Assembly: GCA_026713865.1 (NCBI GenBank)
Contig: JAPONQ010000019.1
Span: 62,001 to 126,000, forward strand
Length of the DNA stretch: 64,000 bases
Direction of reading: 5' to 3'
From: Chloroflexota bacterium
GTDB taxonomy: Bacteria; Chloroflexota; Dehalococcoidia; UBA2979
Shown here: positions 1-64,000 of the stretch, one piece after another
Numbering within the stretch: position 1 is the stretch's first letter
How the letters are laid out: the number at the start of each line of letters is the position of its first letter
The notes under the pieces: generated by a model
Seen by the model: only the letters and a program-made list of their open reading frames with translations
Told to the model about the DNA's origin: nothing
Databases searched by the model: none
Translations under genes and position numbers: made by a program

Positions 1-1117
1 GGCCGCCGGCGGAGGTGACGAGCGGCGCGAGCCGCTCCGGCTCGCGGGTCAGCAGGCAGAGGTGCTCCGGCGCGAACTCGTTGGCGAGCGCCAGCGCCTG
101 CTCGAGATCTGCGGCGACCACGGCGCCTCCGCGTCCGATGGCCGCGCGGGCGATCGCCTCGCGCTCGAGGGAGGGGAGCTGGCGGTCGACCTCCTCCGCC
201 ACCGCCCGGGCCTGCTCGCGGTCGGTCGTGATCAGGATCGGCGTCGCCAGCGCATCGTGCTCCGCCTGCGCCAGCAGATCGGCCGCGACCAGGTCCGCCG
301 CGGCGCTCCCGTCCGAGAGCACGAGCGTCTCGGTCGGCCCGTAGAGCGAGTCGATTCCCACGCGGCCGTAGAGCTGCTGCTTGGCGAGCGTGACGAAGAG
401 GTTGCCCGGGCCGACCACGATGTCGACGCGCGGGATGCTCTCCGTCCCGAGCGCGAGCGCCGCGATCGCCTGCGCGCCGGAGGCGCGCACGACCCTGCTC
501 ACGCCGGCGAGCTCCGCCGCCGCGAGCTTCAGCGGGTGTACCGATCCGTCGGGGAGCGCCGCCGTCGCGCCGACGAGCTCCCCGACGCCGGCGACGGCGG
601 CAGGGACCGCGGTGTGGATCACGGAGGAGGGCAGCACGGCGACGCTCCCCGCCATGTAGATGCCGGCGGAGGCGAGCGGTGTCACCCGCATCCCCAGCCC
701 GTGCCGCGTGAAGGGCTTCGGCCCGTGGTCGAGCTGCAGCTCGTGGAAGCGGCGCACGCGCTCGGTCATGAAGCGGAGCGCCTCCAGCAGATCGGGCGGC
801 GTCTCCTCCAGGGCGGTCGCGATCTCCGCGCGTGTCACCTCGAGGGGCGCCTCGGCGGATCCGTCGAAGGCGCGCGAGTAGCGCACCACGGCGGCGTCGC
901 CCTCGCGCTCGACGTCGGCGATGATGCGCGCGACGCAGGAGGCGGCGTCGAGCTCCTCGCCCAGCACCTCGCGGATGCGCTCCCTGACCGGCGCGGGCAG
1001 CTCGGGGCTCGCCAGCGGCCGGCGCCGGAGCACGCCTGCGCGCGCCGCCTCGGCGCCCTCCACGACGGCGAGCGCGCGCTCCTCCGCCCCGCCCCCGGAC
1101 GCCGCCTGCCCGCTCAC
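1..1117 (-). CDS. hisD: Histidinol dehydrogenase, C-terminus outside window
   Basis: HisD performs the last two steps of histidine synthesis, the NAD- and zinc-dependent oxidation of histidinol to histidine, in the cytosol. The visible part carries the family landmarks: GPGN in the nucleotide/substrate region, LLAQAEHD with the Gln/His zinc ligands, and FAPEHL with the catalytic Glu/His pair. The GTG start (1117) overlaps the stop of the phospholipase-like gene upstream as GTGA, so the two are probably translated in a coupled way. The reading frame is open to base 1, so roughly the last quarter of the usual ~430-residue protein is missing. It is the last visible gene of the birA-hisZ-hisG-plc-hisD run. 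The identification is secure. Confidence 0.95.
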   Translation of the reverse strand, partial: MSGQAASGGGAEERALAVVEGAEAARAGVLRRRPLASPELPAPVRERIREVLGEELDAASCVARIIADVEREGDAAVVRYSRAFDGSAEAPLEVTRAEIATALEETPPDLLEALRFMTERVRRFHELQLDHGPKPFTRHGLGMRVTPLASAGIYMAGSVAVLPSSVIHTAVPAAVAGVGELVGATAALPDGSVHPLKLAAAELAGVSRVVRASGAQAIAALALGTESIPRVDIVVGPGNLFVTLAKQQLYGRVGIDSLYGPTETLVLSDGSAAADLVAADLLAQAEHDALATPILITTDREQARAVAEEVDRQLPSLEREAIARAAIGRGGAVVAADLEQALALANEFAPEHLCLLTREPERLAPLVTSAGG

Positions 1118-1878
1118 GGCTCCCTCTCCCACGAGAAATACCCGGCGATGCGCCGCGCGCACGCCTCCGCCGTCTCCTCCCAGAACGCGCGCACCCTCTC
1201 CTCCGTCACCTCGCGCAGCGCCTCCTCGGCGAGCTCCGGCCCGCGCGCGAGCTGCTCCTCGACGGCGGTCTCGTCGAGCCCGGTCCGCCCGAGGTGCAGG
1301 CGGATCATGCGGGGAAAGCGATCGTAGGTCGGCGGCTGGGCCGCGATCTCGGCGACGACCTCGCGCCAGCGGGCGATCTCCGCCGCGCGCAGGAAGGGCA
1401 CCCGCAGCTCCCCCGCCGCCGCCGCGAGCGCCTCGCGGATCTCGGTCATCGCCTCCGCATCCTCGCGCTCGCGCCGGTCCATCTCGTACTGGAGCGCGCG
1501 GTCCAGCACGTCGCGGCGCGGATCGCCGGCCCGGCGCGAGCGTTCGCCGAACTCGCTGCGGTAGATCTGCTCGATGTAGCGCTCGTCCATCACCAGGTGC
1601 GTCACGTAGCCGGCGAGGAAGGCCGGCGTCGGGCGCGGCAGCTCGTCCGGCCTCGCCAGCTCCGGGTAGGCCCGGGTCATGCGGCCGAGCGAGTCCTGCG
1701 GCGTGAAGTTGCCGAGATCGTAGAAGTGCGTCTCCTCGCGCGCGCGGCGGGTGATGACGCGGATGTCCGGCGCCGTCGCCCCCAGGTAGTAGGAGCCGCG
1801 ATCGGCGTCTATCGCCTCGCGGCCGAGCCGCCGCGCGACGCGCCGCGCCACCGCCAGGTGCGAGCCGAGCGACGGCAC
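1114..1878 (-). CDS. Zinc-dependent phospholipase C-like protein
   Basis: This 254-residue protein resembles the zinc-dependent phospholipase C/S1-P1 nuclease-like family. Its N-terminus has GSHLAVARRVA and YYLGATAPDIR, and a later GYVTHLVMDE segment supplies the His and Asp residues typical of that all-helical metal site. A His lies in the EETHFYD segment. No signal peptide or transmembrane segment is evident, so it appears cytosolic, unlike secreted phospholipases. It sits between hisG (4 nt upstream) and hisD (overlapping), which suggests co-expression with histidine genes. Its substrate and role there are unknown. The family call is moderately sure and no enzymatic function should be assumed. 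Confidence 0.6.
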   Translation of the reverse strand: MPSLGSHLAVARRVARRLGREAIDADRGSYYLGATAPDIRVITRRAREETHFYDLGNFTPQDSLGRMTRAYPELARPDELPRPTPAFLAGYVTHLVMDERYIEQIYRSEFGERSRRAGDPRRDVLDRALQYEMDRREREDAEAMTEIREALAAAAGELRVPFLRAAEIARWREVVAEIAAQPPTYDRFPRMIRLHLGRTGLDETAVEEQLARGPELAEEALREVTEERVRAFWEETAEACARRIAGYFSWEREP

Positions 1879-1882
1879 GGCG

Positions 1883-3307
1883 CTAGCGCCGCCCGGAGGC
1901 GGCGTCCGCCAGCCGCCGCACGAGCTCGGAGCGGAGCTCCCCGCGCCTCCCCGGCGGGGGCCGCCGGTGTCCGATCGCGCAGTTGGTCGACTCCATCACG
2001 ACGTCGATCATACGCAGCCTGTTCGCGCGCAGGGTCGTTCCCGTCTCCGTCCCCTCCAGCAGGATCTCGGCGTCCTCCGGCACGAAGCCCTCGGAGGCGC
2101 CGGCGATCGGGATCACGCGGTAGCGGCCGAGGTGCCGGTCGCGCGCGTACTGGTCGGCGAGGGCCGCGTACTCCGAGGCGATCCGTATCACGCGCGCCGG
2201 CCGGTCGCGGCGCCAGTAGGCGATCGCCTGCTCGATGCTCTCCGCCGGGAGGGACTCCGGGACGACGGCGCCGAGCCGGTAGGCGCTGCGCCTCAGATCG
2301 CAGAGCTCGACGACCGGCGATGCGGGGAACATCGCGGCGTAGACGGCGAGCCAGTCGCGGCCGGTGAGCGCCAGGTCGAAGAGCCCGAGCGCGACGGCGC
2401 GGGGCATGTCCTGCGGCCGCATCACCTTCACCGAGACGCCCTCCATCGCCGACTCCGGGTAGCGCACGGCGCGATCCTCCTCGTAGCCCTTGAAGGCGAT
2501 TCCGGCGGCCGCGAGCGCGGCGACGGTGTGGCGCTGCGCGTGCCCGTCCGGGACGGCGACGCGCAGCGTCTCGCGCTCCGGGAGCGTGGCCGGCGATCGC
2601 CTGAGCCCGGGCCGGAGCGCGAGCGGGAGCGGGTCGCTCGGCCCGGCCGCGGCGCCGTCGCCGGCGGGGAGCGCGAGCAGCGGGGCCAGCGCCTCCGCCA
2701 GGTCGCGCCCGGTCAGCGCCTCGCGGTTGCCGAGCAGCCACGCGCTGCCGCGGTGGAGGGTCGCCAGCTCGGCGAGCCCCTCGGAGTGGGCGCGCTCGGA
2801 GGCGACGACGGCGGCGTCGGCATCCTCCGGAGGCCACGCCTCGGCGTTCGCCCATACCTCGATCAGGCGGTAGTCGGGGACGCGCGCGCGCGCCAGGAAG
2901 CGCGACGCCAGGTTCGGGAGCTCGGTCGCCACCCGCAGCACGCCCTCGTCGGCGAGTCGCTTGAGCGAGCTCCCCGCCGCGCCCGCCAGCACCAGCCTGC
3001 TCTCGCCGATGTCGAGCGCCTTGAGCGGGACGGCGGAGTCGTGCGGGTAGCGCACGAGCAGCTCGTCGATGTGCGCGCGGCCGGTGATGCCCAGGTCGTA
3101 GTGGCCGAGCGCGACCTGGATCGGGATGTCGGCCTCCGAGAAGACGCGCACGCGCACGCGCGGCCTCCCCTCCACCTCGAAGCGATAGGATCGCGAACCC
3201 TCCCCGTAGCCCGGCACGCCGAAGCCGGCCGCGCGCAGCCTCGTCGCGAGCTCCGCCCGCAGCTCCCCGCGCGGCAGCGCGATCCGGATCTCCCCCGCGC
3301 CGCTCAT
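1883..3307 (-). CDS. hisG: ATP phosphoribosyltransferase with two fused HisG domains
   Basis: HisG joins ATP and PRPP in the first step of histidine synthesis. The 474-residue product is about twice the length of a short-form HisG because it holds two HisG-like domains in tandem. Domain 1 (about residues 4-217) has IRIALPRGEL and SEADIPIQVALGHYDLGITG. Domain 2 (about 244-460) has LRVAVPDG, RPQDMPRAVALGLFDLALTG and an intact PRPP loop, EGTETGTTLRANRL. In domain 1 the corresponding loop is eroded to ASERAHSEGL, so I infer that only domain 2 is catalytic. The ATG at 3307 overlaps the hisZ stop as ATGA. An in-frame extension to 3448 lies inside hisZ and is rejected. A HisZ partner is present, as expected for short-form enzymes. 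Confidence 0.88.
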   Translation of the reverse strand: MSGAGEIRIALPRGELRAELATRLRAAGFGVPGYGEGSRSYRFEVEGRPRVRVRVFSEADIPIQVALGHYDLGITGRAHIDELLVRYPHDSAVPLKALDIGESRLVLAGAAGSSLKRLADEGVLRVATELPNLASRFLARARVPDYRLIEVWANAEAWPPEDADAAVVASERAHSEGLAELATLHRGSAWLLGNREALTGRDLAEALAPLLALPAGDGAAAGPSDPLPLALRPGLRRSPATLPERETLRVAVPDGHAQRHTVAALAAAGIAFKGYEEDRAVRYPESAMEGVSVKVMRPQDMPRAVALGLFDLALTGRDWLAVYAAMFPASPVVELCDLRRSAYRLGAVVPESLPAESIEQAIAYWRRDRPARVIRIASEYAALADQYARDRHLGRYRVIPIAGASEGFVPEDAEILLEGTETGTTLRANRLRMIDVVMESTNCAIGHRRPPPGRRGELRSELVRRLADAASGRR

Positions 3308-4368
3308 CGCCCCGACCCCCCGCCGGCGGCGGAAACCGCGGGCGCCAGGTCGGCGAGGCGCAGCAGGTCGGCACCGAAGCCCGAGGCCGGGACCGCCGGC
3401 CCGCCGAGAGCCTCGGTGAGTCCGTCGTAGCGGCCGCCGGCGAGGCACTCGGCCTCCCCGGCGAGCGCGCGGAAGGTGAGGCCGGTGTAGTACTCGAAGT
3501 TGCGGGCCGTCGCCGGCAGCACGCGGTACGGGATCCCCTCGCGATCGAGCACCGCTGCGGCCGCCGCAAGCTCCGCGAGCGCCGGCTCCGAGTCCGGGAG
3601 CACCGGGAGCAGCGCCGCGCGCAGGTTCGCGACGTAGCCGGTGCCCTCGCCGGTCACCTCGAGCAGCAGGCGCAGGGCTGTGGCCGCGGCCGGGTGGGCC
3701 GCGGCGAGCTCCTCGGTGATCTCGCCGTCCCCGTCGAGCACGCGGTCGTAGGCGGCGAGCTGCTGCCGCGAGTCGAGCGCCGCGGCGCGAAGGGCCGAGC
3801 GCAGGATCCCGGCGTGCGCCAGCTCCACCCGCGGAGCGAGACCGAGCGCCCGCAGCAGCGCGGCCCCGAGCTCGAGCAGGTCGCCGTCACCCTCCGGGGC
3901 GCCGAGCCCGAAGATCTCGACCCCGGCCTGCCACTGCTCGCGGTCGCCGTCGCCCGGGACGAAGCGGTAGACCGGCTCCACGTAGGAGAGACGGACGGCC
4001 GGATCCCCGTCGCCGGCGGGAGGGAGGTCTCCCTGCTCCAGCAGCCAGCGCGCCGCGGGCACCGTCCCGTCCGGGCGCAGCACCACCCGCTCGCCGCTCC
4101 AGCCGTCCCAGTCGAGGAAGGAGTAGACGCGCTCCAGGAGCTGCGGGGAGAGGGTGCCGGCCGCCGTGAAGAGGTGCAGCGGCTCCAGCGTCGGCGTGCG
4201 GATCTCCCGGTGCCCGCGCTCGGCCGTCACCTCGAGGAAGATGCGCTCCACGCGCCGGAAGCGGCGCATCTCCTCCGGACCGAGCTCGCGCATCCCGCGG
4301 CTGCGCAGCATCTCGGCCGCTGCGCCTGCCTCCGTCGCCCGCCCGCTCTCGCCACCGTTCGGCGTCAT
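3304..4368 (-). CDS. hisZ: ATP phosphoribosyltransferase regulatory subunit HisZ
   Basis: HisZ is a catalytically dead relative of histidyl-tRNA synthetase that binds short-form HisG and mediates histidine feedback. The 354-residue protein shows the class II synthetase fold: EIRTPTLEPLHLF (motif 1 area), VVLRPDGTVPAARW (motif 2 area) and AGGRYDGL near the C-terminus. It lacks an anticodon-binding domain, which separates it from HisS. The ATG at 4368 is preceded by GGAGGGGG at good spacing. A longer frame to 4443 lacks such a site. hisG starts inside its stop codon. The 225 bp upstream, towards birA, hold GC-rich inverted repeats but no convincing his leader peptide. Confidence 0.9.
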   Translation of the reverse strand: MTPNGGESGRATEAGAAAEMLRSRGMRELGPEEMRRFRRVERIFLEVTAERGHREIRTPTLEPLHLFTAAGTLSPQLLERVYSFLDWDGWSGERVVLRPDGTVPAARWLLEQGDLPPAGDGDPAVRLSYVEPVYRFVPGDGDREQWQAGVEIFGLGAPEGDGDLLELGAALLRALGLAPRVELAHAGILRSALRAAALDSRQQLAAYDRVLDGDGEITEELAAAHPAAATALRLLLEVTGEGTGYVANLRAALLPVLPDSEPALAELAAAAAVLDREGIPYRVLPATARNFEYYTGLTFRALAGEAECLAGGRYDGLTEALGGPAVPASGFGADLLRLADLAPAVSAAGGGSGR

Positions 4369-4593
4369 CGCGTCCCCCTCCGCCTGTGGCCGGCCGGACC
4401 AGCGTCGCGACCGGCCAGATGGATGGACTTCGGCGGCGCGCACGACGGCGCCGCCGGCGCGCCGGCGCCGCTCGCTCTCTCGCCCGGGCCGGTGGTTGCT
4501 AGCGCGGGAGGGGAACGCACGGCGCCGACGCGCAGGGATGCACGTGCACGGCAGTCGGGATCGCGCGCTGTGGTCGTCTCATCGCCATCGAGG

Positions 4594-5493
4594 CTACGTC
4601 TCCCCCTCGCCGGGGGCAACCGGCACGGCGCCGGTGGTGACGTCGGCTGCGGCGAAGGAGGCGATCGAGCCGTCGCCCGAGCGCACCAGCAGCTCGCCTT
4701 CCGGCGAGACATCGAACGCCAGCCCCTCCACCACCCGCGCTTCGGGGCCGGAGCGGGGAACCGCGAGCCGTACGCGTCGCCCCAGCGTCAGGAGCTGCCT
4801 CCGCCACGCGGCGGTGAGCGCGGCCGGCTCGTCGGCGGCCTGGCGCCACCGCGCCCCGAGCGCCGCCGAGAGCGCCGCGAGCATCTCCTCCGGTGCGAGG
4901 GGGCGCCCGCCCGCCTCGACCACGCCCGCCGCTGAGCCTGAGAGCGAGGTGGGAAGCGCCGAGGCGGAGGTCAGGTTGACGCCGATGCCGAGCAGCGCGT
5001 CGACGCGGCCCCCCGCCGCCGGCACCGACTCGGCCAGGATCCCGGCGATCTTGCGCGCCGCGGTCCCCGCCGCGGCGGGAGACTCCACCACGACGTCGTT
5101 CGGCCACGTGTAGCGCACCTCGAGCGCCGCCGCCTCGCGCAGCGCGTCGCCGACCGCGAGCGCGCCCGCGATGGTGGCGCGCGCCACCGCAGGCGCCGAG
5201 CCGCAGAGGTGGTAGGTGACGAGCAGCCCCGCTCCGGGCGGCGAGTCCCAGCGGCGCCCGTGCCGCCCGCGGCCCGCCTCCTGCTCGCCGGCGACGTAGG
5301 CGCCGCCGCAGGAGGCGAGGCCCTCGCTCGCCGCGGCCGAGCGCGCATCGTCCATCGTGGAGCCGGTGCGCTCGCGGTAGCGGACCCGCGCCCCGACGGC
5401 GCCGCCCGGGCGCGCTGCGAGCAGGCGGAGGTAGCGGGCCTCGTCAAACGGCGGCAAGGCGATCCTCCCCGGCCCCCGCCCGGACGCGGGCAC
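4594..5493 (-). CDS. birA: Biotin-[acetyl-CoA-carboxylase] ligase
   Basis: This enzyme activates biotin as biotinyl-AMP and attaches it to the carrier protein of acyl-CoA carboxylases. The catalytic core is complete: ERTGSTMDDAR (biotin-site start), AGRGRHGRRW (the GRGRxGRxW adenylate loop), TWPNDV, RKIAGILAE with the catalytic Lys, and LLGIGVNL. A C-terminal SH3-like domain follows. No N-terminal helix-turn-helix is present, so it is a monofunctional ligase and not a repressor. Start choice is uncertain within the first ~20 residues. It is followed after 225 bp by hisZ. A compact peptide-coding unit with its own terminator lies just upstream. Confidence 0.93.
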   Translation of the reverse strand: MPASGRGPGRIALPPFDEARYLRLLAARPGGAVGARVRYRERTGSTMDDARSAAASEGLASCGGAYVAGEQEAGRGRHGRRWDSPPGAGLLVTYHLCGSAPAVARATIAGALAVGDALREAAALEVRYTWPNDVVVESPAAAGTAARKIAGILAESVPAAGGRVDALLGIGVNLTSASALPTSLSGSAAGVVEAGGRPLAPEEMLAALSAALGARWRQAADEPAALTAAWRRQLLTLGRRVRLAVPRSGPEARVVEGLAFDVSPEGELLVRSGDGSIASFAAADVTTGAVPVAPGEGET

Positions 5494-5564
5494 CGGCGAT
5501 ACCCGGCGGCGCCTCGAGGGTGGGGCAGGAGGGCGCCGGGCGGTCGGTCAGGGCATCAGCGTCG

Positions 5565-5605
5565 GGAAAAGAGTGAGGCGCGCCGACCAGGGGCCGACGC
5601 GCCTC
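5565..5605 (-). terminator. Rho-independent terminator-like hairpin
   Basis: On the minus strand an 8-bp stem (GAGGCGCG with CGCGCCTC, enclosing further G/C pairing) is followed by a CTCTTTTCCC tract. It lies 25 nt after the stop of the 26-codon ORF and 72 nt before birA. It could end that short transcript or act as an attenuator for birA and the his genes. Confidence 0.65.
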
Positions 5606-5629
5606 GCGTGTTTCGCACCGGACCCGGGC

Positions 5630-5710
5630 CTAGCCCGGATGCACCTCCTCAGAGACGCCGGGAAAGTGCCCGTGGTCCGGGCGACATTGTCTATCACTCA
5701 TACAGGGCAT
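5630..5710 (-). CDS. 26-residue peptide in its own transcription unit
   Basis: The ORF begins MPCMSDRQCRPDHGHF and ends VSEEVHPG. It has two Cys and three His and no transmembrane segment. Support for translation is unusually good for such a short frame. AGGAGAGGAGG sits just upstream, at 2 nt from the ATG at 5710 and at 11 nt from an in-frame ATG at 5701, which may be the real start. A TTGACG-18-TATCGT promoter lies about 20 nt upstream, and a hairpin-T-tract terminator begins 25 nt downstream. I do not recognise the peptide. It could be a regulatory leader for birA-his, or a free small protein, perhaps metal- or thiol-related given its Cys and His content. Confidence 0.5.
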   Translation of the reverse strand: MPCMSDRQCRPDHGHFPGVSEEVHPG

Positions 5711-5730
5711 CACCTCCTCTCCTGCCGGGG

Positions 5731-5760
5731 ACGATAGCGGCGCACCGGGGGAGCCGTCAA
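5731..5760 (-). promoter_or_regulatory. Sigma70-type promoter of the 26-residue peptide unit
   Basis: On the minus strand TTGACG (5760-5755) is followed after 18 bp by TATCGT (5736-5731). The expected start near 5724 gives a leader of about 14 nt containing the GGAGAGGAGG ribosome site. It lies 81 bp beyond the aminotransferase stop, so the peptide need not depend on read-through. Confidence 0.6.
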
Positions 5761-5841
5761 TCCAACGGTGCAGCCCCCTGCGCATTTCCACGGGCGCCGG
5801 CCCGGGGTGCCGGTCGTGCCGCCCGGCGGGGCGTGCAGGGG

Positions 5842-7215
5842 CTACCCGAGCGTGGCGCGCACGGCGGCCTCGACGGCGCCGACGACGTGATCCACCTCGC
5901 CGGAGTCGACGACGAGCGGCGGCGCCAGCACGATCTCGTCGCCGACGAAGCGCGTGATCACCGACCCCTCCTCGCGCATGTGGCGCGCGACCCGGCCGCC
6001 GACGCCGGCGGAGGCCTCGAAGCGCTCGCCGCCCGCCCGATCGCGCACCAGCGAGAGCCCGGCGATCAGCCCGAGCTGGCGGATGTTGGCGACGTGCGGG
6101 TGCTCGCCGAGCGCGGAGCGCAGCCCCTCGCCCAGCCGCTCCCCCATCGCGCGCCCGTTCTCGACCAGGCGCTCCTCCCGGATCAGGCGCAGGTTGCGGA
6201 GCGCCACGGCGGCCGCCGTGGGGTGCGCGCTGTTGGTGTAGGCGTGCATGAAGCGGGCATCCGGGGGGAGGTCGTGCAGGGCCTCGGTGATCGGGGCGGA
6301 GAGCACGATCGCGCCCATCGGCACGTAGCCGGAGGTGATCGCCTTCGCCACGGAGAGGATGTCCGGGACGACGCCCCAGCGCTCGAGCGCGAACCAGTGC
6401 CCGGTGCGGCCGAATCCGGTGATCACCTCGTCGGAGATGAGGAGCACCTCGTGGCGGTCGCAGATCTCGCGCAGCCGCGGGAAGTAGTCGTCCGACGGCG
6501 TCCAGACGCCCCCCGCGCCCTTCACCGGCTCGGCGATCACGCAGGCGACGGTGTCCGGGCCGGCCCGCTCGATGGCGGCCTCCACCCAGTGCGCGCACTC
6601 CCCGTCCGCATTCGGCCGGCAGTCGCACTCCTGGTTCTCGGGGCGGGTCGCGCGGATCACGTCGTCGGGGAGGGGACCGAAGTACTTCCAGAAAGCCGGG
6701 ATTCCGGTCATCGCCGAGGTGGCGAGCGTCCCGCCGTGGTAGGCGCGCTCGCGCGCCACCACCTGCACCTTCCCGGGGCGCCCCATCAGGTTCCAGTAGA
6801 AGCGCGCCGTCTTGAAGGCCGCCTCGTTCGACTCGGAACCCGAGTTCGTGAAGTAGACGCCCTCCATCCCCTCGTAGGCGAGCCCGGCCACGGTCCGTGC
6901 GAGCTCGATGGCGGGCACGTTGGAGAAACCCGTGTAGCCGTTGGTGAAGGCGACGCGGCGCATCTGCTCCGCGGCCGCCTCGGCGAGCTCCGTCCGGCCG
7001 TGGCCGACCGCCACGTTCCAGAGCGAGGAGAGCGCGTCGATGTAGCGCCGGCCGCGGACGTCGGTCAGCCAGACGCCTTCGCCGGAGGCGAAGATCACCG
7101 GATCGGCGTGATCGGGCGCGTAGTACTGCGGGTGCAGCAGGTGACCCAGGTCGTCTTCGACGAGGCGCGCGATCGCCGCCTCGTCCAGCCGCGTCCCCAT
7201 CCCCGTCGTGCTCAC
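5842..7215 (-). CDS. PLP-dependent class III aminotransferase
   Basis: This 457-residue enzyme belongs to the class III (omega-amino acid:pyruvate/diamine) transaminases. Recognisable parts are DVRGRRYIDALSSLWN near the N-terminus, FTNSGSESNEAA (phosphate-binding loop), CVIAEPVKGAGG, LISDEVITGFGR (the Asp that contacts the PLP ring nitrogen) and SVAKAITSGY with the Schiff-base Lys. FMHAYTNSAHP corresponds to the HGYTYSGHP segment of the omega-transaminase group. Substrate cannot be read from the sequence. The neighbouring biotin ligase makes a BioA-like role tempting, but the motifs favour omega-amino acid donors. The GTG at 7215 overlaps the murE stop as GTGA, with GGAGGGAG upstream. An ATG at 7200 is an alternative start. 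Confidence 0.88.
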   Translation of the reverse strand: MSTTGMGTRLDEAAIARLVEDDLGHLLHPQYYAPDHADPVIFASGEGVWLTDVRGRRYIDALSSLWNVAVGHGRTELAEAAAEQMRRVAFTNGYTGFSNVPAIELARTVAGLAYEGMEGVYFTNSGSESNEAAFKTARFYWNLMGRPGKVQVVARERAYHGGTLATSAMTGIPAFWKYFGPLPDDVIRATRPENQECDCRPNADGECAHWVEAAIERAGPDTVACVIAEPVKGAGGVWTPSDDYFPRLREICDRHEVLLISDEVITGFGRTGHWFALERWGVVPDILSVAKAITSGYVPMGAIVLSAPITEALHDLPPDARFMHAYTNSAHPTAAAVALRNLRLIREERLVENGRAMGERLGEGLRSALGEHPHVANIRQLGLIAGLSLVRDRAGGERFEASAGVGGRVARHMREEGSVITRFVGDEIVLAPPLVVDSGEVDHVVGAVEAAVRATLG

Positions 7216-8762
7216 GGCATCTCCCTCCCCGCGCGGCGACCGTGCCGCTCGGCGACCAGCTCCGCCGCCACCGCGCGCTCGTCCCACGGGTGCGCACCGT
7301 CGGAGCGCTCGATCGTGCGCTCGTGTCCCTTGCCGGCGAGCACGACCGCGTCGCCCGGACGGGCGAGATCGAGCGCCCGCGCGATCGCCTCCCGGCGGTC
7401 CGGGACGAGCTCGAAGCTCGCCCCCTCGACGCCGCCGGCCTCGCGCATCGCCGATGCTATCGCCTCGAGTATCGCCGCGGGCTCCTCCGAGCGCGGATCC
7501 TCCTCCGTGAGCACCGCGTAGTCGGCGAGCTCGGCGGCCGCGCGCCCCATCCCGGCCCGCCGCTCCCGCGCGCGCTCCCCGGCGCAGCCGAAGACCACGA
7601 TCAACCGCCTCGCGGCTCCCGCGCGGAGCGTCGCGAGCAGCTGGCGGAGCCCCGCCTCCGTATGCGCGTAGTCCACGATCACCTCGACCGGCGAGTCGGC
7701 GACGAGCTCCATCCGGCCCGGCACGCCGGGCGCCCGGGCGAGCCCCGAGGCGGCCCGCACGGCATCGAGATCGAGCGCGTGCGCGACGGAGAGCGCCGCG
7801 ACGGCGTTCTGCAGGTTGGCGCGACCGGGAAGCGGGGCGCGGGCCTCGATCCGCGCCCCGCCGCCGCCGGGGGCGAGGCGGAAGCGCGTGCCGCGCCGCC
7901 CCCACTCGATCCCCTCGGCCCGCACCGAGGCGCCCGCAGCCCCGGGGCCGCCTTCCAGCGCGTAGCGCACGGGGCGCGCCTCCGTGCTCGCGGCGAGGTA
8001 CGCCGCCGCCTCCGGCTCGTCGGCGTTGAGCACCGCCCATCCCCCGGGCGGCAGCGCCTCGAAGAGCCTCGCCTTCGCCCGGTGGTAGGCCTCCCGGGTG
8101 CCGTGGAAGTCGAGGTGGTCGACGCCGAGCGTGGTGATCACGCCGACATCGAAGCCGGCCCCGTCGAGGCGGTGCTGCTCCAGCCCGTGGCTGCTCGCCT
8201 CCACGACGGCGTGCGTGCAGCCCGCCTCGACCATCTCGGCGAGCAGCCGCTGGACGTCGGGCGCTTCCGGCGTGGTGAGGCGCGAGAGGGGCGGCCGCGC
8301 GTCGCCGCCGACGCGCGACTCGACCGTCGAGAGCAATCCGCACGAGAGCCCGGCCCCCTCCAGTGCGGCGAGCGAGAAGAAGGCCGTCGTCGACTTGCCG
8401 TCGGTTCCGGTCACGCCGACGACGGTGAGGCGGCGCGCGGGATGGCCCTCGTGCGCGGCGGCGATCGCTGAGAGCGCAGCGCGCCCGTCCGGGACCTCGA
8501 CGACCGCGGCGCCCGTTTCGAGCAGCGCCTCGCCGCGGCCGCCCTCGGCGACGATCGCCGCCGCCCCCGAGCGCGTCGCCTGCTCCGCGTGGTCGTGCCC
8601 GTCGGAGCGCTCCCCGCGGAGGCAGACGAAGAGATCGCCCGGCTCGACCAGCCGGGAATCGTGGCGCACGGCGCCCACGCGCGGGGGGAGCGCCGGCCCG
8701 CCGAGGAGGCGCGCCGCGGCCGGGAGCCCCTCCCGCCAATCGCCCCGTGATGGTGACGCCAC
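7212..8762 (-). CDS. murE: UDP-N-acetylmuramyl-tripeptide synthetase (MurE-type Mur ligase)
   Basis: MurE adds the third amino acid to UDP-MurNAc-L-Ala-D-Glu during peptidoglycan synthesis. The protein shows the Mur ligase order: N-terminal UDP-binding domain (HDSRLVEPGDLFVCLRG), ATP loop GVTGTDGKST, TTPEAPDVQRLLAEMVEAG, EASSHGLEQHRL, then the C-terminal ligase domain with DYAHTEAGLRQLL and VFGCAGERARERR. The position that is DNPR in meso-diaminopimelate enzymes reads EDPR here, so the third residue added is uncertain. I start it at GTG 8762. The frame stays open to GTG 8825, which is less likely because conserved sequence begins well inside. It stands alone, without a division/cell-wall cluster, and is coupled to the aminotransferase. 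Confidence 0.85.
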   Translation of the reverse strand: MASPSRGDWREGLPAAARLLGGPALPPRVGAVRHDSRLVEPGDLFVCLRGERSDGHDHAEQATRSGAAAIVAEGGRGEALLETGAAVVEVPDGRAALSAIAAAHEGHPARRLTVVGVTGTDGKSTTAFFSLAALEGAGLSCGLLSTVESRVGGDARPPLSRLTTPEAPDVQRLLAEMVEAGCTHAVVEASSHGLEQHRLDGAGFDVGVITTLGVDHLDFHGTREAYHRAKARLFEALPPGGWAVLNADEPEAAAYLAASTEARPVRYALEGGPGAAGASVRAEGIEWGRRGTRFRLAPGGGGARIEARAPLPGRANLQNAVAALSVAHALDLDAVRAASGLARAPGVPGRMELVADSPVEVIVDYAHTEAGLRQLLATLRAGAARRLIVVFGCAGERARERRAGMGRAAAELADYAVLTEEDPRSEEPAAILEAIASAMREAGGVEGASFELVPDRREAIARALDLARPGDAVVLAGKGHERTIERSDGAHPWDERAVAAELVAERHGRRAGREMP

Positions 8763-8872
8763 CCGGCCCCCGCCCGCTGCGCCGCCATCGTAGCGGAGGC
8801 TCCCCTGGGGGAGCCCGGCGTACACTCCCCGGGGGGCGGCGGCCGGGCCGCGGGCGCGGGGGAGGAGATGCG

Positions 8873-9292
8873 ATGATCCGCCTGACGGAGGAGATCGAGA
8901 GCGCCGTCAACGGCGCCCTCGCCGACGGCGTGCCGATGGCGATCGCCGCCGTCGACTCGGACGGCCAGCCGAGCATCACCTTCCGCGGCAGCACGCAGGT
9001 GCTCGACCCGGAGCGGCTCGCCCTCTGGGCGCGGCACCCCGAGGGCGGCCTCGTGCGCTCGATCCGGGGCAACCCGCGGGTCGCCCTGCTCTACCGCCAC
9101 CCGCAGCGCGGGCTCGCGCTGCTCTTCCACGGCCGGGCGCACGTGACCGGGGACCCGGCGCTCACGACCGCGATCTACGAGCAATCGCCCGAGCCGGAGC
9201 GGGCGCGGGATCCCGAGCGCGGGGGCGTGGCGATCGTGGTCGAGCTCGACCGGGTGATCCAGCGCGGGGCCGTGATCATGGAGCGCGACTAG
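8873..9292 (+). CDS. PPOX-class (split-barrel) flavin/F420-binding protein
   Basis: This 139-residue protein resembles the pyridoxamine 5'-phosphate oxidase-like split-barrel family, whose members bind FMN, F420 or haem-related ligands. The segments PMAIAAVDSDGQPSITFRGS, RNPRVALLYRHP-like strands and LLFHGRAHVTGDP fit the family. The exact cofactor is not readable. GGAGGAG precedes the ATG at 8873 at about 5 nt. It is transcribed divergently from murE and is followed by the 3' end of the RNase P RNA on the other strand. Confidence 0.75.
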   Translation: MIRLTEEIESAVNGALADGVPMAIAAVDSDGQPSITFRGSTQVLDPERLALWARHPEGGLVRSIRGNPRVALLYRHPQRGLALLFHGRAHVTGDPALTTAIYEQSPEPERARDPERGGVAIVVELDRVIQRGAVIMERD

Positions 9293-9352
9293 CCCCGGCC
9301 CCCTGCCCGCCCGGTGGCGAGCCGCGCTCCGGGAGGCGCCGGCGCGGGAGAC

Positions 9353-9745
9353 GGGACAGGGGACCTGTAAGCGGGATTCTGTCCCGCCCGCGAAGGGCGG
9401 GGACGGCCATCCATCTAGGACGGCGGTTGCCCGCCGCCTCCAGCGGCCTACCCGGGGGCGGGACCGGACCTCCCATCGCCCCCCTATGCGGCCTTGCTCC
9501 GGGTGGGGTTTGCCCGGCCGCCCCGTCTCCGGGAACGCCGGTGCGCTCTGACCGCACCATTTCACCCTTACCCTCCCGCCCCGGCAGGAGCCGGCGCGGG
9601 GTGGCGGTATGTTTCTGTGGCACTTTCCGTCGGCTCGCGCCGCCCGGCCGTTAGCCGGCACCCTGTCCGGTGGAGTCCCGACTTTCCTCCCGCGGGGGAG
9701 CCCACGCGTGGGCCCTCCGCCGGCGACCGTCCGGTCCCCTGTCCC
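9353..9745 (-). ncRNA. rnpB: RNase P RNA (bacterial type)
   Basis: This is the catalytic RNA of RNase P, which trims tRNA 5' leaders. On the minus strand the 5' part contains the conserved GAGGAAAGTC-GGGACTCCACC block. The 3' part contains the universal ACAGAATCCCGCTTACAGG-like end. The outer helix P1 is perfect: GGGACAGGGGACC (9745-9733) pairs with GGTCCCCTGTCCC (9365-9353), which fixes both ends to within a few bases and gives about 393 nt. The 5' end lies only 6 nt beyond the modC stop codon, so its promoter must be inside modC or it is co-transcribed and processed. Confidence 0.93.
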
Positions 9746-9751
9746 GCCCGA

Positions 9752-10837
9752 TTATGGCACGGCCTCCGGCCCGGCGGGCGGCATGACCTGGATGTCGGCG
9801 GGCGGGAGCTCGACCACCCAGCGGCGCGCGGAGGCGACGCCGAGCACCTCGTAGGGGCGCGAGGCCACCTCCACCAGCACGGACGGGCCCGCCGCCTCCG
9901 GCTCCAGCCGCAGCAGGTGGGCGTTGCCGAAGGCGAGGTCCTCCACGACCTGCGCCACGAAGCAGTTCTCGGGGAGCGCCCCGTCGGGATCGAGGCGGCG
10001 CAGGACGCAGCGCTCGGCGCGCACGCCGACGTCGACGCGCCCGGTCCCGGGCGGCGGCCGGCGGTCGGCGGGAAGCGCCAGCGCGAGCCCGCGAACGACG
10101 ACGCGGCTCCCCTCCACGCGGCCGGCGAGGATGTTGCGGACGCCCGTCAGCTCCGCGACGCGGCGGCTGCGGGGGCGCCGGAAGACCTCGTCGCGGCTGT
10201 CGAACTGCAACACGCGGCCCTCGTCCAGGACCGCGATGCGATCACCGAGCAGGTGCGCCTCGCGCAGATCGTGGGTCACGAAGAGGATGGGGAGCCGGAG
10301 CTCGCGCCTCAGCCGCAGCAGCTCGCCCCGCATCTCCTCGCGCAGCGCCTCGTCGAGGGCCGAGAACGGCTCGTCGAGCAAGAGCGCCTCGGTCGGGCGC
10401 ACCAGCGCGCGCGCGAGCGCGACGCGCTGGCTCTGGCCGCCCGAGAGCTGGTGCGGGCGCCTCCCGTCCAGCCCCCCGATGTGGAGCATCGCCCGCAGGC
10501 GCTCGTAGCGGGCGTGTGCCTCGGGCGAGCGCTCGACGCCGACGAGGACGTTCGCGCGCACGTCGAGGTGCGGGAAGAGGGCCGGCTCCTGCACGACGTA
10601 GCCGACGCGCCGCTCCTGCGGCGGACGCTCCACGCCGGCGGCAACGTCCACCACGACGCGGCCGCCGATCTCGATGCGCCCGCGATCGACCCGCTGCAGA
10701 CCCGCGAGGGCGCGGAGCGTCACCGTCTTGCCGGAGCCGGAGGGGCCGTAGAGCACCACCAGCTCGTCGGCGGCCTCGATACCGACCTCGAGGCCGAAAT
10801 CGCCGACGCGGCTCCCGAAGTCCGCCCGCAGCGTCAC
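9752..10837 (-). CDS. modC: Molybdate ABC transporter ATP-binding protein
   Basis: ModC is the ATPase of the molybdate importer, acting on the cytoplasmic face with ModB. The 361-residue protein has Walker A GPSGSGKT, a Q-loop in VVQEPALFPHL, the signature LSGGQSQRVALARAL, Walker B ALLLDEPFSALD and an H-loop in FVTHDLREA. A C-terminal TOBE-type domain (about residues 230-350) that binds oxyanion fits ModC or WtpC. It starts at GTG 10837, overlapping the modB stop as GTGA. The specificity call rests on its ModA partner and gene order. Confidence 0.9.
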   Translation of the reverse strand: MTLRADFGSRVGDFGLEVGIEAADELVVLYGPSGSGKTVTLRALAGLQRVDRGRIEIGGRVVVDVAAGVERPPQERRVGYVVQEPALFPHLDVRANVLVGVERSPEAHARYERLRAMLHIGGLDGRRPHQLSGGQSQRVALARALVRPTEALLLDEPFSALDEALREEMRGELLRLRRELRLPILFVTHDLREAHLLGDRIAVLDEGRVLQFDSRDEVFRRPRSRRVAELTGVRNILAGRVEGSRVVVRGLALALPADRRPPPGTGRVDVGVRAERCVLRRLDPDGALPENCFVAQVVEDLAFGNAHLLRLEPEAAGPSVLVEVASRPYEVLGVASARRWVVELPPADIQVMPPAGPEAVP

Positions 10838-11631
10838 CGGTAGGGTCCTCCCGGGGCCGTCACGCGGCTCAGCGCCACCATCACGGCGAGCGCGACGGCC
10901 ACCAGCAGGAGCGAGATCGAGACGGCGCCGGCGAGCCCCGCCGCCGACTCGAAGGCGTTGAGCACGGCGAGGGGCGCCGTCCGCGTGCTCCCGGGGAGCG
11001 ATCCCGCGAAGAGCAGCGTCGCCCCGAGTTCACCCAGGGCGCGGGCCCAGCAGAGCACGGCGCCGGCCGCCAGCGCCGGCCGCACCAGGGGCAGCGTCAC
11101 GCTGCGGAAGGTGCGCCAGCGCGAGAGCCCGAGCGTGTAGGCGACGCCCTCGAAGCGGGGGTCGGCCGCGCGGAATCCGGCGTAGGCGGAGCGGACGAAG
11201 TAGGGCCCCGCCACGAAGAGCTGCGCCAACACCACGGCCGCCGTCGTGAACGAGAGCGAGACGCCGAGCTCCTCCAGCGGGCCGCCCAGGTAGCCGCGCC
11301 GGCCGAAGACCGTGAGCAGCGCGATCCCGGCGGCGGCCGGGGGCAGCACGATCGGGAGGTCGATGAGCGCCGCCGCGAGCCGCGAGCCCGCGCGCCCCGA
11401 CCGCGCCAGCGCGTAGGCGAGCGGCGTCCCCAGGAGCGCCGCGAGCGCCGTCGCGAGCGTCGCCGTCACGAGCGAGAGGCGCAGCGCGCGCCAGCTGTCG
11501 CCCGAGCGCAGCTCGGAGGCGACGTCGCCGTCGGTGAGGGCGCGCAGGCCGAGACCGGCCACGGGCAGCAGGAAGAAGAGCGCGAACAGCGCCGCCGCCG
11601 CAAGCCAGCTCCGGCTCGCGAGCGCGCTCAC
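10834..11631 (-). CDS. modB: Molybdate ABC transporter permease
   Basis: ModB forms the membrane channel of the molybdate importer. The 265-residue protein has several hydrophobic segments and the ModB/CysW-type coupling motif region ALGLSRWRTFRSVTLPLVRPAL with GALGELGATL-like residues nearby. The GTG start at 11631 overlaps the modA stop. The three genes modA-modB-modC thus form one coupled operon in the usual order. Longer upstream frames are shadows of modA. Confidence 0.9.
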   Translation of the reverse strand: MSALASRSWLAAAALFALFFLLPVAGLGLRALTDGDVASELRSGDSWRALRLSLVTATLATALAALLGTPLAYALARSGRAGSRLAAALIDLPIVLPPAAAGIALLTVFGRRGYLGGPLEELGVSLSFTTAAVVLAQLFVAGPYFVRSAYAGFRAADPRFEGVAYTLGLSRWRTFRSVTLPLVRPALAAGAVLCWARALGELGATLLFAGSLPGSTRTAPLAVLNAFESAAGLAGAVSISLLLVAVALAVMVALSRVTAPGGPYR

Positions 11632-12446
11632 CTGGCCGCCGCCCCGACGGGGGCCAGGAAGCCGGCGGCTCGCAGCAGCCGGCGGGCATCCTCGGAGTCC
11701 AGGAAGTCCACGAAGGCCTCCGCCCCGGGGCCGGCGCCGGCCAGGAGCACGGCGACGTACTCGTTGGCGGGGAGGTCGGCCGGGAGCGGCAGCGCCCGCA
11801 GCGCTCCCCCGCCGGGGCCGCGGCCACGCCGGGCGTCGGTCTGGTAGACGAAGGCGCCGTCGGCCTCCCCGCTCTCGACGCGCGAGAGCACGACGCGGAC
11901 GCTGGGATCCTCGGTCACGATGTTGGCGCGGATGCCGCGGGCGACGTCGCCGTCGAGCCGGGCCAGGGCGGCGCGCGTCAGCGCCCCCACCGGCACCGCG
12001 GGCGCGCCCGCGGCGATGCGGCGGCCGGGCTCCGCCAGCGCCTCCACCGAGGCGGCGGGGGAACCCACCGGCACCACCAGCGCGAGCGCGTTGGCCGCGA
12101 ACGGGAGCGATCGCCCCGCGTCCCCCGAGGCGGTGAGGCGCTCGGCCTGCGCGCGGTCGGCGGAGAGCAGCACGTCGGCGGGGGCCCCCTCCTCGACCTG
12201 CGTGGCGAGCAGCTGCGAGCCGCCGAAGACGACCTCGACCGCGACGCCGGGCCGCTCGGCCGCGTAGAGCTCGACCACGCCGGGCAGCACCTCGTCGAGC
12301 GACGAGGCGGCGAAGACCCGCAGCGTCTGCTCGCCCTCGCCGCCGCGGCCGGCGCCGCAGGCGGCGAGCACCGCCGCCGCGGCGAGCGCCGCGAGCCAGC
12401 AGGCATCCCGCCAGGGGCGACGAGCCGGACCTCCCGGGACACGCAT
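11628..12446 (-). CDS. modA: Molybdate-binding lipoprotein
   Basis: ModA captures molybdate or tungstate outside the membrane and delivers it to ModBC. The 272-residue protein begins with a lipoprotein signal (positively charged start, hydrophobic core, LAAC lipobox). The mature part shows the ModA pattern VFAASSLDEVLP, VVFGGSQLLATQVEEGAPADVLLSA (in pieces), GIRANIVTEDPSVRVVLSRVESGEAD and FVYQTDA. The ATG at 12446 is preceded by GGAGGGAAGG. It is divergent from yceD across 106 bp. The transporter supports molybdenum enzymes such as the oxidoreductase at 57.9 kb. Confidence 0.92.
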   Translation of the reverse strand: MRVPGGPARRPWRDACWLAALAAAAVLAACGAGRGGEGEQTLRVFAASSLDEVLPGVVELYAAERPGVAVEVVFGGSQLLATQVEEGAPADVLLSADRAQAERLTASGDAGRSLPFAANALALVVPVGSPAASVEALAEPGRRIAAGAPAVPVGALTRAALARLDGDVARGIRANIVTEDPSVRVVLSRVESGEADGAFVYQTDARRGRGPGGGALRALPLPADLPANEYVAVLLAGAGPGAEAFVDFLDSEDARRLLRAAGFLAPVGAAAR

Positions 12447-12552
12447 CCTTCCCTCCGGCTGGCCGCGGCCCGGCCGCAACGATAGCAGCGGGCCGCGGCC
12501 GCAAGCCGCCAGCGGTGCTACGATCGCACTCCGGCCGGGAGGTTGGTCCCCC

Positions 12553-13083
12553 GTGATCTTCAACGTCTCGACGCTCCTCGGCGAGCCGGTAGGGGCATCG
12601 CGCCGCCACACCCTCGCCGAGACGCCGGCGGAGCCGGCTGCGGGGACCGCCCGGCTGACGCGGACCCACTCGGGCATCCTCGTCTCGGCGCGGCTGACCG
12701 TCGAGACCGATCTCGCGTGCGGGCGCTGCCTGGCCCCCTTCCGGCGGCTCTTCGAGATCGTCTTCGACGAGGAGTTCGTGCCCGAGCGCGACCCGGTGAC
12801 CGGCCTGCCGCCGTCGGGCGCGGATCCCGATGCCTTCCGCATCGACCACCGGCAACACCTCGACCTCAGCGAGGCTATCCGGCAGTATGAGCAGGCGGCG
12901 CTCCCGATCTCCCCGCTCTGCCGCGAGGGGTGCGCCGGGCTCTGCCCGCGCTGCGGCGCCGACCGCAACGAGAGCCCCTGCGGCTGCACGGGCGAGGACG
13001 AGGATCCGCGCTGGGGACCGCTCGCCGCGATCGCCAGCGCGTGGAGACGGGAGGAGAGGCGTCGTGGCAGTCCCCAAGCGTAA
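12553..13083 (+). CDS. YceD family (DUF177) protein
   Basis: YceD proteins sit before rpmF in most bacteria and are linked to 23S rRNA and ribosome assembly. The 176-residue protein has the expected CGRCLAPFRRLFEI strand region and a C-terminal zinc-like cluster, LCREGCAGLCPRCGADRN followed by CGC. It starts with GTG 12553, preceded by GGGAGG. A TACGAT element (12519-12524) may be the -10 of the long yceD-to-tatC transcript. Its end overlaps rpmF by 20 nt. Confidence 0.88.
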   Translation: MIFNVSTLLGEPVGASRRHTLAETPAEPAAGTARLTRTHSGILVSARLTVETDLACGRCLAPFRRLFEIVFDEEFVPERDPVTGLPPSGADPDAFRIDHRQHLDLSEAIRQYEQAALPISPLCREGCAGLCPRCGADRNESPCGCTGEDEDPRWGPLAAIASAWRREERRRGSPQA

Positions 13084-13252
13084 GACGCCCAGCGCGAAGC
13101 GCAATCATCGCCGCAGCCATCACCGCGTCACGGTGCCGCAGCTCGTCACCTGCACGCAGTGCGGCTCGCGCCACATCAACCACCGTGCCTGCGCCGTTTG
13201 CGGCACCTACAACGGCCGCCAGGTCCTGGGATCCGAGCCGGACGGCGAGTAG
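13064..13252 (+). CDS. rpmF: 50S ribosomal protein L32
   Basis: A 62-residue basic protein starts at GTG 13064 (MAVPKRKTPSAKRNHRRSHH) and ends with a zinc ribbon, CTQCGS...CAVCGTYNGRQV. Both are diagnostic of bacterial L32. The GTG start lies inside the end of yceD in another frame, with GGAGGAGAGG upstream. The order yceD-rpmF-fatty acid genes is widespread, although plsX and fabH are absent here. Confidence 0.95.
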   Translation: MAVPKRKTPSAKRNHRRSHHRVTVPQLVTCTQCGSRHINHRACAVCGTYNGRQVLGSEPDGE

Positions 13253-13355
13253 CGCCGGCCGAGCCGGCGCGGCAGGCGGGAGACCGGCGCCGGGCAGCGA
13301 GGGCGGTCCGGCCGGGGGGCCGGCGTCGCGCCCTCCGCCCCCGGAGGTGTGATCG

Positions 13356-14318
13356 ATGCTCCAGGACGCGCTCGGCGACCTCCCGCGCGATCCCGCCGCG
13401 GCGTGGCTCTTTCCCGGGCAGGGAGCACAGCACCCCGGCATGGGTCGCGATCTCTACGCGGAGAGCGCCGCGGCGCGCGCCGTCTTCGACGAGGCGGACG
13501 ACGCCCTCGGCATCGGGCTCTCCCGCCTCTGCTTCGAGGGGCCGGCGGAGGAGCTCACGCGCACCGTGAACGCGCAGCCGGCGCTCGTCGCGCACGGGCT
13601 GGCGGCGCTCGCGGCCGCGATCGAGGGGGGCGGCGTCACGGCGCGGCCCGGTTTCCTCGCCGGGCACTCCCTCGGCGAGTACGCGGCGCTGGTCGCCGCC
13701 GGCTCGCTGTCGGTGTCGGCGGGGCTGCGCCTGGTCCGCGAGCGCGGCCGGCTGATGCAGGAGGCCTGCGACCGGGAGCCGGGCTCGATGGCGGCGGTGG
13801 TCGCGCTCGATCGCGACCGGGTCGAGCAGCTCTGCCGCGCCCACGGCTCCACCATCTGCAACGAGAACGCCCCCGGCAACGTCACGATCGGCGGCGCGCC
13901 GGAGGCGGTCGAGGCGGCGTGCGAGCAGGCCCGCTCGGAGGGGGGACGCGTCTTCCCCCTGGCGGTCGCCGGCGCCTTCCACACGCCGCTGATGGCGAGC
14001 GCCGCCGAGGGCATGCGCTCGGCGCTGGGCGGCGTGCGCTTCGCCGATCCCCGGCAGCCGGTCGTCTCCAACGTGACCGCCCGGCCGCTCACGCGCGCCG
14101 ACGAGCTCCCGGAGGAGCTCGTCGCGCAGATCACGAGCCCCGTTCGATGGGCCGACTCCGTGCGCGCGATGGCCGAGGCCGGGGTCTCCCGCCTCGTCGA
14201 GTTCGGACCGGGCAAGACCCTCACCGGCGCGGCGCGACGTACCGTCCCGGGCATCGGGCTCCAGAACGTCGAGACGGCGGCCGACGCACGCGCCGCGGCG
14301 GACGCCGCGGCCGGCTGA
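13356..14318 (+). CDS. fabD: Malonyl-CoA:ACP transacylase
   Basis: FabD moves malonyl groups from CoA to acyl carrier protein for fatty acid elongation. The 320-residue protein contains LFPGQGAQHPGMG, the nucleophile elbow GHSLGEYAALVAAG with the catalytic Ser, an ENAPGNVTIGG segment, and the catalytic His in VAGAFHTPLM. The family length (~310) matches. The ATG at 13356 has GGAGGTG upstream. It leads the cluster fabD-fabG-nusB-acpP. fabF and fabH are not in the window. Confidence 0.95.
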   Translation: MLQDALGDLPRDPAAAWLFPGQGAQHPGMGRDLYAESAAARAVFDEADDALGIGLSRLCFEGPAEELTRTVNAQPALVAHGLAALAAAIEGGGVTARPGFLAGHSLGEYAALVAAGSLSVSAGLRLVRERGRLMQEACDREPGSMAAVVALDRDRVEQLCRAHGSTICNENAPGNVTIGGAPEAVEAACEQARSEGGRVFPLAVAGAFHTPLMASAAEGMRSALGGVRFADPRQPVVSNVTARPLTRADELPEELVAQITSPVRWADSVRAMAEAGVSRLVEFGPGKTLTGAARRTVPGIGLQNVETAADARAAADAAAG

Positions 14319-14340
14319 TGCCCCCCGAGAGGAGACGGCG

Positions 14341-15099
14341 ATGACCGCGGAGGGATCGCTGGTGGGCCGCATGGCCGTGGTGACGGGCGGCTCCCGCGGG
14401 ATCGGGCGCGCCATCGCGCTCGAGCTCGCGCGGCAGGGCGCCCACGTGCTCATCACCTACCGCACGAACTCGGCACTCGCCGAGGCGGCGGCGAACGAGA
14501 TCCGCCAGCTCCACGTCGACTGCACGACGAGCGAGATGGATGTGCGCGACGACAACTCCATCCGGCGCATGTTCGAGGCGGCGCGGGCGCGCCACGGCGA
14601 GATCGACGTGCTCGTCAACAACGCCGGAGTCACGGTCGACGGGCTGCTGCTCCGGATGTCGCGCGACGACTGGGACACGGTCGTCGAGACGAACCTCACC
14701 GGCACCTTCCTCGCGACGCGTCTCGCCCTGCGCGGGATGGTGCGCCAGCGCCGCGGCCGCATCATCAACATCACCTCGGTCGTCGGGCAGATCGGCAACG
14801 CCGGTCAGGCGAACTACGCGGCGGCGAAGGCGGGGATCATCGGATTCACGCACGCGGTTGCTCGCGAGGTCGCCTCGCGCAACGTGACGGTGAACGCCGT
14901 GGCGCCCGGCTTCGTCGACACCGACATGACCTCCGGCCTCTCCGACGACGTGAAGGAGTCGATCCGCCAGCAGATCCCGATGGGGCGCTACGCCGAGCCC
15001 GCCGAGGTGGCGGCCGTCGTCGCCTTCCTCGCCTCCGATGAGGCCTCCTACATCACCGGGCAGACCTTCGACGTCGACGGCGGACTGGTGATGCAGTAG
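14341..15099 (+). CDS. fabG: 3-oxoacyl-ACP reductase
   Basis: FabG is the NADPH-dependent beta-ketoacyl-ACP reductase of fatty acid synthesis. The 252-residue short-chain dehydrogenase has the nucleotide loop TGGSRGIGRA, NNAGVT, the catalytic Ser in INITSVVG, YAAAKAG with Tyr and Lys, and a C-terminus ending DVDGGLVMQ, a form typical of FabG. GAGAGGAGACGG precedes the ATG. Its place between fabD and acpP supports the fatty-acid role over other short-chain dehydrogenases. Confidence 0.94.
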   Translation: MTAEGSLVGRMAVVTGGSRGIGRAIALELARQGAHVLITYRTNSALAEAAANEIRQLHVDCTTSEMDVRDDNSIRRMFEAARARHGEIDVLVNNAGVTVDGLLLRMSRDDWDTVVETNLTGTFLATRLALRGMVRQRRGRIINITSVVGQIGNAGQANYAAAKAGIIGFTHAVAREVASRNVTVNAVAPGFVDTDMTSGLSDDVKESIRQQIPMGRYAEPAEVAAVVAFLASDEASYITGQTFDVDGGLVMQ

Positions 15100-15111
15100 C
15101 GGGAGGCGCCC

Positions 15112-15537
15112 GTGCCCACGCGCTCCCGCCGCCGCTCGCGGATCGCGGCGTTCCAGGCCCTCTTCGAGGCGGATCTCTCCGGGCGCCACGCCGAGCGGGT
15201 ACTCGAGGTCGGGCTCCCGCGCGCTCGCCTTAGCGAGGAGGCCGCGGCCTTCGCTCGCGCGCTCGTGGTCGGCGTCGCGGAGCGGCAGGATGAGATCGAC
15301 GCCGTGATCACGACGCACGCCCCCGCGTTCCCGCTCTCGGAGATGGCGCCGGTCGACCGCAGCGTGCTGCGCCTTGCCATCTATGAGGTGCTCTTTGATA
15401 ATCGCCACGCTCCGCTCCGGGTCGCGATCAATGAGGCCGTCGAGATCGCGAAGGGGTACGGGTCGGATTCCTCCGGCCGCTTCGTGAACGGAGTGCTCGG
15501 CTCCGTCGCCCTGCGGGCGGCGGACGAAACGCAATAG
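15112..15537 (+). CDS. nusB: Transcription antitermination factor NusB
   Basis: NusB joins NusE (S10) in antitermination complexes on rRNA operons. The 141-residue protein has the NusB pattern: [15 protein letters not shown] at the start, [17 protein letters not shown] in the middle, and [25 protein letters not shown] at the end. It starts with GTG 15112, 12 nt after fabG. Confidence 0.93.
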
Positions 15538-15558
15538 GCACGGAGAGGGACTCGACTC

Positions 15559-15819
15559 GTGGCAACCGTTTTTGAACGTGTGCGCTCGCTCATCGTCGAG
15601 CAGTTGGGGGTGGAGGAGTCTCAGGTCGCGTCGAACGCGTCGTTCGTCGACGACCTGAACGCCGACTCGCTCGATCTGGTGGAGCTCATCATGTCGATCG
15701 AGGAGGAGTTTGGCGGAGACGACGCCGATCTCGAGATCTCCGACGAGGACGCCGAGAAGATCCAGACCGTGCAGGACGCCGTCGACTACCTCCACGATCA
15801 GGGCATCGAGGACGAGTAG
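15559..15819 (+). CDS. acpP: Acyl carrier protein
   Basis: A small acidic protein (86 residues, GTG start) carries the phosphopantetheine attachment motif [20 protein letters not shown], with the Ser of DSL as the modified residue. It is the substrate carrier for the FabD and FabG encoded just upstream. Length and charge match AcpP. Confidence 0.95.
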
Positions 15820-15889
15820 CTCGGGGCCGCCCCCGCTCGGGCACGCGCGCGGCGAGGACCGGCCGCCCGGCGCGGCGTATCATCGCTGA

Positions 15890-16234
15890 ATGGAACTCCT
15901 CGGCGTCGGCGCCATGGAGGCGTTGCTGGTCCTCGTCGTCGCGCTGATCGTCGTCGGGCCGAACCGCTTCCCCGAGATCGCACGCCAGGGCGGGCGCTGG
16001 TTCCGCGTCGCGCGCCGCTACGCGACCGAGGTCACGCGGGACGTGCGCGGCGCCATGGAGGAGATCCAGAGCGAGATCGAGGAGGAGGCCGAGGAGCTGC
16101 GCTCCATCCGCGACCTCGGCGAGGAGGTGGAGGGGGACCTCCGCGGCGACGCACCTCCGGCGGAGGACGCCGGCACGGCGGCGGCCCGGCCGGGCTCGGG
16201 GCGGGCCGCGGATGAGAGCGGCCCGCAGCGGTGA
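15890..16234 (+). CDS. tatB: Sec-independent translocase protein TatA/TatB
   Basis: A single N-terminal transmembrane helix (about residues 9-22) is followed by GPNRFPEIARQGGRW, an amphipathic helix and an acidic, low-complexity tail, the TatA/TatB architecture. The long acidic coiled part (114 residues in all) is more TatB-like, but only one such gene is here and it may serve both roles. Its stop overlaps the tatC start as GTGA. It acts in the twin-arginine export of folded, often cofactor-bound proteins. Confidence 0.88.
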   Translation: MELLGVGAMEALLVLVVALIVVGPNRFPEIARQGGRWFRVARRYATEVTRDVRGAMEEIQSEIEEEAEELRSIRDLGEEVEGDLRGDAPPAEDAGTAAARPGSGRAADESGPQR

Positions 16235-17034
16235 CGACCGACCAAGGGGAGCTGACCGACCAGGGGGATCCGGCCGACTGGGGCGGGTCGGCGGGCTGGC
16301 GGGAGCCGGCCGACGGCGGCAACATGACGCTGCTGGAGCACCTGCTGGAGCTCCGCACGCGCGTCACCTGGATGGCGGGGGCCGTCGCGGCCGCGTCCTT
16401 CGTCTTCTTCCTCCCGCCCATCGGCTTCCGGCTGATAGCCGTGCTCCTCGAGCCGGCGCGCGTCGCCGTCGACGACCCCGACTGGACCCCGATCTTCATC
16501 GAGCCGCTCGAGAACATCGTCACCTTCTTCCAGGTCGGTCTGCTCGGCGGCGTCTCGGTGGCGATGCCGGTCATCGTCTACCACGCGCTGCGCTTCGTGA
16601 GCCCCGCGCTCACCCGCAGCGAGCGCCTCTGGGTGCTGCCGATCGCCATCGGCGCCTCGATCTCCTTCCTGCTCGGCCTCGCCTTCGCCTACTGGGTGGT
16701 GCTGCCGCTCACTCTCAACTTCCTCCTCACCTTCGGGGACGAGTTCGCCGAGCCCGAGCTGAGGATCGGCAACTACATCAACTTCGTCACGCGCCTGCTG
16801 CTGGTGCTCGGGCTCGTCTTCGAGACGCCGCTCGTGGTGATGGGTCTCGCGAAGCTGGGCGCCGTCAGCGCCGGCCAGCTGCTGCGGCGCTGGCGCATCG
16901 CGGTGGTCGGCGCCTTCCTGATCTCGGCGATCGTGACCCCCACCATCGATCCGGTCACGCAGTCGCTGGTCGCGGGCCCGATGGTCCTTCTCTACTTCGT
17001 CGGCATCGGCCTCGCCTGGCTGGTACGCCGCTGA
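16231..17034 (+). CDS. tatC: Sec-independent translocase protein TatC
   Basis: TatC is the receptor for twin-arginine signal peptides. The 267-residue protein has a polar N-terminus with MTLLEHLLELRTR, the hallmark start of TatC, then six hydrophobic segments. ALRFVSPALTRSERLW and VVMGLAKLGAVSAGQLLRRWR match conserved loops, and ISAIVTPTIDPVTQ is the conserved sixth-helix region. It begins at GTG 16231 within the tatB stop. The first 30 residues are repetitive Gly/Asp/Trp and an ATG at 16324 is an alternative start. Confidence 0.94.
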   Translation: MTTDQGELTDQGDPADWGGSAGWREPADGGNMTLLEHLLELRTRVTWMAGAVAAASFVFFLPPIGFRLIAVLLEPARVAVDDPDWTPIFIEPLENIVTFFQVGLLGGVSVAMPVIVYHALRFVSPALTRSERLWVLPIAIGASISFLLGLAFAYWVVLPLTLNFLLTFGDEFAEPELRIGNYINFVTRLLLVLGLVFETPLVVMGLAKLGAVSAGQLLRRWRIAVVGAFLISAIVTPTIDPVTQSLVAGPMVLLYFVGIGLAWLVRR

Positions 17035-17079
17035 GAGGCGGCACCGCCGCGGATTCTGCTCAGACGCCTACGCGGTTGA

Positions 17080-17109
17080 TTGCCCGCGCGACGTGCGGCG
17101 CGGTAGCAT
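17080..17109 (+). promoter_or_regulatory. Possible promoter upstream of the uracil-DNA glycosylase gene
   Basis: TTGCCC (17080-17085) and TAGCAT (17104-17109) are separated by 18 bp in the short gap after tatC. A similar TAGCATAGG element occurs in front of yebC. The assignment is by pattern only. Confidence 0.35.
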
Positions 17110-17145
17110 AGGGCGGCGCCACGTCCCCCGCGGGCCGAGGAGTCC

Positions 17146-17802
17146 ATGTCCGATCGCGAGCTCACCGCGCTCTACGAGGAGATCGCCGATTGCCCCAACT
17201 GCGCACTCGCCCGCACGCGCACGCAGACGGTGCCGGGCACCGGTCCGGCCCCGGCCGACGTCATGTGCATCGGGGAGGCGCCCGGCGCGCGCGAGGACGA
17301 GCTCGGACAGCCCTTCGTCGGCCCGGCCGGCCGCCTGCTCGACGAGCTGCTGGGCGCCGCCGGGCTCAGCCGGGAGAGCGTCTATATCGCGAACATCGTG
17401 AAGTGCCGGCCCCCCGGCAACCGCGATCCCGGTCCGGAGGAGATAGCGGCCTGCCGCGGCTACCTGGAGCGGCAGATCGCGCTCGTCGACCCGAAGGTGA
17501 TCGTCACGCTCGGACGCTTCTCGATGGCGGCGTGGTTCCCCGGCGAGAGCATCGGCCGCATCCACGGCCGGGCGCGGCGGGTGGACGGCCGCCTGGTGAT
17601 GCCGATGTACCACCCGGCGGCCGCGCTTCACCGCGGCGACCTCCGGCCGGCGCTGGTCGCCGACTTCCAGAAACTCGCGGAGCTGCTCGCCCAGGCGCCC
17701 GGCGGCGGCCCGCCCCCGGAGCACTCCGGGGAGGCCGGGCCCGCAGCGGCGCCGGCGGGGGCGGCGGCGTCTCCCGCGCCGCCGCAGGCGCCGCTGCTGT
17801 GA
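17146..17802 (+). CDS. Family 4 uracil-DNA glycosylase (4Fe-4S)
   Basis: This enzyme removes uracil from DNA to start base excision repair. The 218-residue protein has the family-4 features: CPNCAL with two cluster Cys, [20 protein letters not shown] (uracil-binding region), [13 protein letters not shown] with the third Cys, [11 protein letters not shown] with the fourth, and MYHPAAALH near the C-terminus. The last ~30 residues are Pro/Ala-rich and likely disordered. The next gene, RNase J, starts 22 nt later. Confidence 0.92.
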
Positions 17803-17824
17803 GGGGCCGACGGAAGGCGGGGCG

Positions 17825-19480
17825 ATGAGCGACGCGCTGCGCGTGATCCCTCTCGGCGGACTGGGCGAGATCGGGCGCAACATGATGATCTACGAGTACG
17901 GGGGCGAGGCGATCGCCGTCGACGTCGGGTTGCTCTTCCCGGACGCCGAGCACCTCGGCGTCGACATCATCATCCCCGAGATCAGCTATCTCCGGCGCGA
18001 TCCGTCGCTGCTTCAGGCCGTCTTCCTCACCCACGGCCATGAGGACCACATCGGTGCGCTGCCGTTCCTCCTGCGCGAGATGAACGTGCCGGTCTTCTGC
18101 TCCGAGCTCACGCGCGGGCTGATCGAGGTCAAGCTGCGGGAGCACCGCCTGCTCGACCGGGTGCAGATCACCGTGCTCGAGCCCGGGCAGAGGGTGAGCG
18201 TCGGCCCCTTCACCGTCGAGTTCTTCCTGGTCTCGCACTCGATCCCGGACGCCGGCGGGTTCCACATACACACGCCGCTCGGCGACGTCGTGCACACCGG
18301 CGACTTCAAGATCGATCACACGCCGGTCATGGGGCAGCACACCGACCTGCCGCGCCTCGCCGAGGCCGGCGCCGAGGGCGTGCTGCTGCTCGCCGCCGAC
18401 TCGACCTACGCCGAGATCGAGGGCTACACGCCCTCCGAGCAGATCGTCGCCGACGCGCTGGACCGGGCGATCGGCGCCGCCGAGGGGCGCGTGATCGTGA
18501 CCACCTTCGCCTCGCTGATCTCGCGCGTGCAGATGGTGCTGGACGCGGCCGAGCGACACGGCCGGCGCGTCTTCGTGACCGGGCGCTCGATGGTCAACAA
18601 CGTGACGATGGCGCGCGATCTCGGCTACCTGCAGTCCGCGCCCGAGACGTTCCTGAGCCAGCGCCAGGTCGCCTCCCACCCCGACTCCGGGACGATCATC
18701 GTCTGCACCGGCTCGCAGGGGGAGCCGACCGCGGCGCTCACGCGCATGGCCCGCGGCACCCACCCGGTCGTCGCCATCGGCGAGGGCGACACGGTGATCC
18801 TCTCGTCCAATCCGGTGCCCGGGAACGAGAAGCAGGTCTACCGCAACATCGACGCGCTCTTCGAGCGGGGCGCCAACGTCATCTACAACCGGATCGACTC
18901 CGTCCACGTCCGCGGTCACGCGGCGCGCGAGGAACTCAAGATCGTGCACCGCATCGTGCAGCCCCGCTACTTCGTCCCGATCCACGGCGAGTACCGGCAC
19001 CTGGTGCTGCACCGCGAGCTCGCGATCGAGCTCGGGATGGAGCCCGACGACGCGATCATCCTCTCCGACGGCGACGTGCTGGAGATCGACGAGGGCGGCG
19101 CGCGCATCGCGGAGCGGGTCTCCTCCGACTACGTCTTCGTCGACGGCCTCGGCGTCGGCGACGTCGACGAGTTCGTGCTGCGCGACCGCCAGCACCTCGC
19201 CACCGACGGCGTGCTGGTGGTGATCGCCGCCGTCGACCGTCACACCGGCAGGCTCACGCGTCCCCCGGAGGTCATGTCCCACGGCTTCGTCGGCCCGGAG
19301 GAGGAGCCCGCGCTGCTGGAGGCGGGCGCCAAGCTGGTCACCGACATCGTCGGCAGCGGGCCCGCCGGCCGCCGCGACTGGGCCGACCTGCACGAGTCGC
19401 TGAAGGACGACGTGCTGATGCTGATGCAGAAGCGGACGCACCGCCGCCCGCTGGTGTTGCCGGTGATGCTGGAGGTGTAA
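17825..19480 (+). CDS. rnj: Ribonuclease J
   Basis: RNase J is an endo- and 5'-3' exoribonuclease used in mRNA decay and rRNA maturation. The 551-residue protein has the metallo-beta-lactamase core: LGGLGEIGRNMMIYEY at the start, the zinc motif THGHEDHIGAL, HSIPDAGG and HTGDFKIDHTP. It is followed by the beta-CASP domain (CTGSQGEPTAALTRMARG, HVRGHAAREELK, PIHGEYRHL) and the C-terminal domain. Length is typical. Its presence fits a lineage that uses RNase J for 5'-3' decay. Confidence 0.95.
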   Translation: MSDALRVIPLGGLGEIGRNMMIYEYGGEAIAVDVGLLFPDAEHLGVDIIIPEISYLRRDPSLLQAVFLTHGHEDHIGALPFLLREMNVPVFCSELTRGLIEVKLREHRLLDRVQITVLEPGQRVSVGPFTVEFFLVSHSIPDAGGFHIHTPLGDVVHTGDFKIDHTPVMGQHTDLPRLAEAGAEGVLLLAADSTYAEIEGYTPSEQIVADALDRAIGAAEGRVIVTTFASLISRVQMVLDAAERHGRRVFVTGRSMVNNVTMARDLGYLQSAPETFLSQRQVASHPDSGTIIVCTGSQGEPTAALTRMARGTHPVVAIGEGDTVILSSNPVPGNEKQVYRNIDALFERGANVIYNRIDSVHVRGHAAREELKIVHRIVQPRYFVPIHGEYRHLVLHRELAIELGMEPDDAIILSDGDVLEIDEGGARIAERVSSDYVFVDGLGVGDVDEFVLRDRQHLATDGVLVVIAAVDRHTGRLTRPPEVMSHGFVGPEEEPALLEAGAKLVTDIVGSGPAGRRDWADLHESLKDDVLMLMQKRTHRRPLVLPVMLEV

Positions 19481-19537
19481 CCTACCGCAGAGGTCGCCGC
19501 GCCCTGGCGGGGGAGTGCGGCGGCCGGAGATGTCGAG

Positions 19538-22111
19538 ATGGCCGACACGCGCAAGCCCCGCAGCGGCGCGCCGCGCCGACCGCGTCAGAGCACCCCGCCC
19601 GACATCTTGACCGTCGGCCGGCTCGTGGCGCGGCCGGCGGTCGCCGGCGCGGTGATCCTGATCCTCGCGGCGGCCGCGCTCCCCGGCGTGATCGCGCTCC
19701 CCGCCCGCCTCGTCGATCTCCGCGCCGAGGCGCTCGGCGTCCTCGGCGTGCACCAGGCGACCCTCGCGCTGCTCGCAGGCATCGCCGGCATCGTGCTCCT
19801 GCTCGGGGGGCGCGGGCCGGGGCTCGGCGGCCCGCTCTGGCGCCGTCGCCGTCACGTGCTGGGAGCGCTCCTGATGCTCCTCTTCAGCTGGGGGCTGCTC
19901 GGGATGTGGCGGCCCCTTTTCACGGTCGACGGCGTCGACCTCGAGGCGGCCTCGGCCGGTGGCGCACTCGGCCGCTCGCTCACGACCTGGCCGCGCCTGC
20001 TCCCCTGGCTCCTCTGTCTGCCGGCGGGGTTCGCGCTGCTCTGGCCGCGGACGGCCACCCGGCTCGCCCGGCGCGCGCCGCGCGCCGCCGCCGCCGCCGC
20101 ACGCTCGCTCTGGCGGTGGAGACTCGACCGGCGCGCCTGGCGGGGCGTGCGGGCGCTCGGGGGCGCCGTCGGCCGCTTCCCGTCGTTGCTCCGGGCGCTC
20201 GTCGCCTCGGTCCAGCCCGGGCCGCCGGCCGAGGAGCGCGCGCCGGTGAGCCAGCCCTCCTCGATCAGCGAGCTCGCCGGGCCGCCGGAGCCGACGCTGC
20301 TCTCCACGCCGCGGGCCGGGGCGCCGGCGGTCGAGGATCTGGCGCCGCCAGAGGAGGAGAGGCGCGAGTCCGCGGCGACGCAGATCGTGATGGATCTCGA
20401 GCGGCCGGCCGGGGAGTGGCGGCACTCCGGCGACGGCTGGCAGCTCCCTCCGCTCTCCCTGCTCGAGGACGCGGCGGTTTCCGAGAACTCGGCGAGCGAC
20501 AACTCGCGGCGCGCCGAGCTCATCGTCGAGACGCTCGCCTCGTTCGGAGTCGACGCCTCGGTGGTGCAGGTCAACGAGGGCCCGACCGTGACGCAGTTCG
20601 GCGTGGAGCCCGGATGGGACGTTCGCACCCGCTCGGTGCCGGAGCGCGACGCCCAGGGACAGCCGGTGCTCGACGAGTCCGGAGCGCCCCGGACGCGCTC
20701 CGTGGAGACGGCGCGCACGCGTATCCGCGTCTCGCGCATCACGGCCCTCCAGAACGACCTCGCGCTGGCGCTCGCCGCGCCCTCGCTCCGCATCGAGGCG
20801 CCGGTGCCGGGGAAGCCGATCGTCGGCATCGAGGTGCCGAACCACGCGGCGGGGGTCGTCGCCCTGCGCTCCGTGCTGGAGTCGCCGGCATTCGAGAAGG
20901 AGCGCCACCGCGCCGCCCTTCCCGTCGCACTCGGCGTGGGCGTCTCCGGCGAGCCCGCGCTCGCCGATCTCGCCACCATGCCGCATCTCCTGATCGCCGG
21001 CGCCACCGGCTCCGGCAAGTCGGTGTGCCTCTCCGGGATCATCACGAGCCTGCTCATGAACTACTCGCCGCAGGAGCTGCGCCTGGTCCTGATCGACCCG
21101 AAGCGAGTCGAGCTCACGCCCTTCGCCGAGGTCCCGCACCTCGCCTTCTCCGAGATCGTGGTCGACATGGAGCGTGTGGTGGGGACGCTGCAGGCCGTGA
21201 TCAACGAGATGGAGTCCCGCTACCGCCGCTTCGCGCAGGCCGGCGTGCGCAACATCGCGCGCTACAACGAGCAGCACGCCGCGCGCGCCCTGCCCTACTG
21301 GGTCGTCGTCGTCGATGAGCTCGCCGACCTGATGATGGCGGCGCCCTTCCAGGTCGAGGCGCAGCTCGTGCGTCTGGCGCAGCTCGCTCGCGCGACCGGC
21401 ATCCACCTGGTGGTCGCCACCCAGCGCCCCTCCGTGGACGTGATCACCGGGCTGATCAAGGCGAACTTCCCCACCCGCATCGCCTTCGCCGTCGCCTCGC
21501 AGGTCGACTCGCGCACCGTGCTCGACCACGGCGGTGCCGAGAAGCTGCTCGGCCGCGGCGACATGCTCTTCCAGGCCCCCGACGCGCAGAAGCCGATCCG
21601 GCTGCAGGGCGTCTACGTCGCCGACACCGAAATCGAGGCCGTGGCGGGTTTCTGGACGTCGGATCGCTTCGCCGACCTCGCCCCCGAGAAGCACGACGCG
21701 CTGCTCAAGGAGGCGGAGCGCCAGCTGGCCGAGGACACGGAGGCCGCGGCGGCCTCCAGCGCCGGCGAGGAGGACGATCCGATGCTCGGGCGCGCCACCG
21801 AGCTCCTGGGCGATCTGCAGCGCGTCTCCACCAGCCTGCTGCAGCGCAAGCTCCGTATCGGCTACCCGCGAGCCGCCCGCCTGATGGACGAGCTCGAGCA
21901 GCGCGGCCTCGTCTCCGCCGCCGACGCGGGCGGCAGCTCGCGCGCCGTCCTCCTGCACGAGGACGACGAATCCGCGCGTCCGCCGGCTCCGTCGCCGGCC
22001 GCCTCCGTGCCGGCATCCCCGCCCTCCGCCGGCGAGGGGCCGGTCGATGCGGGTCAGCGGCGCGCGCCCGGCGCCTACCCCGCCTTCCCGCGCCCCTTCG
22101 ACGAGGACTGA
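19538..22111 (+). CDS. ftsK: DNA translocase FtsK/SpoIIIE
   Basis: FtsK pumps chromosomal DNA through the closing septum and helps dimer resolution. The 857-residue protein has an N-terminal membrane domain (about four hydrophobic segments, residues 25-180), a Pro/Glu-rich linker, an alpha-beta RecA-like motor with GATGSGKSVCLSGI (Walker A) and WVVVVDELADLM (Walker B), and a C-terminal winged-helix gamma domain (YPRAARLMDELEQRGLV) that would read KOPS-like sites. The gamma domain makes a chromosome role likely. It ends at 22111, convergent with uvrB. Confidence 0.94.
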   Translation: MADTRKPRSGAPRRPRQSTPPDILTVGRLVARPAVAGAVILILAAAALPGVIALPARLVDLRAEALGVLGVHQATLALLAGIAGIVLLLGGRGPGLGGPLWRRRRHVLGALLMLLFSWGLLGMWRPLFTVDGVDLEAASAGGALGRSLTTWPRLLPWLLCLPAGFALLWPRTATRLARRAPRAAAAAARSLWRWRLDRRAWRGVRALGGAVGRFPSLLRALVASVQPGPPAEERAPVSQPSSISELAGPPEPTLLSTPRAGAPAVEDLAPPEEERRESAATQIVMDLERPAGEWRHSGDGWQLPPLSLLEDAAVSENSASDNSRRAELIVETLASFGVDASVVQVNEGPTVTQFGVEPGWDVRTRSVPERDAQGQPVLDESGAPRTRSVETARTRIRVSRITALQNDLALALAAPSLRIEAPVPGKPIVGIEVPNHAAGVVALRSVLESPAFEKERHRAALPVALGVGVSGEPALADLATMPHLLIAGATGSGKSVCLSGIITSLLMNYSPQELRLVLIDPKRVELTPFAEVPHLAFSEIVVDMERVVGTLQAVINEMESRYRRFAQAGVRNIARYNEQHAARALPYWVVVVDELADLMMAAPFQVEAQLVRLAQLARATGIHLVVATQRPSVDVITGLIKANFPTRIAFAVASQVDSRTVLDHGGAEKLLGRGDMLFQAPDAQKPIRLQGVYVADTEIEAVAGFWTSDRFADLAPEKHDALLKEAERQLAEDTEAAAASSAGEEDDPMLGRATELLGDLQRVSTSLLQRKLRIGYPRAARLMDELEQRGLVSAADAGGSSRAVLLHEDDESARPPAPSPAASVPASPPSAGEGPVDAGQRRAPGAYPAFPRPFDED

Positions 22112-22293
22112 GGACGCCGCTCGGGACACCGGGCGCGGGCGCGGCTCGTGAGCCGGTGCACATCGGCGAGCACCACTGCGACGGGATGCGAGCGGGAGAG
22201 GGACGGCGCTCCCCGTGCGCGTGCGCGGCCGCCATCTCCCCTCCCCGAGGTTGCCGCGCGCGGCGCCCGCGCCGATAGTGGAGGTACGCGGAG

Positions 22294-22389
22294 ATGAACG
22301 CCGCGAATCCACGAGGAGGAGGTGCCCTGCCCTTGGACAAAGAGGATCCGGCAACGGTGTCGCCCCCCGCCCTCCTGAGAACGGCGTAG
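22294..22389 (+). CDS. Possible 31-residue ORF in the ftsK-uvrB gap
   Basis: The 457-bp gap after ftsK holds one translatable-looking unit. TTGCCG-17-GATAGT is promoter-like and is followed by GGAGG at 10 nt before an ATG (MNAANPRGGGALPLDKEDPA...). A second ribosome-site-like GAGGAGGAGG in another frame precedes a GTG that would give an 18-residue MPCPWTKRIRQRCRPPPS. That alternative shares MPC and RQ/CRP with the 26-residue peptide at 5.7 kb. Which frame is used, if any, is unclear. Apart from this and the terminator, I see nothing else in the gap. Confidence 0.25.
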   Translation: MNAANPRGGGALPLDKEDPATVSPPALLRTA

Positions 22390-22495
22390 CGAGACACCAT
22401 CGGGCATCCGCCGGCGGGACCGAACCGGGGTCACCGCGGCGAATCCCCCTCGCACAGGTCGTGGCGATCAGCTCGCTGGCCGTGGCGGGCGGCGA

Positions 22496-22535
22496 CAAGA
22501 AGAGAGAGACGGGCCCCGGACCTCCGGGGCCCGTC
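22496..22535 (-). terminator. Strong terminator after uvrB
   Basis: On the minus strand a perfect 13-bp stem (GACGGGCCCCGGA with its complement TCCGGGGCCCGTC, two-base centre) is followed by CTCTCTCTTCTT. It lies 33 nt past the uvrB stop and could also halt transcripts arriving from ftsK. Confidence 0.8.
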
Positions 22536-22568
22536 GGCGTCCGGGGCGGGGCGGGTCAGCGGAGCCGC

Positions 22569-24686
<2,118 letters not shown>

Positions 24687-24779
24687 CGATCGTCCCCCGT
24701 CCGCACCCGCCTCGCCCCGCCCGCGCCGCGGCCGGCGAGGCGGCCGTCAGGGCCCAGTGTAGCGCGGTCCCGGCACCGC

Positions 24780-25433
24780 TCAGCCGGAGCCCGCGCCACC
24801 GCCCCGCGACGCCTGCTGCTCGAGCGCCGAGCGCAGCAGCGCCTCGAGATCGGAGAGGCCCGGGCTGGCGCGCAGCACCTGATCGACCAGGCGCTCCGCC
24901 TCGCGGCGGCCGTACTGGAGGGCGATCAGCGCATCCACGGCGTCCCGGCGCAGCCCGTCCGCCCCGCCCGCTCGCTCGCGATCGGACGGGGAGGGCTCGC
25001 CGGGGGCCAGCGCCGCCTCGACCAGCCGGCCCCGCAGCCGTGCGACGATGGTCTGCGCCAGCCGCGGCCCGATCCCGGGCAGCCGCTGCAGCGCGTGCAC
25101 GTCCTCCGCCTCCACCCAGCGCGCGATCTCCGAGACCGGGTGGGTGAGTGCGCGCACCGCCTTCACCGGTCCGACGTCGGGCACCTCGATGAAGATCCGG
25201 AAGAAGTCGCGGTCGGCGACGCGCGGGAAGCCGACCAGCAGCGGCTGCGGGTTTCGCTCCGAGACGTGGTAGTAGGTGTGGAAGCGGATCTCCGCACCCT
25301 CGTCGTGGGCGGCGACCCACTCCCAGGCGAAGGCCGGCACCACCACCTCGTAGATGACGCCCGCGACGTCCACCCAGGCGGTCGCGGCCGGCTCGTCCCA
25401 GCGCGCGAGGGCGCCGCGCAGCCCCGCGATCAC
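24780..25433 (-). CDS. ruvA: Holliday junction branch migration protein RuvA
   Basis: RuvA binds four-way junctions and loads RuvB. The 217-residue protein begins IAGLRGALARW (GTG at 25433), has TYYHVSERNPQPLLVGFP in the OB domain, helix-hairpin-helix segments VPDVGPVKAVRALTH and LPGIGPRLAQTIVARLRGRL, and a C-terminal domain LRRDAVDALIALQYGRREAERLV that contacts RuvB. It overlaps the ruvC stop as GTGA. ruvB, often next, is not here. Confidence 0.93.
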   Translation of the reverse strand: MIAGLRGALARWDEPAATAWVDVAGVIYEVVVPAFAWEWVAAHDEGAEIRFHTYYHVSERNPQPLLVGFPRVADRDFFRIFIEVPDVGPVKAVRALTHPVSEIARWVEAEDVHALQRLPGIGPRLAQTIVARLRGRLVEAALAPGEPSPSDRERAGGADGLRRDAVDALIALQYGRREAERLVDQVLRASPGLSDLEALLRSALEQQASRGGGAGSG

Positions 25434-25975
25434 GGCCGGCCGCTCGCCCGCAGGCGGGCGTCGAACCGCGCCTCCGCGAGCCGCGTCAGCGCGATCGCGA
25501 TCGCATCCGAGACGTCGAGCGGCGAGGGAGCCTCCGCGAGCGCCAGCTCCAGCACGACCATCTCCCGCACCTGCTCCTTGGGAGCGCCGCCGTAGCCGGC
25601 GACCGACTCCTTCACCACGGTCGGCGCATAGGTGTGGACGGGCAGACCGGCCGCCGCGGCCGCGATCATGGCGGCCGCCCTTGCCTCCCCGATCGCCATC
25701 GCCGAGCGGACGTTCTCTGCGACGAACTGCTGCTCGATCGCCACCTCGCGGGGCGCGTGCGTCGCGATCCGGGCGGCGATCCCCTCGGTGATAGCGTGCA
25801 GGCGCACCGAGCGCTCCTCGCGGGCGCGCGTGCGGAGCACGCCGGAGGCGACCAGCCGCGGTCGCGGCGTCCCGGCCTCGATCACGGCCCATCCGGTCAC
25901 GGCCAGCCCGGGATCGACGCCGAGGACGCGGGCTGGGGAGCCCGGCCCTGCTCCGATGGGGGTGCCCTCGCTCAC
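25430..25975 (-). CDS. ruvC: Crossover junction endonuclease RuvC
   Basis: RuvC resolves Holliday junctions. The 181-residue protein carries the four acidic residues in place: Asp in LGVDPGLAVTGWAV, Glu in AIEQQFVAENVRSAMAIGEARAA (in pieces), and the C-terminal Asp pair around PLDVSDAIAIALT. The TYAPTVVKESVAGYG segment is also conserved. It is coupled to ruvA and follows yebC by 76 bp, the common yebC-ruvC-ruvA order. Confidence 0.95.
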   Translation of the reverse strand: MSEGTPIGAGPGSPARVLGVDPGLAVTGWAVIEAGTPRPRLVASGVLRTRAREERSVRLHAITEGIAARIATHAPREVAIEQQFVAENVRSAMAIGEARAAAMIAAAAAGLPVHTYAPTVVKESVAGYGGAPKEQVREMVVLELALAEAPSPLDVSDAIAIALTRLAEARFDARLRASGRP

Positions 25976-26051
25976 CCCGCCCTGCTTCTTCCCCGCGGCG
26001 GTGCCGGCGACGTCCCGTCCGGTCCGCCCGCCGCGCGCGCGGCGCCCGGGC

Positions 26052-26801
26052 TCAGCCCGCCGCCTCCAGCACGCCGGAGGGGAAGTCGGCGTTCGAGTAG
26101 ACGCGCGAGACGTCGTCGAGCTCGTCGAGCCGCTCGAGCAGGCGCAGCATCTGCTCCGCGGTCTTCTCGTCGAGCGCCACCGTGCTCTGGGGGACGCGCG
26201 CGATCTCGGCGCGCAGCACCTCGAAGCCGGCCTCCACCAGCCGTTCCCGGATGCCCTCCAGCTGGCCGGAGCCGGTCACCACCTCGACCTCCCCGTCGTC
26301 GAGCGAGACGTCCTCGGCCCCCGCCTCGATCGCGGCGAGCTGCAGCTCGTCCGGATCGGCGACATCCGCCGACACGGCGAGCAGCCCGCGCAGGTCGAAC
26401 TGCCACGCGACGGCGCCCGCCTCGGCGAGGTTGCCGCCGCCGCGCGTGAAAGCGAGGCGCACGTCCGCCACCGTCCGGTTGCGGTTGTCGGTGACGGCCT
26501 CCACCAGCACCGCCGTGCCGCCCGGGCCGTAGCCCTCGTACGTGGCCTCCACGAGGTGGGCACCGTCACCGCCGCCGACGGCGCGCTGGATCGCGCGATC
26601 GATGTTGGCGTTGGGCATGTTCGCGTCCTTGGCGCGCTGCACGGCGAGCCGCAACGCCGAGTTCATCGCCGGATCGGGGCTCGATCCCTTGCTCGCCGCG
26701 ACCGTGATCTCGCGCGCGAGCTTGGTGAAGAGCTGGCCGCGCTTCGCGTCGAGCGCGCCCTTCTTGTGCTTGATCGAGGACCACTTGGAGTGACCCGACA
26801 C
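26052..26801 (-). CDS. yebC: YebC/PmpR family protein
   Basis: YebC proteins bind nucleic acid and have been described as transcriptional regulators and as translation factors at polyproline stretches. The 249-residue protein opens with MSGHSKWSSIKHKKGALDAKRG, the family signature, and contains AYEGYGPGGTAVLVEAVTDNRNRT-like segments (TYEGYGPGG, TDNRNRT). Its 3-domain length is normal. A TAGCATAGG element lies upstream on the minus strand near 26847. Confidence 0.95.
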   Translation of the reverse strand: MSGHSKWSSIKHKKGALDAKRGQLFTKLAREITVAASKGSSPDPAMNSALRLAVQRAKDANMPNANIDRAIQRAVGGGDGAHLVEATYEGYGPGGTAVLVEAVTDNRNRTVADVRLAFTRGGGNLAEAGAVAWQFDLRGLLAVSADVADPDELQLAAIEAGAEDVSLDDGEVEVVTGSGQLEGIRERLVEAGFEVLRAEIARVPQSTVALDEKTAEQMLRLLERLDELDDVSRVYSNADFPSGVLEAAG

Positions 26802-26901
26802 CGTTTCCCTCCCGGACGCGGGCAGGCAGATCGCGGACGTCTGCCTATGCTAGCAAGGCCCGCGGCCGACGACGACCGGAGTCCCGCCGCCTCCGGCGGC
26901 G

Positions 26902-27753
26902 CTAGGGCCTGAGCCTCACGTTGTCGATCAGGCGCGTACCGCCGACGCGGGCGGCGACCGAGAGCACCGCCTCGGCGGAGACCGCGCCCTCGATCTCTCC
27001 CCGCATCTCGCCATCGGCGAGCGAGACGTAGTCGAGGACGGCGAGCGGCTGCGAGGAGACGCGCTCGGAGACCAGGCCGCGAAGCTGCTCCGCGTCCCGC
27101 ATGCCCCCGGCGAAGGCCGCCTCCGCGGCGCGCAGCCCGGCCGAGAGCGAGAGCGCCTGCCGGCGCCCCTCCACCGAGAGGTAGACGTTGCGCGAGGAGA
27201 GGGCGAGGCCGTCCGGTTCGCGCACCGTCGCGCATGCGACGACCTCGACCGGGAGCGCCAGGTCGCGAACCAGCCGGCCGATCACGGCGAGCTGCTGCGC
27301 ATCCTTCTCCCCGAAGTAGGCGCGATCCGGCGCAAGGAGCGAGAGCAGCACGGTCACGACCGTCGCCACGCCGGCGAAGTGACCCGGGCGGGAGCGGCCC
27401 TCCGGCCGCTCCTCGGCGCCGGTCACCGCCACCGTCGTCGCGTGCCCGGAGGGGTAGATCTCCTCGAGCGCGGGCGCGAAGAGAAGATCCACCCCCGCCT
27501 CAGCGAAGAGCCGGCAGTCGCGCTCCTCGTCGCGCGGATAGCGGGCGAAGTCCTCGCCGGGGCCGAACTGCGCGGGGTTGACGAAGAGCGAGGCGACGAG
27601 GGAGCCGCACTCACCCCGCGCCCTCAGCAGCAGCGAGAGGTGCCCCTCGTGCAGCGCACCCATCGTCGGGACCAGCCCCACCGGCGGGGCGAGCTCCGCC
27701 CGCGCCGCGCGCACCGCGGCGGCGGTTCGCAGCACGCGCATGGCCCCGGGCAC
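26902..27753 (-). CDS. panC: Pantothenate synthetase
   Basis: PanC condenses pantoate and beta-alanine with ATP to form pantothenate. The 283-residue protein has VPTMGALHEGHLSL (HxGH nucleotide motif), FVNPAQFGPGEDFARYPR, the pantoate-site region and YFGEKDAQQLAVI with the KMSKS-like counterpart in LSSRNVYLS. The GTG at 27753 lies 2 nt after the panB stop. An ATG at 27741 (MRVLRT) is an equally plausible start. panB and panC form the pantothenate pair. panD is not seen. Confidence 0.95.
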   Translation of the reverse strand: MPGAMRVLRTAAAVRAARAELAPPVGLVPTMGALHEGHLSLLLRARGECGSLVASLFVNPAQFGPGEDFARYPRDEERDCRLFAEAGVDLLFAPALEEIYPSGHATTVAVTGAEERPEGRSRPGHFAGVATVVTVLLSLLAPDRAYFGEKDAQQLAVIGRLVRDLALPVEVVACATVREPDGLALSSRNVYLSVEGRRQALSLSAGLRAAEAAFAGGMRDAEQLRGLVSERVSSQPLAVLDYVSLADGEMRGEIEGAVSAEAVLSVAARVGGTRLIDNVRLRP

Positions 27754-27755
27754 GG

Positions 27756-28724
27756 CTAGCCCCGGTCGGCCGGTCCGCCGGGCCCCGTCTCCGATCCCCG
27801 CGGGCCGTAGAGCTCGGCGCGCTCCGCCTCCGGCCCCTCGGCGGCGGCGGGCGGCGTCTCCCGCGGCGCGGACCCGGTGCCCTGCTGCGTCATGCGCTCG
27901 ATCAGGGCGAGGGCGCGCTCATCCATGTAGAAAGACTCCTCGGCGGCGGGGAAGGAGCCGCTGGCGACGGTCTCGCGGTACGAGACGAGCGCCTCGCGGG
28001 CGAGCCGCGCCCCCTCGAGGAAGCGGCGGGCGTGCTTCGGCTGGAAGTCCTCGTAGAGGCCGAGCAGGTCGTGCACGACCTGGACCTGGCCGCTGCAGAA
28101 GGGGCCGGCGCCGATGCCGATGGTCGGGACGCGCACCCGCTCGGTGATCATGTGGGCGAGTGCCGTGGGAATCGTCTCGAGCACGACGGCGTAGGCGCCG
28201 GCCTCCTCGAGCGCCTTCGCATCCGAGATCAGGCGCACCCCGTCGCGCGGCGTCTTTCCCTGGACGCGGAACCCGCCGAGCTGGTGGACCGACTGGGGCG
28301 TGAGGCCGATGTGCCCCATGACCGGAATGCCGGCCTCGACGAGGCGCCGCACGGTCTCGGCGACGCGCGCGCCCCCCTCGAGCTTCACGGCGCTGGCGCC
28401 CGTCTCGCGCAGCACGCGCGTGGCGGCGCGCATCGCATCCTGCCAGCCGGTCTGGTAGGTGCCGAAGGGGAGGTCGACGATGACGTGGGCACGGTCCGCA
28501 CCGCGCAGCACCGCGCGGGCGTGATGGATCATGTCGTCGAGCGTGACCGGCAGGGTCGAGTCGTAGCCGAGCACGACCATCCCCAGGCTGTCCCCCACCA
28601 GGAGCGCCGGGATCCCCGCCTCGTCGGCGAGCTTCGCCGTCGGGTAGTCGTAGGCCGTCAGCATGGCGATCGGCTCGCCGCGATCGCGCATGCGCTGGAG
28701 GTCGCTGGTGGTGGTGCGCCTCAT
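27756..28724 (-). CDS. panB: 3-methyl-2-oxobutanoate hydroxymethyltransferase
   Basis: PanB makes ketopantoate from 2-ketoisovalerate and methylene-tetrahydrofolate. The 322-residue TIM-barrel has AMLTAYDYPTAKLADEAGI, LLVGDSLGMVVLGYDSTLPV (metal Asp), SAVKLEGG, VMGHIGLTPQSVHQLGGFRVQGK and IGIGAGPFCSGQVQVVHDLLG. About 45 Pro/Glu/Gly-rich residues extend the C-terminus beyond the family norm. The ATG at 28724 overlaps the stop of an 18-codon upstream ORF. A consensus promoter lies 210 bp upstream, at the edge of the IS1595 insertion. Confidence 0.96.
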   Translation of the reverse strand: MRRTTTSDLQRMRDRGEPIAMLTAYDYPTAKLADEAGIPALLVGDSLGMVVLGYDSTLPVTLDDMIHHARAVLRGADRAHVIVDLPFGTYQTGWQDAMRAATRVLRETGASAVKLEGGARVAETVRRLVEAGIPVMGHIGLTPQSVHQLGGFRVQGKTPRDGVRLISDAKALEEAGAYAVVLETIPTALAHMITERVRVPTIGIGAGPFCSGQVQVVHDLLGLYEDFQPKHARRFLEGARLAREALVSYRETVASGSFPAAEESFYMDERALALIERMTQQGTGSAPRETPPAAAEGPEAERAELYGPRGSETGPGGPADRG

Positions 28725-28777
28725 CGTGCACCCCCCACCGAGCGGCCCGGGGTACCACTGTGGTTGGAAGGTCTCAT
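28721..28777 (-). CDS. 18-codon leader ORF overlapping panB start
   Basis: The frame MRPSNHSGTPGRSVGGAR ends with TGA inside ATGA, whose ATG is the panB start. GGAG lies 8-9 nt before its ATG. It may be a translational-coupling leader, or chance. No codon bias for valine or pantothenate-related amino acids suggests classical attenuation. Confidence 0.25.
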   Translation of the reverse strand: MRPSNHSGTPGRSVGGAR

Positions 28778-28936
28778 CAGTGCGGCTCCGTCTCGGTCTC
28801 GGCGATCCAAGCGGATGGGCCAGATTGCCGGCGCGGTCCTCCCCCGTCGCACGCGGCGCCTTGCGGCGCCCCGCCCGCTCTCCCTCGCCGCCGCGCGCTG
28901 CGGTCGGCGGGCGCGGATTCCCCCGTCGGCGCGCCG

Positions 28937-28965
28937 AGTATCGAAAGCGGAGGCCCGACTGTCAA
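28937..28965 (-). promoter_or_regulatory. Consensus sigma70-type promoter reading towards panB
   Basis: On the minus strand TTGACA (28965-28960) and GATACT (28942-28937) have 17-bp spacing. The two outermost bases of the -35 box are the first bases of the target-site duplication of the IS1595 element, so the insertion stopped exactly at the promoter edge and left it intact. Confidence 0.65.
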
Positions 28966-28971
28966 CGTGCC

Positions 28972-28997
28972 GGGGATTATAAGGATAGCTTGACAAC
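28972..28997 (+). repeat. Left terminal inverted repeat of the IS1595 element
   Basis: The first 12 bases, GGGGATTATAAG, match the right end perfectly. By ungapped comparison 21 of 26 bases match in all. The preceding bases 28964-28971 are the left copy of the AACGTGCC target duplication. The TTGACA of the transposase promoter begins at the 19th base of this repeat. Confidence 0.9.
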
Positions 28998-29018
28998 GGG
29001 CGCGCCACCCAGTAGACT
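28990..29018 (+). promoter_or_regulatory. Transposase promoter embedded in the left terminal repeat
   Basis: TTGACA (28990-28995), 17 bp, TAGACT (29013-29018), then only 6 nt to the ATG at 29025. The predicted transcript would start at or next to the ATG, so translation is probably leaderless. No ribosome site is possible. Confidence 0.7.
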
Positions 29019-29024
29019 CCGGAT

Positions 29025-30008
29025 ATGAGCTACAACGGACCCGGGAAGGCGCACCGCGAGGGGATCTCCCTGCTGGACCTGTGGGAGATGTTCCCCGACG
29101 AGCCCGCGGCGGTGGACTGGTTCGAGTCCCTCGTCTGGCCCGACGTGCGCGCCTGCGGTCACTGCGGAAGCGTGACGACGCGCGAGGTTCCCAACGCGAA
29201 GCCGATGCCCTACTGGTGCACCGACTGCCGCCACTACTTCAGCGTCCGCACCGGGACCGCGATCAGCCATTCGAAGGTGCCGCTCCGCAAGTGGGCCGTC
29301 GCGATCTACCTCGAAATGACGAGCCTCAAGGGCGTTAGCTCGATGAAGCTCCACCGCGACATCAAGGTCAGCCAGCCGACGGCCTGGTTCATGCTCCACC
29401 GCATCCGCGAGGCGTGGGCCGGCCCCAGCGACGGCCAGCTCACCGGGCCGGTCGAGGTGGACGAGTCCTACTTCGGCGGGCTCGAGGCCAACAAGCACGC
29501 ATCCCACCGCGATCGCGTCCGCAAGCGCGGCGGGACACCCGAGAAGGCTCCGGTCGTCGGCATCAAGGACCGCGCCACGGGCGAGGTCCGCGCCGAGGCG
29601 ATCGCCGACACCAGCGGCTCCACGCTCCGCGATTTCGTCCGCGACCACACGGCCCCCGGCGCTCAGGTCTACAGCGACGGCCACGCGGCCTACACGCGGC
29701 TGGAGGGCGAGTACAAGCACGCGGCCGTCCAGCACTCCGCCGGGACGTATGTCATCGAGCAGGCGCACACCAACGGGATCGAGTCGTTCTGGTCGATGCT
29801 CAAGCGGGCCTACCTGGGGACGTACCACAAGATGAGCGAGAAGCACCTGGATCGCTACGTGCACCAGTTCGCGGGGAAGCACAACCTCCGCGAGGCGGAC
29901 ACGCTAGCGCAGATGTCGGCTGTCGTCTGCGGACTGGTCGGGCGTCGGCTGCTCTACAGCGACCTCACCGCCGACAACGGACTCCCGTCCGGCGCGCGGA
30001 GCGCGTAG
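29025..30008 (+). CDS. IS1595-family (ISXO2-like) transposase
   Basis: The 327-residue transposase moves the surrounding element. It has an N-terminal zinc ribbon (CGHCGSV...CTDCRHYFSVRTGT), a helix-turn-helix region (VSSMKLHRDIKVSQPTAW), and an ISXO2-type catalytic core with acidic residues in VEVDESYFGG and YSDGHAAY and a C-terminal HTNGIESFWSMLKRAY segment. All three catalytic regions are present and the frame is intact, so the element could be active. Length is normal for the family. Confidence 0.93.
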   Translation: MSYNGPGKAHREGISLLDLWEMFPDEPAAVDWFESLVWPDVRACGHCGSVTTREVPNAKPMPYWCTDCRHYFSVRTGTAISHSKVPLRKWAVAIYLEMTSLKGVSSMKLHRDIKVSQPTAWFMLHRIREAWAGPSDGQLTGPVEVDESYFGGLEANKHASHRDRVRKRGGTPEKAPVVGIKDRATGEVRAEAIADTSGSTLRDFVRDHTAPGAQVYSDGHAAYTRLEGEYKHAAVQHSAGTYVIEQAHTNGIESFWSMLKRAYLGTYHKMSEKHLDRYVHQFAGKHNLREADTLAQMSAVVCGLVGRRLLYSDLTADNGLPSGARSA

Positions 30009-30102
30009 GAGCGCGCGCGCCACGTCGGCGGGCGTCGCTCCCGCGTAGCGTGGATTCTCGGTCGGGGGCTCCCGCTTCTCGCCGGTCATGCTATCCTCCA
30101 CG

Positions 30103-30363
30103 TTATGGCAGACCCATCAGATTCCGAGCGTGACGGACAGCCCGATCGAGGTTGTTGCAGCACTTGCGGAGCGCCGCTTCGTCCTCCAGCGTCAGGCTCG
30201 GTTCCTCGGCGATCAGTAGTTCCATCCACGATCTCACTTCGCCGCGCAGGCGATCTTGCGGATCATTTCGCGCAAACGCTTGCCCTAGCGCAGTCACGAA
30301 ACCAGCAAACGCTGCGTCCGTGAGCACGTCGTCCCGCGCTGGCTCGGCAGGGTCGTAGGTCAT
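30103..30363 (-). CDS. 86-residue protein coupled to the methyltransferase-HNH gene
   Basis: The protein runs from MTYDPAEPARDDVLTDAAF to RHARNLMGLP. It is mostly helical and charged, with one CC pair in LRKCCNNLDRA and no transmembrane segment or known motif. Its ATG overlaps the stop of the methyltransferase-HNH gene as ATGA, so the two are translated together. I do not recognise the family. As a partner of a restriction-modification-like fusion it might be a specificity, inhibitor or controller subunit, which is inference from position only. Confidence 0.6.
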   Translation of the reverse strand: MTYDPAEPARDDVLTDAAFAGFVTALGQAFARNDPQDRLRGEVRSWMELLIAEEPSLTLEDEAALRKCCNNLDRAVRHARNLMGLP

Positions 30364-31588
30364 CCCGTCGTCTCCGCCAGTCGCGCCACGAGGTACGCCT
30401 GATCGCGGCCGCCCTTGACGCGGTTGCAGTGCCCGCACAGAAGCTGCAGGTTCTCGATGTGGTCCGTCCCGCCGCGCGAGCGCGGGAGCACGTGATCGAC
30501 CTCGAACACCTTGAACGGGAAGTCCATCCGGCACCCGGCGCAGCGGCCCTCCTGCTGGCCGTAGAGGACGTGCTTGTTCTGGCGGTAGTTCCTGGGCGCG
30601 TCCACGTCCGTCCGCTGGGGCGTGTCCGTGCGCGCCGTGACGAAGCCGTGATGAAAGAGCGCGCCCATCTCCCCGCGCAGCCGCACGTTGACCAGCTCCA
30701 CGGCCTTCGCGGATAGGTCAATCCCCACCCACTGGCGGTCCAGCATCTCGGCCGCAACGCACGCCGTGGCGCACCCTGCGAACGGGTCCAGCACGACATC
30801 GCCGGGATTGCTGGAGGCGCGGATGATGCGGTCGAGGAGCGCGAGCGGTTTCTGCGTCGGATAGCCGACGCGCTCACGGGACGCTCCGGCGATGATCGAG
30901 ATATCCCACACGTCGCGCATCGGGAGACCGGGCGTGTCGTGGTCGGCCACGCGTTTCCGTGTCGCGCCCGGTGCGAGATGGTTGGCCTTGCCCTTGAATC
31001 GTCGCGCGAACGAATCGGACACCGGCTCGTAGAGCTGGTGCCAGACCACCTCGGGACCGCGCGAGTAGCGCAGGATGACGTCGTGCATCCGCTGGAAGTT
31101 CGCGTGCTTCGACGGCCAGCGGCGATACGACCAGACGATCTCATTCCTGAAGCTCCCGCCCCCCCCCGAACAAATGTGCTGTCCATCAGCAGCTTCAGAT
31201 AGTGGGAGGCGGTCGGGTCGCAGTGGAGGTAGATCGATCCGGTCGGCTTGAGCACGCGCCGCATCTCCAACAGGCGCACCGCCATCATCGTCAGGTAGGA
31301 CTGCATCCCCTTCCCGTGGACCTCGCCCGCCGTGGCCAGCAGCGCCGCGATCGCGGGCTGCTCGTCCGCTATGAGGCCGCTCCACGCCACGTCGAGATCG
31401 GAGAGCGTCCACGAGTCCTTGAATGCCGCGCCCGCGGCCTTGCTACCGACCGGGGCCGCGTAGCTCTTGTTCGAGTTGAAGGGAGGGTCGAGATAGATCA
31501 GGTCGACGGTATCGGAGTTGAGGCCGCGCAGGATGTCGAGGTTGTCCCCGGTCCAGATCGTGCGGTTGGCGAAGTTCGGCGCAGGCAT
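30360..31588 (-). CDS. DNA methyltransferase-HNH nuclease fusion, frameshifted at a G9 tract
   Basis: The first part (from ATG 31588) has WTGDNLDILRGL and YLDPPFNSNKSY, motif IV of a beta-type N4/N6 DNA methyltransferase. The second part, in the -1 frame, continues SFRNEIVWSYRRWPSKHANF, GYPTQKPLALLDRI, motif I VLDPFAGCATACVAAEML, and then an HNH nuclease domain (CAGCRM, FEVDHVLPRSRGGTDHIENL, LLCGHCNRVKGG). The frames join at nine consecutive Gs near 31159-31167 on the minus strand. One more G (or two fewer) gives a single 409-residue protein. The break may be phase variation, a -1 ribosomal slip or a sequencing error. HNH plus methyltransferase in one chain suggests self-contained restriction-modification. 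Confidence 0.85.
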
Positions 31589-31594
31589 GCGCGG

Positions 31595-31623
31595 ACTCTA
31601 CGGCAAGCCGCCCGCGCTGTCTA
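31595..31623 (-). promoter_or_regulatory. Methyltransferase promoter embedded in the right terminal repeat
   Basis: On the minus strand TAGACA (31623-31618), 17 bp, TAGAGT (31600-31595), then 6 nt to the ATG at 31588. The -35 begins at the 19th base of the repeat, exactly as on the left side, so the two ends carry mirror-image promoters. Confidence 0.6.
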
Positions 31624-31641
31624 GTTAGACTTATAATCCCC
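31616..31641 (-). repeat. Right terminal inverted repeat of the IS1595 element
   Basis: Read on the minus strand it begins GGGGATTATAAG and then diverges partly from the left end. Bases 31642-31649 are the right copy of the AACGTGCC duplication. Confidence 0.9.
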
Positions 31642-31665
31642 AACGTGCCGGCCGGCTGCGCTCCG

Positions 31666-32715
31666 CTAGCCGGAGACCCCGGGCACCCCGTGAAGCGAGG
31701 TTGCCAGGCGCACGGCGCGCAGCACGGCGCGCTCCACGGCGCGCGCCGCGAGCGCCTCCAGCGCGACGATGCGGCGCGGATCCAGCTCCACCGCGCCGGT
31801 TGCGAGGCCGAAGGCAGTGTCGCCGTCCCCGCGGGTACTCACCGGCACGATCGTCCGCGCGAGACCGGCGTGCGCCGCGCTCGCGAGCACCCCCGCCTGC
31901 GCCTTGGTGAGCCGCGCGTCGGTCGCCACCACGGCGAGCGTCGTGTTCTCGCCCGGTGGCGAGGGATCCGGGTCGCCGGTCCCGGCGCGCAGGATCTCGA
32001 TGGGATCGGAGACCTCGTCGTCCGCTGCCTGCGGCGGAGCGACGCGGTCTCCCGTGGCCGGGTCGACGATCGCACCGAGCGCGTTCACCGCGACGAGGGC
32101 CCCGACCACGACCTCTCCCCCGCCCGGTCCCGCCCGCAGGCGCTCGCTCGCCGTCCCGAGGCCCCCCTTCACTCGGCGCGCGGCGCCGGCCAGCTTGGCC
32201 ACCGTCGCGCCCGTTCCGGCACCGACCGAGCCCTCGGCGACGCGACCGCCGCTCGCCGCGCGCGCGGCCCGGTAGCCCTCCGGCGCTCCCGGCGACCAGG
32301 GGCGGCCGAGCGAGAGGTCGTAGAGGATCGCGGCGGGAACGATCGGTATCCGCTGCGGATCGCCGGGCGGACCGACCGCGAAGCCGACACCCCGCTCCCG
32401 GAGCAGCCCCACGACGCCGTCGGCGGCGGCGAGACCGGGGGCGGACCCGCCGGCGAGGAGCACGGCGTGCACCTCCTGCACGTGCGCGGCCGGACGCAGC
32501 AGATCGGTCTCGCGCGTGCCGGGGGCGCCCCCGCGCACGTCGACGCCGCCGACGGTGTCGGGGGGCGTGAGCACGACCGTCACGCCGGTGGCGCGTCGCC
32601 GGCTGCTCCAGTGGCCGACACGGAGCCCCGCGACGTCGGTGATGCGGCCTTCCCCCGGAGGCGTCGCTCCGCCGCGCTGCGGAGGGTCCGCCGGGGAGGC
32701 GCGATCGGCCGACAT
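31666..32715 (-). CDS. P1 (S58, DmpA-like) family peptidase
   Basis: S58 enzymes are self-cleaving N-terminal-nucleophile aminopeptidases. The 349-residue protein has ITDVAGLRVGHW at the start, VDVRGGAPGTRETDLL, LLAGGSAPGLAAADGVV, SVGAGTGATVAKL and the autocleavage region PPGENTTLAVVATDARLTKAQA, where Thr rather than Ser would be the nucleophile. DGDTAFGLATGAV near the end is also conserved. No signal peptide is seen. The ATG at 32715 lies 5 nt after the hydrolase stop, so the two may be co-transcribed. Natural substrate is unknown. Confidence 0.88.
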   Translation of the reverse strand: MSADRASPADPPQRGGATPPGEGRITDVAGLRVGHWSSRRRATGVTVVLTPPDTVGGVDVRGGAPGTRETDLLRPAAHVQEVHAVLLAGGSAPGLAAADGVVGLLRERGVGFAVGPPGDPQRIPIVPAAILYDLSLGRPWSPGAPEGYRAARAASGGRVAEGSVGAGTGATVAKLAGAARRVKGGLGTASERLRAGPGGGEVVVGALVAVNALGAIVDPATGDRVAPPQAADDEVSDPIEILRAGTGDPDPSPPGENTTLAVVATDARLTKAQAGVLASAAHAGLARTIVPVSTRGDGDTAFGLATGAVELDPRRIVALEALAARAVERAVLRAVRLATSLHGVPGVSG

Positions 32716-32720
32716 CACCC

Positions 32721-33671
32721 CTAGCCCGCGAAGGCGATGGGCAGCCTCGCCGGTACGGCGAGATCGACGAAGGCGGTCACCTTCTGCAGGTACTCCTCGG
32801 GGTGCAGGAGATAGGCGCCGCAATGCCCCGCCTCCGGCGCTACCCACACCTCGTGCTGCGAGCTGAGCGAGGCTGCCGCGATGTTCAGGGTCTGGCGCGG
32901 CGAGATGTGTTCGTCCAGCTCGCCGCACACGAAGTAGATGGGAACGTCGCCGGCGTCGGCCACGGCGGCGATCGGATCGAGGGCGTCGATGTCGGCGGAG
33001 AAGACCCGGCGCGCCAGCACGCAGGCGAGCGCGAAGAGATAGCCCGGGACGCGGTGATGCTGCCACCTCTTCTGCTCGCGCATGGAGGCGATCGGGGAGT
33101 CCGCGATCACCGCCGCGACCGGGTTCCCGGCGACCGCCGCGGCCTCGACGGCAAGGGTGGCGCCAAGCCCGAAGCCGTGCAGCAGAACGGGGAGCTCCGG
33201 CGCCCGGCGCGTCGCGCACGTGATCGCCGCGATCACGTCCACGAGCTCGGAACCGCCGAGCCGGTCCCGGTTCCCGGGCGACTCCCCTCGCCCGCGGAGG
33301 TCGAAGGCGAGCACGTGGAAGCCGCGACGCACGTACTCATGCTGGAGCTGCAGGAGACCCTGCGTCTCGTCGGCGCGCGTTCCGCCCCCGTCGTGCACGA
33401 CCGCCACCGTCGCGCGCGCGCCGGGCGACTCGATGAACCAGCCGCTCAGCGGCACGCGGTCGGCGGTGTGGAAGCGCACTTCCTCGTAGCGCAGGCCGCG
33501 GTCGGCGGGCGTGCCACGGACACGGCGGCGCGGCGAGCGCGTCAGCTCGTTCGCGAGGTAGAGGGCGGCGGCGCCGTGCGCGAGCACGGCGATCACGAGT
33601 AGGACACTGACCCAGGCCAGCATCGTCATGAACATCCACCCCGCCCGGACGGCCCGGATGCGCACCGCCAA
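32721..33671 (-). CDS. Membrane-anchored alpha/beta-hydrolase-fold protein lacking the nucleophile Ser
   Basis: The 316-residue protein begins with one transmembrane helix (about residues 14-40) and continues as an alpha/beta hydrolase: VVHDGGG oxyanion region, FHVLAFDLRGRGES, then LLHGFGLGATLA, FVCGELDEHISPRQ (acid) and APEAGHCGAYL (His). At the nucleophile elbow G-x-S-x-G the central residue is Gly (GFGLG), so classical serine catalysis is not possible. It may be a non-catalytic lid or binding protein, or use another mechanism. The first Met is uncertain, since several Met codons lie within the first 17 residues. Confidence 0.75.
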   Translation of the reverse strand: MAVRIRAVRAGWMFMTMLAWVSVLLVIAVLAHGAAALYLANELTRSPRRRVRGTPADRGLRYEEVRFHTADRVPLSGWFIESPGARATVAVVHDGGGTRADETQGLLQLQHEYVRRGFHVLAFDLRGRGESPGNRDRLGGSELVDVIAAITCATRRAPELPVLLHGFGLGATLAVEAAAVAGNPVAAVIADSPIASMREQKRWQHHRVPGYLFALACVLARRVFSADIDALDPIAAVADAGDVPIYFVCGELDEHISPRQTLNIAAASLSSQHEVWVAPEAGHCGAYLLHPEEYLQKVTAFVDLAVPARLPIAFAG

Positions 33672-33742
33672 GCGCCGCGAACACTACTACCGACCGGGCC
33701 ACCCGCTCAAGCGCCGGTGCGGCTCCGGCGCGGAGCGGCGCC

Positions 33743-34363
33743 TCAGCGCGCGGCGAGCGCGGCGAGCACCAGCCCGGCGACGATGAAGAGCACGCCCGCT
33801 GCGCGCTCGACGAGAGGTCCGGGCAACAGGCGCGCGAGCCGCACGCCGGCGAGGATGGCGATGGCGTCGGCCGCCGTCATCCCCGCGGCCGCGCCCGCCC
33901 AGATGAGAAGCCCCCGCCCGGGATCGACGCCGGCGAGGGAGATCGTCGCGAGCTGCGTCTTGTCCCCCAGCTCGGCGACCGTCAGAGCCGCCACGAGCGC
34001 CGCTCCCAGCAGCAGTGGCGCCCAGCGGGAGTCGATCTGGCGCGCCCTCTGGAAGAAGCCCGGCAGGCCGTGCCCGTGCGACTCGTCGTCCTCCCCGCCC
34101 GTGAGCGAGGCGCGCAGTGTCCAGACCCCGACCGCCACGAAGAGCAGCGCCGACGCCGCCTCGGCGAGGCGGCGGGGCAGGATCTCCCCGGCCGTGGCCC
34201 CGAGCAGGACGGCCGCCCCCATGATCGCCGCGGCCGCGAGCGCGACCGCGGAGAGCAGGACGGCCACGCGCGTGCGGGTCGCCACCGCCAGAACGAGCAG
34301 CATCGACTTGTCGCCGAGCTCGGCGAGGAAGATGAGGGCGAAGCTCGAGGCGAGCGTGCCCAC
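33743..34363 (-). CDS. GDT1/TMEM165-family divalent cation exporter
   Basis: Members of this family export Mn2+ or Ca2+ across the membrane. The 206-residue protein has six hydrophobic segments arranged as two repeats, each with the signature E-x-G-D-K: FLAELGDKSML near the N-terminus and VAELGDKTQLA in the second half. A His-rich loop (ESHGHGL) lies between. I start it at GTG 34363, 4 nt after the mutM stop. The longer frame lies inside mutM. Confidence 0.87.
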   Translation of the reverse strand: MGTLASSFALIFLAELGDKSMLLVLAVATRTRVAVLLSAVALAAAAIMGAAVLLGATAGEILPRRLAEAASALLFVAVGVWTLRASLTGGEDDESHGHGLPGFFQRARQIDSRWAPLLLGAALVAALTVAELGDKTQLATISLAGVDPGRGLLIWAGAAAGMTAADAIAILAGVRLARLLPGPLVERAAGVLFIVAGLVLAALAAR

Positions 34364-34367
34364 GGCG

Positions 34368-35207
34368 CTAGCGCCTCTGGCAGCCGGGGCAGAGGTGGGT
34401 GCCACGGCCGCCGACGCGGCGCTTGACGATGATTGCACCGCAGCGGCGGCACGGCTGCCCCTCGCGGCGAAAGACCTGAACCCGCACCGTGTGCAGGCCC
34501 TCCCCGCCCAGGCCGTCCCGGTAGTCGCTGAAGCTCGACCCGCGGTCGGCGAGCGAGGCGCGGAGCGCGGCGCCGACGGCGGCGTGGAGACGCGCCACCC
34601 GCCTCCGTCCGAGCCGGTTCGCCGGCGTGCGCGGATCGATCCCGGCGCGCCAGCAGGCCTCGTCGGCGTAGATGTTGCCGACGCCGGCGGCGACCGCCTG
34701 ATCGAGCAGCGCCGACTTCACCGCCGCCGAGCGTCTCGCGAGCGCCCGCCCCAGCCAGCCCGCCGAGAACGCCTCCGAGAGCGCGTCGGGCCCCGCCCGC
34801 GGGAATGCCTCCCGCGGCTCGTCGACGAGGTGCCACGTGGCAAACTTGCGCACGTCCCGCAGCGACAGCAGCGCGCCGTCGTCGAGCTCGCAGCGGGCCC
34901 GCTCGTGGCGCGCGCCCGCCGCCTCCGCCGCGCCGCGCGCTCCCGCGGGCTCGTGCACGAGCGAGCCGGTCATCCGCAGGTGGATCACCCAGTGGCGGCC
35001 GTCGTCTAGGCCGAGCACCAGGTACTTGCCGTGCCGGCCGACCTCGCGGACGGACCGGCCCGCCAGGGCACGCTCCATCTCCCGCGGCGGATCGGTCACG
35101 GCGAGTCGCTCGGCGCCCGGGTGGATCCGGACCCGCTCGACCCTGCGCCCCACCACCAGCGGCGCCAGATCGCGCCGGATCGTCTCGACCTCGGGCAGCT
35201 CAGGCAC
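34368..35207 (-). CDS. mutM: Formamidopyrimidine-DNA glycosylase
   Basis: MutM removes 8-oxoguanine and ring-opened purines. The 279-residue protein starts MPELPEVETIRRDL, with the catalytic Pro1 (after Met removal) and Glu2. It has RHGKYLVLGL with the phosphate-binding Lys, the H2TH region with AAGVGNIYADEACWRAGI, and a C-terminal zinc finger CRRCGAIIVKRRVGGRGTHLCPGCQ (in pieces). All functional residues appear intact. It lies between polA and a cation exporter. Confidence 0.96.
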   Translation of the reverse strand: MPELPEVETIRRDLAPLVVGRRVERVRIHPGAERLAVTDPPREMERALAGRSVREVGRHGKYLVLGLDDGRHWVIHLRMTGSLVHEPAGARGAAEAAGARHERARCELDDGALLSLRDVRKFATWHLVDEPREAFPRAGPDALSEAFSAGWLGRALARRSAAVKSALLDQAVAAGVGNIYADEACWRAGIDPRTPANRLGRRRVARLHAAVGAALRASLADRGSSFSDYRDGLGGEGLHTVRVQVFRREGQPCRRCGAIIVKRRVGGRGTHLCPGCQRR

Positions 35208-35258
35208 CGCGCCTCCCGGCGCCGCACCCCTGCCGGCGTTCTGTGCCTCCCCGCGAGC

Positions 35259-38129
35259 TCACCGGCGGTCGGAGGGCCGGGCGGCATCGGGCCCGTGAAG
35301 ATCGCCCCAGGAGCGACCCCACTTCTCCTCGAGCACGAGCGGGACGGCGAGCTCGACGGAGGGCATCAGCCGCGCCGCCGTCTCCCGCACCCGGCCGAGC
35401 TCCGCCGCCGGCAGCTCGAAGATGAGCTCGTCGTGCACCTGCAGCACGAGCCGGGCCCGGGCTCCCCCGGCGCGCTGCTGCTCCAGCTCGTGATCGATGC
35501 GGTTCATCGCGATCTTGATGATGTCGGCCGCCGTCCCCTGCGCCGGCATGTTGATTGCGATTCGCTCGGCCGCGAGGCGCTGGTTGCGATCGCGCGCACG
35601 CAGCGCCGGCACCGGACGCCGCCGCCCCGTCAGCGTCTCCGCATATCCCCTCTCGCGCGCCTCCGCCACGACCCGCTCGCGCCACTCCGCCACCTGCGGG
35701 TAGGCCTCGAAGTAGGCCCGGATGAACTCCTCCGCCTCATCGCGCGCGATGCCCTCCCGCTGCGTGAGACCGAAGGCCGTGAGGCCGTAGAGCACGCCGA
35801 AGTTGAAGACCTTCGCCCGCCGCCGCTGCTCGCGGTCGACCGCGCCGGGGTCGACGCCGAAGACGCGCGCCGCCGTCGCCGCGTGCACGTCGAGCCCCTC
35901 CCGGAAGCCCCGGCGGAGCGCCTCGTCGCCCGAGAGATGCGCCAGGATGCGCAGCTCGATCTGCGAGTAGTCGACGGAGAGGAGGAGCGGATCCTCCCCG
36001 CAGTCGCGCGCCACGAAGGCGCGGCGGATGTCGTTGCCCATCTCGGTGCGCACGGGGATGTTCTGCAGGTTGGGGTCGTTGGAGGAGAGCCGCCCCGTCG
36101 CCGCCGTCACCTGCGAGTAGACGGTGTGCACGCGACCGGTGCGGGCGTTGACCTGCGAGGGGAGTGTCGCCACGTAGGTGGACTTGAGCTTCGTCAGCTC
36201 GCGCCACCGCAGCACCGCCGGAACGACCGGGTGGACGGCGCGGAGCGCCTCCAGCGCGTTCGCGTCCGTGGTCCAGCCGGTGCGCGTCCGCCGCGTCTTG
36301 GGCAGCCCGAGGTCCTCGAAGAGGATCTGCGAGAGCTGCTGCGGCGATCCGATCTGGAACTCGTGCCCGACCGAGGCGTAGACCTCGGCCTCGGCCTCGG
36401 CGATCTCCGAGTCGAGCTGCTCCGCGAGCTCGCCGAGGACCTCGGTGTCGAGCGCCATGCCCGCCCGCTCCATCCGCGCCAGCACCGAGATATGCGGGCG
36501 GTCCAGATCGCGGTATATCTCCTCGAGTCCGCTCGCCCCGAGCTCCGGCTCGAGCACGGCCGCCAGCCGCAGGACGGCGTCCGCGCGCGGCGCCGCGTAG
36601 CGGCAGACCTCCTCCGGGGCGATCTCCGAGAAGGGGAGCGCCGCGCGGCCGCTCCCCAGGAGCTCCTTCGCGTCCATCAGCTCAAGTCCGAGCCGATCGA
36701 AGGTGAGACGGGGCAGCGTCATGTTGGCGTCGCCGAGCACGTAGGCGTACAGCATCGTGTCGACGTCTATGCCCCGGGCCTCGACATGCTCCTCCGACTC
36801 GGCGAGCGCGACGAGCCACGCCTTCCCGTTGTGCGCGACGCGGGTGATGGCGGGGTCGGCGAGCAGGGGCCCGAGCGCCCCGAGCACGTCGGCCGCGGGG
36901 AGCGCCGCCGGGGCCGCGCCCTCCTCCGGGCCGTGGCCCCGCCCGGGACCGAGCGCGAGCTCGCCCTGACCGCCCGCCGCCGGGTCCGCCGCGGCGGCGC
37001 CGGTGCCCGGCCCGCGCCCGAGGGGGACGTACCAGCCGCTCTCCTTCGCGGTGGAGAGGGCGATGCCCGCCAGCGCCTCGGCGGCGCGCATCGGGTGCTC
37101 CTCGTCGGAGACGATCTCCACCGCGACGCGGCCGGCGGCCCGGACCTCTGCGACCAGGTCCGCAAGCTCGGCCGGCGTCGTCACGAGGCGGTAGTCCCCG
37201 TCGACGCGCGTGGCGGACGCCCCGCCGGCCGCGTCGCCGGGGTCGGGGAGGCGCGGGAGCAGCGAGCGGAACTCGAGCTCGCGGAAGAGCTCGATCACCC
37301 GCGTGCGGTCATACCCGCCCCAGCGGGCCTCTTCCCAGTCCAGGATGACGCCGGGGACGTCCTCGACGATGGTCGCCAGCCGCCGCGAGAGCTCTGCCTC
37401 GTCGCGGCCGGCCTCGAGCGCCTTCCTGGCGCGCGGCGGCGTGACCTCGCCCAGGTGCCGGTAGATCTCCTCCACCGTGCCCCACTGCGCGATCAGGGCC
37501 TTGGCGCCCTTCTCGCCGATCCCGCGAACGCCGGGGATGTTGTCGGAGCTGTCGCCGACGAGCGCCTTGTAGTCGACGACCCGCCGGGGGGCGAAGCCGA
37601 AGCGCTCGCGGACCCCGGCCTCGTCGTAGAGCACGTAGTCGCGCTGGTACGGCCGGTACATGTAGACGCGCACACCGGGGCGGACCAGCTGCAGCAGGTC
37701 GTTGTCGAGGGTGACGAGCACGGTCTCGATCCCGGCGTCGACGGCCTGGGCGGCGAGCGTGCCGAGCACGTCGTCCGCCTCGTAGCCGAGCGCCTCGATG
37801 CGCGGGACGGCAATCGCCTCCAGCAGCTCCTGTACGCGCCCGACCTGCGGGCGCAGGTCCTCGGGCATCGGTTCGCGGTGCGCCTTGTAGCGCTCGTCCT
37901 CCTGCTTGCGGAAGGTCTCCTCCGAGGCATCCCAGGCGGCGATGACGTGTGTCGGGCGCAGCTCGCTGAGGACCGTCAGCAGCGAGTTGGCGTAGCCGTA
38001 GACGGCCCACACCGGCTCGCCCGTGTGGCCGACCGTGAGCGTGTCGCGCATGGCGAAGTAGGAGCGGAAAATGATCCCGTGCGAGTCGAGGATGACGAGT
38101 AGAGGCGGACGGGCGATGGGCTCAGGCAC
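35259..38129 (-). CDS. polA: DNA polymerase I, probably without proofreading
   Basis: PolA fills gaps and removes RNA primers. The 956-residue protein has an N-terminal 5'-3' nuclease (LLVILDSHGIIFRSYFA, ALGYEADDVLGTLA, VGDSSDNIPGVRGIGEKGA), a degenerate 3'-5' exonuclease domain and a polymerase domain with motif A SVDYSQIELRILAHLSGD, motif B RRRAKVFNFGVLYGLTAFG and motif C QVHDELIFEL. In the exonuclease domain the DxE metal motif reads VAVEIVSDEE, so proofreading is probably lost. The start is GTG 38129, because a longer frame runs into a gene on the other strand. A TATACT box lies 8 nt before it, hinting at a leaderless transcript. Confidence 0.95.
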   Translation of the reverse strand: MPEPIARPPLLVILDSHGIIFRSYFAMRDTLTVGHTGEPVWAVYGYANSLLTVLSELRPTHVIAAWDASEETFRKQEDERYKAHREPMPEDLRPQVGRVQELLEAIAVPRIEALGYEADDVLGTLAAQAVDAGIETVLVTLDNDLLQLVRPGVRVYMYRPYQRDYVLYDEAGVRERFGFAPRRVVDYKALVGDSSDNIPGVRGIGEKGAKALIAQWGTVEEIYRHLGEVTPPRARKALEAGRDEAELSRRLATIVEDVPGVILDWEEARWGGYDRTRVIELFRELEFRSLLPRLPDPGDAAGGASATRVDGDYRLVTTPAELADLVAEVRAAGRVAVEIVSDEEHPMRAAEALAGIALSTAKESGWYVPLGRGPGTGAAAADPAAGGQGELALGPGRGHGPEEGAAPAALPAADVLGALGPLLADPAITRVAHNGKAWLVALAESEEHVEARGIDVDTMLYAYVLGDANMTLPRLTFDRLGLELMDAKELLGSGRAALPFSEIAPEEVCRYAAPRADAVLRLAAVLEPELGASGLEEIYRDLDRPHISVLARMERAGMALDTEVLGELAEQLDSEIAEAEAEVYASVGHEFQIGSPQQLSQILFEDLGLPKTRRTRTGWTTDANALEALRAVHPVVPAVLRWRELTKLKSTYVATLPSQVNARTGRVHTVYSQVTAATGRLSSNDPNLQNIPVRTEMGNDIRRAFVARDCGEDPLLLSVDYSQIELRILAHLSGDEALRRGFREGLDVHAATAARVFGVDPGAVDREQRRRAKVFNFGVLYGLTAFGLTQREGIARDEAEEFIRAYFEAYPQVAEWRERVVAEARERGYAETLTGRRRPVPALRARDRNQRLAAERIAINMPAQGTAADIIKIAMNRIDHELEQQRAGGARARLVLQVHDELIFELPAAELGRVRETAARLMPSVELAVPLVLEEKWGRSWGDLHGPDAARPSDRR

Positions 38130-38237
38130 GGGGGCCAGTATATCGACGGCGCCGGCTCGCGGTTCGCGCCGGCCCGCCCCGGTGATCGCTCCGCCCGCGC
38201 CACCCGCGCGCCGCGGCGGCCGCGAGACGGCGACGCC

Positions 38238-38834
38238 GTGTCCGTGAGCCGCGTGCTGCACCTCATCGCGGCGCGGCTCCCGGCCGGCGCCGGAGGAGAT
38301 CCGCGGCTCGGGACCGCCATCGATCTCGGCGGCGCCCTCGCGCGCGCGCCCGGCGTGCGCGCGGCGCTGCTCGGGAGCTCCGAGCGGCACATCGTCTCCG
38401 CCTGCTGGCTCGACGAGCGCGCCGCCCTCGAGCCCTTCGCCGCCTCGGCGCCGCACATGTCCTTCGTGGTGCGCGGCCTCGCCCCGCTGGTGAGCGGCAT
38501 GTGGAGCGCCTCCGTCGAGACGGAGGCGCCTCCTCCCGCAGCCGACGACACGGTCGCCATGTGGGCGATGGCGGTCCCCGAGAGCGCCGGCACCTTCGAG
38601 TGGGAGGTGCGGGCCCTGCTCGAGGCCGTGGCCGCGCTCCCCGGCGTCGCGTTCTCCGGGCCGACCGTGGAGGAACGCGATCGATTCCGCGCGGGCGCGG
38701 TGATCCTCCTGCGAGCGGGGGAGGCGGAGCGCTTCGACGCCGCGCTGCGCGACGCGCGGCGCGCCTGGCCGGCCTTCGCCTCCGGGATCGAGCAGGCCCT
38801 CGTCCGGGTCGTCGTGCCGCCGGGCGCCGCCTAG
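38238..38834 (+). CDS. Hypothetical protein, possibly of the dimeric alpha-beta barrel type
   Basis: This 198-residue frame is divergent from polA and does not match a family I can name. VLHLIAARLPAGAG, then PGVRAALLGSSERHIVSACWLDERAALEPFAASAPH, resembles the alternation of strands and a helix in ABM-type dimeric barrels, and a second weaker unit may follow. No signal peptide is present. Start may be GTG 38238 or 38244. The codon pattern looks like its neighbours, which supports it being real. Confidence 0.5.
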   Translation: MSVSRVLHLIAARLPAGAGGDPRLGTAIDLGGALARAPGVRAALLGSSERHIVSACWLDERAALEPFAASAPHMSFVVRGLAPLVSGMWSASVETEAPPPAADDTVAMWAMAVPESAGTFEWEVRALLEAVAALPGVAFSGPTVEERDRFRAGAVILLRAGEAERFDAALRDARRAWPAFASGIEQALVRVVVPPGAA

Positions 38835-38868
38835 ATCCGCCTGCCGCCGAACGTCCCGCCCGCCGTGC

Positions 38869-39636
38869 CTACGGCGGCGAGCCGGCCTCGTATTCCACGA
38901 GGCGGAAGATCTCGGAGCCGTTGTCCCATTGCACGAGCTGGTGCGGCGCGTCGACCGCGATCCAGGCGACGCGGGTCGCGCGACCGCTGCGCACGTGGAT
39001 CCGCCACGTCTCGAAGTCGCCGCCCGGCACCTCGACGCGCTCTTCGCGTGCGACGGTCAGCCGCACGGTGATCTGGCTCTGGCCCACGGCGCTCACCGAG
39101 ACGTACTGCCCGTCGTAGCCCTCGGCGAGCTCGAGCGCGCGCCAGAGCCACAGGGCGCTCTCGTTGTCGTAGGCGCCCCGGCGCAGCCGCAGCTCGCGCT
39201 CCTCCGCGTCACCGCTCTCCTCCTGCCGAAAGCCGACCGAGGTCAGATCCGCGGTGTAGACGGCCGACCAGGTCGTCGTCTCACCGTCGCGCGTCGCCTC
39301 GCGGCTGCTCGCGACGGGATGCAACGTCCCCGACTCGACGACGGCCAGCGAACGGTCGCGGGGGCCAGCACCGCCGTCGCCCGTCGGGCCCGGTCCCCGG
39401 AAGCTCTGCTCGAGCAGCAGGCGGTCGCTCTCGCAGCGCACCTCAAACAGCGCTCCGGCGACACGTGTCCCGTCGAGCTCCCGCAGCTCGTAGCTCGCGC
39501 GCTCCCCGCAACCGAACGGGATGCGGACCGGCGCGATCGTCGCCTCCCCGCCACCGCCGGTCGCCTGGCAGGCCGCCGCGACCGTGCCGAGCAGCAACAG
39601 CGCGCCGCCGAGAAGGAGGCGGCGCGCCGGGCTCAT
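38869..39636 (-). CDS. Lipoprotein with DUF3108-like domain
   Basis: The 255-residue product starts with a lipoprotein signal ending VAAAC. The body is beta-rich, and its C-terminal half has VEVPGGDFETWRIHVRSG and TRVAWIAVDAPHQLVQWDNGSEIFRLVEYE (in pieces), a pattern like DUF3108 cell-envelope proteins. The ATG at 39636 overlaps the threonine aldolase stop. The function is unknown and it is likely surface-exposed. Confidence 0.65.
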   Translation of the reverse strand: MSPARRLLLGGALLLLGTVAAACQATGGGGEATIAPVRIPFGCGERASYELRELDGTRVAGALFEVRCESDRLLLEQSFRGPGPTGDGGAGPRDRSLAVVESGTLHPVASSREATRDGETTTWSAVYTADLTSVGFRQEESGDAEERELRLRRGAYDNESALWLWRALELAEGYDGQYVSVSAVGQSQITVRLTVAREERVEVPGGDFETWRIHVRSGRATRVAWIAVDAPHQLVQWDNGSEIFRLVEYEAGSPP

Positions 39637-40667
39637 CGGGCGACGGCCGCCGGCAGGCTCTCCACGGCCCGCCGCGTGCGGAGGAGCGCTTCCTCCACGT
39701 CGGAGGCCGAGACGCCGAGGTGCGTCGCCATGCGGACGCGGTGCGGCGCGGTGCCGGAGGCGAGCACGCCTGCCTCCGAGAGCGCCGCCCGGAACGCACG
39801 CGGATCCGGTCCATCGACCTCGAAGAAGACGAGGTTGCTCTCGACGGCGTCCGGATCGATCCGGATGCCGGGCACCCGGGCGAGTCCCCGTGCCAGCAGG
39901 CGGGCGTTCTGATGATCCTCCGCCAGCCGTTCGATGTGATGCTCGAGCGCGTAGAGCGCGCCGGCGGCGATCACCCCCGCCTGCCGCATCCCGCCGCCGA
40001 GCTGGCGGCGCAGGCCGCGCGCGCGCCCGATCAGCTCGCCCGGCCCGCACAGCACGGAGCCGATCGGGGCACCGAGGCCCTTCGAGAAGCAGAACGAGGC
40101 GGTGTCCGCGTCGGCGACGAGGGCGGCGGCATCGGTCTCGAGCGCGAGCGCAGCGTTGAACAGGCGCGCGCCGTCGACGTGCACGGCCGAACCGGCCGCG
40201 TGCGCCCTCCCGGCGACCTCGCGCGTGTGGCTCAGGCTCACCGCCGCGCCGCCGCAGCGATTGTGGGTGTTCTCGAGGCAGACCAGCGCGGGCCCCGCGC
40301 GCAGGGCCGCCTCCAGGGGATCCGGCAGGAGACGGCCGCGCTCGTCGTTGGGAACCACCGCGAGGTGGATTCCGCCCAGCGCGGGCGCCCCGAGCGCCTC
40401 ATGGTGAAGGATGTGCGATTCGGATCCGACGACCGCCTGCTCCCCGCGCCCGCACGCGAGCAGGAGCGCAAGCAGGTTCGCCATCGTTCCACTGGGAACG
40501 TAGAGGGCGGCCTCCTTGCCGACGCGAGCCGCGGCGGCGCGCTCGAGCTCCTTCACCGTGGGGTCGTCGCCCAGCACGTCGTCGCCGACCTGCGCCTCCG
40601 CCATGGCGCGGCGCATCTCGGAGGTGGGGCGCGTGACGGTATCGGAGCGAAGATCGATCACCCGCAC
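39633..40667 (-). CDS. Low-specificity L-threonine aldolase
   Basis: This PLP enzyme splits L-threonine to glycine and acetaldehyde. The 344-residue protein begins [21 protein letters not shown], has [59 protein letters not shown], and the Schiff-base Lys in [22 protein letters not shown] precedes GTG 40667. All family landmarks are intact. Confidence 0.93.
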
Positions 40668-40774
40668 CGGCGGTCCTCCCGAGCGTGTGGCGGCGCCGCC
40701 GAGCGTAGCAGAGCCTTCCCGCACGATCGCCCGCGCGCCGGCGCGCCCGTCGAGGGGCAGGTGGGCCGGGAGAG

Positions 40775-41230
40775 CTAGGAGTCGGCGGCCCGCTCCCAGA
40801 TCGTCTCGTAGCCCTCGCCGCCGCGGATCGCGGCGACGAGATCGAGACGCTCGGCGCGCAGCGCGCTCTGGAAGGCCCGCTCGCACTCCTCCGCCAGCTC
40901 GGGGCCGCCCTCGGTCACGAGCCGCTGTTCGATGTGCTCCCAGAGCCCCATGTCGCGCATGACCTGTATGCGGCGGGGCCATTCGAAGACGGTGATCTGC
41001 TCGGGGAGCCCGAGGGAGGGGCGCTCGCGACGCAGGTAGCGGTAGCGCTCCTCCGCGGAGTGCACGCGCGGGACGAGGCGGATGATCGGGCGATCGGTCG
41101 AGCCCGGCCGCGCATCGACGAGGAGCCTCTGATCGATCAGGCCGAAGCGGATGATGAAGACATCGGCGTCGCGGATCACGCCGACGATCGCGTCCAGATC
41201 GATGCCGAACTCGCGGTCCATCCGGCTCAC
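40775..41230 (-). CDS. Conserved-looking protein of unknown function
   Basis: This 151-residue acidic protein has no transmembrane segment. It contains [62 protein letters not shown] and [14 protein letters not shown]. The density of aromatic and charged residues suggests a folded soluble protein, but I cannot name a family. It stands alone between the aldolase and the CcdA-like gene. Confidence 0.6.
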
Positions 41231-41329
41231 CGTCCCGCGCCGATGCCGGCGCTCTGATCCCCGGCGACTCCCACCGGATTGTAGGACCCCGGTCTCCGGC
41301 GCCGCAACGGCGGCCCGGCGCCGCGGCGC

Positions 41330-42139
41330 CTACGCGGGCTCGGCCGGGAGCTGGTAGGTGCGGTCGAGGAAGGGGATGCGCACGAGCCCGGTCATCTGCA
41401 GGCCGAGGGCGATCAGCACGACGCCGCCGACGCGCGTGAAGGTGTCCAGCGAGTCCTGGACGAGCGTCCCCACGAAGCCCAGGGAGGCCCCGACCACGGT
41501 GAAGACGGCCGAGAAACCGACCACGAAGGCGATCGCATGCCCGACCACCCGGCGGCGGTCGGTGCGCGTGTGACCGGTGCCGAAGACGGCCTCCCCTGCC
41601 AGGTTCGCGAGGTAGGCCGGCACCAGCGGGAGGACGCACGGCGAGAGGAAGGAGACGATGCCGCCGAAGAAGGCGATCACCGGTCCGGCGACGCCGTCGA
41701 CCCCGGTGGAGAGATCGCGCTCGGCGCTCTCCGTCGTGCCGAACAGGAAGCCGAACTTCTGGAAGTAGATGTTCACGCGGGAGAACTCGCCCAGCACCAT
41801 CAGCGCACCGACGACGACGAAGAGCACGCCGGAGACGATCATGATCCGTCCCAGGTAGGGGTAGAGCGCGCGGATGCGCGGCGCAATCCAGCCGAAGAGC
41901 AGGCCGAAGGCGAGGAACCACACGCCGAGACCGAGCGAGTAGCAGGCGAGCAGGATCGCCCCCTGCGCCGCCGTGCCGCTGGTCGCGGCGAGCGTGAGCA
42001 CCACGCCCAGGATCGGCCCGATGCACGGCGACCATGCCACCGCGAACGCGGAGCCGATCAGGATGGATCGCCGGTACCCGGTGCTCGGGGCCGACGGCCC
42101 CGCCACCGCGGGCGATCCGACCGACGGTTCGACGCTCAT
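41330..42139 (-). CDS. CcdA/DsbD-type membrane thiol transporter with halves in reversed order
   Basis: CcdA carries reducing equivalents across the membrane for cytochrome c maturation and disulfide reduction. The 269-residue protein has six hydrophobic segments and both proline-cysteine motifs. However, the usual second-half motif (AFAVAWSPCIGPILGVVL, followed by ACYSLGLGVWFL) comes first, and the usual first-half motif (VSFLSPCVLPLVPAYLANLAG, then IAFVVGFSAVFTVVGASLG and VLIALGLQMTGL) comes second. This is a circular permutation of the standard CcdA. ATG 42139 has GGGAGGGG upstream. A 69-codon gene precedes it by 22 bp. Confidence 0.85.
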   Translation of the reverse strand: MSVEPSVGSPAVAGPSAPSTGYRRSILIGSAFAVAWSPCIGPILGVVLTLAATSGTAAQGAILLACYSLGLGVWFLAFGLLFGWIAPRIRALYPYLGRIMIVSGVLFVVVGALMVLGEFSRVNIYFQKFGFLFGTTESAERDLSTGVDGVAGPVIAFFGGIVSFLSPCVLPLVPAYLANLAGEAVFGTGHTRTDRRRVVGHAIAFVVGFSAVFTVVGASLGFVGTLVQDSLDTFTRVGGVVLIALGLQMTGLVRIPFLDRTYQLPAEPA

Positions 42140-42161
42140 TCGCCCCTCCCGTTCGCCCCGT

Positions 42162-42371
42162 TCACGACTCACCGAGACCGAGCAGGCGCCTGCGCGCGCG
42201 CTCGTAGCGCTCCTTGGCGCGCGCCTCGCGGTTGAGCAGCCCCTTCAGCTGGTCCGGAGGCCGCCGCTCGCCGTCAAGGAGAACCGCGTGGAGCCGCGTG
42301 AGCTGCGCCTGCCACTCCTGAAAGGCGGCGCGGTAGGAGATCCGGGGGTCGGCGCTCGCCTCATCCGCCAT
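42162..42371 (-). CDS. 69-residue helical protein of unknown function
   Basis: The protein MADEASADPRISYRAAFQEW...RRRLLGLGES is highly charged and predicted helical. It lies 22 bp upstream of the CcdA-like gene and is probably co-transcribed. I recognise no motif. It looks like a small conserved hypothetical protein. Confidence 0.55.
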   Translation of the reverse strand: MADEASADPRISYRAAFQEWQAQLTRLHAVLLDGERRPPDQLKGLLNREARAKERYERARRRLLGLGES

Positions 42372-42497
42372 GCAACGATCCTAGCGCCTGGGGCCGCGGA
42401 GGTCGCTTTCGGCGTCGCGCGCCGACCGCAGGCGGGGTAGCCTTCGGGGCGCGCACACGACCAGCAGACCGGGCCGGCGACGGGAATGAGGCGAACG

Positions 42498-43451
42498 ATG
42501 GAGTATCGGAAGCTGGGCCACTCGGGGCTCGACGTCTCCGTGATCGGGCTCGGCGGCAACACCTTCGGCCGCCGCTGCGACGCAGCGCTCACGGCGAGCA
42601 TCCTCGACGCAGCGCTGGATGCCGGAATACAGACCGTCGACACGGCCGACATCTACGGCGGCGGGGGCACCTCCGAGGAGTACATCGGCCGCGCTCTCGA
42701 CGGCGCCAAGCGCGACCAGTGGGTCGTGATGACCAAGTTCGGGGGACGCACGCAGGAGGGGCCGAACGGATCCGGTTCATCGCGCCGCTACATCCGCCAG
42801 CAGGTGACGGCGTCGCTCGCCCGGTTGAGGACGGACTACATCGACGTCTACCAAGTGCATTTCGCCGACCGCCGCACGCCGCTCGGCGAGACCATGGCCG
42901 CGCTCGACGACCTCGTGCGGGAAGGCCTCGTGCGCTACATCGGGTGCTCCAACTACTCCTCCTGGCAGGTCGCGGAATCGCAGTGGCAGGCGCGGAACCG
43001 GGGCGGGGCGGAGTTCGTCGCCTCGCAACCGCCCTACAGCCTGCTCAACCGCGATGTCGAGCGCGATCACATTCCCGCCTGCCTGCACTACGGTCTCGGG
43101 CTGATCCCGTACTCGCCGCTCGCCGGCGGCTTCCTGACCGGCAAGTACCGCCCGGGAGAGGATCCTCCGGCCGGCACGAGGTACGGGGATCCGGCCGTCG
43201 CTCGCTTCGCGTCGCGGGTCCTGAGCGAGAAGAACTTCGCGCGCCTCGGCGCGCTCGAACGCTTCGCCTCCGAACGGAGCCTCTCGCTGCTCGCGCTGGC
43301 GCTCGGCTGGCTCGCGGCACAGCCGGTGGTCTCGACGGTGATCGTGGGGGCCACCTCGCCCGAGCAGGTCGCCCAGAACGCCGCGAGCGCGGAGGTCACG
43401 CTCTCGAGCGAGGACCTCTCCGCTCTCGACGAGATCACCGCCGATCGCTAG
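42498..43451 (+). CDS. Aldo/keto reductase
   Basis: This NAD(P)H-dependent reductase of carbonyl compounds has the full catalytic tetrad: Asp and Tyr in TVDTADIYGGGGTSE, Lys in VVMTKFGG and His in VYQVHFADRR. The GCSNYSSWQV and LIPYSPLAGGFLTGKY segments place it in the Kv-beta/YghZ-like subgroup. GAGG lies about 6 nt before ATG 42498, so I prefer this start over 42486. It is followed after 25 bp by an LLM oxidoreductase and may share a transcript. The substrate is unknown. Confidence 0.92.
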   Translation: MEYRKLGHSGLDVSVIGLGGNTFGRRCDAALTASILDAALDAGIQTVDTADIYGGGGTSEEYIGRALDGAKRDQWVVMTKFGGRTQEGPNGSGSSRRYIRQQVTASLARLRTDYIDVYQVHFADRRTPLGETMAALDDLVREGLVRYIGCSNYSSWQVAESQWQARNRGGAEFVASQPPYSLLNRDVERDHIPACLHYGLGLIPYSPLAGGFLTGKYRPGEDPPAGTRYGDPAVARFASRVLSEKNFARLGALERFASERSLSLLALALGWLAAQPVVSTVIVGATSPEQVAQNAASAEVTLSSEDLSALDEITADR

Positions 43452-43476
43452 CAGCACCGGGAGAGGCGGACGCGGC

Positions 43477-44427
43477 ATGCGCATCGGGATCCAGCTCGAG
43501 TGCCAGGAGGCGATCGACTGGGAGACGGCGCGGCGCGTCGCCCGCGCCGCCGACGAGCTCGGGTACGACTCGCTCTGGTGCTCGGACCACGTCTACTCGC
43601 AGCGCGCCGATCCCGACCGCGCCTCCGTGGACCCCTTCCTGCTGCTTGCCGTGCTGGCGGCGGAGACGACGCGGATCGAGCTCGGAACGCTGGTGACGGC
43701 GGTCTGCTTCCGGCCGCCGTCGATCGTCGGCCGGATGGCCGCCCACCTCGACGCCCTCTCCGGCGGGCGCTTCACGCTCGGGATCGGCGCCGGCTGGGGC
43801 GAGGGTGAGCACCGCGCCTACGGCCTGCCGTTCCCACCGGCCCGCGAGCGAGTGTCCCGGCTCGATGAAGCGGTGCGCCTGCTGCGCGCGCTGTGGAGGG
43901 GCGGGCCGGTCGACTTCGAGGGCGAGCACTACCGCCTCGAGCAGGCCTACTGCCACCCGCGCCCCCGTAACGGCGACCTGCCGCTGCTCGTGGGCGGATC
44001 CGGACGGCGCACGATGCGCATCGCGGCACGGCACGCCGAGGAGTGGAACGTCGTCGCGCTCACGCTCGAGAGCTGGACCGAGCAGGACGCGGACTTCCGC
44101 CGGGCCTGCGAGGAGGTGGGGCGGGACCCGCGCTCGGTCCGCCGCTCCCAGGTCTCGGGGGTCCTCGTCGGCCGCGACGAGCGCGGCCTGCGCGCTCACC
44201 TCGAGCGGGTCGCCGACCGTATCCCCGCGCTCGCCGGTCGTGAGCCGGAGCGCGCGATGGCGTCCCTGAGGCGCCGCGGCTGGCTCGTCGGCACGCCCCG
44301 CGAGATCGTCGACGAGCTCGGGCGCCGCGCCGAGGCGGGTCAGGATCGGATGATGCTCGAGCACCACACCGGCGGGGACCTGCAGGCGCTGGAGCTGCTC
44401 GCCGCGGAGGTGCTGCCGGAGCTCTGA
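43477..44427 (+). CDS. LLM-class (F420-dependent) oxidoreductase
   Basis: This 316-residue luciferase-like barrel contains RIGIQLECQEA, ELGYDSLWCSDHVYS, RIELGTLVTAVCFRPPSIVGRMAAHLD (in pieces), GGRFTLGIGAGWGEGEHRAYG and LPLLVGGSGRRTMRIAARHA, typical of F420-dependent members. F420 use is inferred from this subgroup and not shown directly. It is the first of two divergent-facing LLM genes here. The two are not close copies. Substrate is unknown. Confidence 0.88.
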   Translation: MRIGIQLECQEAIDWETARRVARAADELGYDSLWCSDHVYSQRADPDRASVDPFLLLAVLAAETTRIELGTLVTAVCFRPPSIVGRMAAHLDALSGGRFTLGIGAGWGEGEHRAYGLPFPPARERVSRLDEAVRLLRALWRGGPVDFEGEHYRLEQAYCHPRPRNGDLPLLVGGSGRRTMRIAARHAEEWNVVALTLESWTEQDADFRRACEEVGRDPRSVRRSQVSGVLVGRDERGLRAHLERVADRIPALAGREPERAMASLRRRGWLVGTPREIVDELGRRAEAGQDRMMLEHHTGGDLQALELLAAEVLPEL

Positions 44428-44459
44428 GCGGCGGCTCGCGCCGGCGGCGGCCGCTCTCC

Positions 44460-45497
44460 TCACCGCGGCGCACAGGCCTCCATCACCGCCCGCACGGCAC
44501 CGAGGCCGCCGCGCGACGCCACGACGCGGACAAGCGCCACGTCGAGCCCGGAGGCCAGGGCCGCAACGTGATCGGCGGCACCCTCCGCCGCGCCGAAGTA
44601 GCCGACCGCGAGCAGCAGCGCGTCCGAGACCGCGTCCGCGAGCTCCCCGTCGGAGGCACCCGCGTCGCGGCGCGCGTCGAGCTCGGCGAGTTCGTCGCGA
44701 AAGCCCATGCGCTCGAAGTGCGGCCGATACGCGAAGCGGCGATCGCGCACGGCGTTCCGTGGCCCGAGGGCGTAGCCCAGCGTGGCGCGGGCCAGCGCGC
44801 GCCGCGCCGCCTCCACGTCGTCATCGACCGAGACGCGGATGTACTCGACGAGCGGCACGCTGCCCGGAGGCCGGCCGGCCCGGCCGGCCGCGCGGTCCAC
44901 GATGCGGCGCGCCTGCGCCACCTGCTCGGCCGAGCACCAGTTGAGGCAGATGCCGTCGGCGAGCGCACCACCGAGCCCGAGCATCTGCGGACCGAGCGCT
45001 CCGAGATAGACGGCGGTTCGCGGCGCCGGGTGAATCGCCAGACTCTGGCCGTGGACCGAGAGTGCCGCGCCCTCGTAGTCGACCGTCTCCCCGGCGAGGA
45101 GGGCGCGGATGGTCGTCAGGTAGTCGCGCATGATCGCGAGAGTCGAGCCGGAGCGAAGGCCCATCGACCGCCGGAACTCCGGTCGGTGAAGCGCCCCGCT
45201 CCCGATCCCCAGCACGAAGCGGCCGCCCGTGCGGGCCCCGATCGTACCGGCGCTCATCGCGAACGCCATCGGCGTCCGGTAGGCGACCGGCGAGACGGCG
45301 ATCCCGGTCGCGAGGCCCCCGGCCACGACCTCCGAGCTTGCGCGCCAGCGCATCGCGCAGAGCTGGAAGGAGTCGAGGCCGGTCCCCTCGGGAGTCCAGA
45401 TCTCGGCGTAGCCGAGCTCCGCCGCCTCGCGGGCGAGCAGCTCCTGCTCGGAGAAGCCGAGCCCGAGCGTGAAGTCGAGACCGAGGCCCAGTTGCAC
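44460..45497 (-). CDS. LLM-class (F420-dependent) oxidoreductase
   Basis: This second 345-residue LLM-family barrel is convergent with the first. It has LGLGLDFTLGLGFSEQELLAREAAELGYAEIWTPE (in pieces), GIAVSPVAYRTPMAFAMSAGTI, GGRFVLGIGSGALHRPEFRR and AVYLGALGPQMLGLGGALADG. The N-terminus resembles the MSMEG-type F420 oxidoreductases. Substrate is unknown. The M20 peptidase gene upstream ends 21 bp before it, so the two may be co-transcribed. Confidence 0.87.
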   Translation of the reverse strand: MQLGLGLDFTLGLGFSEQELLAREAAELGYAEIWTPEGTGLDSFQLCAMRWRASSEVVAGGLATGIAVSPVAYRTPMAFAMSAGTIGARTGGRFVLGIGSGALHRPEFRRSMGLRSGSTLAIMRDYLTTIRALLAGETVDYEGAALSVHGQSLAIHPAPRTAVYLGALGPQMLGLGGALADGICLNWCSAEQVAQARRIVDRAAGRAGRPPGSVPLVEYIRVSVDDDVEAARRALARATLGYALGPRNAVRDRRFAYRPHFERMGFRDELAELDARRDAGASDGELADAVSDALLLAVGYFGAAEGAADHVAALASGLDVALVRVVASRGGLGAVRAVMEACAPR

Positions 45498-45518
45498 CGC
45501 CGCCTCCAGATCGCCCGT

Positions 45519-46853
45519 TCAGCCGGCTCCCAGGAGGCTCAGGGCCGTCGCCTCCGCGACGATCGCTCGCCTCAGCTCCCCGAGATCCTGGCTCTCGTCG
45601 GGCCCGTGCACAGCGCTTCCCGGATCCCCGACGCCCGTGAGCAGGAGCTCGGCCTCCGGGTAGGAGGCCGCGAGCTCGGCGACGAGCGGTATCGAGCCGC
45701 CGATCCCGACCTCGACCGGCGTCCGGCCCCAGGCGCCGGCGAGCCCCCGCCGGAACGCGGCGTACGCCGGTCCGGTCGTCTCGAGGAGGAAGGGCGCAGC
45801 GCGCGCCCCCTCCGTGATCATCACCTCGGCACCCCAGGGCGCCCGGGACTCCAGGTGCCGCCTGAGGGCTCCCATCGCCCTCGCCGGATCATCTCCCGGC
45901 GCGAGTCGCACACTGATCTTCGCCGCCGCCGACGGGACGAGCTGATTGACGGCGTCGGCCGTGCGCGGGGCATCGACCCCCAGCACGGAGATGGCGGGAC
46001 TCATCCAGAGCCGCTGCGCCATGCTGCCCGTCCCGAGGAGTTCGACGCCCGTTCCCACTCCCGCCTGACGGCGGATCGCCGCCTCTGTGACCTCGACCCG
46101 CGGCGCCGGGCCCGTGGTCAGCCCTTCCACCGCCGTCGAGCCGTCGCGCTCGTGCAACGTGGCCAGCAGGCGTGCGAGGGCGGTGAGCGCATCCGGCACC
46201 GGCCCGCCGAAGAGGCCGCTGTGGACTCCGGCAGCGAGCATTCTCACCTCGACGGTGCAGTCGATGATGCCGCGCAGCGAGGTGGTCAGGGCCGGCTCTC
46301 CGACCCGCCAGTTCTGGGAGTCCGCCACGACCACCGCATCTGCCTCGAGGCGATCCCGGTATGCGGCAAGAAAGTCGTCGAGGTGGGGCGAGCCGATCTC
46401 CTCCTCGCCCTCGACCAGAACCTTCAGGCTGACCGGGGGGCGCGCTCCGAGCGCCCGTATCGCCCCGAGGTGCGTCGCGATACCGGCCTTATCGTCCGAG
46501 GCACCGCGCCCGTAGAGACGATCGCCCCGCTGCTGCGGGCTGAACGGGGGGCTCGTCCACGAGGCCTCGTCACCAGCTGGCTGGACGTCGTAGTGGGCGT
46601 AGAGCAGGACCACCGGTGCGCCGGCGGGTCCCGCACGCTCTCCGAAGACGTAGGGCGGCGCGCCCGCGATCTCCCAGAGCTCGACGCGCTGCAGTCCGGC
46701 CTCTGCCAGCAGCGCCGCCGTCAGCTCGGCGGCATCGCGCAGCGGTGCGGGATCGGAGTCCGCGGCGCTCACCGAGGGAACCCGGACGAGCCGCTCAAGC
46801 GCCTGACGGATGCGGTCGAAATCGCGGTCGACGGCGCTGGAGAGCTCGGACAC
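45519..46853 (-). CDS. M20 family metallopeptidase (dipeptidase-like)
   Basis: The 444-residue dizinc hydrolase has the M20 signature residues: LLYAHYDVQPAGD (first His and Asp), GRGASDDKAGIA (bridging Asp), VEGEEEIGSPHL (catalytic Glu pair) and a C-terminal His in GSAVHGPDESQDL. A dimerisation domain lies between. I start it at GTG 46853 because GAGGAG precedes it and homology begins there. The frame is open a further 57 codons with Arg/Pro-rich, non-conserved sequence. It probably hydrolyses dipeptides or N-acyl amino acids. Confidence 0.9.
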   Translation of the reverse strand: MSELSSAVDRDFDRIRQALERLVRVPSVSAADSDPAPLRDAAELTAALLAEAGLQRVELWEIAGAPPYVFGERAGPAGAPVVLLYAHYDVQPAGDEASWTSPPFSPQQRGDRLYGRGASDDKAGIATHLGAIRALGARPPVSLKVLVEGEEEIGSPHLDDFLAAYRDRLEADAVVVADSQNWRVGEPALTTSLRGIIDCTVEVRMLAAGVHSGLFGGPVPDALTALARLLATLHERDGSTAVEGLTTGPAPRVEVTEAAIRRQAGVGTGVELLGTGSMAQRLWMSPAISVLGVDAPRTADAVNQLVPSAAAKISVRLAPGDDPARAMGALRRHLESRAPWGAEVMITEGARAAPFLLETTGPAYAAFRRGLAGAWGRTPVEVGIGGSIPLVAELAASYPEAELLLTGVGDPGSAVHGPDESQDLGELRRAIVAEATALSLLGAG

Positions 46854-47004
46854 GGCGTCGCTCCTCGCAGCGTCGGCGGCGGGACGCGGCACGCACCCAC
46901 CGGCAGCGTCGCCCGACGGCCATGTGCCGCACCGAGAGCGGCCCGGGTCAGGGCGCGAGCGGTCGCCAGTCCCCGGGCAGCCGTCCCGTCGAGACTCCCC
47001 GCCG

Positions 47005-47292
47005 CTACTCCGGTTCAGGCTCATCGCAGAACGCGCCGATGGCGCCGTCGTCGTTGGCTTTCACATGGCATGCCTCGCCCAGGGCGAGGAGCGCTTCGGC
47101 GTGCTGCGCGTCCAGCACCACGAGCACGCGGTGCTGCTGGCCGCCGGGTCCCAGGGCACGCACGTCATGCCATGCGCCGCCGTCCTCCACGATCTCGACG
47201 GGCATGTCGCCGATGGGCTCCGGCTCGCTCCCGCCGCAGGCCATCGCCGCGAACGCGGCGATGGCGATCAGCAGAACCCCGATTGACCTCAT
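47005..47292 (-). CDS. Small lipoprotein
   Basis: The 95-residue product begins MRSIGVLLIAIAAFAAMACGG, a lipoprotein signal with Cys at about position 19. The mature part is acidic, with VEIVEDGGAWHDVRALGPGG and a C-terminal Cys pair that could form a disulfide (EACHVKANDDG, AFCDEPEPE). GGAGG lies 7 nt before the ATG. No family is recognised. Confidence 0.65.
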   Translation of the reverse strand: MRSIGVLLIAIAAFAAMACGGSEPEPIGDMPVEIVEDGGAWHDVRALGPGGQQHRVLVVLDAQHAEALLALGEACHVKANDDGAIGAFCDEPEPE

Positions 47293-47602
47293 GCGAGCGC
47301 CTCCTGCCTTCCCGGCATCCAGGACGGGCGGATCATGCCGCAAAGCCGATCCGTGCGACAGCCGCCAGCGTACCGCGGACATAGCCTGCCAGATGGTGCT
47401 GCCGATCCCGCCCGGGCGTGTCGTTGCGGCGCTCGAGCTCCGGCGCCTGGCGGACGCACCCGAGCGCCGAGGGCTGCAGCGCCGGCTCGATCGCCACGGG
47501 CCGGGCGGAGGTCGCAAGCGCCTCAGGCCGTACTAGTGCCCTCCGACTGGTGGGTCCGGAGCCATCCTCCCAGATCGCTCGGCTCCTCCGGTTCGGCCCC
47601 CA
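47293..47602. other. 310-bp gap without a convincing gene
   Basis: The interval between the small lipoprotein and the ABC permease contains an open plus-strand frame from ATG 47393 to 47536 (MVLPIPPGRVVAALELRR...). It lacks a good ribosome site and shows Arg-rich shadow-like composition. I see no RNA gene or clear terminator. Confidence 0.4.
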
Positions 47603-48481
47603 TTAGCCCGCGTGGGCTCCCGAGTCCGTCGTCCCTTCGGGACGTGACTTGCGGCCGAGGGGAATCGAGAGGAGGGAGTGGCCGACGCCGATCTCGCGCC
47701 GCTGGAACCTCACGAGGGCGATCCAGACACAAACCAGCGCAGCGGCGAGCAGTCCACCCTGGTGCCACCACACCGTGCCCTCAGTCAGCACGCGCTGGGC
47801 GTCGGAGTAGTGGTACGGAGTGAGGTAGCGCAGCCAGTCGAGCGACGGTGCGAGGTCGGCGGCGATGAGCAGCACATACGCGACGAAGGCCGCGGCCGTC
47901 ATCAGTGCCGCAGCCTGTCCGCGAGTTCGCCCAAGCGTCGCGGCGAGCATCGTGGCGGCGAGCGCGAACCATGTGAACGTGAGCAGCGAGAGAGGTGCGA
48001 CCACGAGCTCTCCGACGGCGATCTCTCCCCTGAGGTCGATCCAGGGCGCCGTCAGCAAGAAGCCGACACCGGCGAGCACGAGGATCCCAACGGCGGCGAG
48101 CGCAACGCCGGTGGCCTTGCCGAGGAGGAGCGCACGTCGGGACAGCGGCTGCGAGAGCAGCAGTTCGAGAGTGCCTGCACCCTCCTCACCGGCGAGTAAC
48201 GCGCCGCCCGCGATGATCGCGAACACCGTCATCAGGACGGGGGACCACGTGAAGAACTCGATCTCGAAGAACTCACGGGGATTCGAGAGATCTCCGATCT
48301 CTCCGAAGCCGATGTTCTCGATCTCGATACCCTCGAACTGCTCGGCGATGAGCGGGTAGAGCAGCACGAGCATCGCGGCGAGGCCGGCGAGACCGACCCC
48401 CCAGCCGACGACCTGCCAGCGCAGGTCGCGCAGCGTCTTGCGGACGATCGATCGGTAGGCACGGACTGTGCTGGCGCTCAC
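47603..48481 (-). CDS. ABC-2 type transporter permease
   Basis: This 292-residue membrane protein has six hydrophobic segments. A cytoplasmic N-terminus (VRAYRSIVRKTLRDLRWQVVG) is followed by helices separated by GEEGAGTLELLLSQPLSRRALLLGK, the conserved coupling loop of ABC-2 permeases. It starts at GTG 48481 overlapping the stop of the ATPase gene, so the pair forms one exporter. The cargo is not known. Confidence 0.87.
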   Translation of the reverse strand: MSASTVRAYRSIVRKTLRDLRWQVVGWGVGLAGLAAMLVLLYPLIAEQFEGIEIENIGFGEIGDLSNPREFFEIEFFTWSPVLMTVFAIIAGGALLAGEEGAGTLELLLSQPLSRRALLLGKATGVALAAVGILVLAGVGFLLTAPWIDLRGEIAVGELVVAPLSLLTFTWFALAATMLAATLGRTRGQAAALMTAAAFVAYVLLIAADLAPSLDWLRYLTPYHYSDAQRVLTEGTVWWHQGGLLAAALVCVWIALVRFQRREIGVGHSLLSIPLGRKSRPEGTTDSGAHAG

Positions 48482-49386
48482 TCGGCCCGCTCCGGCCCCT
48501 CGTAGTAGGACAGGAACAGCTCCTCCAACGTGATCTCGTGAGTCTCGAGGGTCCGCACGCGGTGCTCGGCGAGCGCCTGGATCAGCGCGTGCATGCCGTC
48601 GTGCGTCTCGAAGACGGCGTCGCGACCCTCCAGCGAGACGAGTCGTACGTCGGGCAACTGCTCGAACGGCGCGGCAGGCGGGGCCTCCTCGAACGTCACG
48701 GCCACGCGCTGCGGCGCCAGGCGGCGCTGCTCGGCGAGGTCGTTGACGGCGATGATGCGGCCGTCGCGAAGCATCGCCACCCGCCCGGCGAGCTGCTCCA
48801 CCTCGGCGAGGACGTGCGAGGAGAAGAACACCGTGCGCCCCTCGTTGGCCGCCTCGCGCAGGATCGCCTCCCCCTCCTCCTGCACGAGCGGGTCGAGGGC
48901 ATTGGTAGGTTCGTCGAGGAGGAGCACGTCGGGCTTCGACATGAGTGCGGCCACGAGACCGACCTTCTGGTAGTTGCCGCGCGAGAGCGAGCCGATGCGG
49001 CGCGTGCGATCAAGGCGAAGGCGGTCGGTGAGTTCGTCACGGTAGCGCCGGTCGACCCCGCCGCGCAGCGCGGCGACGAAGTCGAGGCACGCGTCGACGC
49101 TGAGTGAGTCGTACAGGGCGAGGTCGCCGGGGAGGTAGCCGCATCGGCGACGCACCTCGATCGTGTCGCGCTGCGCATCGAGGCCCAGCACCTCGGCACG
49201 GCCGGCGGTCGGACGGATCAGGTCCATCAGGATGCGGAGGCCGGTGGTCTTGCCCGCGCCGTTGGGACCGACGAAGCCGAAGATCTCGCCGCGCTGTACC
49301 TCAAGGTCGACGCCGTCGAGCGCGCGGACGTCGCCATACGATTTCGCGAGTCCCTCGAGGCGAATCGCGGGAGAGTCGCTCATCAC
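48478..49386 (-). CDS. ABC transporter ATP-binding protein
   Basis: The 302-residue ATPase has Walker A GPNGAGKTTGL, Q-loop region, signature LSRGNYQKVGLVAAL, Walker B VLLLDEPTNALD and H-loop FFSSHVLAEVEQ. The signature reads LSRGN rather than LSGGQ, a variant seen in drug and antibiotic exporters. A C-terminal extension (about residues 220-300) resembles DrrA/BcrA-type ATPases. Start may be GTG 49386 or the next codon ATG 49383. Confidence 0.9.
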   Translation of the reverse strand: MMSDSPAIRLEGLAKSYGDVRALDGVDLEVQRGEIFGFVGPNGAGKTTGLRILMDLIRPTAGRAEVLGLDAQRDTIEVRRRCGYLPGDLALYDSLSVDACLDFVAALRGGVDRRYRDELTDRLRLDRTRRIGSLSRGNYQKVGLVAALMSKPDVLLLDEPTNALDPLVQEEGEAILREAANEGRTVFFSSHVLAEVEQLAGRVAMLRDGRIIAVNDLAEQRRLAPQRVAVTFEEAPPAAPFEQLPDVRLVSLEGRDAVFETHDGMHALIQALAEHRVRTLETHEITLEELFLSYYEGPERAE

Positions 49387-49489
49387 GGTCCACCGTCAGC
49401 CGCTTCGCGTAGCCGATGGTGCCAGGCAGCGCGCCGCGCATCACCCACCGTCGACGGGCAGCCTGGCAACTTGAGGCCCAGTCTAGACG

Positions 49490-49869
49490 CTATGGAGCGA
49501 CTCACTCCAAGACCGACCGGCGCGACGCGCAGAACCTGGCAGAGCTGCTGCGGGCGGCGCTTCTCACCGAGGTCCATGCTCCGACCCCCGAGCAGGAGGC
49601 GGTGCGCGACCTCTCCCGGGCGCGCGAGGACGCGGTCGCGGACCGCAAGCGGGCGCAGCACCGGCTCGCGAAGCGGCTGCGCCGTGGGCTCAGCGACGGC
49701 ACGGGAACTGGACCCTGGAGCATCCCGCCTGGCTGCGCAGGTCAGCTTCGACCACCCGGCGGCGCAGGCGACCTTCGACGGCTACCTGCGCGCACTCGAG
49801 GCGGCGGAGGAGCGGGCTCGCCTGCGCGGAGGGAGACGACTACCGCGAGGCGGTGGGACTCCTGCGCTA
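49490..49869 (+). pseudogene. IS110-family transposase remnant
   Basis: [24 protein letters not shown] and [21 protein letters not shown] match the internal part of IS110-type transposases. Both ends are missing. The continuation ([30 protein letters not shown] in spirit) can be followed only by changing frame twice. It fills most of the 480-bp gap between the ABC exporter and the lipoprotein and is a decayed relic. No terminal repeats are evident. Confidence 0.75.
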
Positions 49870-51570
49870 TTCCGCTGGTGGGCGGGTGTCCGTGGTTGCA
49901 GGCGCCCTGTAGGCGCGGACGCCCTCGCCGTGGGTTACGTAGACCACTCCGTCGACCACCCGGTAGAGCCCGTATTCGGGCGCGAGATAGTAGCCGATTC
50001 TCTGGGTCCAGAGAGATTCTCCGGTCTGGAGGTCCAGGGTGTGCAGGTCGCCCGTCACGGTGTTGGCGTATACGACGCCATCGGCCACCGTGACATAGAA
50101 CACTCGCCAGTCATTGTTCAGGCTCCATTTCCTCTGCCCGGTTGCGGCCTCGATCCCGTAGAAACCTAGTGCGCCTTCGGCCAGGACCATTCCGTCCGCG
50201 ACGCCGGCTATCCGATTGATGTGGTCCTCGTCAAAGAACCAGCGGGGTCTTCCTGTTCTCGCGTCCAGGGCGATCACGGTTCCATCGCCTGCCAGCGGCC
50301 ATATCCCGTCAACGATGTGCGGCGGGTAGTCTCCGACGTATTCCCACTCGGTCTCCCACAGGAGTCTTCCTGTTGATTCATCCAGCGCGTGGATGCCCTC
50401 GTACGACCGGACGAACACGGTTCCGCCGGACTGCGTTGGGGCCACCGGGATGATGGAGCCGACATCGTAGGTCCAGACCCGGGTTCCGGTCGCTGCGTCC
50501 ACGGCGTGTACCGCGGTTCCGGGGGGGAGATCTCCTTCCAGCCGGACGGTGCGTCCGGCTTCGGGGCGCGGCGGGTCGGTGTGCTGCGGTCCTCGCCCTT
50601 CGTTGGTTCCCAGCACCTCTCCGGTGGTCGCATCGAGGGTGTAGTAGACGCGTATGCTTCTCAGGTAGACCCTTGAGTCCCTGATAACGGGCGGCGGGTC
50701 GAGCTGGGCGTCCAGCTCGGTGTGCCACCGGACGTGTCCGGTCCTCGCGTCCAGGGCATAGACCTGTCCCGAGCCGGAGGCAGCGTAGACCGTTCCTTGT
50801 GTTACGGCCGAGGCCAGCATGAGGAAGTCGCCAGAGTCCCTTGGCTGCTCGCCGGTGCTGAATTCCCACAGAAGGGCATGCTCCGGCGGTGGCGGCCCAG
50901 GAGGCTCCGGTGAGTCTGCCGACGGCCCGTGATTCTCAAGGCAAGCGATCTCTCCTGTCAGAAGCTTCGATGCCAGGAATACTTGCTCATCGGTGGCGAT
51001 TTCGTGGAAGCCCCATGCGGCTTTGGCGATGTCTATCTCTTCAAGAAGATTCCTCACGCATGCGAGTACTGCTTCCGAGTCCTGCGCGGCTGCTTCGTAG
51101 AAGGCCATGAAGACGTCGTTGGCGGTCTCCCGTTTCAGACAATCGAATATCGCGGCTGGCTGCCAGTGCTCCGGGTGGTCATAGAGCCCGCCTTCCGGGG
51201 TCCGCAGGAATATCTCCAGGTCTTCCTCGCCGAGCTGGTCCTGTATGCACTCCTGTTCAGGGCCGCTCAAGGCGTTGTACGTTTCCTGCAGCCGCGGAGC
51301 CGTGTCCGGCTCTGATGGCCCTGATTCCGGCGGCCTCGCTTCCCCCGGGGTTGGTGCGGGCGTAGCAGTCCCCTCTGGCTCCGGCGTGGCCGGTGTCGCC
51401 GGCCTCTCCGGCGCGGACGTCTCTTCCTCTTCTGCCGTGCCGGTGGGCGCAGGCTCCTGTGGGGCAGTCGCTACCGGAGACGCCGTCGGCGTGGCGGCCG
51501 GGTCCGGTGGTACCTTGGTCTCGCCGTTGCTACAGGCGCTCAGGGTCAGGGCGATGACCAGCGTCCCCAC
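49867..51570 (-). CDS. Lipoprotein with PQQ/BamB-type beta-propeller
   Basis: The 567-residue product has a short hydrophobic start ending LTLSAC (lipobox), a Thr/Pro/Glu-rich linker to about residue 90, a Cys-containing helical segment ([23 protein letters not shown]), then repeated propeller blades with the pattern [15 protein letters not shown] ([73 protein letters not shown]). It is likely an outer-surface scaffold or sensor, not an enzyme. The start codon is uncertain, because the charged n-region of the signal (RIKTHRLPARW) lies upstream of 51570 without a standard start. Codon use appears less GC-rich than the core. Confidence 0.8.
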
Positions 51571-51879
51571 GATGGCGATCCAGCGGGCGGGAAGCCGGTG
51601 TGTCTTGATTCGCGTGGTGCTGGCCCCTACCGGCCCGGCCCGCGGATGGTGACGGTGCGAGAGTTGGACAACTTACTGCTGTCGGCTCTCTTGGTGAAAA
51701 ACGCGCCGTCTGCCATGCAGTCCAGTCCCCTCCAGCCTTTCTTCCGGAAGTGTTCCCTTCCCAGCTGGCGCTGCAAAGGTGCGAAGAGGAAGATCTGACT
51801 GGTTCTTGCGCTCACTTCTGGGCAGTCGTTTTGACCAGTGCCCGTTGGAGCGAACGCAGTCTCGCCTCCGAACGAGCTG
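51571..51879. other. Gap with no supported gene
   Basis: Between the propeller lipoprotein and the LuxR relic I see only short broken frames and no RNA gene. It contains the probable upstream region of the lipoprotein. Confidence 0.4.
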
Positions 51880-52060
51880 TGAGCGGGCTGGCGGAACTCG
51901 AGCAGGAGGCCGTGACGCAGTTCGCCAGCGGCGGGTCCAACCCTGAGATCGCCGAGGCGAAGGGCAACAGCGTCTTGACCGTGCGTGATGCCTCTACTGG
52001 ATCCAGGACAAGCTGGGAGTCGAGACAGAACAGGGGCTCGCGACCCGGCCTGTCGGTGCC
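51880..52060 (+). pseudogene. LuxR-type helix-turn-helix remnant
   Basis: SGLAELEQEAVTQFASGGSNPEIAEAKGNS and TVRDA, then after a frame change YWIQDKLGVETEQGLATR, reproduce the C-terminal DNA-binding domain of LuxR/NarL-type regulators (compare L-TE-E-VL-L---G-SN-EIA and DKLGV-TR). The break and the absence of an N-terminal sensor domain mark it as decayed. It lies just before the GPP34-P450 gene and may be the relic of its regulator. Confidence 0.65.
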
Positions 52061-52243
52061 CTGGCACATCACCGAGCCAGTGGGCGCTGGTCGATCTGAA
52101 GGCTTGGTAGGGGTGGAGGAGCGGCAGATGCTCCATAGCGCTGACTGCCACCCAACTCAGGGGGGTCATCAAAGCCTTCCGTGACGAGGTATGCTCGCTC
52201 TGGAGCATCCAGCGCAGAGCGAGCCTGTCCCGGGGCGGGGTTC

Positions 52244-54283
52244 ATGACACTCACGACAGAAGGCACTGCAGCGCGGACCCTGACCCTGCCCGATGAACTC
52301 CTGCTAATGCTCCTCAGCGAGGAAAGCGGATACTTCCACCAGGTGCCTGGTTGGAGCCTGAATTGCGCGGTCGTGGGGGCAGCGCTTGCGGAACTGTCCC
52401 TTATCTCCCGCATTGACACCGACATGGACTCGCTGATCGTCCTGGACGATACCCCGACAGGGGATCCGGTCCTGGACGACGTTCTTCGGGAAATCGCGGA
52501 CGAACCGGGCCAGCAGAGTGCCCAGTACTGGATCGAGCGCCTCGCGCCCCGAGCAGAGACGATCGTTGACTTCACCCTCGACCGCCTGGTCGCGTCGAAC
52601 ATCCTCCAGCATCACGATGGGGACTTCTGGACGCTGTCCCGGACTACCTGGCAGATGCCGACGACAAACGGCTCGACCGGGGACAGAGCTGAGTTCGTCA
52701 CGACGCGCATCAGCAACGTGATCTTCAACAACAGGATCCCCGATCCGAGGGATGCCATCATCATCGCGCTCGCGAACACGTGCGATGTTCTGCGCTTCAT
52801 CTTCCCTATCGAGGAAGAACTCGAGGAGCGCATCGAGCTGCTCTGCAAGCTTGAACTGATCGGCCGGGCGATCGCCGACGCGGTCGCCAACAACCTAGCC
52901 GGCCCGCTGCTCCGGCGTCCCACGCTGACCAAGAAGATCCCGACGGTTCCGATGCGCAAGCTGCTGTTCAACCGACGCCTCTGGCGGGGAAACCTGCCCG
53001 CGCTCTTCGCCGATCTCGCGGAAGAGTACGGCCCGGTCTTCAGGTTCAACCCACCGCTCCAGGATTCCATGCTCTTCCTCGCCGGGCCCGAGACCAATCG
53101 CTGGGCGCACCGGCACGGACGCATGTACCTGAGGGCAAAGGACTATCTTCAGGAGTTTGAGAAGGTGTACGGTGCGTCAGGGATTCTCCCGGCCCTTGAT
53201 GGCGCCGACCACTTCCGCTTCCGCAAGTACCTGGCGCCGGCCTACTCGCGCGCGCGGCTGGAAGGGCAGCTGGATACCGTCTTCGATTACGCCCGCGCTC
53301 ACATGGCGACCTGGTCGGTCGGGGATGCCATGCCCGCAAGCCCCATGTCCCGGGAATTGATCAACGCCCAGCTTTCGCAGCTCATGCTCAGCGTGCAGTC
53401 GCAGGATCTCATCGCCGATTTGAGCACCTACAAGGAACGAGCGCTCACCACGCGAGTCGTGAAGGTTCTGCCCAAGTTCTTGCTGAAGACGCCGTCCATG
53501 AGGCGGAAGGCGAAGGGCATCGAGACACTGCTGGATCGGGTCCAGGGCGTCCATACAGCCGCCCAACGGGCTGGCTGTCCTCGGGATATCGCCGACGACC
53601 TGCTCAGCCTGCACGCCAGCGATCCGCAGTTCCTCCCCGAGTCGAATCTGCGTTTCGCGCTCTCGGCGCCGCTGATTGCGAGCGTGTACCTCGGCGACGG
53701 GCTCAGCTTCGCGCTCTATGCCATGGCGACACAGCCGGAACTCTATGAGCGGATCCGCGCTGAAGCGGATGCCCTGTTCTCCGGTGGTGATCCCTCCCCT
53801 GAGGACTTCACCATGGAGGCCATCGATGTCACCCATCGCTTCATCATGGAGGCGATGCGCGTCTACCCGATCGTCCCGGTGTCGATGCGAACCGTGATGA
53901 ACACCTGCGTCGTGGAGGGTTACGAGCTCCCCGAGGGATCGGAGATCTATATCGCCCAGACGGCTTCACACTACATGAGCGATGTCTTTCCCGATCCCGA
54001 GACCTTCGATATCGACCGCTACCTGCCTCCGCGTGACGAGCATCGCAGTCCCGGCTATGCCCCGTACGGGCTGGGCACGCACACCTGCCTCGGCTCGCGG
54101 TGGATGGAGCTGCAACTCGGCGTCAACCTGCTGATGCTGGCGCACTACTTCACGATCAAGGTGTCGCCGGAAAACCGGCCGCTTCGGATTAGTCCGTTCC
54201 CCTCGCTGTCCATCAGCAAGAAGGTAAAGTTCGTGATCGCTGAGAAGAGGCGCGAGATCCCCACTGCACCGGCTGGGGACTGA
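52244..54283 (+). CDS. Fusion of a GPP34 (GOLPH3-like) domain and a cytochrome P450
   Basis: Residues about 10-225 form a GPP34 domain: LTLPDELLLMLLSEESGYF, CAVVGAALAELSLISRI, DPVLDDVLREIAD, IVDFTLDRLVASNILQ and IPDPRDAIIIALANTCDVL. In eukaryotes this fold binds phosphoinositide-rich membranes. Residues about 250-665 form a P450 with ExxR in FIMEAMRVYP and the haem loop YGLGTHTCLG. The I-helix reads LIASVYLGDGLSFALY, so the usual acid-alcohol pair is missing. ATG 52244 is chosen because homology starts there. A sterol-methyltransferase-like gene follows after 42 bp. I infer a membrane-recruited oxidase acting on a lipid or isoprenoid. Substrate is unknown. Confidence 0.88.
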   Translation: MTLTTEGTAARTLTLPDELLLMLLSEESGYFHQVPGWSLNCAVVGAALAELSLISRIDTDMDSLIVLDDTPTGDPVLDDVLREIADEPGQQSAQYWIERLAPRAETIVDFTLDRLVASNILQHHDGDFWTLSRTTWQMPTTNGSTGDRAEFVTTRISNVIFNNRIPDPRDAIIIALANTCDVLRFIFPIEEELEERIELLCKLELIGRAIADAVANNLAGPLLRRPTLTKKIPTVPMRKLLFNRRLWRGNLPALFADLAEEYGPVFRFNPPLQDSMLFLAGPETNRWAHRHGRMYLRAKDYLQEFEKVYGASGILPALDGADHFRFRKYLAPAYSRARLEGQLDTVFDYARAHMATWSVGDAMPASPMSRELINAQLSQLMLSVQSQDLIADLSTYKERALTTRVVKVLPKFLLKTPSMRRKAKGIETLLDRVQGVHTAAQRAGCPRDIADDLLSLHASDPQFLPESNLRFALSAPLIASVYLGDGLSFALYAMATQPELYERIRAEADALFSGGDPSPEDFTMEAIDVTHRFIMEAMRVYPIVPVSMRTVMNTCVVEGYELPEGSEIYIAQTASHYMSDVFPDPETFDIDRYLPPRDEHRSPGYAPYGLGTHTCLGSRWMELQLGVNLLMLAHYFTIKVSPENRPLRISPFPSLSISKKVKFVIAEKRREIPTAPAGD

Positions 54284-54325
54284 CGCATCTCGGACTAGGG
54301 TCGGCCCGAGAAGGGGATGCGCCAC

Positions 54326-55360
54326 ATGCAGTTGGGCAGACTCTCACGGGAGTTGCGCGATGCCTTTGGGGATTCGGACGTCAGGCGCCGCGTGCAGACC
54401 TTCGACAGCTGGATTGATCGAGCGTCGCCGCGAGCCGCTAGCGCAGGCGGTTACGACCACGCGGAGACGGTGATGGACTACTACGACCTGTGCAGCGCGC
54501 TCATGGTGTGGGGCTGGAGCGAGTCCCTGCACTTCGCGCCCCTCCGCCCAAACGAGAGCCTCGAGGAGTCCCAGGTCCGCCATCAGCGGTTGATGTTCTC
54601 CCGGCTGGAGTTGCAGCGAGGCATGGCGGTGGTCGATGTCGGTTGTGGGATCGGCGGCCCCATGCGTCGCTGCGCTGGCGAGGCCGGCGTCCACGTCGTC
54701 GGCATCAACAACAGTGTGATCCAGTTGGAGAAGGCGAGACGGTTGACTGCCGAGGCCGGGCTCGACCACATGATCGACTACGAAGTTTGCGACTTCATGG
54801 ACATGACCAACATCGCGGACGACACGTTCGATCGCGGGTACGCCATCGAGTCCACGTGCCATGCGCCGGACAAGCAACGTGCGTTCGAGGAGATATTCCG
54901 CGTGTTGAAGCCCGGAGCCCTGTTCTGGGGGCAGGAAATGTGCCTCACGGACGCGTTCGATCCGAACGACCACAGGCATCAGGCCATCAAGCGGGACTTG
55001 ATGCGCGGTATTGCGCTGAACGACATCGCCACCTTCGGAGAAGTGGACCGAGCGCTCGAAGCCGCAGGATTCTCGGTGATCGAAGGGGCGGACCGGGATA
55101 TCCAGCAAGGCCCGTCCACGCCGTGGTATCAGCCCATGGACGGGCGCCACGGGACGTTGGGGAAGGCCCTTCGCAGGCTCCCGCTGGGCCGCAAAGCGTT
55201 CTTCGCGGGAATGAAGGCTGCCCAAGCGCTGCGACTGTTCCCGAAGGGCTCCGCGGAAGTCGTCCGACTCCTCGATCGCACCGCCGACGCCTACGTCGCC
55301 GGGGGCCGGGCGGGCGTCTTTACGCCGCTGTACTGCTTTCTCGCCCGCAAGCCCCTGTAG
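54326..55360 (+). CDS. Sterol C-24 methyltransferase homologue
   Basis: The 344-residue SAM-dependent enzyme matches sterol methyltransferases end to end. It has VWGWSESLHFAP and ESQVRHQRLM, the SAM loop VVDVGCGIGGPMRR, VVGINNSVIQLEKARRLTAEAGL (in pieces), YAIESTCHAPDKQRAF, FWGQEMCLTDAFDPND, PWYQPMDG and a C-terminal domain ending GGRAGVFTPLYCFLARKP, the signature of the sterol-MT C-terminal domain. In eukaryotes the enzyme alkylates the sterol side chain. Bacterial homologues have been reported from uncultured lineages. No squalene cyclase or epoxidase is visible here, so the substrate could be a sterol, hopanoid or other isoprenoid. AAGGGG favours ATG 54326 over 54317. Confidence 0.88.
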   Translation: MQLGRLSRELRDAFGDSDVRRRVQTFDSWIDRASPRAASAGGYDHAETVMDYYDLCSALMVWGWSESLHFAPLRPNESLEESQVRHQRLMFSRLELQRGMAVVDVGCGIGGPMRRCAGEAGVHVVGINNSVIQLEKARRLTAEAGLDHMIDYEVCDFMDMTNIADDTFDRGYAIESTCHAPDKQRAFEEIFRVLKPGALFWGQEMCLTDAFDPNDHRHQAIKRDLMRGIALNDIATFGEVDRALEAAGFSVIEGADRDIQQGPSTPWYQPMDGRHGTLGKALRRLPLGRKAFFAGMKAAQALRLFPKGSAEVVRLLDRTADAYVAGGRAGVFTPLYCFLARKPL

Positions 55361-55951
55361 GCACCGCTGCCCTCCGGCCAGCGCTGCCTGCAACCCCTCC
55401 GTCGACTCCCGCACGGCATTCGCCGAGTCGAGGACGCCGCACCGAGATCGCAGGCCAACGATTTTGGGGACACCAAGGGGCGAAGATCGCCTTGCGCCAT
55501 GAGTTCGGAACCTGCGCAGACCTCGCCCTCGCAAGCTGGAATGGCTCATGGGCGTGAGGGTGGCCCTGGCCGCTTCGTGGTGCCGGGTGCACTTCGGGAG
55601 CTAGGTCCAGCCGTCGGAAGACCTCATGCAGGAAGAGTTCGAAGAAGGCGGCGTTCCGCGAAGGGGCACGGGATCGCGCGCGACCACCTCGGCGTGGTAC
55701 TCCGGCGCTTTGGCTCGGGGTGGGGCGCTGTCGGCGAGCTTGGTGCCCGTGTCGGGAAGACGCGGACGAACCGCTAAGGGGCGCACCCCTGCTTCGGGGG
55801 CACTCACCATGGATGTCGACGGCAGCGCCAGAGTGGCGGGAGCACCTCCGGTTCGCCGAATCGACCGACAAATGTCTCCGAAATGGCCCCAGTGGCGACG
55901 GAAACGACCATTCCAAGCCGCTCCCACACCCGCATTCGAACCTAGAATGCT
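55361..55951. other. Island margin without intact genes
   Basis: Six hundred bases between the sterol-methyltransferase-like gene and tRNA-Glu hold only overlapping short frames on both strands. The minus strand near 55,865-55,905 reads HWGHFGDIC, similar to GGHFGDMFGG near the tRNA fragment at 60.7 kb. This might be debris from the 3' end of integrase genes at tRNA attachment sites, but the support is weak. Confidence 0.35.
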
Positions 55952-56027
55952 TGGTGCCCCCAGGGGGACTCGAACCCCCGTTTCCACCTTGAGAGGGTGG
56001 CGTCCTGGGCCGCTAGACGATGGGGGC
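55952..56027 (-). tRNA. tRNA-Glu (anticodon CTC)
   Basis: A full cloverleaf on the minus strand: acceptor GCCCCCA pairs with TGGGGGC, followed by discriminator A and an encoded CCA. The D arm contains TCTAGCGG, the anticodon stem CCACC/GGTGG closes the loop CTCTCAA with anticodon CTC, and the T arm is GGGGG-TTCGAGT-CCCCC. Its 3' end abuts the accessory region to its left, the usual arrangement for an integration target. Confidence 0.96.
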
Positions 56028-56132
56028 GCGGCTCCGCTCCCCGACAACAGAACCGGCGCCTAGCTTATCGCCCCTTCCCGGGAGCGTCACCGCCCCGCCA
56101 CTCGGCCGCCGCGACGGCCGGCCCCCGTGTGC

Positions 56133-57533
56133 TCAGTCCAGCGGCGGACGCCTCGAGATCCAGTCGGTCGCCTGCTCGTAGGCGGCCGCAGCCCGATACA
56201 CCGCCGCCTCCTCGAACGCGCGCCCGGCGATCTGCATGGAGAGCGGCAGTCCGCTCCGCGTGTATCCGACGGGCAGCGCCAGCGCTGGAACTCCGATCAC
56301 GTTGAAGGGCTGGCGCGCCTGCCGCGGGTAGGTTCTGGCGATCTCGTCCGCGTCCTCGATGCGCGGCGGCGGATCCATGGAGGAGACCGTGACCGCGACG
56401 TCGAACCCTTCCATCGCATGCTCGAACTGCTCGACGAGACGGCGTCGGAGCCGCGTGGCGTGCACGTAATCGACGGCCCGGACGAAGGCACCCGGGAGAA
56501 GGCGCTGCCTCAGCGATGCGCCGTAGTCGTCCGGCCGCTCACGCAGCCACTTCTCGTGGACGGCGTACGCCTCGGACGTGATGAGCGTGCGGCTGCAGGC
56601 GGCGTATAGCTCCAGCGGTTCGAGTTGCAGTTCCCGGACCTCCGCACCGAGCCCTGCCAGGACCTCGACGGCCTCCTCGACGGCGCCCGACACCTCCGGA
56701 TCGGCCACCATGTCCTTCGCGTAGAAGTGACGGATCAGCCCCACCCGGAGCCCCCTCACGCCGGCACCAGGGTCAGCCGCAAAGTCGGGGACCGGCACCC
56801 GCGCGCTGGCGGGATCGAGCGGGTCATGTCCGGCGATCGCCGTGAGCAGGAGGGCGTTGTCCTCAACCGTCCGCGTCAGTGGACCGACGGTGTCGAGGGT
56901 GAACGCGAGCGGGAAGACACCGCGCCGGCTGACGCGCCCGTAGGTCGGCTTCATCCCCACGATCCCGCACAGCGATGCCGGGCCGCGAACCGAGCCGCCC
57001 GTGTCTGTGCCGAGCGCCGCCGGCAGGAGCCCGGCCGCCACCGCCGCCGCCGAGCCGCTGGAGGAGCCACCGGTGAAGTGGTCGGTGTTCCAGGGGTTGC
57101 GGGGCGGCGGCCAGGGGAGGTCCCAGGAGGGCCCCCCGAGCGCGAACTCGTGCGTCGCCATCTTTCCCATCAAGACGCAGCCCGCCGCCGTGAGCCTCTC
57201 GGTGACCGCCGCGTCCCGGTCGGGCACGTTTCCCTCGAGGAGCGTCGAGTGCGCCGTGGTGGGGACGCCCGCGTAGTCGATGATGTCCTTCAGGCCGTAC
57301 GGGATGCCGTGGAGCGTTCCGCGGTACCGGCCGGCTGCGATCTCCGCCTCCGCCTCTCTCGCCGAGCGCAGGGCGATCTCACGGGTGGGATGGATGTACG
57401 CGTGGAGCCGGTCGTCGAGAGCGTCGGCGCGCCGGAAGAGCGCTTCGACGTACTCGACCGGCGAGAGCTCTCGCCCGCGCATCAGCGATGACGCCTCGGT
57501 GATCCCCATCCACGCGAGGTCGGTCACCCTCAC
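56133..57533 (-). CDS. Amidase-signature family amidase
   Basis: The 466-residue serine amidase has the Ser-cisSer-Lys triad: Lys in PYGLKDIIDYAG, Ser in GGSSSGSAAAVAAGLLP and Ser in GTDTGGSVRGPASLCG. It is a free-standing amidase or a GatA relative. A 66-codon gene of the GatC/AtzG type overlaps its start as GTGA (start GTG 57533), while no gatB is nearby. A two-subunit hydrolase like AtzE-AtzG is therefore likelier than tRNA amidation. Substrate is unknown. Confidence 0.9.
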   Translation of the reverse strand: MRVTDLAWMGITEASSLMRGRELSPVEYVEALFRRADALDDRLHAYIHPTREIALRSAREAEAEIAAGRYRGTLHGIPYGLKDIIDYAGVPTTAHSTLLEGNVPDRDAAVTERLTAAGCVLMGKMATHEFALGGPSWDLPWPPPRNPWNTDHFTGGSSSGSAAAVAAGLLPAALGTDTGGSVRGPASLCGIVGMKPTYGRVSRRGVFPLAFTLDTVGPLTRTVEDNALLLTAIAGHDPLDPASARVPVPDFAADPGAGVRGLRVGLIRHFYAKDMVADPEVSGAVEEAVEVLAGLGAEVRELQLEPLELYAACSRTLITSEAYAVHEKWLRERPDDYGASLRQRLLPGAFVRAVDYVHATRLRRRLVEQFEHAMEGFDVAVTVSSMDPPPRIEDADEIARTYPRQARQPFNVIGVPALALPVGYTRSGLPLSMQIAGRAFEEAAVYRAAAAYEQATDWISRRPPLD

Positions 57534-57730
57534 GCCTCCTCGCGGGCGCGGAAGACGTGCGCCGGCTCCTCGGCCGGAGCGAAGTCGCGGGGGAGCCCCG
57601 CTATCAGGTCTCCCATGTACAGAGCAGCCCGGGAGAACTCCTCCATCTGCTCGGGCGTGAACCTGGTCAGGCCCGTTCTCCGGGCGAACGCCTCGATCTC
57701 CTCGCGCGTCGTCAGATAGCCGCCTGGCAT
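57530..57730 (-). CDS. GatC/AtzG-like small amidase partner
   Basis: The 66-residue protein (MPGGYLTTREEIEAFARRTG, FTPEQMEEFSRAALYMGDLIAGL, EEPAHVFRARE) has the helix-helix-extended tail layout of GatC and AtzG-like proteins, which wrap around and stabilise the amidase subunit. It overlaps the amidase start. The assignment leans on context and on this short pattern. Confidence 0.6.
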   Translation of the reverse strand: MPGGYLTTREEIEAFARRTGLTRFTPEQMEEFSRAALYMGDLIAGLPRDFAPAEEPAHVFRAREEA

Positions 57731-57874
57731 CGATCCCTCCCCCCGCCACGCCGGAGACTATCCGAACGCGGGAGGGGTGGCTCCGATCCGGGATCGCGGG
57801 CTGCCGGCCCGCCCGCGCCGCGAGCCCGCGAGCGAGCGGTATGCTCGTGATCCCAGGGCGTCTGGAGACGATGC

Positions 57875-58912
57875 GTGAGCGCGCGCGTAACCAACCTCAC
57901 GATCCTCGCATTGCTGCTGATCGAGCTCGGGTCCGGGCTCGGCAGCCTGCTCGTGGGCAGCCCGGGCGGAAGCTGGGTCTTCTGGCTGCACGGAGCCGGC
58001 GGGCTCAGCCTGGTCGTGCTCGTCACGTGGAAGTGGCGGATCGTCGCGCGCTCCTTCGCGCGCCGGCGCGCGGGGGCGTGGGCGGTAGCGCCGGTCCTGC
58101 TGGGAACGATCTTCGTGGCCACCCTCGCGACCGGGCTGTGGTGGGCGGCGGTCGGCCGCGGGAGCCTGCCGCTGCCGATCTACGGGTCGATGAGGCCGCT
58201 CGTGCTGCACACGGTGCTCGCGCTCGTTCTCATTCCGCCGTTCATCGTCCACGTCGCCGTCCGCTGGCCTCGCGCACGCGTCGCCGATTTCGCGAGCAGG
58301 CGCGCCGCGCTCCGCCTGCTCGGGGTCGGCGCCGGCGGGCTCGTGCTCTCGCGCGGCCTCGTCGCCTCATCGGTACTGATCGGCCCCGATCGTCGCTTCA
58401 CCGGTTCGCGTGAGGAGGCGAGCTTCACCGGAAACGCGCACCCCGTCACCAACTGGCTCGCGGATCGGCGGCAGCGGATCGAAGTGGCGGGCTGGCGCCT
58501 GAGCGTCCGCGGCGAGGTCGCCCGTCCGGCCGAGATCGACCACGCCGAGCTGTCGGCCATGCCGATGCGCGAGCAGCGCGAGATCCTGGACTGCACCGGC
58601 GGCTGGTACACCTGGCAGGACTGGGCCGGCGTCCCGCTGGAGGCCGTGATCGCGCGCGCGCGCGCCGCGCCCGAGGCCCGCAGCGTCGTGGTCCGGTCCG
58701 TCACCGGCTACTCGCGCCGCTTCGCGCTGGGCGAGGCTGGCCCCCTCCTTCTCGCCACACACGTGGGAGGGGAGCCGCTCAGCGCCGGGCACGGCTTCCC
58801 CGTGCGGCTGGTTGCGCCGGGGCGCCGGGGCTACCATTGGGTGAAGTGGGTGGAGGCGGTTGAGATCAGCTCGCTCCCCGCGTGGTGGCAGCCGCCCCTG
58901 CCGACGCAATAG
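57875..58912 (+). CDS. Membrane-anchored molybdopterin (sulfite-oxidase-fold) oxidoreductase
   Basis: The 345-residue protein joins two parts. Residues 1-~125 form about four transmembrane helices with His residues (FWLHGAGG, VLHTVLAL, FIVHVAVRWP) like a small cytochrome b anchor. Residues ~180-340 form a sulfite-oxidase-type molybdopterin domain with the metal-binding Cys in EILDCTGGWYTWQDWAG and GHGFPVRLVAPGRRGYHWVKWV. A hydrophobic segment with a paired Arg (FASRRAALRLLGVG) between them resembles a Tat signal, which fits the tatBC genes in the window. It probably passes electrons between the membrane pool and an outer-face substrate. Confidence 0.83.
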   Translation: MSARVTNLTILALLLIELGSGLGSLLVGSPGGSWVFWLHGAGGLSLVVLVTWKWRIVARSFARRRAGAWAVAPVLLGTIFVATLATGLWWAAVGRGSLPLPIYGSMRPLVLHTVLALVLIPPFIVHVAVRWPRARVADFASRRAALRLLGVGAGGLVLSRGLVASSVLIGPDRRFTGSREEASFTGNAHPVTNWLADRRQRIEVAGWRLSVRGEVARPAEIDHAELSAMPMREQREILDCTGGWYTWQDWAGVPLEAVIARARAAPEARSVVVRSVTGYSRRFALGEAGPLLLATHVGGEPLSAGHGFPVRLVAPGRRGYHWVKWVEAVEISSLPAWWQPPLPTQ

Positions 58913-58939
58913 CGTCCGGCGCACCGGCGGCGCGGCGCC

Positions 58940-59704
58940 GTGAGAGAGCCGGATTCGATGGAGGCCGACCGCGTCGCGGCAGCCGGGGCCTACGGCGACC
59001 GGATCGCGGCCGCGTACGACGAGCTGCACGCGCACATGGAGCCGGCGCTCGCCGTCGAGGCGCTGGCGGCGCTCGCCTCCGGCGGTCGCGTGCTGGAGCT
59101 GGGGGTCGGCACCGGGCGGGTGGCGCTGCCCCTCGCCGAGCGCGGGCTCGAGGTGCACGGCATCGACGCGTCCGAGGGCATGATCGCCCGGCTCCGCACC
59201 AAGCCGGGCGGTGACGCCATCGCGCTCACCGTGGGTGACTTCGCCGATGTCGGCGCCGAAGGGGAGTTCGCGCTCGTCTTCGTCGTCTTCACCACCTTCT
59301 TCGGACTGCTCTCGCAAGAAGAGCAGGTGCGCTGCTTCCGCAACGTCGCGGCACGTCTCGACCGCGGCGGGGTGTTCGTCGTCGAGGCCTTCGTGCCGGA
59401 CCTCGGGCGCTACAACGAGCGCCGAGAGGCCCTGCGGGCCGCACACCGCGCGGAGCAGTTGCGCTTCCACCTCTCGCACCTCGATGCCGTCGCGCAGCGG
59501 ATCTCCACGAAGCTGCTCGTGATCGACGACGGGCAGCTGGCCCAGTACCCGGTCGAGATCCGCTACGCCTGGCCGTCGGAGCTCGATCTGATGGCGCGAC
59601 TCGCCGGGCTGCGCCTCCGCGAGCGGTGGAGCGACTGGCGGGGCGCTCCCTTCACGTCGGCCAGCGGCGCGCACATCTCCGTCTACGAGCGCGCCCGCGA
59701 GTGA
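58940..59704 (+). CDS. Class I SAM-dependent methyltransferase
   Basis: The product (254 residues from GTG 58940, or shorter from ATG 58958) has a Rossmann methyltransferase core: RVLELGVGTGRVALPLAERG (motif I), VHGIDASEGMIARLR (motif II acid), and LVFVVFTTFFGLLSQEEQ (post motif). The rest resembles small-molecule methyltransferases of the ubiE/tellurite type. The acceptor is unknown. Its stop overlaps the start of the VanZ-like gene. Confidence 0.82.
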   Translation: MREPDSMEADRVAAAGAYGDRIAAAYDELHAHMEPALAVEALAALASGGRVLELGVGTGRVALPLAERGLEVHGIDASEGMIARLRTKPGGDAIALTVGDFADVGAEGEFALVFVVFTTFFGLLSQEEQVRCFRNVAARLDRGGVFVVEAFVPDLGRYNERREALRAAHRAEQLRFHLSHLDAVAQRISTKLLVIDDGQLAQYPVEIRYAWPSELDLMARLAGLRLRERWSDWRGAPFTSASGAHISVYERARE

Positions 59705-60303
59705 TCGGGCGCGGTCTCCGCCCGCGCGGCACGGCCGGCGTGTCCATCTTCGCCTCCGACCGCGAGCGTCGCCTCTGGCTGTGGACGCTCGTCGTGGTGG
59801 TCGCGATCTACGCGACGCTCGGCGTCACGGGAGTGCTGGCCGAGGAGTTGCGCGATCGGGGTCTGCTGGCGGGCGGATTCGCCACTGCCATGGTCCTGGT
59901 CGGCGCGACCGTGCTGACGCAGGGGCTGAGGACGCGCCCGCGCGGCATCGAGATCGCCGTCGCGCTGGGCGTCACGGTTGTCTACCTGATGGTGATCGTG
60001 CGCATGGCGCTCGAAGAGCGCACACATCTCATCGAGTACGGCGTGGTGGCCGTGCTCATTCTCGAGGCGCTCGCAGAGCGCGTCGACCGCGGCCGCCGCG
60101 TCCCGCTCCCCGCCGTCCTCGCCATCGTTGCCACGGCGCTCCTCGGCGCCGTCGACGAGGGCATCCAGGCTGTCATCCCCACGCGCGTCTTCGACGTGCA
60201 GGACATCGTCTTCAACACGCTCGCCGCCATCATGGCGATCGCCGCGAGCCTCGCGCTGGGCTGGGCGCGGCGGCTGCGGCACCGCACCCCGGGGGCTGAC
60301 TAG
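59701..60303 (+). CDS. VanZ-like membrane protein
   Basis: The 200-residue protein has four to five hydrophobic segments and the VanZ-like signature HLIEYGVVAVLILEAL followed by GAVDEGIQAVIPTRVFDVQDIVFNTLAAIM, with the conserved DExxQ and Dxx-N residues. GTG 59701 overlaps the methyltransferase stop as GTGA. GTG 59740 is an alternative. The role of most VanZ-like proteins is unknown, and glycopeptide resistance should not be assumed. Confidence 0.78.
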   Translation: MIGRGLRPRGTAGVSIFASDRERRLWLWTLVVVVAIYATLGVTGVLAEELRDRGLLAGGFATAMVLVGATVLTQGLRTRPRGIEIAVALGVTVVYLMVIVRMALEERTHLIEYGVVAVLILEALAERVDRGRRVPLPAVLAIVATALLGAVDEGIQAVIPTRVFDVQDIVFNTLAAIMAIAASLALGWARRLRHRTPGAD

Positions 60304-60548
60304 CGAGCGGCCCGGCACTGCAGCGCCGCCGGGCAGCCGCGGCGGGGACGTGGCGGCGTGCGTTCGGCTCGGGCTCGCCGTACTTCCCGACGCCATCGAC
60401 GTCACCGCCGATTGGAGCGGCGCGGGGGACGTGCCGCTGCCGCCTGGCGGTCACCGACTCCGCCCGCGCGGCTCTCCCGGCACTGCCCGCACCGGCTCAC
60501 CGCCCGGTCCGGACGCCCGCCGACATCGTGGCGCTCGGCCAGCGGGAG

Positions 60549-60595
60549 TGGTGCCCCCAGGGGGACTCGAACCCCCGTTTCCACCTTGAAAGGGT
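60549..60595 (-). other. 3' fragment of tRNA-Glu(UUC), probable attachment-site scar
   Basis: Forty-seven bases match the 3' half of the tRNA-Glu at 55,952 with one difference, and that difference changes the anticodon from CTC to TTC. The fragment runs from the anticodon stem-loop to the encoded CCA and then loses homology at 60,596. It is therefore the displaced 3' end of a second tRNA-Glu gene split by integration, with the inserted DNA lying to its right. Confidence 0.85.
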
Positions 60596-60961
60596 ACTCA
60601 GGCCGGTCCCGGCCCGTCGCTTCTGGTCCCTTCGCGAGCTGGTTTCGTACCTAACAGGATGCGCTTATGACAAGTCGTGTTGCGGCTCGTGGCCCTCCGT
60701 CCCACGCAGTCCCACCAAACATGTCCCCAAAATGTCCCCCAAACACTCCGCGATGCCAGGAACCACACCCGGAAGGCCGCGTAACGCGGTGGCCCGGGAC
60801 GACCGACACTCCGCTGCAACCTCCCATCGCGTGCGGGGGGTGGGATTCGCGACGGCGACCACCTCGGCCCCACCAATCCTGTTTCTGAGCCCATTGCATG
60901 AACCCATGAGAGAAGCGACGCGGGGCACGGGCCTGGAGCGAGCCGGCACAAGGCGACCGAA
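60596..60961. other. Left margin of the tRNA-Glu(UUC) island
   Basis: No intact gene is seen in these 366 bases. The composition falls sharply in GC just after the tRNA fragment. Minus-strand frames include GGHFGDMFGG and LGDILGTCLVG, possibly debris of an integrase C-terminus, but nothing firm. Confidence 0.4.
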
Positions 60962-63499
60962 TCATGGCACCGGTCCATGACACCGCTTGTATTTCTGGCC
61001 TGACCCGCACGGGCAAGGTGCGTTGCGTGGCACCTTCGGGATGATGAGCGGCTCCCGCTGCATTGGAGCGGGCAGTGTGCGAGTCTCGAGTGAAACGGTG
61101 CCCGCCTCAATCTCCTCAATGAGACGAAATTGGTTCGCGAGTTCTCGCTGCGCATCAGGCGAGAGTGAGTCACGGAATCCTTCGGTGTCCGAGAAGACAG
61201 CTCTGGCCTTCTCGAAATCACCGCAGTATGCGAGGATGACGGCGTGCTGTGCACTGACCGGCACGAGGTGCCCGAGAAGGTTGTACTCCCTAACTGCGGG
61301 GAGGAGTGCCTCTTCCATGAAGTGCCGAGCTGCAGGAGCGTCACCCAGCAGGCCGATCAGTTCGTCGACGATGTCTTGGCCAACCTTCAATAGGGACGTG
61401 GGTGCGTGGGCGACTTGGTAGAACTTGAAGGCGAGGAGCCAGTGGAGCGCTCCCCTGCCATCCAGCTTCTGGCTGATCACACCAACCAGGTGCAGGCTAT
61501 CCGCGACACGCTTGAGCGTCTGGTTGTCGGACGCGCGCGTACCTAGGCGGTCGACGATTGTCTGTGGGCTCTTGCCAACCAGCCAGCTAAACGTGAAGCC
61601 GAGCTGTTTCAGGTATCGGTCGAGGACTCGCTGTGCAACGGGGAGTGCTTGTGCATCACGGTCGGAGTTATGGAGCGCCCATGCGTAGGTGTAGTCGAGG
61701 ATCAGGCGAGTGGTCCCGCCTGCATGGATGGACTGGTAGACGCGCGTGACTTCGGCGGGGTCCTTACGGACCGCTACAATCGCCATGCGCTTAATGGCGA
61801 TTCGCGTGTGCGCCTCGACGCTCGCCGGCACACACTTCGCGAGGACTACCATCTTCGAAAGGTGCTGCTCGGCCGCCGCGGCCTCAAGCCCTGTGAGGCA
61901 TGCGAAAGCTAGCCCGTCGTACGCCCAAAATCGGTCCTCGGCGGATTGTGCTTGGTCCGCGGCAAACGCTTCGAGGAGGCTCCTGAACTCCTCATCGAGG
62001 CCATACTCGATGAAGAATTCATCGGTGGAGAGTCCAACGAGTTCTTCGACATCGCCGGTTAGCGGCAATAGCCGGTACGTCAGCAGAGCACGCTTGGCGT
62101 CGGGCGCCTCACGAATCGAGTCGAGCAACGTTGCTCTCAGCCGTTGAGCCGAATCGCGGAGAACCTCAGGCGTCAATTCCTCTCGCGCGTCGGTTGCAAG
62201 CATTCGGAAGGCATCGTGCAGTTGCACGTGGCCCGCTTGCAGTTGGCTGACGATCCCAAGACCGAGGAGGGCGTTTAGTTGGCCGGCAGCGGCCGCGCGC
62301 GGAATGCCGAGGCTGTCGGAGATGAGGCGCAATGCCTCCTCGTGTGCCAACGGCACTGTAGTGAGGCTCAGAACAGCGGCCGTCCGCCGACTTAGTCCAG
62401 CGACGGACTCAAACGTGCCTGCCAGGATCGCGCGCTGAGGCGTCATCCCCACATGCTCGTTCTGCTCACAAGCCGTGCAGAAGGCAGAGACCTTGCCTCC
62501 GTACTCTTTGGCGGCGATCGATGCTGCGCCACGGACGTATAGTGGTAAACCTCCGGTCAGTCTCCGCAACCGCTCCGCCGTTCTTGCGTCGATGGGCTCA
62601 CCCTGGAGTGAGCACTCAGCGGCGATTGCTGACAGGGACCAGCCACGCAATTCCATCGGCTCGACTTCGAGCCGCGCCGCTAGGGCGTCGGTGGATGCTG
62701 ATGGCTGAGCGAGCAAGAGGAATCGAACACCCGGGGCGGCACGGACAGCGGCCACCTGCTGGTCGACGGGAATCTCCTGTGCATTGTCGACGATAACCAA
62801 GACTGCACGGCCGCTACGCTCCGCGAGCGTGCTGAGTGCTCGCAGCGATTCAGTCCCGCCCCGACCCGGCAGGAGGACGGTAGCCAGCGACGCCCTGTCG
62901 CTGGCGAAGAGGCGGGGCGCGATCTCGCGGGCCAACGCTCCAGCGTATGAATCGGGCGCAGAGCCCGCTGCATCGAAGTAGGCGAGCGTTCCTTCTTGGT
63001 GGACGGCCGGCTGTGCGGCCCATGACGTTTTGCCGCTTCCCGAGATTCCAACAACGAGCTGTACCGGCACTTCTGGTTCGATAGTCGGCTCATCCTCATG
63101 TGGCCGGTACGGCGACGGCGGCGTGGGAAGGGCATGAAGCTCGAGCGTCACCTGTTCGAAGAGATCCGGCAACGCTGCCAGCGTGAATTCGTGTGTCTCG
63201 TACGGAGCCGTGCCGCTTGCGGCTTGCAGCACAGTCGTGGCGAGCTTGGCTACGAGCGTCTCTGGTGTGAGCAGTCGACCAGGAAGGCCGCTCGCCTCTC
63301 CCGCGCACCAACCGAAAGCTCCAGAGACGTTCTCAAAGGCTGGCGGTAGCTGGGGGCGGATCGTCTCGATCGTCCCGTGCTCAAGACCGGGTGCCCTGTA
63401 GTGAAAGTCGTACGGCCAACTCCGGATATCCCTCAAGAGCGCAGCGTCAGGCGCGCTGTCGATCGCCAGGGTCATTGAGCCACGCGTCGCCACGGTCAT
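60962..63499 (-). CDS. STAND/NB-ARC-type NTPase with C-terminal SEC-C motif, 5' end replaced by an IS
   Basis: The open frame of 845 residues has an NB-ARC-like module: P-loop VVGISGSGKTSWA (about residue 150), Walker B RAVLVIVDNAQEIP, RFLLLAQPS and the GLPL box LTGGLPLYVRGAA. A winged-helix region (VQLHDAFRMLATDA) and a long helical-repeat half follow. It ends with the zinc SEC-C motif PCPCGSGQKYKRCHG. This is the architecture of bacterial NLR-like immune ATPases. Both possible start codons (63499, 63475) lie inside terminal repeats of an IS21-type element, so the first ~14 residues are IS-derived and the true N-terminus, perhaps an effector domain, is probably lost. Codon use looks unlike the core genome. 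Confidence 0.8.
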   Translation of the reverse strand: MTVATRGSMTLAIDSAPDAALLRDIRSWPYDFHYRAPGLEHGTIETIRPQLPPAFENVSGAFGWCAGEASGLPGRLLTPETLVAKLATTVLQAASGTAPYETHEFTLAALPDLFEQVTLELHALPTPPSPYRPHEDEPTIEPEVPVQLVVGISGSGKTSWAAQPAVHQEGTLAYFDAAGSAPDSYAGALAREIAPRLFASDRASLATVLLPGRGGTESLRALSTLAERSGRAVLVIVDNAQEIPVDQQVAAVRAAPGVRFLLLAQPSASTDALAARLEVEPMELRGWSLSAIAAECSLQGEPIDARTAERLRRLTGGLPLYVRGAASIAAKEYGGKVSAFCTACEQNEHVGMTPQRAILAGTFESVAGLSRRTAAVLSLTTVPLAHEEALRLISDSLGIPRAAAAGQLNALLGLGIVSQLQAGHVQLHDAFRMLATDAREELTPEVLRDSAQRLRATLLDSIREAPDAKRALLTYRLLPLTGDVEELVGLSTDEFFIEYGLDEEFRSLLEAFAADQAQSAEDRFWAYDGLAFACLTGLEAAAAEQHLSKMVVLAKCVPASVEAHTRIAIKRMAIVAVRKDPAEVTRVYQSIHAGGTTRLILDYTYAWALHNSDRDAQALPVAQRVLDRYLKQLGFTFSWLVGKSPQTIVDRLGTRASDNQTLKRVADSLHLVGVISQKLDGRGALHWLLAFKFYQVAHAPTSLLKVGQDIVDELIGLLGDAPAARHFMEEALLPAVREYNLLGHLVPVSAQHAVILAYCGDFEKARAVFSDTEGFRDSLSPDAQRELANQFRLIEEIEAGTVSLETRTLPAPMQREPLIIPKVPRNAPCPCGSGQKYKRCHGPVP

Positions 63500-63507
63500 T
63501 GGACCAC
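63457..63507 (-). repeat. Probable terminal repeats of an IS21-family element
   Basis: Two copies of a 21-bp unit, sharing TCGCCA-GGTCATTG and CCAC with 18 of 21 bases equal, start at 63463 and 63487, a 24-bp period. They follow a TGTCGA-like end at 63457 and lie beyond the istB stop, the place where IS21-family elements carry multiple end repeats for transposase binding. The boundary is therefore near 63457. The target duplication cannot be checked because the other end is outside the window. Confidence 0.65.
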
Positions 63508-63552
63508 CCGGGACGCCGGTAGGCGGCTTGATATCAGCGAGCGTCTAGCCCG

Positions 63553-64000
63553 TCAATCACCCCCCGTCTGTGCTTCGAGCAGGGCGCGGTGCGGCGAGAG
63601 CCGCTGCCGGTAGCTCTCGCCCTCGATCACGATCTGGTAGCTGGCGTTGGCGAGCCGGTCGAGGGCGCTGTTGCCGAGGATCGGGTCGTCGAAGAGACCC
63701 AGCCACTCCTCGACGGCGCGGTTCGAGGTGATGACGAAGCTGGAGCTGCGGTGGCGCCCGATGACCAGTTCGTAGAGGTCGATGGACTGCTGCGCGGTGA
63801 GGCGATGGAGCCCGAGGTCGTCGAGGACGAGCAGGTCGGGCGCCAGGAAGCTGCGGAAGACCCTCTCGGCCGAGTGGTCGACGCGGGCCTGCGCCATCTC
63901 GCGGAAGTAGTGGTCGGCCGGGGCGAAGCGGACGCTGCGTCCGGAGCGGACGGCCGAGTAGCCGAGCGCCTGGGCCAGGAAGCTCTTGCCGACACCGACG
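63553..64000 (-). CDS. istB: IS21-family helper ATPase IstB, N-terminus outside window
   Basis: IstB is the AAA+ ATPase that assists the IS21 transposase in target capture. The visible 148 residues start in the P-loop (GVGKSFLAQALGYSA) and include the Walker B LLVLDDLGL, SFVITSNRAVEEW and DPILGNSALDRLANASYQI, all typical of IstB. The frame is open to the window edge. The partner transposase gene istA should lie just upstream, outside the window. Confidence 0.93.
   Translation of the reverse strand, partial: VGVGKSFLAQALGYSAVRSGRSVRFAPADHYFREMAQARVDHSAERVFRSFLAPDLLVLDDLGLHRLTAQQSIDLYELVIGRHRSSSFVITSNRAVEEWLGLFDDPILGNSALDRLANASYQIVIEGESYRQRLSPHRALLEAQTGGD

Follow-up and report, generated by a model that had tools for sequence, protein, structure and literature searches.

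The two genes described here, which code for a P450 fused to a GPP34 domain and for a sterol methyltransferase (SMT) homologue, are on balance best read as a reduced copy of a sterol-tailoring cassette that is shared horizontally among sponge-associated bacteria. The full set consists of the GPP34-P450, a subfamily-A SMT, a KshA-like Rieske oxygenase, an LkcE-like FAD oxidase and an MMPL/HpnN-like transporter. The pair lies in a 64-kb stretch of DNA from a Chloroflexota bacterium, hereafter called the window, with the following features.

49479..49682, + strand: IS110-family transposase remnant, upstream of the cassette (PF01548 1.1e-10, profile positions 84-151 of 155)
52244..54283, + strand: GPP34-P450 fusion, 679 aa (Pfam GPP34 4.3e-33, p450 1.4e-38; start from orthologues)
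52286..52888, + strand: GPP34 (GOLPH3-like) domain, aa 15-215 (PF05719 4.3e-33)
52961..54214, + strand: P450 domain, aa 240-657 (PF00067 1.4e-38)
53678..53698, + strand: I-helix segment A479-S-V-Y-L-G-D485, in place of [AG]Gx[DE][TS]
54065..54094, + strand: haem-ligand loop YGLGTHTCLG, whose Cys615 is invariant in 51/51 sequences
54326..55360, + strand: sterol-methyltransferase homologue, subfamily A (PF08498 2.5e-15; tree; orthologues 56-84% identical)
54500..54541, + strand: SMT Region I variant LMVWGWSESLHFAP, Tyr-Glu replaced by Met-Val
55952..56027, - strand: tRNA-Glu(ctc) flanking the cassette (ARAGORN)

A probably reduced copy of a five-gene set

The reading frame around the fusion extends over 52181-54283 (+), the starts of its orthologues point to the ATG at 52244, and both Pfam domains lie within this single frame. 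As the same two-domain layout is found in 50 orthologues (61-84% identity), some of them on chromosome-level records, the fusion proposed in the preliminary description is genuine and not an assembly accident. The methyltransferase reading frame (54317-55360, +) codes for 347 aa, or for 344 aa from the ATG at 54326, which is preferred on the basis of the orthologues and of a GAGAAGGGG box 9 nt upstream. The gap between the two genes is 42 bp with this start and 33 bp with the in-frame ATG at 54317. Upstream of the cassette, a minus-strand gene (window positions 49867-51570) codes for a PQQ-type beta-propeller lipoprotein-like protein.

A scan of named genomes yielded 190 relatives of the fusion, and we read the neighbourhoods of the best 80 of these 190 loci (61-84% identical) within 10 kb of the fusion gene. 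Among these 80, a Rieske gene is found in 64, an FAD gene in 52, an SMT gene in 42 and an MMPL gene in 38, and six loci have none of them, which makes the Rieske gene a more constant neighbour of the P450 than the SMT gene. The pair was initially taken for a two-gene cassette; with Rieske and FAD genes as the commonest neighbours of the P450, it is rather the remainder of a five-gene set. Unlike the full set, the genome of the window (G000; assembly 93% complete) yielded no orthologue of the Rieske or FAD genes, and no remnants of Rieske, FAD or MMPL genes were found inside the 64-kb window. An MMPL orthologue is present on another contig of this genome (G000:C52). The copy is thus probably a reduced one, in which the P450, the SMT, the transporter and squalene genes are kept. 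At locus L182 (genome G137), on a short contig, a fusion of 53% identity has an MMPL neighbour, and SMT, Rieske and FAD genes were not found in that genome. In the open-licence papers searched, we found no description of a GPP34-P450 fusion or of a P450-Rieske-SMT cassette in sponges, in agreement with the earlier statement that no described system with this pairing was known.

The Rieske oxygenase has Rieske and KshA_C domains, and its closest solved relative, aligned over a partial chain, is the 3-ketosteroid 9alpha-hydroxylase KshA. The FAD protein is of the amine-oxidase type, with LkcE as its nearest relative. As for the MMPL protein, it matches a sterol-sensing domain, and the HpnN and BstA models match it below cut-off. 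Its orthologue is present in all seven carriers among 60 relatives of the window genome and in none of the other 53. With its KshA-like Rieske enzyme, FAD oxidase, MMPL transporter and oxidative P450, the set might also serve sterol catabolism or detoxification; the enzymes would then make host sterols accessible to degradation, which is what KshA does in actinobacteria. We consider this quite improbable, as no known catabolic route involves a C-methyltransferase and no other ring-degradation genes were seen among the conserved neighbours.

The P450 active site and the methyltransferase family

The GPP34 domain aligns with human GOLPH3 (3kn1) at an E-value of 1.2e-5 in a single-sequence comparison, with the TGD..LD motif aligned. 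The domain is common to GOLPH3/Vps74 and the window protein, but only in the latter is it fused to a P450. In one weak GOLPH3 alignment, the GOLPH3 arginines reported to bind PI4P are aligned with no arginines of the GPP34 domain. Presumably, the domain docks the fusion protein to the membrane. The same genome also harbours a stand-alone GPP34 paralogue (G000:C9:28560-29156, L194), which shares about 40% identity with the fused domain and has a lepA-like GTPase gene and ABC-transporter genes nearby. No relative of the fusion was found in the viral contigs searched.

The predicted structure of the fusion (pLDDT 81.9) matches CYP170A1, CYP46A1 and CYP51 at Z 32-33; these fold matches lie within about one Z unit of each other and hence do not single out a substrate. 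The fusion shares with these enzymes the P450 fold, the haem cysteine and the ExxR pair (E536/R539, invariant in the 51 fusion sequences), but it has an additional N-terminal GPP34 domain and it lacks the acid-alcohol pair of the I helix. This pair is missing from all 51 sequences, whose consensus is A-S-x-Y-[LVMG]-G-D: A479, Y482, G484 and D485 are invariant, and the two catalytic positions are occupied by Y482 and, mostly, L483. Among P450s devoid of the acid-alcohol pair there are peroxygenases and isomerases as well as some true hydroxylases. The active site is evidently unusual, but, given this catalytic diversity, no particular reaction is implied.

The methyltransferase matches PF08241/PF13847 and Sterol_MT_C (PF08498, 2.5e-15) above cut-offs. 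In the tree, subfamily A lies beside subfamilies B, D and E and apart from 12 of the 13 outgroup rows, with weak to moderate support for the split (89/54); a poor row, L017, falls inside the SMT side, and no eukaryotic SMT was included. This tentatively places the enzyme beside the SMTs; a grouping with small-molecule enzymes outside them, which according to the preliminary description would have refuted its reading, was not observed. The canonical Region I motif of sterol C-24 methyltransferases, Y-E-[YF]-G-W-G-x-S-F-H-F, is matched by none of the 22 subfamily A sequences: Tyr is replaced by Met in all 22 and Glu by V, L, I or Q in 21, and Leu is found in place of Phe. The Glu residue is kept in the 15 sequences of subfamilies B, D and E. 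As Region I is altered in every member of subfamily A, its substrate is perhaps other than a delta-24 sterol. The methyltransferase would thus belong to a divergent SMT subfamily, and of the initial designation as a sterol C-24 methyltransferase homologue, the family is supported by domain and tree, while methylation at C-24 is only putative given the altered motif.

Bacterial SMTs from sponge symbionts that are related to the window protein alkylate sterols in vitro (PMC10070321). They belong to the same family, have the Sterol_MT_C domain and come from a similar host community. Unlike the SMTs linked to the sterol-synthesis clusters called CSGs (subfamily B, 41-42% identical to the window methyltransferase), the window protein forms a separate subfamily with Met-Val in Region I, tied to the GPP34-P450 and not to CSGs. 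We also found a further divergent subfamily, E (L056, L057, L179), which in L056 adjoins another Rieske-type gene.

The best solved-structure matches of the methyltransferase are the natural-product methyltransferases MitM, RebM and AtmM. Together with the resemblance of the FAD enzyme to LkcE of lankacidin biosynthesis, they might suggest that a non-triterpenoid small molecule is tailored by enzymes with no more than a resemblance to those acting on sterols. However, the PDB matches are weak guides, since they comprise only other methyltransferases and no eukaryotic SMT, and both PF08498 and the tree place the enzyme with the SMTs. Nor did the conserved neighbours include any recognisable PKS or NRPS gene, which makes such a product very improbable.

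Co-inheritance and spread across phyla

We surveyed 393 genomes of the class, of which 38 have the fusion and 39 a member of the SMT family. Both are present in 37 genomes, the P450 only in one, the SMT only in two and neither in 353 (Fisher 2e-48, a value to be read with the fact that related genomes are not independent of one another). The same ten of 226 genera, spread over several families, carry both. In eight of the 39 SMT-bearing genomes, every SMT belongs to a subfamily other than that of the window; the window's subfamily is found in 31 genomes, 30 of which also have the fusion. The partner genes are distributed likewise, with P450 and Rieske genes both present in 34 genomes (P450 only 4, Rieske only 1, neither 354), P450 and FAD genes in 30 (P450 only 8, FAD only 2, neither 353), and all four of P450, SMT, Rieske and FAD in 29.

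Among the 60 relatives, six genomes besides that of the window have a close SMT orthologue (63-77%), and all six also have the fusion (61-72%). The two genes are adjacent in G001, of the same genus as the window genome, and in G030, and apart in G006, G020, G040 and G054. Over a broader range of 57 carriers, an SMT-family match at 1e-40 is lacking in 12. The P450 and SMT genes lie within 1.5 kb of each other in 40 of the best 80 loci, so the pairing recurs and is not broken up in all relatives. The functional link proposed for the two genes is thus supported by their near-perfect co-occurrence in the class as well as by this adjacency, and chance adjacency is ruled out by the co-occurrence. 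As for the proposal that they form an operon, they are on the same strand in the window and in 18 of the 40 adjacent loci, but on opposite strands in the other 22.

The best 80 of the 190 relatives belong to at least eight phyla: Chloroflexota, Actinomycetota, Gemmatimonadota, Pseudomonadota, Nitrospirota, Binatota, Myxococcota and Latescibacterota. In the tree of the fusion, the nearest relatives of the window protein are titled Chloroflexi or Dehalococcoidia, and phylum-level clusters occur along with several rows nested across phyla; one Nitrospirales row, for instance, lies within Chloroflexota. Such nesting suggests horizontal transfer, with mis-binning possible for single rows; L086 and L090 are single odd placements that might be mis-binned or misnamed. 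Binning error as the source of the spread as a whole is ruled out by four loci of three phyla on chromosome-level records (Binatia L076, Dehalococcoidia L094, Acidimicrobiales L116 and L119).

The window itself bears signs of acquisition. Its GC content is mostly about 0.72-0.77 and drops to 0.63-0.65 over 50-56 kb; a similar second dip is found at 60-64 kb, and GC by itself is a weak sign. Taken with the IS110 remnant, the dip makes an accessory region plausible, and with the neighbouring tRNA-Glu gene as well, acquisition of the cassette is likely. The earlier suggestion that it was acquired is therefore strengthened, both by the locus and by the cross-phylum nesting. The bacteria among which it is probably shared appear to be associated with sponges. 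Most carriers are MAGs whose names match sponge projects: the series IRC, RHO, COS and APA fit the sponges Ircinia, Rhopaloeides, Coscinoderma and Aplysina (PMC8163846), and the jk18x bins are Ircinia MAGs (PMC9531527). As this match covers those five series and leaves out SB06xx, Plut, 277c, p16 and CO36386, a sponge-specific habitat is what we infer for the carriers.

Candidate substrates and the possible remodelling of sponge sterols

In some loci of Nitrospirota and Dehalococcoidia, a sterol-synthesis cluster lies next to the set. In L079, L095, L111 and L136 it lies within about 12 kb of SdmA, SdmB and ERG24 genes, and in L095 and L111 a squalene-epoxidase/OSC fusion is found in the same stretch. 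Such cluster genes, which we annotated in L058 with SdmA, SdmB, OSC and ERG24 models, correspond to the CSGs of Ircinia symbionts (PMC9531527) and the msb cluster of Melophlus (PMC7074536). Like the cassette, those clusters occur in sponge symbionts of many phyla, have spread horizontally and combine sterol genes with an SMT and a P450, and in some genomes they are joined to it. In contrast, CSGs make sterols, with a squalene-epoxidase/OSC fusion, CYP51, ERG24 and SdmA/B, none of which belongs to the present set. The window has no OSC or ERG24 match and by that test is not a CSG. The GPP34-P450 is not the published CSG CYP51 either, as the two are only about 25% identical and the I helix of the cluster's own CYP51 keeps an AGQHTS motif. 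Sterol-synthesis clusters (SdmB, SdmA, ERG24, squalene-epoxidase/OSC fusion) were also seen in L058, L167, L168, L169 and L170, with a CYP51-type P450 in L058 and L170; in L167-L170 the OSC has a canonical SMT beside it.

Most carriers lack an oxidosqualene cyclase: a cyclase of the OSC type is found in 16 of 57 (15 of 50, plus G054 of the seven relatives). PF13249 has no match in the window's genome, where squalene-hopene and oxidosqualene cyclases were looked for, or in five other carriers. A hopanoid substrate, which had been considered initially, is therefore unlikely and was dropped, and most carriers, if they act on sterols, would take them up from elsewhere.

Six of the seven carriers have squalene genes and no squalene or oxidosqualene cyclase. 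In the genome of the window, hpnCDE lies at G000:C68:13812-16875 (L039:7717-10894). HpnC, HpnD and HpnE score at or near curated cut-offs, tandem squalene/phytoene-synthase (SQS_PSY) pairs are present in all seven carriers, and HpnE is found in seven of seven carriers versus four of 53 other relatives (Fisher 8.5e-7). This association, with the missing cyclase, provides the strongest case for a linear substrate, namely that HpnCDE would make squalene, which the SMT would methylate and the P450 oxidise with no cyclisation. The altered Region I would fit such a pathway, and the TMTs of Botryococcus, which are relatives of SMTs, methylate squalene. However, hpnCDE does not adjoin the cassette in any of the seven genomes, squalene may serve the membrane by itself, the Rieske and transporter partners are of steroid type and the cassette lies beside sterol-synthesis clusters in several genomes. 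Squalene-type lipids thus come next as candidates, and we consider them rather unlikely.

We lean towards sterols as the most likely substrate, given the Sterol_MT_C, KshA_C and sterol-sensing domains of the partners and the adjoining sterol-synthesis clusters. The sterol or isoprenoid pathway envisaged in the preliminary description stands as far as this link goes, and its reactions are putative. Sterols supplied by the sponge or by symbionts that make them would enter or move through the envelope by way of the MMPL protein. The P450, docked to the membrane by its GPP34 domain, would then perform an unusual oxidation or rearrangement, and the SMT would methylate the sterol at a double bond, which most probably lies in the side chain. 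In genomes that have them, the Rieske and FAD enzymes might carry out additional oxidations or dehydrogenations. For Melophlus, it has been proposed that a sterol made by one symbiont may be tailored by others (PMC7074536).

It is tempting, if tentative, to imagine a sharing of sterol labour in sponge microbiomes, in which some members build the core and unrelated phyla carry a mobile tailoring cassette, with its atypical P450 and new SMT subfamily, leading to products untraced to any enzyme. The P450 chemistry would then be peroxygenase-, isomerase- or lyase-like and would act on host or community sterols. Sponges contain unusual sterols, some of which are taken as the oldest chemical record of animals, and whether they originate from the host or from bacteria is disputed. 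The cassette supplies named genes with which this dispute can be put to the test. Being mostly separate from sterol synthesis and recurrent in symbionts of many phyla, it offers a test of bacterial remodelling of host sterols, and both the GPP34-P450 devoid of the acid-alcohol pair and the SMT with an altered Region I are candidates for chemistry not yet described.
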